23,900 nucleotides of DNA, from IMG/VR virus record IMGVR_UViG_3300041964_000041, positions 1 through 23,900 of that record. One strand, 5' to 3'. A program made the position numbers and the translations under genes. Origin of the DNA: a virus. How positions within the stretch are numbered: position 1 is the first letter of the stretch; every line of letters begins with the position of its first letter. The notes beneath the pieces were generated by a model. That model was given only the letters and a program-made list of their open reading frames with translations. It was not told the origin of the DNA and made no database searches. Below, piece after piece: positions 1 to 23,900 of the stretch.

Positions 1-79
1 GGGACGTCAAGGCGCACGCCGCGGGGCCGCTGTGGCGCTGTAATAGTTTTTATGGCGCCGGCGGTCCTCGCCACTGTGA
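1..79 (+). pseudogene. 3' end of minor tail protein gene, fold-back copy
   Basis: This is the last part of the minor tail protein gene that ends at 5320 on the other arm. It encodes the closing Val-Lys-Ala-His-Ala region and stops at TGA 77-79. An AT-rich stretch of about 13 bases (TGTAATAGTTTTTA region, 40-53) interrupts it and is absent from the right arm, so this copy is damaged. It is listed only to explain the left edge of the window. Confidence 0.7.
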
Positions 80-92
80 TGAGGGGAACCCG

Positions 93-567
93 GTGTCGTC
101 ATTTCGCAGCCGGCGAGGCACCATGGCGACGAAGTTCGAAGCGCTGTCCGAAGATCGTCTCCAGGTCGCCGACGAGACGGTCAACAACTCGTCGGCGATG
201 CAGAACGACAACGAGTTGTCATCGCCGTCGCCGCGTCGAAGAAGTACCGCTCCTGTCCCGGATCATCTACAACTCCAACTCGACCGCGGACATGAAGTCC
301 AGTTCACCTACCCGGTCGGGCTCACCGCCACGTACAGCCTGCTCTGCGTCGGTCGGGCTGGCGACCTGGGCGTGTGTATGAGCAGTACGAGACCGGCGTC
401 GGGATCGTCGAAGGGGCCGTGCGCCGACCGGTCCATCCACTCAACGGCCCCGTCGCCGGGGTGGGACCGCCCGGACGCTGCAATGCGTGCAGAAACACCG
501 CGAAACTGAGCAACACCGTGGTCAAGGCCGGGTCCTACCTGGAACTGTCGAGATCGTCACGTTCTGA
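93..567 (+). pseudogene. Structural protein, fold-back copy of 4817-5307
   Basis: The GTG start at 93 follows a GAGGGGAA ribosome site, and the gene ends at TGA 565-567. Several indels move the frame, so no single frame carries the whole protein. The segments recovered (TKFEAL, ADETVNNSSAMQNDNEL, YEQYETGVGIVEGA) match the right-arm gene, which is the better copy. Function is discussed there. Confidence 0.75.
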
Positions 568-584
568 ACCGGAGGGGGACCCGA

Positions 585-1442
585 TTGCTATCTCCGCTCC
601 GACCCCGCTACCGCGCCGAGTACGTCCGGCGCAGCTGCAGGTGTTCATCGACGAGGCCCGCGACGGTTCGCGCTGCCGGGCCACAGCACGTCGGCGCCAA
701 GGGCGACCGGGGCCACTCGTCGGGGCTACCACCGGTCCCGTAACTGGATCATCAACTCGCCGGATTCCCGGTCTCGGCGAGGACTACTCGGTCCGCTCGG
801 CCGACGACCAGCGCGGTGACGCGAACTGGCTGGCCGCCGTGGACATCTCCCTGCCGACCGGCGAGCTTGTCGCGGTGTCCCGCCGGCTCAAAGCCGCCTC
901 CGACGCCCGCGACCCCCGGCTGCCACGGCTGCGGGAGTTCCTCGGCACCGTCAACGGCACCAGCCCCCTACGGCTGGGACTTTCTCGGCCGGTTACACGA
1001 AAACCCCGGACCGGTCGCACCTGTGGCACCTGCACCTGTCCCGGACCCGCCGCTACGCCGACACCCCGATGACCGCAATACTTGACGTGATGTCGGAGAG
1101 ACGACGACATGGCGCTGGCACCGGACGAAAAGCAGATGCTCCTCAACGTCCACGACTGGCTGTTCGACTTCATGCGCGGCTGGTCACCGCCGACGCCGGC
1201 ACCCCGCACTCAAGACCTACGTCCCCAACCAGGTGCTCAACCAGCTGTTGGCCAGGCCGGTCACCGCGCCGGTGGTGATGACCGCCGCCGACCGGGCCGC
1301 GATCGTCGAGGACCTGAAGGCGGCGATCCTTGCCGAACTGCCCGACACCCCCACCGTCGAGGACATCAACGCCGCCGTCGACAAGGCCGTGGACACGCGG
1401 ATCAACGGCGCGACGATCCGGACGGCCGGACACGGCACCTAA
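585..1442 (+). pseudogene. Endolysin (M15-like peptidase), fold-back copy of 3932-4800
   Basis: The TTG start at 585 follows GGAGGGGGACCC, and the gene ends at TAA 1440-1442, overlapping the next ATG by one base. Indels split it into at least three frames. This copy preserves the active-site stretch GYHRSRNWI near 723-750, which the right arm garbles. The right arm in turn preserves WREFLGTVNGTSPYGWDF better. The two arms together give a continuous endolysin sequence. Confidence 0.8.
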
Positions 1443-1911
1443 TGCCCGACGTCCTGCTGTCGGGCCTGGCCCCACAGGTCGGGGCCGGCGGGCTGCTCGC
1501 GGTGTTCATCCTGGCTCTAGTCACCGGCCGGTTGATCACCCGGTCCTCACACCAGGACCGGATCGCCGACAAGGACGCACAGATCGCGTATCTGCACGCG
1601 GCGCTGGACAAGCGCGACGAGCAGGTCCGCAAGCTGCTCGAAGGCCAGGAGTTGTCGGTGCGGGCTACTGGAGGATCTGAAAGCCAAGGCGAAACGCCCG
1701 ACAAGGCGGCGGGCGGTGAGGCTGTGGCGGTGGTGGCGCCGCCGCCGCGCCGCCGCGTCGACGGAGCTGCACGCCGCCCGGGAGCGACTGGAGACGACCA
1801 ACGGAGACGACGCGAAGGTCGACCACGTGATGGGCCGCGTCGAGCAGGCGCTACGAGAAAACAACCTCGCCCCGTACGTGATGCAGCCTCGGCATAACGA
1901 AACGGCAGTGA
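1442..1911 (+). pseudogene. Coiled-coil membrane protein, fold-back copy of 3462-3932
   Basis: It starts with MPDVLLSGLAPQVGAGG at 1442 and ends at TGA 1909-1911. Against the right-arm copy there is a one-base insertion near 1660 and a short deletion near 1888, so the frame is broken twice. See the right-arm entry for function. Confidence 0.8.
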
Positions 1912-1915
1912 TGCG

Positions 1916-2657
1916 GTGACCGCCACCCTCTACAAGCATTTGATGATCGCCATAACTGCGTTCGGTCTGCTCGGCTGCGTAACGTTCGTTGTCGCCTACG
2001 CCGTCCGCTCCGGCGGCACCTGGATACACCAGGAAGCCGGCCGGTTCCTCATGGTCGTCTACACAAGCCTGGCGATGCTGTTGGCCCTCGTCCTGTCCAA
2101 CCAGATATTCGCCGACTGGCCCGGCCGCCGCCAGATCACCGTGGCGCTGTTCGTCCTCTACTGCATCAAGGCGTGGTGGCCCCTGCGGCTACTCACCCGC
2201 GCTCAGGAAGACGCCCGCCGCCGCCGCGCCGCCGACGACCACGCCCAGCCGCCCAGAGACCCGCCGACCGTGGCCGACATCGAAGGAGGCGCACCGATGG
2301 TCGACAGCATCCCCGTACCACCCTCCCGGGAAGCCGACGCCCGTAACCGGGCGCTGCGTACGTTCCTGCAAGGACTCGGCGTCGACATCGTGGTGGCCCT
2401 GGCCCTGACCGTCGGCCCGGCGCTCGTCGGGTCGGAGTTCACCTGGTCCCGCGCCTACTGGCAGACCCTCGGCCTGATCGCCGCCAAGACCGTGATCACG
2501 ACGATTGTGTCGTACGTGACCCGTAAGCTGATCCCCCCCCACGTCGAACCTGACCGGGCCGTCCGCCCGGCCAAACCCGAACCGGTCCAGACCGACCCGC
2601 CCACCAAGCCACCAGCGACCGCCGCCATACCGCTGGAGCGGCACCAGCGGCACGTAG
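1916..2657 (+). pseudogene. Membrane protein plus holin, fold-back copy of 2721-3457
   Basis: The GTG start at 1916 opens a frame that runs unbroken through the internal ATG at 2297 to the poly-C run at 2533-2540. The run adds seven C and a nearby T is missing, which destroys the C-terminus. In the consensus of both arms the gene ends at TAG 2655-2657 (..WSGTSGT*). From 1916 to about 2530 the copy matches the right arm closely, so the read-through past the internal start is seen in both arms. Confidence 0.78.
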
Positions 2658-2681
2658 CGGCCCGTACAGACGGACCGGCCC

Positions 2682-2696
2682 GACCCCCAGGGGGTC
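2682..2696. other. Centre of the inverted repeat: GACCCCC-A-GGGGGTC
   Basis: The symmetry axis is base 2689, a single unpaired A between GACCCCC and GGGGGTC. It lies 32 bases beyond the stop codons of the two holin copies (2657 and 2721). If the real genome carries a GC-rich hairpin here, for example a terminator behind the lysis genes, the 3' end could have folded back and primed synthesis of the second arm. Only the axis is seen; the mechanism is inferred. Confidence 0.85.
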
Positions 2697-2720
2697 GGCC
2701 GGTGCCGTCTGTACGGGCCG

Positions 2721-3076
2721 CTACGTGCCGCTGGTGCCGCTCCAGCGGTATGGCGGCGGTTCGCTGGGTGGCTTGGTGGGCGGGTCGGTCTGGACCGGTC
2801 GGGTTTGGCCGGGCGGACGGCCCGGTCAGGTTCGAACGTGATCAGCTTACGGGTCACGTACGACACAATCGTCGTGATCACGGTCTTGGCGGCGATCAGG
2901 CCGAGGGTCTGCCAGTAGGCGCGGGACCAGGTGAACTCCGACCCGACGAGCGCCGGGCCGACGGTCAGGGCCAGGGCCACCACGATGTCGACGCCGAGTC
3001 CTTGCAGGAACGTACGCAGCGCCCGGTTACGGGCGTCGGCTTCCCGGGAGGGTGGTACGGGGATGCTGTCGACCAT
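2721..3076 (-). CDS. Probable holin (two membrane segments)
   Basis: The ATG at 3076 (MVDSIPVPPSREADARN) follows a strong GAAGGAGG ribosome site. Combining both arms restores one missing base and gives a protein of about 118 residues ending PPYRWSGTSGT at TAG 2721-2723. Residues about 28-47 (GLGVDIVVALALTVGPALVG) and 60-80 (TLGLIAAKTVITTIVSYVT) form two hydrophobic segments. They are followed by a basic, Pro-rich, charged tail typical of holins. Small proteins of this pattern commonly sit just downstream of the endolysin in actinophages and permeabilise the membrane to release it. Neighbours are the endolysin and a coiled-coil membrane protein upstream. The holin role is inferred from size, topology and position; no unique motif proves it. 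Confidence 0.7.
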
Positions 3077-3457
3077 CGGTGCGCCTCCTTCGATGTCGGC
3101 CACGGTCGGCGGGTCTCTGGGCGGCTGGGCGTGGTCGTCGGCGGCGCGGCGGCGGCGGGCGTCTTCCTGAGCGCGGGTGAGTAGCCGCAGGGGCCACCAC
3201 GCCTTGATGCAGTAGAGGACGAACAGCGCCACGGTGATCTGGCGGCGGCCGGGCCAGTCGGCGAATATCTGGTTGGACAGGACGAGGGCCAACAGCATCG
3301 CCAGGCTTGTGTAGACGACCATGAGGAACCGGCCGGCTTCCTGGTGTATCCAGGTGCCGCCGGAGCGGACGGCGTAGGCGACAACGAACGTTACGCAGCC
3401 GAGCAGACCGAACGCAGTTATGGCGATCATCAAATGCTTGTAGAGGGTGGCGGTCAC
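2721..3457 (-). CDS. Membrane protein with three N-terminal membrane segments, in frame with the holin
   Basis: The GTG start at 3457 lies five bases after the previous stop (3462) and encodes MTATLYKHLMIAITAFG. Hydrophobic segments are near residues 8-28, 44-64 and 74-92, followed by an Arg-rich cytoplasmic stretch (EDARRRRAADD). No stop occurs before the internal holin ATG at 3076, in either arm. The frame can therefore make a long protein of about 245 residues ending at 2721, plus the shorter holin from the internal start. An N-terminally extended partner is a known arrangement in holin/antiholin systems. A stop lost to the same sequencing error in both arms cannot be excluded. If it is separate, the first gene ends near 3080 and is a three-segment lysis-region membrane protein of about 125 residues. 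Confidence 0.6.
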
Positions 3458-3461
3458 CGCA

Positions 3462-3932
3462 TCACTGCCGTTTCGTTATGCCGAGGGCCTGCATCACGTA
3501 CGGGGCGAGGTTGTTTTCTCGTAGCGCCTGCTCGACGCGGCCCATCACGTGGTCGACCTTCGCGTCGTCTCCGTTGGTCGTCTCCAGTCGCTCCCGGGCG
3601 GCGTGCAGCTCCGTCGACGCGGCGGCGCGGCGGCGGCGCCACCACCGCCACAGCCTCACCGCCCGCCGCCTTGTCGGGCGTTTCGCCTTGGCTTTCAGAT
3701 CCTCCAGTAGCCGCACCGACAACTCCTGGCCTTCGAGCAGCTTGCGGACCTGCTCGTCGCGCTTGTCCAGCGCCGCGTGCAGATACGCGATCTGTGCGTC
3801 CTTGTCGGCGATCCGGTCCTGGTGTGAGGACCGGGTGATCAACCGGCCGGTGACTAGAGCCAGGATGAACACCGCGAGCAGCCCGCCGGCCCCGACCTGT
3901 GGGGCCAGGCCCGACAGCAGGACGTCGGGCAT
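3462..3932 (-). CDS. Membrane-anchored coiled-coil protein of the lysis cassette
   Basis: The 156-residue protein starts with the ATG at 3932, sharing one base with the endolysin stop (TAATG), which implies translational coupling. Residues about 14-30 (GGLLAVFILALVTGRLI) form one membrane segment. A charged heptad-like region follows (IADKDAQIAYLHAALDKR to LLEDLKAKAK), then a very basic Trp/Arg cluster (LWRWWRRRRAA, about 93-103) and a second helical region (ELHAARERLETTNGDD). It ends at TGA 3462, five bases before the next start. Proteins with one membrane segment and a coiled coil next to endolysin genes are often holin-associated or spanin-like, but no lipobox or recognised domain is visible. 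The exact function is unknown. Confidence 0.72.
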   Translation of the reverse strand: MPDVLLSGLAPQVGAGGLLAVFILALVTGRLITRSSHQDRIADKDAQIAYLHAALDKRDEQVRKLLEGQELSVRLLEDLKAKAKRPTRRRAVRLWRWWRRRRAAASTELHAARERLETTNGDDAKVDHVMGRVEQALRENNLAPYVMQALGITKRQ

Positions 3933-4800
3933 TAGGTGCCGTGTCCGGCCGTCCGGATCGTCGCGCCGTTGATCCGCGTGTCCACGGCCTTGTCGACGGC
4001 GGCGTTGATGTCCTCGACGGTGGGGGTGTCGGGCAGTTCGGCAAGGATCGCCGCCTTCAGGTCCTCGACGATCGCGGCCCGGTCGGCGGCGGTCATCACC
4101 ACCGGCGCGGTGACCGGCCTGGCCAACAGCTGGTTGAGCACCTGGTTGGGGACGTAGGTCTTGATGTGCGGGGGTGCCGGCGTCGGCGGTGACCAGGACC
4201 GCGCATGAAGTCGAACAGCCAGTCGTGGACGTTGAGGAGCATCTGCTTTTCGTCCGGTGCCAGCGCCATGTCGTCGTCCTCTCCGAACATCACGTCAAGT
4301 ATTGCGGTCATCGGGGTGTCGGCGTAGCGGCGGGTCCGGGACAGGTGCAGGTGCCACAGGTGCGACCGGTCCGGGGTTTTCGTGTACCGGCCGAGGAAGT
4401 CCCAGCCGTAGGGGCTGGTGCCGTTGACGGTGCCGAGGAACTCCCGCCAGCCGTGCAGCCGGGGGTCGCGGGCGTCGGAGGCGGCTTTGAGACGGCGGGA
4501 CACCGCGACAAGCTCGCCGGTCGCAGGGAGATGTCCACGGCGGCCAGCCAGTTCGCGTCACCCGCGCTGGTCGTCGGCCGAGCGGACGAGTAGTCCTCGC
4601 CGAGGACCGGGAATCCGGCGAGTTTGATGATCCAGTTACGGGACCGGTTGGTAGCCCGACGAGTGGCCCAGGTCGCCCTTGGCGCCGACGTGCGTGGCCG
4701 GCAGCGCGAACCGTCGCCGGGCCTCGTCGATGAACACCTGCAGCTGCGCCGGGATCGTACTCGGCGCGGTTAGCGGGGGTCGGTTAGCGGAGATAGGCAA
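3932..4800 (-). CDS. Endolysin, M15-like zinc peptidase
   Basis: The TTG start at 4800 is supported by GGAGGGGGACCC just before it. The frame is broken by several indels but is recoverable with the fold-back copy, giving about 285 residues. The N-terminal domain has ALPATHVGAKGDLGHSSGY followed by HRSRNWI, then NWLAAVDIS, WREFLGTVNGTSPYGWDF and SHLWHLHLS. This spacing of His, Asp and His-x-His fits the zinc site of M15-type D,D- or L,D-peptidases that cut peptidoglycan cross-links. After a GEDDDMALAPDEKQ linker comes a helical C-terminal part (QVLNQLLARPVTAPVVM, AAIVEDLKAAILAELPD) without a recognised wall-binding motif. It is followed directly by two membrane-protein genes, as expected for a lysis cassette. 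Family assignment is from motifs only. Confidence 0.78.
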
Positions 4801-4816
4801 CGGGTCCCCCTCCGGT

Positions 4817-5307
4817 TCAGAACGTGACGATCTCGACCAGTTCCATGGTAGGACCCGGCCTTGACCACGGTGTTGCTCAGGTTCGCGGTGTTTCTGCGCC
4901 CACTGCAGTTGCAGCGTCCCGGCGGTCCCACCCACGGCGACGGTGCCGTTGATGATGATGGACCGGTCGGCGCCGGCCCCTTCGACGATCCCGACGCCGG
5001 TCTCGTACTGCTCATACACCGCCCAGGTCGCCAGACCCGACCCGACGCAGAGCAGGCTGTACGTGGCGGTGAGCCGACCGGGTAGGTGAACTGGAACTTC
5101 ATGTCCGCGGTCGAGTTGGAGTTGTAGATGATCCGGGACAGGAGCCGGTACTTCTTCGACGCGGCGACGGCGATGACACAACTCGTTGTCGTTCTGCATC
5201 GCCGACGAGTTGTTGACCGTCTCGTCGGCGACCTTGGAGACGATCTTCGGGACGAGCGCTTCGAACTTCGTCGCCGATGGTGCCTCGCCGGCTGCGAAAT
5301 ACGACAC
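4817..5307 (-). CDS. Virion-associated protein of unknown function
   Basis: The GTG start at 5307 follows GAGAGGGGA, and the gene ends at TGA 4817-4819, 16 bases before the endolysin start. Joining frames broken by at least three indels gives about 163 residues: MSYFAAGEAPSATKFEAL, then VADETVNNSSAMQNDNEL, SRIIYNSNSTADMKFQF, SLLCVGSGLATWAVYEQYE, IIINGTVAVGGTAGTLQLQW and a closing NTVVKAGSYMELVEIVTF. The second half is beta-rich with an aromatic/Gly pattern seen in small receptor-side tail proteins. Its place between the last minor tail gene and the endolysin also suggests a tail-tip or fibre component. I know similar actinophage proteins only as uncharacterised structural genes. Confidence 0.68.
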
Positions 5308-5319
5308 GTGTTTCCCCTC

Positions 5320-8015
5320 TCACAGTGCGAGGACCGACGGGCGCCACCGCGCCACAGCGGCCCCGGCGGCGTGCGCCTTGACGATCCCGTTAAACCGAAC
5401 GGTCACGGTGAACGACTGCGGCGAGGAGGTGCCGGTGCAGGCGGTGACGGTCATCCGTTCCCCGCCGACCTCGATGTCGTAGGGCTCGTCGACGGTGGAC
5501 CACAGGTTTCCCGGTCACGGTCACGGACAGGCGGTGCCGGTGGTGGTGACCACGCCGGCCATCGTCGACCGCTGGTGTCCAGGCGGCCGGTGTTGCCGGT
5601 GCCGCCGATGACGGCGACCTGCCACGGCCCGGCGGGGCTGGTGTTGGCCTGGACCAGCCACGTGTACGGCCGATCGTCTCGGTGTACCCGTCCAGGTGCA
5701 CGTCGATCGGGTCCGGTGGCAGTTCCGGCGGCGGGTGTGGTCACCTGGATCCGCGACCCGGGGGCGCAGCGCACCCAGTCCGGTATCCGGGCCGGGGACC
5801 GCACCAGGTTGAGCCCGAGGCGGTACTGGAGTTCCTCGGTGGTGCCCCAGGTGCAGCCGCCACTGGGCGTGTGGCAGCGGCCGGAGGTCGGTGTGGAAGT
5901 TCACGACACCGAGTCGTCATAGAGCCCGTACGCGGCGATGTGGTCCGGGTCGAACGCGCGGGCCCGGGCGCCGTCCTTGCGTTTGGACTTCCCAGTCGTT
6001 GCGGACCCGCCGGTCGTCGTCGACGGGGGCGAGGTCGTTGATTTCCCCGGCCGCGCAGTTGAGGTCATCGCCACGGCCTGGTTGTACAGGTCGGCGCGGG
6101 TCAGGTAGGACAGCCCGTAGTTACGTTCGATGAGCAGACCACCGTCGACGGCTTCGGCTTCCCGGATCAGGTCCAGCACCGACCCGGACGGCTGCGGGCC
6201 GGTGTTCTCGGTGACGGCGAACGGGTCCACGTCGGTGGGGATGTCGTTCTCCACGCACAGCGCCCAGATCCGCACCGCACACGACTCCCCCACCCACCGT
6301 TGAGGGCGTTCCAGCCCGGGGAGGTGTTGGTGTCGTCGTAGATGGCGATATGGCCGATGGTGGCGCCGGCCAGGCCGGTCGACGCGGCGGTGGAGAACCC
6401 CAGCACCGTGCCGACGGTGCGGCCCGGTTCGGTGCCGGTGACGGTGGTGTCGGTGGACGTCGACGCGATCCGCAACGCCCAGTCGATGTCCGCGCCGTTC
6501 TGCACCGCGCGGGCCTCGATGAGCCAGGCCAGCCCGTGGTGGATGTCGAAGTTGATCGTCGGGGCGGCCAGGATGTCGGTGGCCCCGGAGATCGCCTCCA
6601 GTTGGATCGTCGACGGCGCACCGCCTTGATGGTGACCCGCCAGCCCAGCAGGCCGGTGGTCTGCCAGCCCAGCGGGTAGACCTCGGCGGTGCCCAGGTCG
6701 GTGGGCAGGTACAGCGCGAACCGGACCGCCATCTTCCCGGTGGCGGTGTAGGGGGGCACCACCCCGGACAGTTGCGGGTCCGCCCCGAGCAGCGGCAACT
6801 GTTCCGACCCGACGATCGCCGACGACCCGCCCGGGTCGAGCTGCGTGTACATGATCGGCGGGGAGTTCGTGGACGCGGCGAACCACGCGGCGTCGTCGCC
6901 GTCCTCCATCGGCCAGTACGCGACGGGCTGGGCGTAGGCCGGGTGGGTCCACTGCCGTTTCACCGCGGAGTTGACCCGCTGCCCCTGCTCCAGGCGGCGC
7001 AGCACCCGGACGCGGCGGCCGGCACGAACGCGTGGTTGCCGGACTTGTCCCAGCGCAGCGGCAGTTCGTCCAGGTAGCCGTCGAACCGGTTCGGGTAGGC
7101 CACCGTCGCCGTGTAGTTGTCGTAGGTGGCGGTGGGCATGGCGGCGTTGGTGTTCCCGACGTCGCGGCCGGTGCGGATCCCCACCGCCCCGGCGGTGGAG
7201 ACGTCGGCGCCCAGGTACTCGACGTGCCAGCGGGTCGGTTCGGTGGCGCCCTGCCAGACCCGCATCCGGAACCCGGTCCCGATGAGCTGCGCCCGGACCT
7301 TCAACGGGGTGGCTGCGGCGTGGGTCAACCCGGTGACCACCGCGGTGGCCAGCGTCGACCCGCCGACGGTGGTGGTGTCCTGGTGCAGGCTCGCGGTGAC
7401 CGCACCGCCGACGGCGACGGTGACCCGGGCCAGGTAGTAGTCGGTGGCCGAGGTCCGGCGAAACAGCAGGTTCGCCGGTTCCAGCGGACCGCCGGTCGGG
7501 GCGGCGCAGGTGACCGTCACCGTCTGGTCGACGTCGCGGGCCGACACCGCCGCGAGGTGACTGGACCGGTACGTCGCCGCCGCGGTCACCTCGTGGGTCG
7601 CCGCGGAACCGGTGACGTCGAAGTCAGCGGCGACGGTGGCGCCGTTACCGAAGTTCGTCCAGGCGCCGCCGGTGTCGGCCGACCCCCACCCGGCGACGAC
7701 GGCACGGCTGAACGTGTCCGCCGCCACGGTGGTGGCCGAGTCGACGACCACCTGCAGCGGCGTGCCCCGCCGGATCCGGCCGTACCACGGCCCGGCCGGG
7801 TTACGGGCCACCCACCGCCCGTCGGTGTTGTCCACGGTCAGCCGGCACGTCGACGGGGTGACGTTGGACTGGTCGTCGGGCCGGCCGACACTGATACCGA
7901 TGTTGTCGCGGATCAGCACCCACTGGGTGGCGTCGGTCCACTCCCACGAGTACGGGGCGGCCGAGCGGTCCGCGCCGAGCGCGACCCGGACCCGCACCGC
8001 CAGCGGCGTGCTCAT
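5320..8015 (-). CDS. Large minor tail protein
   Basis: The ATG at 8015 overlaps the tape-measure stop (ATGA). The protein can be followed through at least six indels (near 7010, 6625, 6290, 6060, 5915 and 5700-5500) to TGA 5320-5322, about 895 residues. The start (LAVRVRVALGADRSAAPY) and early section (DGRWVARNPAGPWYGRIRR) belong to the tail-tip proteins that follow tape measure genes in actinophages. Residues about 100-320 look like a concanavalin-type beta sandwich (DTFSRAVVAGWGSADTGG onward). A second one starts near AQPVAYWPMEDGDDAAW. The C-terminal part has LLIERNYGLSYLTRADLYN, RAFDPDHIAAYGLYDD and VDEPYDIEVGGERMTVT, ending VKAHAAGAAVALWRPS. It probably forms the tail tip and may bind sugars. 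Naturally it should be one open frame. Confidence 0.82.
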
Positions 8016-9732
8016 GCCGGGGTCACCCGGGCCCCACCGACCCGCAGTTGCAGGACACCGGTCCGGACGAGGTTACGGATCAAACCGGCCACCGCGGTGT
8101 CACCGCCCGGGGCGACGGACAACTCCACGGCCGGCGCCCCACCCCCGCCACCGGTGAGGGCCCGACCGCCGCCGCCGTTGGCGATGGCCCGCATCGAGTC
8201 GGCGTGCGACAGCACCCGACCACCCACCGCCGGGATGTCGATTTCCGGGCCTTCCTCACCGACCATGCGCGGCTGCCCCGCCTCGTACACGCCGCCTTCG
8301 GCGAACGCGTACTGCTTACCGAGGGTCGCCGCCCGCGGGGCGGTCCCTTCGGTGACGAACTTCGTGGTGATGACCTTCACCGACGGCAGGGACAGGTAGT
8401 TACGCCACGCCGAGGTCAGCATCCCGATGGTCGCCGCGTCGGCGCCGTTCGCACGGGCCTGGGCCAGGGCGCTGTCGGCGGCCCGCCGGAACCACGCGTC
8501 CGCCGCCGCCACCGACTGCCCGGAATCGATCATCGCCTGGCGGACCCGGTAGGCCGCTTCGATGTTGTCTTTCGTCGCGGCGATGTGCGCCCGGCCAGCG
8601 GCGGTCCCGGCGTCCCAGGCACCCCGGTTCGCCGCCAGCGACGCGGTCAGCTCGTCGACGCTCGCCTCGTAGTTCAGCGTCGCGTCGACCATGCCCATCG
8701 TCGCGCCGAACAGCTCGTCCGCGCGGCTCTTGTAGTTGGCCAGCGCATCCGCGGTGGAGTTGGCGCTCTCACCCAGGGCGGTCACCTGCCCGGTCGCGCC
8801 GGCTATCGCCCCGCCCCACGCCTGGACCCCGGCCGCGTCGTCGTTCCACAGGTCCCCGGGCAACGCTTGGCGGAACTTCACCCCGGCGGCGTAGAAATCC
8901 TCGGCCAGGCGGATCCACCGACCGAGCACGATGATCGTGGCCTGCGCCACGTCCATGAAATCTTTCAGCGCCGCCGCGCCGCCCTCCGACCCCCCCCCGC
9001 AATGTCTTTGAACGCCGTCGACAGGGCCGTCCCCACCTGGGGGAGTTCGTTGCGGAACACCTCAATGACCGGGCCGGCCTGCTCGACGAGCGCGGACAGC
9101 CCCGACCCGACCTCACGGACCATCCCGGCGATGCCGGTGAACAGCGGGTCGGCGTAGGCCGCGGCCCGCGACAGCATCTCCTCAAGACCGATATCGTTGA
9201 TCGCCGCGTTGATCTTCGCGATGCCCCGCAGGGTCGGCTCGACGAAATCCCGCGACGCCTGTTCCCAGCGCTGCGCCTGGCCTTTGACGGCGGCGTTGAA
9301 CGCCTCCTCGATCCGCGGGTCGGCGCGGGCGGCGCCGGCCACACCGAGCCCGACCGCCCCGGCCCCGGCCGCGCCGATCGCCGCCCCGCCGGCCGCGGCA
9401 CCGATGAACGGCGACGCCACCGCCCCGCCAGCCACAGCCAGGCCGGCGGTGATCGGGTTGATCGGCAACGCCTGGAAGCTGGTCGCCGCGCCCCGACCGA
9501 GCCCACCGGCACCGCGGGACACCCCACCGGCGCCACCCCCGCCAGCGCCACCAGCGGCGCGGCCAGCGTCCCGGGCCGCCCGGGCGAACTCATTGGCCTT
9601 ACGGGTGGCCCCGGCGAACTCGTCGCCCAGGTGGTCGACGTCGCGGGACAGCTTGCCGATCGCCCGGCCAGCGTCGTCCACTCCCCGGGTGTTGGCGGCG
9701 ATATCGACCTGCAGCTTGACCGGGCGGGTCAC
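8012..9732 (-). CDS. Tape measure protein
   Basis: The GTG start at 9732 encodes MTRPVKLQVDIAANTRGVDD, a typical tape-measure opening followed by helical heptads (IGKLSRDVDHLGDEFAGATR). A Gly/Ala-rich hydrophobic region spans about residues 60-145 (AGLAVAGGAVASPFIGAA). Long helices follow, and the C-terminus has FAEGGVYEAGQPRMVGEEGP, a motif common in tape measure proteins. One frameshift lies in a run of nine C at 8990-8998: adding a single base joins both halves into about 573 residues. The protein sets tail length and is ejected with the DNA. By the usual proportion of about 1.5 angstrom per residue it predicts a short siphovirus tail near 85 nm (inference). The next gene overlaps its stop. 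An antisense regulator gene starts 35 bases upstream. Confidence 0.9.
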
Positions 9733-9753
9733 CGCTCACCACCACCCGACTAC

Positions 9754-9759
9754 TACGCT
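9754..9759 (+). promoter_or_regulatory. Candidate -10 element for a leaderless transcript of the XRE gene
   Basis: TACGCT fits the actinobacterial TANNNT -10 pattern and lies eight bases before the GTG at 9768. Transcription would then begin at or next to the start codon. No Shine-Dalgarno sequence precedes that GTG, which agrees with leaderless translation. No -35 hexamer is seen at normal spacing. It is a motif-level prediction only. Confidence 0.4.
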
Positions 9760-9767
9760 TATCGGCT

Positions 9768-10217
9768 GTGTCCTATGACGTGGAATCTCAGGTTCAGCGG
9801 GTGGTAGCGGCACTGTGCGCCCAGCGGCGGCTCCAGCGAGTGAGCCAAGTAGAGATCGCGCGGCGAATGGGGACTGTCCAGTCAGCGGTCAGCGAACTGG
9901 AGACCGGCCGGACAGACCCGCAGTTCTCCACACTGCTGCGGTACGCGGCGGCGCTCGACGTCGACCTAACGGTGACGCTCTGGCTGTCCCGTCCCCGCGT
10001 CGATGTCTGCCTTGCACTGCAACCACAGCCAGCGGGGCATCGTCTCGATGTCGACGAGGGTCAGTCCAGGGAAGTGCCGGAGGAAACCGGGCGGTGTACT
10101 CCCGTCGGAGGGCGCGGGCGGCCCCTCCTCCGGGTCTTTTCCCGGGCCGTCGTCGACCTCGACGGCGTAGCGGACGGCCCGCGGTCGAAGTTCACATCCG
10201 CCAGCGCCACCTTGTGA
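9768..10217 (+). CDS. XRE-family helix-turn-helix regulator, antisense to the tail operon
   Basis: The GTG at 9768 starts SYDVESQVQRVVAALCAQRR. Residues about 25-70 form a clear helix-turn-helix of the Cro/CI (XRE) type: VSQVEIARRMGTVQSAVSEL, then ETGRTDPQFSTLLRYAAAL and DVDLTVTLWLSR. This fold binds operator DNA and occurs in phage repressors and in antitoxins. The frame stays open to 10217, but beyond residue 75 it is simply the reverse of the tail-chaperone gene. The natural end is probably near 9990-10020, as an indel in this region could hide a stop. It faces the late operon and sits between tail chaperone and tape measure genes, where phages usually have only a small gap. It could be a moron, an immunity-related regulator or an orphan antitoxin. 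Confidence 0.68.
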   Translation: MSYDVESQVQRVVAALCAQRRLQRVSQVEIARRMGTVQSAVSELETGRTDPQFSTLLRYAAALDVDLTVTLWLSRPRVDVCLALQPQPAGHRLDVDEGQSREVPEETGRCTPVGGRGRPLLRVFSRAVVDLDGVADGPRSKFTSASATL

Positions 10218-10495
10218 CCGTTGCGGCGCAGCGCCAGCCACACCAGCGCCCGCCACGCCCTAGCCGTCGGCGGGTGGCGCTGCGGCAGGTGCGGTTTGTC
10301 GGCGCGGGGTAGCGGCTTGCGGTCCGGGCCGAGAATCGGGGCGCCGAGGATGAACTCGTCCCACCCGTCGGGCTGGATGCCGTAGTCGTCGAGGTCCTCG
10401 GCCTCGTCCTGCATGAGGGTGGTCGGGTCAAAATCGAGCGGGTCCGTGCCGAGGCCGTAGCGTTCCCGGTCGGCCTCACCGAGCCAGATCTTCAC
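9966..10495 (-). CDS. Tail assembly chaperones, with probable programmed -1 frameshift
   Basis: The GTG at 10495 overlaps the previous stop (GTGA). The first product starts MKIWLGEADRERYGLG and has acidic and helical stretches (QDEAEDLDDYGIQPDGWDE, WRALVWLALRRNGHKVALAD). One indel near 10175 must be corrected to continue to RYAVEVDDGPGKDPEEG. The Gly-Lys codons there form G GGA AAA (10137-10143). A -1 slip would continue into ALRREYTARF, and one further indel near 10085 leads to LRHFPGLTLVDIETMPRW and the stop at 9966. Two overlapping chaperone products, a short one and a fusion made by slippage, are the rule in siphoviruses between the tail tube and tape measure genes. They coat the tape measure protein during tail assembly. 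Confidence 0.75.
10137..10143 (-). promoter_or_regulatory. Slippery heptamer GGGAAAA for -1 ribosomal frameshifting
   Basis: On the minus strand the sequence reads CCG GGA AAA GAC in the frame of the first chaperone product, so the heptamer is G GGA AAA, a standard slippery site. It lies near the end of the first product and in the expected gene position. Two nearby sequence errors blur the frames, so slippage is supported by motif and place, not by clean open frames. Confidence 0.6.
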
Positions 10496-10713
10496 GGCTG
10501 GCCGCCGGTGTCGGTGACGGCGAAGCCGACAGCGCCCCAGTCGACGTCGATGAGTCGTTCGTCGCCGAGTCGCTCAACGTAGGTCCGGATGGGCTCGCCG
10601 GCCACCGCCTCGATGACGATCCGGGCAATCAGGTCGCCGGGCCGGACCACGCCAGCCATGAGAAGGGCGTTGAAGAATCGCTCGCTTGTTGTGTCGATGC
10701 TCTCGATGTTCAT
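10492..10713 (-). CDS. Small tail-region protein of unknown function
   Basis: The 73-residue protein starts MNIESIDTTSERFFNALLMAG at ATG 10713, preceded by AGAGGAC. It is helical at first (FFNALLMAGVVRPGDLIARI), then mixed (RTYVERLGDERLIDVDWGAVG). Its stop overlaps the chaperone start (GTGA), so the two are translationally coupled. An 87-base gap with a strong hairpin separates it from the upstream gene, so it may head its own transcript. Position suggests a role in tail assembly. No family is recognised. Confidence 0.7.
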   Translation of the reverse strand: MNIESIDTTSERFFNALLMAGVVRPGDLIARIVIEAVAGEPIRTYVERLGDERLIDVDWGAVGFAVTDTGGQP

Positions 10714-10762
10714 TGGGTGGATGGGTCCTCTGTGGATGGTTTGCGGATGGTGGGATGGTGAG

Positions 10763-10797
10763 CCTCCGGCCGGCGACCATCCACGGCCGGCCGGAGG
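10763..10797 (-). terminator. Strong GC hairpin between tail-tube and chaperone genes
   Basis: A perfect 12-base-pair stem (CCTCCGGCCGGC at 10763-10774 with GCCGGCCGGAGG at 10786-10797) closes an 11-base loop. It starts four bases after the stop of the upstream gene. No U-run follows, as is common in high-GC actinobacteria. It could be a terminator, an attenuator lowering chaperone and tape-measure expression, or an mRNA processing or stability hairpin. Confidence 0.65.
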
Positions 10798-10800
10798 GGT

Positions 10801-11317
10801 TCAGGTGCGCCCGGCGATGGTGTCGGCGGCCTTGTCGACCGCGCGGACGGCGGCGCGGCGGAAGGTGTGTTCGCGGCGGCGGATCTGCGACCACACGTCG
10901 GGCAGGCGTTGGCCGACCCAGACGGCCCGGTTACCCATCACCGGATGCCGGAGGCGGTCTTTCTGCCCGATCCAGTACGGGAACAGCGCCACGATCCGGC
11001 TGGGGATCTTCGCCGGGCGGAAGGTGACTTCCGCGCGGGGGTCCCCGGCTGTCGTGACTTTCCAGTCCAGCGCGGCGGCGGTCGGCCGGCGAAGCGGCAG
11101 CCGGTTACCCCGGCCGGGCGGGAACCGGCGGCGGGGTGTTGCGGCGCTGCCCGGCGAGGTTCGCGTCCAGGATCGCGTCGCGCACGGACCGGTAGGCGGC
11201 GCGGGTCGGGTCGCGCAGCTCCGCGGCGAGGTCGGCGCGGATGTTCCCGCCGGCCCGTTTCAGGTCCCGGCTGACCGCCCGGAGTTCGTTCCCGCCGGCC
11301 AGCTTGAACCGCAGCAC
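10801..11317 (-). CDS. HK97 gp10-like head-tail protein
   Basis: The GTG start at 11317 lies three bases after the previous stop. The N-terminal half reads MLRFKLAGGNELRAVSRDLK, then ELRDPTRAAYRSVRDAILDA. After a frameshift near 11100 it continues WKVTTAGDPRAEVTFRPAK, ALFPYWIGQKDRLRHPVMG, VGQRLPDVWSQIRRREHTF and AVDKAADTIAGRT. The total is about 172 residues. A short helical start, a central beta region with H-PVMG, and a C-terminal helix full of Arg and Ala are features of the HK97 gp10 / minor tail neck family. The family normally lies just before the tail-tube gene; here it lies after it. It is immediately followed by the GC hairpin. Confidence 0.68.
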
Positions 11318-11320
11318 GGG

Positions 11321-11734
11321 TTACGGGGTGACGTCGCGGGTGACTGCCCCGGTCACCGGGAACGTCAGCGTCTTGGTGGCCATCTCGCCGAGCGCACCGC
11401 CGATGTTCCACGAGTTCGGCAGCACGTTGAACTGGTACTCCGGGTTGGTGGTGGAGATTGCCGCGTTCACCGCCCGGACCGCCATAGCGACCGGCGTGCC
11501 GGTGTTGAACGCCGCCCAGATCGTCGCGTCAACGGAGCCGACGGCGAGGTCGTCGAGGAACTCCAGCGACACGGTGGCCCCTTTGAGCCCGCCGGTGTAC
11601 TCCCGCCAGGTGTCGCCGAATGCCGACGAGTCGAGCTGGTCGGCTTCGGCGGTGACACTGGCCTGGCGGCAGTGGTCGGACAGGTCGACCGCGTTGAAGA
11701 TCACGTACTCGGAGAGTAGGGCGATGACCGCCAT
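11321..11734 (-). CDS. Tail-tube-like protein (short paralog)
   Basis: This is an intact 137-residue gene starting MAVIALLSEYVIFNAVDLSD at ATG 11734. It contains QASVTAEADQLDSSAFGD, then WREYTGGLKGATVSLEF and IWAAFNTGTPVAMAVRAV. The segment T-AEA-QLD---F--WRE---GL matches the neighbouring 243-residue major tail protein almost position for position. The two look like paralogs of the phage tail-tube fold. This short form lacks the C-terminal domain of the larger one. It could form part of the tube, a tail terminator ring or a tube-initiating ring. Frames here are clean. Confidence 0.75.
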   Translation of the reverse strand: MAVIALLSEYVIFNAVDLSDHCRQASVTAEADQLDSSAFGDTWREYTGGLKGATVSLEFLDDLAVGSVDATIWAAFNTGTPVAMAVRAVNAAISTTNPEYQFNVLPNSWNIGGALGEMATKTLTFPVTGAVTRDVTP

Positions 11735-11752
11735 GGTGGCTCCTCAGGTTGG

Positions 11753-12484
11753 TTACTGCACGCCGATGGCGGCGGCGACGGTGAAGGTCCCAGTCACACC
11801 CGACACGTTGAGACGCCACCAGCTTTCCCCGGCGAACGGCCCGGCGAGGCGGGTCATCCAGGTACCCCCGGCGGTGGTGAGCGGGCCGATGGTGGCCTGG
11901 GTGGTGGCTGACGGGAAGTTCGAGGCGGTGTCGGACTGCAACTGGAGCGTGATGGTGGTCCCGGCGGTGAACACGTGGACGGTGCAGTACACGTACTGGC
12001 CGGTGATCGGGGCGCCGAGGTTGACGGCCGTGCCGAGCGCGCCGGTGGCGGACACGGCGCCGCGTTCCTTGGCCAGCTGCCCGCGGATGACGCCGATCCC
12101 GTCGGCACATGCGGCGTTGACGGTGAACCCGGCGAGTTCCCCGATCCCACCGTCGAGCCACGTATACGAGCCGATCATCGACTGGAGCATGTAGGCCGGC
12201 TGGCCTTCGGTCTGCACGTCGCCGAGGGTGACCACCCGCCCGGATGTCCCCAGGTTGGGGAAAACCTGTGGATCAACGGCGTTGGTGGTGTCGGACTGCC
12301 AGAACCCGGCACCGGTCAACGTCGAGGTTTTCAGGCCGTTGACGTGTTCGCGCCAGCCGGCCGACGCGAACGTGGTTTTGTCCAGCTGCGCCGCTTCGGC
12401 GGTCAGCTGGATCTGGTTGGTGTCGGCGGTCAGGTCGTAGCCGGCGACGTAGAGGAACGCGTCGGTCAGCGCGAAGGTCGGCAC
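11753..12484 (-). CDS. Major tail (tube) protein
   Basis: This intact 243-residue protein starts MPTFALTDAFLYVAGYDLTA at 12484. The tube domain has NQIQLTAEAAQLDKTTFASA, GWREHVNGLKTSTLTGAGFW, AVDPQVFPNLGTSGRVVTLG and SYTWLDGGIGELAGFTVNA. The C-terminal part from about residue 150 (LGTAVNLGAPITGQYVYCTV onward) is a beta sandwich with FTAGTTITLQLQSD and WWRLNVSGVTGTFTVAAAI. It resembles the extra surface domains found on some siphovirus tail tubes. Many copies would stack to form the tail tube. The neighbours (terminator upstream, second tube-like gene and chaperones downstream) agree. Confidence 0.85.
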   Translation of the reverse strand: MPTFALTDAFLYVAGYDLTADTNQIQLTAEAAQLDKTTFASAGWREHVNGLKTSTLTGAGFWQSDTTNAVDPQVFPNLGTSGRVVTLGDVQTEGQPAYMLQSMIGSYTWLDGGIGELAGFTVNAACADGIGVIRGQLAKERGAVSATGALGTAVNLGAPITGQYVYCTVHVFTAGTTITLQLQSDTASNFPSATTQATIGPLTTAGGTWMTRLAGPFAGESWWRLNVSGVTGTFTVAAAIGVQ

Positions 12485-12486
12485 CG

Positions 12487-12675
12487 CTAGTCCTTCTTGG
12501 TGGCCTTGTCGGTGAGGACCTTCACCGAGCCGGCCTGGACCAGCGCGTCGATGATCGTCACGTCGGCGTCGAGTTGCACCGTCTCGCCCTTACGGACCGA
12601 CTCGCGGGTCACCGCGTCGCGGATGGGCAGGTCGCCGGTCACCTCGCAGCGGACCAGGTTGCGCTTGTCGCTCAT
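12487..12675 (-). CDS. Small conserved-type protein between tail terminator and tail tube genes
   Basis: The 62-residue intact protein starts MSDKRNLVRCEVTGDLPIRD at 12675, three bases after the previous stop. It is mostly beta (RKGETVQLDADVTIIDALVQ) with a charged end (DKATKKD). Small proteins with a Lys/Asp-rich tail and a short beta barrel are often found at this spot in actinophages. No function is known to me. It is cotranscribed with its neighbours by spacing. Confidence 0.72.
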   Translation of the reverse strand: MSDKRNLVRCEVTGDLPIRDAVTRESVRKGETVQLDADVTIIDALVQAGSVKVLTDKATKKD

Positions 12676-12678
12676 CTC

Positions 12679-13110
12679 TCAGACTCCAGTCGCAGCGATT
12701 TTGATGGTGAACCGGCCGCCGTAGTAGCGGATCAACCCGACCTCTTCCATGCCGAGCGGCTCGAACGATTCGAGGTGCGCGTGGTCGACGACCCCGCCCA
12801 GGGTGCGGTCGGCTTCGATCGCGGCGCGCAGCGAGGAGTCGCCGGTCTGGTTGGCGTAGGCGGCGAGCTTGCGCTGGCCGGTGCGGTCCAGCAGCGGCGA
12901 CACCAGCACGATCACGTCGACGGTCAGGATGTACTTGCCCCGGCCGAAGGTTTCCCGGTAGGACGGGACCGCCGGTACCGGGATGATCGCCGCCGACGCG
13001 CTGCCGGACACCGGCACCGAGTCCGGTACGTAGTCGATGACCCGCAGGTTCGGCAGGGCGTTCAGGGCGGCCTCGACCGCGTCCATCACCTGCTCCAGGG
13101 TGGCGGCCAT
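12679..13110 (-). CDS. Probable tail terminator (tail completion) protein
   Basis: The ATG at 13110 shares its A with the connector stop (TGATG), so a much longer open frame reaching back to 13425 is not the real start. The 143-residue protein starts MAATLEQVMDAVEAALNALP and includes IPVPAVPSYRETFGRGKYI, LTVDVIVLVSPLLDRTGQR, LAAYANQTGDSSLRAAIEAD and a closing IRYYGGRFTIKIAATGV. An N-terminal helix, a beta sheet with F-RG, and a helix ending in L--Y-N are the pattern of tail terminator proteins. These cap the growing tail tube and join it to the head. The genomic position supports this. Confidence 0.78.
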   Translation of the reverse strand: MAATLEQVMDAVEAALNALPNLRVIDYVPDSVPVSGSASAAIIPVPAVPSYRETFGRGKYILTVDVIVLVSPLLDRTGQRKLAAYANQTGDSSLRAAIEADRTLGGVVDHAHLESFEPLGMEEVGLIRYYGGRFTIKIAATGV

Positions 13111-13994
13111 CAGCCGACCAGTACCGGGAACTTGCGGTAGGGGGCGAGCAGCGCCGCAACCACCGGGTTGACCCGGCCCATGACGGGGGCGTACTCGCCG
13201 TAGCCGCCCTGACCGAACGCGACCGCGCCGCCTTTGAGGTAGTCGGCGGACTGGATCGCGGCGGCGTGTTTCACCGCGTCGGGCACGGCCGGCCAGCCGA
13301 ACACCCCGGTGATCTGCAGGACGTTGTAGCGGCGGTTCGACACCCCCGGGAACGAGCCGGTGGACACGGCCCGCACCTGGGTGTACGGGCGGGGCTCCGG
13401 ACCGGACGCGGCGTTCACCGGCCACAGCTGGTACTGGCTGGCGGCCAGCGTGGTGGCGTAGCTGCCGTCGGCGGTGGTGTCGGTGGTGATGGCGGTCAGC
13501 GACACCAGGTCGTCGATGTCGGCGACGTAGGCGTTGCGGACGGCGAAGGTGCGGGTGTCCGTGCCGCGCCAGAACTGCCGGTCACAGTGCCCGTCGATCC
13601 ACCGCGACGCCGCCTCGCAGGCGGCGAGGATCTGGTCGTCGTCGAGGTTGTCGTCGATTCCGACCCGCGATTTCAGTTCGGCGGGGGTGCAGTAGAGCCG
13701 GTTCAGCGACGTCGAGTGGACGGTCCAGGTGCCGGCCACCGCGTCGGAGGCGGCGCCGGTGCCGACCCACAGATACAGCCACACCCCGGGTTCGGTGCAC
13801 GGGATGTCGATGGAGTACACCCCGCTGGCGGGGGTGTGGGTGAGCTGCCCCACCAGGTAGGTGGTGGCCACCCCGGACGGGGAGGTGACGGTGACGGTGA
13901 CCCCGGTCGGGTCGGTCGGTACACCGTTGACGCTGAACGTGTTGGTCAGGGTCGCCAGTTCCGAACTCGACGCGTAGAAGACGGTCGCCGACAC
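13110..13994 (-). CDS. Head-tail connector (gp6-like) with an extra N-terminal Ig-like domain
   Basis: This intact 294-residue protein has a GTG start at 13994. The upstream stop TAG lies inside its TAGGAGG ribosome site. Residues 1-95 form a beta domain (TLTNTFSVNGVPTDPTGVTV, VGQLTHTPASGVYSIDIPC, EPGVWLYLWVGTG) like the Ig/BppU domains of phage accessory proteins. Residues about 100-294 are the adaptor: YCTPAELKSRVGIDDNLDDD, ILAACEAASRWIDGHCDRQF, YVADIDDLVSLTAITTD, LQITGVFGWPAVPDAVKHA and the C-terminal ADYLKGGAVAFGQGG. That is the pattern of the HK97 gp6-like connector that sits under the portal. The extra domain is unusual and may project from the neck. Confidence 0.82.
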   Translation of the reverse strand: MSATVFYASSSELATLTNTFSVNGVPTDPTGVTVTVTSPSGVATTYLVGQLTHTPASGVYSIDIPCTEPGVWLYLWVGTGAASDAVAGTWTVHSTSLNRLYCTPAELKSRVGIDDNLDDDQILAACEAASRWIDGHCDRQFWRGTDTRTFAVRNAYVADIDDLVSLTAITTDTTADGSYATTLAASQYQLWPVNAASGPEPRPYTQVRAVSTGSFPGVSNRRYNVLQITGVFGWPAVPDAVKHAAAIQSADYLKGGAVAFGQGGYGEYAPVMGRVNPVVAALLAPYRKFPVLVG

Positions 13995-14002
13995 GGGTCC
14001 TC

Positions 14003-16018
14003 CTATCCGACGGTCGGGGTGGAGGTGGCACCGGCGGCCACCAGGTCGCCGCGCGGGTCGCCGTCCACCGCGGTGGTGGCGGTGCGGCGCTCGGTGACCG
14101 GGGCGCGGGCGGTGCGGCGCTCGGTGACCGCCGGCAGCGATGTCCGCCGGGCGGTCAGGGTGGGGCTGGAGGTGGCGTGGATGACCGCGGCGGACTGGGT
14201 GACGTCGTATGCCTCACCGACGATCAGGGCGGCCTCGGCGAGCACACCCAGCGCGGAGGCGGCGTTGGTGACAGCGCCGACACCGGCGGCTTCGCCGGGG
14301 GCGGCGGCCAGCGCGGCGGTCGGGTTGTTCGCCGTACCGGTGCCGGTGGCGGCCCCAGCGGACGGGCCGATCGAGGCGGCGGGCTGCGGGGCGTCACCGG
14401 TGCCGGCGGCGAGCCCGGCGGCGGCGGTGACCGCGATCGTCGGGGCGTTCGCCGCGCCGGTGCCGGCGGCGGCTTCGGCGGGGGCGCTGGTCTGCGACGC
14501 CGTCGACACGGTCGCGTCGTAGGCAGCCCCGGTGCCGGCGGCAGCCTCGGCGTTGACGGATACGGCCGGGGTGGGGTTGTCCACCACCGCGGTGCCGGTG
14601 CCGGCCGCGGCGTTCGCGGTGGCCGCAGCCGCGGCGTTGTCGGCGGCGCCGGTGCCGGCTGCGGTGGCGGGCTGCGGGCCGACACCAACGGATGCGTTCT
14701 CGGCGGCGCCGGTGCCGGCCGGTGCGCCGGCCAGCGCGCCGGCCACCGCCGTCGGGTTGTCTGCCGCGCCGGTGCCGGCGGCGAGTTCGGCGGGGGCGTT
14801 GACCGCCGACGCCGTGGACACCGTCGCGTCGTTGGCGACGCCGGTCCCGGTGGCCGCCTCGGCGTTGACGGCGAGCCCGGCAGCCGGGTTGTCGGCCGCC
14901 CCGACCGCGGTGGCAGCCCCAGCCGGCACACCCAGCGCGACGGTCGCCGCGTCGACCGCTGCGGTCCCTGCGGCGTTCTCGGCGGGGGCGTTGGCGCCAC
15001 CCACGGTGGCCACGGTCGCGTCGTAAGCCGCGCCGGTCCCGGCGGCGGCTTCGGCGGGGGCGCCCACGGCCGGGGTGGGATTGTCGGCCGCTCCGGTGCC
15101 GGCGGCGTGGCCGGCCGGGACGCCGACCGCGGCGGCCGGGTTGTCGGCCGCGCCGGTGCCGGCGGCGGCGCCGGCCGACGCACCGACCGCAGCCGCCGCG
15201 TTGTCCGCCGCGCCGGTGCCGGCGGCGTTGTCGGCGTTGGCGCCGGTCGGGCCGAGGTAGCCGGCCGTGGACCAGCCGATGTCATCGAGGTGGACCGTGT
15301 AGGAGGTGATCGACCGGGCGATGCCCCACAGCACCCGGCACTGCCCGCCGCCGCGCAGCGTGTCCAGGGTCGCCGCGGAGGTCAGGGTTTCGGTGGGGGT
15401 GGTCGCGTCCGGGGTCAGGAACAGCTTGCACTCAAGCTGCCCGACGGTGGCGCTGAACACCAGCACCGCGACTTCGAGCCGGAAGTACGACCCGGCGGTG
15501 ATCGAGGCGGTGGAGGTGTTGAGGACCACACCGGTGCCGGAACGCTGTTCGAGCTTGCCGGTGTTGTTGATCCGCCATTCGCCCTGGAACGCGAACGCCG
15601 CGTCGGAGACGACCGCAACCCGCACCCCGTTGGCGTCCGGTGGCAGGACGGGCAGGTTCAGGTAGCCCCGGCCGTAGACCTGCCCGGTGGAGGCGACCCC
15701 CAGCGCGGTGGACCACTCCAGGTAGGTGGTGCCCGACGTCGCGCCGACGGTGAGGGTCGCACCGAGGGCGGCCCGGTTACGGGCCGCCGCCGAGTAGACG
15801 GCGCTGCCGCCGGTGATGATCTGGACCGCGTCGAAGGCTGTGTCGGTGCCGCCGCCGGAGTTGCCGGTGGTGATCGTGGCGGCGTCGACGCCGATCTCGA
15901 AGGTGTGCCGCGGCGACCCCGCCGCGGGCGGCGCGGCGCCGGTGGGAAGCCAGCGGGCCGGCCGTCGGGGGGCCGGCTTGACCCAGCCGCGCCGGAACCG
16001 CGCGACGCGGCCCGGCAC
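14003..16018 (-). CDS. Virion-surface protein: LamG-like domain plus 17 Ala/Gly/Thr repeats
   Basis: This intact 671-residue protein has a GTG start at 16018, three bases after the previous stop. A basic N-terminus (ARFRRGWVKPAPRRPARW) is followed by a concanavalin/LamG-type beta domain, residues about 40-260 (RHTFEIGVDAATITTGNS, TYLEWSTALGVASTGQVYG, QGEWRINNTGKLEQRSG, FRLEVAVLVFSATVGQLECK, YTVHLDDIGWSTAGY). Residues about 266-614 are tandem repeats of about 20 residues with consensus AGTGAADNPTAAVGxPAEAA. Asn/Asp and Tyr-Asp-Ala-Thr positions alternate, and some units have 24 residues. The end holds three 10-residue (A/E)RRT units. Position suggests a capsid- or neck-attached fibre, with the beta domain as glycan binder and the repeats as a stalk or spacer. 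The two 3'-side neighbours are also intact, so the repeats are not an assembly artefact of bad sequence. Confidence 0.82.
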   Translation of the reverse strand: MPGRVARFRRGWVKPAPRRPARWLPTGAAPPAAGSPRHTFEIGVDAATITTGNSGGGTDTAFDAVQIITGGSAVYSAAARNRAALGATLTVGATSGTTYLEWSTALGVASTGQVYGRGYLNLPVLPPDANGVRVAVVSDAAFAFQGEWRINNTGKLEQRSGTGVVLNTSTASITAGSYFRLEVAVLVFSATVGQLECKLFLTPDATTPTETLTSAATLDTLRGGGQCRVLWGIARSITSYTVHLDDIGWSTAGYLGPTGANADNAAGTGAADNAAAAVGASAGAAAGTGAADNPAAAVGVPAGHAAGTGAADNPTPAVGAPAEAAAGTGAAYDATVATVGGANAPAENAAGTAAVDAATVALGVPAGAATAVGAADNPAAGLAVNAEAATGTGVANDATVSTASAVNAPAELAAGTGAADNPTAVAGALAGAPAGTGAAENASVGVGPQPATAAGTGAADNAAAAATANAAAGTGTAVVDNPTPAVSVNAEAAAGTGAAYDATVSTASQTSAPAEAAAGTGAANAPTIAVTAAAGLAAGTGDAPQPAASIGPSAGAATGTGTANNPTAALAAAPGEAAGVGAVTNAASALGVLAEAALIVGEAYDVTQSAAVIHATSSPTLTARRTSLPAVTERRTARAPVTERRTATTAVDGDPRGDLVAAGATSTPTVG
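14078..14130 (-). repeat. Short direct repeats coding three ERRT units
   Basis: A 23-base segment beginning GGCGGTGCGGCGCTCGG is repeated exactly at 14078-14100 and 14108-14130. A third, diverged copy lies further on towards 14160. The period is 30 bases, coding 10-residue units (LTARRTSLPA, VTERRTARAP, VTERRTATTA). The exact copies suggest a recent slippage or duplication inside the gene. Confidence 0.85.
14177..15223 (-). repeat. Tandem 60-base coding repeat array (about 17 units)
   Basis: On the minus strand the units begin GCCGGCACCGGCGCGGCGGA and code AGTGAADNPTAAVG-like peptides. Most units are 60 bases; four are longer, in-frame variants of 66-72 bases. Unit divergence is high, so the array is old or under diversifying selection. 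It is coding sequence in one unbroken frame. It is not a CRISPR: no constant repeat alternates with unique spacers. Confidence 0.88.
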
Positions 16019-16021
16019 AGG

Positions 16022-16495
16022 TCAGCCGATCTCGTGATACGTGACGGTGAACGCGTAGCTACCGGCAGGCGGGGCGACGTTGGACTTCACCGCGAACCCG
16101 TTGGCGGTGCCGGCCGGTACCACGATGTACTCCTCCGGTGTCGGCGCCCAGTCGAAGCCGAACGAGGAGTTCCAGCCGCGTTCGATGAAATCCCCGTCGG
16201 TGCCCTCGACCGTGGCGGTGTGCCCGCAGGTCACACCCGAGTCGGCGTCGGTGGGGTCGTGGTTGAGGAACGTGGACACCGCGATCGCGGTCACCGTCGG
16301 CGCGGCGGTCTTACGGATCAGCCGCACCCGGGCGTTCGCCGACGTCGGGATGGTCGCCTGGGCCAGCTCGATGAGCACCCGGACCACGGCGAACGGTTTG
16401 GTGGCGTTGGCCTGGATGGACAGGTTCGTGACGGCGCCGGGGTTGGTGACGACCGCCGACACCGTGTACATCCGGGCCGGGACGAGCACAGCCAC
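16022..16495 (-). CDS. Beta-rich virion-surface protein
   Basis: The GTG start at 16495 follows GAGGAG. A longer open frame reaches 16579, but it lies inside the preceding small gene, so this start is preferred. The intact 157-residue protein reads MAVLVPARMYTVSAVVTN, AVTNLSIQANATKPFAVVRV, LIELAQATIPTSANARVRL, then GHTATVEGTDGDFIERGWNS and FDWAPTPEEYIVVPAGTAN, ending SYAFTVTYHEIG. The alternating beta pattern with W--P---E-Y/I-VP resembles a jelly-roll phage surface protein that I have seen in actinophages as an unnamed structural gene. A role as capsid decoration or tail fibre is inferred. Confidence 0.75.
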   Translation of the reverse strand: MAVLVPARMYTVSAVVTNPGAVTNLSIQANATKPFAVVRVLIELAQATIPTSANARVRLIRKTAAPTVTAIAVSTFLNHDPTDADSGVTCGHTATVEGTDGDFIERGWNSSFGFDWAPTPEEYIVVPAGTANGFAVKSNVAPPAGSYAFTVTYHEIG

Positions 16496-16497
16496 GT

Positions 16498-16690
16498 CTA
16501 CTCCTCGCCGGTCTGTACCCACGCGTGTGCGTGGTAGCGGGGATGGTCGTACTTCTCGTGCCCGGCGGGCAGGGTGCATTCACAGCCGCCGCGGCCCAGC
16601 GCGGGTTGCCGGTGACGTCTCTGGCCTTCGGCGTGGCGGTGCAGCGCGGCCGGTCCCGCCCTCGAAGTAGTGCGACTCCGTCAACGGCAT
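16498..16690 (-). CDS. Small Cys/His-containing protein
   Basis: The ATG at 16690 follows a strong CCGGAGG site and starts MPLTESHYFEGGTG. The frame is broken twice by indels: RCTATPKARDVTGNPRWAAA follows, then ECTLPAGHEKYDHPRYHAH and AWVQTGEE at TAG 16498-16500. The total is about 63 residues. Three Cys and a cluster of five His (HEKYDHPRYHAH) could bind zinc. Short genes of this sort often lie between fibre genes in actinophages and have no assigned function. The stop sits two bases before the next start. Confidence 0.6.
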
Positions 16691-16693
16691 CGG

Positions 16694-17412
16694 CTACCTC
16701 CGGAAGTTCGGGTTGGACCGGCGGGGCATCCTCGGCCCCGCGGCAGCCACCAGGGCGGTTTCAGCGCAGATCTGAAGCCACGCTTTGGTGTTGCCGGTGA
16801 CCAGGGTCCCGGTGGTGTTGGTGGTGAGCTGTCCGCCGCCGCTTCGGCGCGGTGGCCAGACCGAACCCGCCGCCGTGCCGGCCGTCACCCAGTTGTCCAT
16901 CCGTTCGGTCAACGTGAGGGACGTATTCGTGTAGCCGGAGATGTTGGCGGTGCTCGCGACGTCCTGACCGGTGGCGACCACGATCAGCAGCAGGTGTCGA
17001 TGACCGTGGTGGTGACGACGCTGCGGTGACCGTCCACGCGGTGGTCGTGGAGTTGTCCACACCGCCGAGCGCGACGTCCCAGGGGTTGCCGGTGGTGAAC
17101 GCAGCCCCGCAGGATGATCATTCGCCCGACCATGTGGTCGTTGGTGCCGGGTCCACGATCGTCGGGCGGTGTCGCCGGCCTGGACCCGCCGCCACAGCGC
17201 GGTCAGTTCGTCGGTAGACCGGTCGTCTGCGACTGCGCCACCGCCCCGCCCACCCGGTCGGCGCGTTGACCGTGTCGGTGGTGGCGGACTCGACGAACGT
17301 CAGCGCGATGTCGTCGGCGTGTGGCGGTGTAGCCGAGCGGGTAGGCCGGGTGATGCTGTCGACTGCCGTTGGCGGCGGCGGCGCTGTTCCCGACGATGGT
17401 CGGTACCGGCAA
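16694..17412 (-). CDS. Beta-rich virion-surface protein, frame broken
   Basis: A TTG start at 17412 (MPVPTIVGNSAAA) follows the previous stop by 10 bases. The frame is interrupted by about five indels but can be followed: ITRPTRSATPPHADDIALTF, VESATTDTVNAPTGW, VAQSQTTGLPTELTALWRRV, then VVATGQDVASTANISGYTNT, LTLTERMDNWVTAGTAAGG and TGNTKAWLQICAETALVA. The end is RRSNPNFRR at TAG 16694. The total is about 239 residues. The pattern of AP-GW, LWRRV and SG-TN-SLTLTER is that of a family of secreted or virion beta-sandwich proteins seen in actinophages and actinobacteria. A surface function, fibre or glycan binding, is inferred. Confidence 0.7.
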
Positions 17413-17422
17413 CGCTCAGCCC

Positions 17423-19713
17423 TCACTCGTCGGACGGGTCCACCGCGAGGGCGTACCCCGGCACGTCCGACACCCGGGTCGCCCCGACACTCACCTCGGC
17501 GAAGGAATCCCCGGCGACGTACTGCGAATCCGGAACCCCAGACAGCGCACTGTCCAGGTACAGCGTCGCGCCGCGGCTACCGCCCACCGGGGTGGTGACG
17601 ACCACACTGGACAGCGCACCGGAGATCGGGTCGAAGCGGCCGTACGCGGAGAACGTGCCGTCCTCGGCGGACGTCAACCCACGGGCCTTGGCCGGCTGCA
17701 CCGCGAGTTCGAACAGCACCGCGTGCAAACCGACGTCGGGGGTGGCGTCCTCGCTGTAACCCCACCGCACCGACAGCCCGTCGAGGATCGCCTGGGTGAC
17801 CTCGTACCAGATGGCCCAGCTCGGCACCCCGCTGGTCACCCTCGTGAGCATCCCGGTGATCCATTTGACGGTCGTGTCGTCGAAGTCGAAGTCCAGGCTT
17901 GTCCCGGAGGTGGCCCGGTACGCCTCGACACCGTTGGCGTCCACGACGACCAGGTTGCAGGTGGCCGGGTTGGTGCCCACCGCCGAGCCGGCCCAGTAGA
18001 TCCGCAACGCCCGGGGGGTGTAGAGCGGGGCCAGCGCGTACGTCTCGATCGGGATGTCGACGTAGTCACCGGCCGCAGCGGTCACCTGGACCAGCCCGTC
18101 ACCACCGGCGATCGTCGGCGGGATGTCGTCCAGCGCCGACTTGACCGCCGTGTACGGCGAAGCGAGCGCGGTCAGCGTGCCGCCTGGGCCACCGGTGTAG
18201 GTCCGGAAGTTCCCGGCCGTACCCGTCACGGTGACGGTGCCGGCGGTGTCCACCCGCAGCGGGACCAGCCGGACGTCGCCGATCGGGTAGGCGGTGTAGT
18301 AGTGCGACAGTACGAGGTCGTCGTAGTAGACGGTGTGGCTGGTGGCGGTGGTCCACCCGATCCGCGCCGTCGTGATGGTCAAGGCGCTGGTGAGGGTGCC
18401 CAGGGCGGTGGTCTGCACCACCGCGTCAGCCGAGGAGTCCAGGCTGTTGTAGTCGACCTGCCAGTCGCAGCGGTGCGGCGGGGCGTTGCCGTTGACCAGG
18501 AACCGCAGGTCCACGCCGATCCAGGTGTCGGCGGCGACCGTCGCGTCGCTGAGCACCGCCGTGCCGGTGTCGACCTGCACCTCGAGCTTCTGCGACGCGG
18601 CCCGGTACATGAGCTTCATGCCGTTGGCCAGAGACGAGGTGGCCTCGAACGACGCCAACTCGACGTCGCTACCGGGCAGGCTCGTCTCGAAATAGCAGTG
18701 CAGCCGCAGGGCCAGGGTCGTCGGGTTGATCCCGTCGGCCGCGCTGGTGAACAGCGTGATCGACTCGGCGGCGCCACTCGACGACAGCTTGTACCCGTAG
18801 CTGCCGGTGCGCTTGATCGTGCTGACGATCTCCGGGGAACCGACCGTCCCGCGCAGCGCCGGCACACCGTTGGCGGCGGTGCCGGGGAACGTCCAGTTCG
18901 TGGCGTTGGTGATCGTGCCGATCTCGGCGCCGGTCATCAGGTAGTACTTGGCGACCCGGCGGCTCTCGTCGGGGTGCACCACCACCAGGTCGGTGCACAG
19001 GTAGGCGTCCGGCGCCACCGACACGCCCGCGTCGAAATTGCCGATGTCCAGGTACTGCCCGCGGCCACGGCGAAGGAGAACGCGACGGAGGCGTTAGCGA
19101 CGCTGACCTGCGCGAGTTCCGTGTACTCCCCGTCGTACCCGGAGATAACCGGGGTGGTCGTGTCCGCGCTGGTCGCGGCGACCACCTGCAACCCCAGCCC
19201 CTCGACGCACTCCGTGGGGCCCTTGGTGGTGTGCGGGACAACCCGGCTCGTCGCCGAGGCAACCAGCGAAGTCGCGGCGGCGACCGCGCCCGACACAGAG
19301 TCCCTGGCGTACCACCCGCCACCCACACCGGAGGACAGGTTGGTAGCCCCGATGGCCGGGTCCGACCCGACCCCGGAGATTTCCAGCAGCACCCAGCCGA
19401 ACAGCTTCGACGTGCCGTCGGAACTGGAAATCGTCCACGTCGTCAACCCGGCCGCCACCGAACTGGCAGCGGCGATCCGCACCGACGCCCGGGTGGGCTG
19501 GATCTGACCCGAGCCGATCTGCACCATGGGCACGTTGCCGGGGACGGTGGCCGGGTTGGTCAGCGTGTAGCTGCCCGACGTGGCGCCACCCGCCCCCATG
19601 AGGGCGATCACCGTCGACCCGGCGGTGGTGCCGGAGGGAAGCACCATGGTGCTCGACGAACCCTCGAACGTGCCGGACGCCATCTGGATGATGTTGTCCA
19701 CGGAAATCGGCAT
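17423..19713 (-). CDS. Large virion-surface protein with two or more concanavalin-like domains
   Basis: The ATG at 19713 encodes MPISVDNIIQMASGTFEGSS, preceded by AGGGGAG. One frameshift near 19060 must be joined (AFSFAVAAG to QYLDIGNFDAGVSVAP) to give about 763 residues ending at TGA 17423. Residues 1-220 are a beta sandwich (GTTAGSTVIALMGAGGATSG, LTTWTISSSDGTSKLFGWVL). The stretch from about residue 260 (YYLMTGAEIGTITNATNWTF, SGAAESITLFTSAADGINPT, LRLHCYFETSLPGSDVELAS, GMKLMYRAASQKLEVQV) is a LamG-like domain ending in HTVYYDDLVLSHYYTAYPIG. Two more beta domains follow. Position among other surface proteins suggests a fibre or decoration that binds host or environmental glycans. Confidence 0.78.
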
Positions 19714-19780
19714 GGCGGGAACTCCCCTTACACGGTTGGGGGTGAGGTGAAGCCGGAAGGGTCGTTACGAGGCGCAGGGG

Positions 19781-20250
19781 CTAGAGCGTCAGCCGCCAGA
19801 TTCCATTCGCAGCCCACACGACGGTGAATGTCCCTGCTGTGACGGACTGCGTGCCGCCGAAGTAGTTGTAGCAAATGCCCTGATCGGCCACCGGCGTGGT
19901 CAGGGTGTCGTCGTAGACGAGGCAGCCGAACACCCCGGCCAGCGTCACGTTCCCGGCCCCCGCCGTGTCCGCGGCGTCGTAGAACACCACCCCGGCGGTG
20001 CCGGAGTTCAGGCCGCCGACACCAGCGCCGGCCACCGGCCGGCCAGTTCGTGTCCGTCACCTCGTTACCGGCGATCGTCCACGCACCCGTGTTGTACGCC
20101 GTCGATGCCGACGCCGCGTCCTGGGCGGGCGTGACATCGGTGTCGTACAGCGCCACCTTCGGCAACGTCCGAACCCAGGTCCACCGCGGTGGTGTTGTCG
20201 AACACGTCCGCCACGAAACGCCCGGAACATTTCGAGTTAGACCACGCCAT
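19781..20250 (-). CDS. Head-region structural protein of a common actinophage type
   Basis: The ATG at 20250 starts MAWSNSKCSGRFVADVFDN. Two or three indels separate it from KVALYDTDVTPAQDAASAST, TGAWTIAGNEVTDTNWPAGG, LNSGTAGVVFYDAADTAGAG, VFGCLVYDDTLTTPVADQG and ICYNYFGGTQSVTAGTFTVV, which ends WAANGIWRLTL at 19781. The joined protein has about 155 residues. I recognise the pattern (KVALY, NEVTD, CL-YDDTLTTPVADQG, FGGTQSVT-GTFT-VW) from unnamed structural genes near capsid genes of actinophages. It is probably a decoration or minor head protein. A 67-base gap to the next gene shows no hairpin. Confidence 0.74.
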
Positions 20251-20277
20251 CGGAGACCCCCGCCCTTCCGTGCCTTG

Positions 20278-20358
20278 CTACCCGCGAAGCCACCCGCCAA
20301 CGGCGGCAGCTGCGGCGAGCACCGCGGTCACCGCGGCGGTGGTTTTCCGTCTGCTCAT
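20278..20358 (-). CDS. 26-residue membrane peptide
   Basis: The ATG at 20358 overlaps the preceding stop (ATGA) and the gene stops at 20278. It codes MSRRKTTAAVTAVLAAAAAV followed by GGWLRG: a basic start, then one Ala-rich hydrophobic helix. Coupled start, positive N-terminus and clean frame support a real small gene, but its size makes it uncertain. It could be a small membrane factor or a chance reading. Confidence 0.5.
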   Translation of the reverse strand: MSRRKTTAAVTAVLAAAAAVGGWLRG

Positions 20359-20659
20359 TCCGGGTCCTGTCCGTCCTCGTCGTCCATGAAGTCGCGGTGC
20401 TCGTCGAGTGCCTGCGCGGCTCGGCGTCCGCCTGCTCCTCCGCGTCGGCCAGGGACTCCCGGGCCCCCTCCAGGTGCCGCTCCACTTGGCGACCTTGTCG
20501 GTGAGCCGCTCCACCACTGCCGGGCGTGGAAGTCGTCGAGCTGGAGGCGGTGCAGTTCCGCAGCGGCGCGTCCGCGGCCTCCGGCGGGCCGTCTCGACGT
20601 CTCGGGTCGTCCACGCGTGCCTTACCTGCGGCGCTCTTACTGCTGTTCAGGTCGCTCAC
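20355..20659 (-). CDS. Coiled-coil head-region protein, frame broken
   Basis: The GTG at 20659 overlaps the previous stop. The N-terminus is SDLNSSKSAAGKARVDDPR. Across about three indels the helical part reads AAELHRLQLDDFHARQ, VVERLTDKVAK and VERHLEGARESLADAEEQAD. The end is AQALDEHRDFMDDEDGQDPE. Reconstructed length is about 105 residues. The central 50 residues show heptads with Leu/Val at a/d positions, and the tail is very acidic. No family is recognised; it could be a small scaffolding-like or adaptor protein. Confidence 0.55.
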
Positions 20660-21047
20660 CTGTGGCGGTCGCGGTCGCTCGGTCCGTACACAACACTGCC
20701 ACAGGTCCGTGCCCGTCGCGCGGGGTGATCCGCACCGACATCACCGGCCGGCCGTTGCCGTCGTACTGCACGGCCTCCCTCCACGCCGATGGAGTCCCAC
20801 GTTCGATCGCTCGGCCTTGCACCGGTACCGGCCGGACCATCGGCGCCGTCAGCCGCGCCAGCGCAGGCGTGAACCGGTGTGCGGGGCGTGCTCGCGGGAG
20901 TCACGTCCGGTCGCGTCGCCGCCGGGCCTCCCCGGCGCGGTCCACGGCCAGCAGGTGCGTCCACACAGCGCGCCCCTATCCCTGGTGGAGAGCGGCGAAC
21001 GCCCCGTGGCTCTTCCACCGACGAGGCGCCGCCGGGCTTCTACTCAC
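20656..21047 (-). CDS. Hypothetical head-region protein, frame broken
   Basis: The GTG at 21047 lies inside the previous gene's last codons and the stop TGA at 20656 overlaps the next GTG. Joining three frames gives about 130 residues: SRSPAAPRRWKSHGAFAALH, VWTHLLAVDRAGEARRRRDR, then RFTPALARLTAPMVRPVPV, RGTPSAWREAVQYDGNGRPV and MSVRITPRDGHG, ending VVYGPSDRDRHR. The second half looks like a compact beta protein (AVQYDGNGRPVMSVRI). Not recognised. Its reality rests on coupled start and stop and codon-like sequence across the breaks. Confidence 0.5.
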
Positions 21048-21252
21048 CGTCACTGACGTTCGGGTGACCCGCTTCGCCGGGGCGACCGCACGTGCTCCGG
21101 ACCTGGCGATCGACGACGTCCTCTGCCGTCCTCGTACATCGACTCCGCCCTGACACCCACGGTGATCGGCCGCGACCAGGTGCCGACCTCTGACTGTCTG
21201 CGGCACCCCGGCGACGTCTGAACGCGTGCGCCTCGCGGCAGCGCAGCACCAT
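21040..21252 (-). CDS. Small head-module protein, frame broken
   Basis: The ATG at 21252 shares a base with the previous stop (TGATG). The start is MVLRCREAHAF. After one indel it reads DVAGVPQTV, then VGTWSRPITVGVRAESMYED and, after another, DVVDRQVRSTCGRPGEAGHP with NVSDGE at TAG 21040. The total is about 71 residues. Short proteins with an opening V-C--AHAF, a middle P-V-GR-E-M/F-Ed and a Pro/Glu-rich acidic end lie just behind capsid genes in several actinophages. Function is unknown, possibly head assembly or closure. Confidence 0.5.
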   Translation of the reverse strand: MVLRCREAHAFRRRRGAADSQRSAPGRGRSPWVSGRSRCTRTAEDVVDRQVRSTCGRPGEAGHPNVSDGE

Positions 21253-21923
21253 CACTGCGCGGGCCGACTTTCGCCTCGGTGCGCTCCGGCACCTGCTGCG
21301 CTGCCCGACTCGTCCCTGCCGTCGGCGGTGGGCGGCTGCCGTCGGCCATGTCGTCCTCGTCAGACCGCTCGGTGCCGTAGAGCACCTGGGTCTCCCCGAC
21401 CGGGCCGCCGTCGCGCAACGTGCACATTCGACAGAGCCCGTGCGGGCCGTGGAGAACATCCCTGTGCGCTCGGTCCGCGTCGTCGCGCGGCGGTCCTGCA
21501 ACGCCGCCCGGGTGAACGCGTCCCTGGTGGACAGGTCCGGGCATCGACTCGGCTGGCGGCTTGTCCGCCACTCCTCCAGCGCGGCCCGCTGCCGGCCGCC
21601 CCGGTTGTCAGCGGCGTCCACGTTGGACGCACCTGCACGGTGCGCCGGCCCTCGGCGTGGGCGCCGCCTGAGCTGCTCGCGGATACCGACTGGACTGTCC
21701 GTCGGCGGTGCCGGTGGACGCGGCGCCCTGTCCTGGTCGCCGGGGCGGGTCGCCTGCGCGCGGGGGCCGGACTGGCCGTCGCTGCCTGCTGCGGCGGCGC
21801 GGGTGTCTCCTCGCGCGCGGCTGCCCTCCTGGCCGGTTTCTCCTGCTCGCCTTGGTGTGTGCTCGTGTCGTCGGTGCGCCATCAGGCGGGCGTGCCTGTT
21901 CGCCGTCGTTTCGGGTGGGTCAT
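21252..21923 (-). CDS. Basic, Ala/Pro-rich head-region protein with a CxxC pair, frame broken
   Basis: The ATG at 21923 overlaps the previous stop (ATGA) and starts MTHPKRRRTGTPA. Indels then scatter the sequence over three frames. The likely path holds a Pro/Ala/Glu linker (PARRAAAREETPAPPQQAAT), PPTDSPVGIREQLRR, RAALEEWRTSRQ, DAFTRAALQDRRA, and near the end LCRMCTLRDGGPVGETQVL with YGTERSDEDDMADGSR. It stops at TGA 21252-21254. A flexible basic region, a short helical region and a Cys-x-x-Cys pair are visible. No family is recognised. It is the least certain gene of this chain in internal sequence, though its ends are well placed. Confidence 0.45.
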
Positions 21924-22337
21924 CGCTTCACCGGCCGGGCGGTCTCCCCGCCGAGGATCGCCAACGCGCCGACGGTCCCGCCGGTGGTGGCCCCGGACAC
22001 CACGACCGACGCCCGCACGTAGCGTTTCGGGCCGTCGTAGCCGAGTTCGGCGATGGTGTTGGAGTTCGCGGCGACCAGCGCCACCGGACCGCCACGGACA
22101 TCGGCCGCGGCGGCGGCGGCGAAGGTGGTGCCGTCGTCGGAGTCCTGACGGTCACCGTGTGTGGTCCCGTCGGTGATCGTCCCGGCGATCGCCACGATGA
22201 CCACCGAGGTGAACCCGTCCACACCGCCGGACGGGTCGGACTTGTCCACGGCGGTGCCGTTGACTGTGCCGTTCGTGCGTGCGGCCAGCGCAGCGTCAGC
22301 CGGGCCAGGACGTCCTCGTACAGCGGGACTTGGCCAC
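21920..22337 (-). CDS. Probable capsid-associated (decoration or fibre) protein
   Basis: The GTG at 22337 follows AGGAAGGAG. Two or three one-base gaps must be corrected to read PLYEDVLARLTL, RTNGTVNGTAVDKSDPSGGV, DGFTSVVIVAIAGTITDGTT, TFAAAAAADVRGGPVALVAA, NTIAELGYDGPKRYVRASVV and VSGATTGGTVGALAILGGET, ending ARPVKR. The total is about 139 residues. A beta-sandwich protein with D(G)--T--AA-----G---VA and Y-G-KRYVR-- is a common neighbour of phage capsid genes and is thought to sit on the virion. It is the next minus-strand gene after the capsid, from which the inverted HNH gene separates it. Confidence 0.68.
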
Positions 22338-22354
22338 GGTGCTCCTTCCTGTAA

Positions 22355-22364
22355 GTGACGTCAC
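22355..22364. promoter_or_regulatory. Perfect palindrome GTGACGTCAC in the divergent gap
   Basis: The 53-base gap between the divergent starts (22337 minus, 22391 plus) contains a perfect 10-base palindrome. Such sites can be operators. Chance occurrence in GC-rich DNA is possible, and no matching second site was found near the XRE gene. Confidence 0.3.
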
Positions 22365-22390
22365 CTTTGCGACTCACTAAGGAGTGGACA

Positions 22391-23124
22391 GTGACAGACA
22401 TGCCGGTGGAGCGCTCGATGGACCGTGCACTGGAGAGGTCGCCGAGGGCTCGTGGCGGGTGGATGCGGAGGCCGGGCTCATCTATGGAATGGACCCCGAT
22501 CGGCCGCTGGGCACCGACACAAGGTCCATGGCTACATCACCGTGACGCCCGGCTCCGGTAGCCGGCCGGTGTTCGCGCACCGGGTCATCTGGGCCGTCGC
22601 GTGCGGACCCATCCCCGCCGGCCACGTGATCAACCACCGGAACGGGGTCAAGCACGACAACCGGCTCGCGAACCTGGAATGCGTCAGTCACCAGGCGAAC
22701 ATCAGGCACGCCTTCGCGACCGGACTACGGATCTCGCCCACGGTGAGCGGCACTGGAAAGCGAAGCTCACCGAGGTCGACATCGTCGAGATCTTCGACTC
22801 AGGAACGAAGGCCGCCTCGTCGAGGAGATCGCTGCCGTATTCGGCGTCAAGCGACCCACGATCTCCCAGGTGTTACGCGGAGAGAACTGGCGGAACGTCG
22901 CCACGTCTCACCGCACGTCGCCCCCGGCCAGAGCGGGCTACTGGAAGTCCACTCTGACTGAGGACGACGTACGGGAGATCCGACGGCTACACGGCGAGGG
23001 GGCACGTCAGGCTGCCCTCGCGGCGCAGTTCGGGATCAGTCGACCCCAGATTTCCAACATCGTGACGGGCAGAGTTGGAGGCACGTCACCTAGCCCTACG
23101 TCCAAATCGGACATCAGGGACTAA
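22391..23124 (+). CDS. HNH homing-type endonuclease with two C-terminal DNA-binding motifs
   Basis: The GTG at 22391 has a well-placed AAGGAG (22379-22384). Three indels (near 22480, 22750 and 22815) break the frame; joined, it gives about 245 residues. The nuclease core is HGYITVTPGSGSRPVFAHRV, IWAVACGPIPAGHVINHRNG and VKHDNRLANLECVSHQANIR, with the His-Asn-His metal site of the HNH_3 type. Two related helix-turn-helix units follow: HWKAKLTEVDIVEIFDSGTK with FGVKRPTISQVLRG, and YWKSTLTEDDVREIRRL with FGISRPQISNIVTG. These are NUMOD-like DNA-recognition modules. Such genes are mobile and insert near conserved phage genes. It points against the late operon, and its TAA (23122-23124) overlaps the capsid stop. 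Confidence 0.85.
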
Positions 23125-23900
23125 GTGACATTCAACATCCGAAAAGCCGCGTCGTTGACCGAATCGGCACCGGTCCGGTAATACGCATACCAGCCCCTTT
23201 GTCCGGTTTGGTCCCCGTTGGCCGTGCCGAACAGGTGCGGAATGAACTCAACAGTCATCCCAATTCGATCAGCTATAACGTAGTTGGAAAAATCACCAAA
23301 TACCGCCATGTAGTTTTCCTGCGTGGCGTTGATGACCGCGTCCATGTCCTCGGACTCGTACACCGGCTTGCCGAGAAGCATCGCCGGGCGGTCGTCGCCG
23401 AGCTGCGCCCACAGGCTGGAGCCGCCGGCGGTGTCGAACTGGCGGGCCCTGTTGTAGAAGGCGTTCGTGGCAAGCCACGACGCCCGGGCCCGGTACCGCG
23501 CCGGAAGGCTGCCCTGTACCGAGTACAGGTCGCCGACGGCGAGGGTGTCCGCGGCCGGCCGAGGCCACGATGGAGCTGGACCCGACGAGCGCGGTGACGA
23601 TGCCGGTGGGCTGGCCGGTACCGGAGCCGGTGGCGAACGCCGCGGCCTCCAGGATCTCCCGACCCTCGGCGAGGAGCCGGGCGATCTCGGCAGCGCCGTT
23701 GGCCATGTCCTGAAGCGCCTCGATCGACACGGGGACGAACCCGGCCGCCTTGTAGATCGGGATGGGTGGGGCTGGGCGAACGTGGGCGCATCGTCGCTGA
23801 CCTGCTGTCGCTTCGGCGTCCCACGACCAGGAGACGGCACCGGCCGACACACCCGACCAGACGTCACCGGTGGCGACGACCTGCCGGGCAATCCGGCGGA
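23121..23900 (-). CDS. Major capsid protein, HK97 fold (3' part, frame broken)
   Basis: The N-terminus lies beyond the window edge. The visible 250 residues are spread over three frames: AVSWSWDAEAT, VSDDAPTFAQP, IPIYKAAGFVPVSIEALQDM, AEIARLLAEGREILEAAAFA, TGSGTGQPTGIVTALVGSSS, then LPARYRARASWLATNAFYNR, AMLLGKPVYESEDMDAVINA and NYVIADRIGMTVEFIPHLFG, ending NDAAFRMLNVT at TAG 23121. P-----K-A-FVPVS-E------, a spine helix E-A-A-G-GTGQP-GI, and late LLGKPV----M are hallmarks of the HK97 family (Phage_capsid). It forms the icosahedral shell. The indels look like sequencing error, since the protein should be essential. Confidence 0.9.
   Translation of the reverse strand, partial: SAGLPGRSSPPVTSGRVCRPVPSPGRGTPKRQQVSDDAPTFAQPHPSRSTRRPGSSPCRSRRFRTWPTALPRSPGSSPRVGRSWRPRRSPPAPVPASPPASSPRSSGPAPSWPRPAADTLAVGDLYSVQGSLPARYRARASWLATNAFYNRARQFDTAGGSSLWAQLGDDRPAMLLGKPVYESEDMDAVINATQENYMAVFGDFSNYVIADRIGMTVEFIPHLFGTANGDQTGQRGWYAYYRTGADSVNDAAFRMLNVT

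Follow-up and report, generated by a model that had tools for sequence, protein, structure and literature searches.

The locus and its late-gene setting

The window comprises the whole of IMG/VR record IMGVR_UViG_3300041964_000041 (23,900 bases), a late-gene fragment whose late genes lie on the minus strand throughout the tail and head region. Read from the right end, where an HK97-type major capsid protein is encoded (minus strand, E 3.5e-27), the order continues with a head–tail connector (minus strand), two tail-tube-like proteins (minus strand; phrog_9522 and phrog_4574), the tail assembly chaperone, a short tape measure and a distal tail protein. Between the chaperone and the tape measure, an open reading frame of 149 aa with a GTG start runs on the plus strand (9768..10217) and carries the helix-turn-helix domain of an XRE regulator. 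Of all relatives, a Pilimelia terevasa prophage (hereafter L089) is the closest overall, with 52–54% identity in the head and neck proteins, and the best annotated relatives of the distal tail protein, encoded 3' of the tape measure, are distant Streptomyces and Thermobifida phages. From these matches, we infer an actinobacterial siphovirus whose host was most likely an actinobacterium.

Bases 1–5388 are an inverted repeat of themselves, with 96.25% identity and 112 gap openings. Such a repeat is typical of the hairpin artefacts of long-read sequencing and does not reflect biology, and the genes listed within it are doubled. The reading frames break at a run of C near 8996, at about 10185, and again between 11105 and 10992, and probable indels affect the tape measure, the chaperone and the 11317..10801 frames. 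Owing to the hairpin artefact and these probable indels, the junctions of the regulator insert need read-level confirmation.

Three other features of the late region were recorded. Two short minus-strand frames (11317..11105 and 10992..10801) look like one indel-split tail gene: phrog_11991 matches the second piece only at its positions 118–172 of 174, and L089 has a single 163-aa ORF at the place equivalent to 10801–11317. A 671-aa alanine-rich frame between the head and tail genes (14006–16018, minus strand) contains a degenerate tandem repeat with AAGTGAADNPAAAVG-like units and self-matches at 14228–15248. Finally, an HNH_3 endonuclease at 22425–23121 (plus strand, E 2.1e-16), followed by a resolvase-like HTH repeat in another frame, is antisense to the late genes and directly adjoins the major capsid gene. 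It probably encodes a homing endonuclease whose frame an indel has disrupted, and represents a second reverse insertion within the same late operon as the XRE gene.

The flanking genes and the divergent gap

The N-terminal part of the tape measure occupies 8965..9732 on the minus strand and was identified by profile matches to phrog_34159 (E 9.5e-14) and the tape measure family phrog_14901 (E 1.3e-3), along with tblastn matches to the tape measure frames of two relatives (L009 and L089). Its continuation (8956..8012, minus strand) follows a probable indel at the C run near 8996. The coding signal switches frame exactly at this run, and the split at 8980–9000 is probably a sequencing indel. A GGTGAG ribosome site lies just 5' of the tape measure GTG, as in L089. 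Since the tape measure frame begins at 9732 on the minus strand, the divergent gap separating it from the regulator start spans 9733..9767, which is exactly 35 bases (GC 60%), the distance given in the preliminary description. The first position of the interval assigned there to the feature, 9733–10217, is the first base of the gap and not the start of the gene.

The chaperone is encoded in two minus-strand frames. The N-terminal frame (10061..10495) carries the motif RALVWLALRRN..VALADVNF, which is found at the same place in relatives, and is joined to the C-terminal frame (9966..10256) via a −1 frame change near 10185. The codon-position GC signal supports this change, and the joined product matches that of a relative (L042) across the junction, with an E value of 4e-4 against a small database. 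The change near 10185 may be either a sequencing indel or a programmed shift; programmed frameshifting is usual for such tail assembly chaperones. The true 3' end of the chaperone gene is probably 9966 and not 10061.

A compact XRE gene and its supported extent

The preliminary description placed an XRE regulator in antisense orientation within the tail operon, and profile searches bear this out. The ORF matches Pfam HTH_3 (PF01381) over residues 19–68 (E 2e-9, with a score of 37.8 bits where the cut-off is 23) and the transcriptional regulator family phrog_1373 (E 8e-13), as well as the sequences of two solved structures in the PDB, namely the HigA antitoxin 6af3 (E 1.3e-4) and the 434 repressor (E 0.001). 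Homologues in viral contigs and bacterial genomes are 43–54% identical over residues ~8–71. The nearest viral one, a 68-aa XRE protein from IMGVR_UViG_3300012001_000135 (L003), is 44% identical over residues 10–71 and stops at the end of the domain. Several bacterial homologues likewise stop 5–25 residues past it, and others carry longer, unrelated tails. No recent donor was found, the bacterial relatives (399 genomes, one order) being 44–54% identical and the plasmid relatives 35–53%.

The AlphaFold model of the product has four helices and a strand, with pLDDT values of 71–90 over residues 11–70 and below 50 over residues 73–79, 87–122 and 125–149. Its Foldseek neighbours, none of which had an E value below 0.03, are all small XRE proteins, comprising C.AhdI, C.BclI, a Rhodococcus XRE protein, HigA2 and also HipB. 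No family match was obtained past residue ~75 in the Pfam and PHROG profile searches. Judged from the sequence, the segment from 9768 to about 9995 (plus strand, ~76 codons from the GTG) is a real gene encoding a compact XRE protein, and the open-frame extension (9996..10217, plus strand) is probably uninformative as coding sequence.

This extension is best understood from its position relative to the chaperone. The last ~72 codons of the regulator ORF (~220 nt) run antisense to the chaperone frame 10256..9966 and share its codon register, such that the second codon positions of the regulator and the chaperone C-terminal frame are paired and a stop on the plus strand requires a TTA, CTA or TCA codon in the chaperone. 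These codons account for 4 of 3045 in the phage genes, so that 72 codons would remain open by chance with a probability of about 0.91. Open antisense runs of 130–670 codons in this register are found in nearly all long genes of the phage. As an open frame is thus expected by chance, residues past about 76 are not evidence of coding. The full 149-aa regulator was consequently rejected as unsupported, with homologues ending near the domain and the tail of the model having low pLDDT values.

The same consideration applies to the overlap between the two genes, which amounts to about 250 nt for the ORF as drawn and about 15–45 nt for the homology-backed gene. The overlap of the regulator 3' end with the chaperone gene, as previously proposed, is therefore retained for about 15–45 nt, whereas the long overlap is mostly an accident of codon-in-register antisense in high-GC DNA. 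This is a general trap in GC-rich phages, in which a short antisense gene that enters its neighbour in register looks longer and more overlapping than it is.

A CI-type immunity repressor was also considered for the product and is not supported. No match to a C-terminal oligomerisation or cleavage domain was found beyond residue ~75, and residues 87–149 were modelled with low confidence. CI-type repressors typically lie in an immunity or early region with an integrase; the record is a late-gene fragment, in which this gene sits among tail genes.

An empty site in relatives

Searches with tblastn using the tape measure, the chaperone and the major tail proteins gave no match among annotated phages, so the alignment of the distal tail protein was taken as the anchor, and the corresponding loci were fetched from 137 relatives (80 viral and 57 from bacterial genomes). 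Of the 141 loci with a distal tail match, 118 had both a long frame, interpreted as the tape measure, and 700 b or more of sequence upstream of this frame; tape measure calls were automatic, some chaperones were too divergent to be placed, and many loci were distant. With an XRE profile built here, an XRE gene was found before the tape measure in none of these 118 loci, the window itself excepted. The profile did detect XRE genes in several loci of relatives, but always on the far side of the distal tail gene, 10.5 kb or more from the start of the locus. A search of the 80 whole viral records with HTH_3 gave matches in 23, none of which, when placed by locus coordinates, fell between chaperone and tape measure.

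The spacing of the flanking genes agrees with this result. The L089 chaperone frame is closed by a TGA, and only a few bases separate it from the tape measure GTG. Five annotated related phages (Dryad, Vondra, Dubu, Dagobah and P1312) have a gap of no more than about a dozen bases between the two genes, or an overlap. This agrees with the earlier assertion that the interval is normally a few bases long, and the empty site for which a search in related phages had been suggested is seen both in the 118 loci without an XRE gene and in the near-zero gap of L089. The distance from the chaperone motif to the tape measure is 454 nt here, compared with 214–412 nt in 20 relatives. Among viral contigs, a search for exact matches to 30-mers taken from the regulator, from the chaperone and from the start of the tape measure returned no second contig with the insertion.

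Given that no XRE gene was found in the 118 loci and that the gap in the closest relative, L089, is a few bases long, the regulator appears to have been inserted between two genes that adjoin each other in relatives, an arrangement seen in one contig. At the level of sequence comparison, the XRE domain, its reverse orientation and the empty site in relatives are established. The preliminary description had held lack of conservation of the helix-turn-helix frame in relatives to count against it; as worded, this condition does not fit the case, the gene being absent from this site in relatives and its domain family well conserved elsewhere.

Expression signals and composition

A candidate actinobacterial −10 element, TACGCT (9754..9759, plus strand), lies in the gap and would suit a leaderless regulator transcript. 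It conforms to TANNNT, which is the −10 consensus for 80% of the start sites in Streptomyces coelicolor, a species in which 21% of primary starts are leaderless (PMC4895711). The A of the element lies 13 nt before the regulator GTG, inside the spacing of 8–14 nt between the −10 A and the start given for leaderless genes (PMC3160421). Only seven TANNNT sites occur on the plus strand of the 18,512 non-artefact bases, and the chance of one falling in that span, judged after the fact, is roughly 7 × 7/18,512, or about 0.3%. A promoter scan found no −35 element and no sigma-70 consensus match for the regulator. The gap's only palindrome, CCGA-N12-TCGG over the −10 element, was matched by equally good ones in 35% of shuffles and was dropped as an operator candidate, not being above chance.

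No intrinsic-terminator-like site was found in 9500–10800 by a scan that demands a T run; in actinobacteria, the T run of terminators is often absent. The GC content of the insert (65.4%, against a mean of 71%) is only mildly low, corresponding to the 8th percentile of windows of the same size, and the GC3 of the regulator is 0.78, compared with 0.85–0.95 in the phage genes.

Interpretation of the insertion

The regulator gene is probably a reverse-oriented moron, and its product would be a self-expressed, autoregulating HTH protein with secondary effects, if any, on the tape measure. The insertion between genes that adjoin each other in relatives, as observed across the 118 loci, in L089 and in the five annotated phages, is what would be expected of a moron. 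Of the earlier suggestion of a moron acting in lysogeny, the antisense insertion at an empty site fits the moron, and a candidate promoter of its own is present; the lysogenic phase is kept as a conditional element. The TACGCT promoter (9754–9759) would drive a leaderless or nearly leaderless mRNA from about the GTG at 9768, mainly while the late operon is silent, which would be during lysogeny if the phage is temperate. The product would be a dimeric HTH protein of about 75–85 aa, acting as a repressor of its own promoter and perhaps of a further promoter in the phage, the host or a rival phage. Late transcription on the opposite strand would shut the regulator off, by collision or antisense RNA, and any effect on tape measure expression would be a side effect.

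An assembly or amplification chimera, with the regulator absent from this site in the real phage, is unlikely. The inverted self-repeat of 5,388 b, typical of a long-read hairpin artefact, the frames that are probably broken by indels (tape measure, chaperone and 11317..10801), and the lack of a second contig with the junction in the search above all speak for it. Yet the insert lies precisely between two genes, with the GGTGAG site of the tape measure kept and the chaperone frame almost whole, and random joins rarely produce so clean a placement. Furthermore, the record contains no other copy of the segment that could have served as its source, save for a weak 32-b similarity.

The geometry of the locus, with a divergent start 35 b from that of the tape measure and transcription into the chaperone gene, would also suit an antisense switch, in which the regulator or its transcript sets the expression of the tape measure or the late operon through binding in the 35-base gap, RNA polymerase collision or an antisense RNA directed at the 3' end of the chaperone gene. 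A precedent exists in the P22 ant moron, which has been proposed to influence the late transcription that enters the tailspike gene, perhaps by accident (PMC2629481). We regard such a switch, suggested earlier as opposing tail gene expression and unsupported by the present results, as no likelier than a chimera, because the gene is absent in all relatives examined and is thus no conserved part of tail control, palindromes as good as the one in the gap are common in shuffles, and part of the case for a switch was the long overlap, for the most part a codon-register artefact. In its most specific form, the regulator would be a lysogeny-phase switch within the tail operon, acting in the shared gap on both its own leaderless promoter and the tape measure leader, so that expression of the regulator and of the tape measure would be mutually exclusive, with a transcript antisense to the chaperone 3' end. 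This version is very improbable. If a switch did operate, the phage would control tail assembly locally, from inside the late operon, which is testable.

Still less likely than the general switch is an orphan antitoxin of the HigA/HipB type, a solitary protein neutralising or regulating a toxin of the host or a rival phage: HigA 6af3 is the best sequence match among solved structures (E 1.3e-4) and M. tuberculosis HigA2 and HipB appear beside restriction controller proteins among the Foldseek neighbours (all with E above 0.03), but the NCBIfam antitoxin models score far under their cut-offs (24.4 of 71.65 bits for the Y4mF family and 19.8 of 79 for HipB), the scan of neighbouring plus-strand ORFs with Pfam and PADLOC found no toxin-like partner, and the XRE fold is common to antitoxins, repressors and controllers alike.

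Comparison with known systems

The reverse-oriented moron favoured here can be set beside several known arrangements. Its nearest viral homologue, from L003, differs in its setting, being located in a group of early-type genes and oriented like the genes beside it. The Tab moron of Pseudomonas phage JBD26, an 83-residue protein encoded in the late operon, is expressed from the prophage (PMC10884400). Tab differs in occupying another interval and in acting against the tape measure proteins of rivals, and it is not known to be a DNA-binding regulator.

The immunity I region of P22-like phages encodes Mnt and Arc, which are ribbon-helix-helix proteins. In this ant moron region (mnt, arc, ant, sar), the late operon contains repressor genes along with an antisense RNA ahead of a tail gene, and an influence on tailspike late transcription has been proposed (PMC2629481). 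Mnt and Arc are part of an antirepressor circuit, whereas a single XRE gene is present here and no antirepressor was seen.

The closest positional parallels are found in HK97. The product of gene 23, annotated as a 'reverse moron product', is, like the XRE gene, opposite-strand cargo inside the tail operon; it differs in its interval, between tail genes I and J, in encoding an unrelated protein and in having a putative terminator. The 'moron product' gp15 is encoded by a small extra gene in the same interval as here, flanked by the frameshifted gene for the tail chaperone and by gene 16, which encodes the tape measure. Unlike the XRE gene, gene 15 runs in the direction of the tail genes and has an annotated putative terminator, and its product functions in exclusion and not as a DNA-binding regulator. 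According to the title of Cumby et al. 2012, as cited in PMC10884400, gp15 is a superinfection exclusion protein.

The actinobacterial phage described here would accordingly be a second, unrelated lineage, besides HK97, with a cargo gene at the boundary of chaperone and tape measure, the cargo in this case being a reverse-oriented regulator. This boundary may be a tolerated insertion point.
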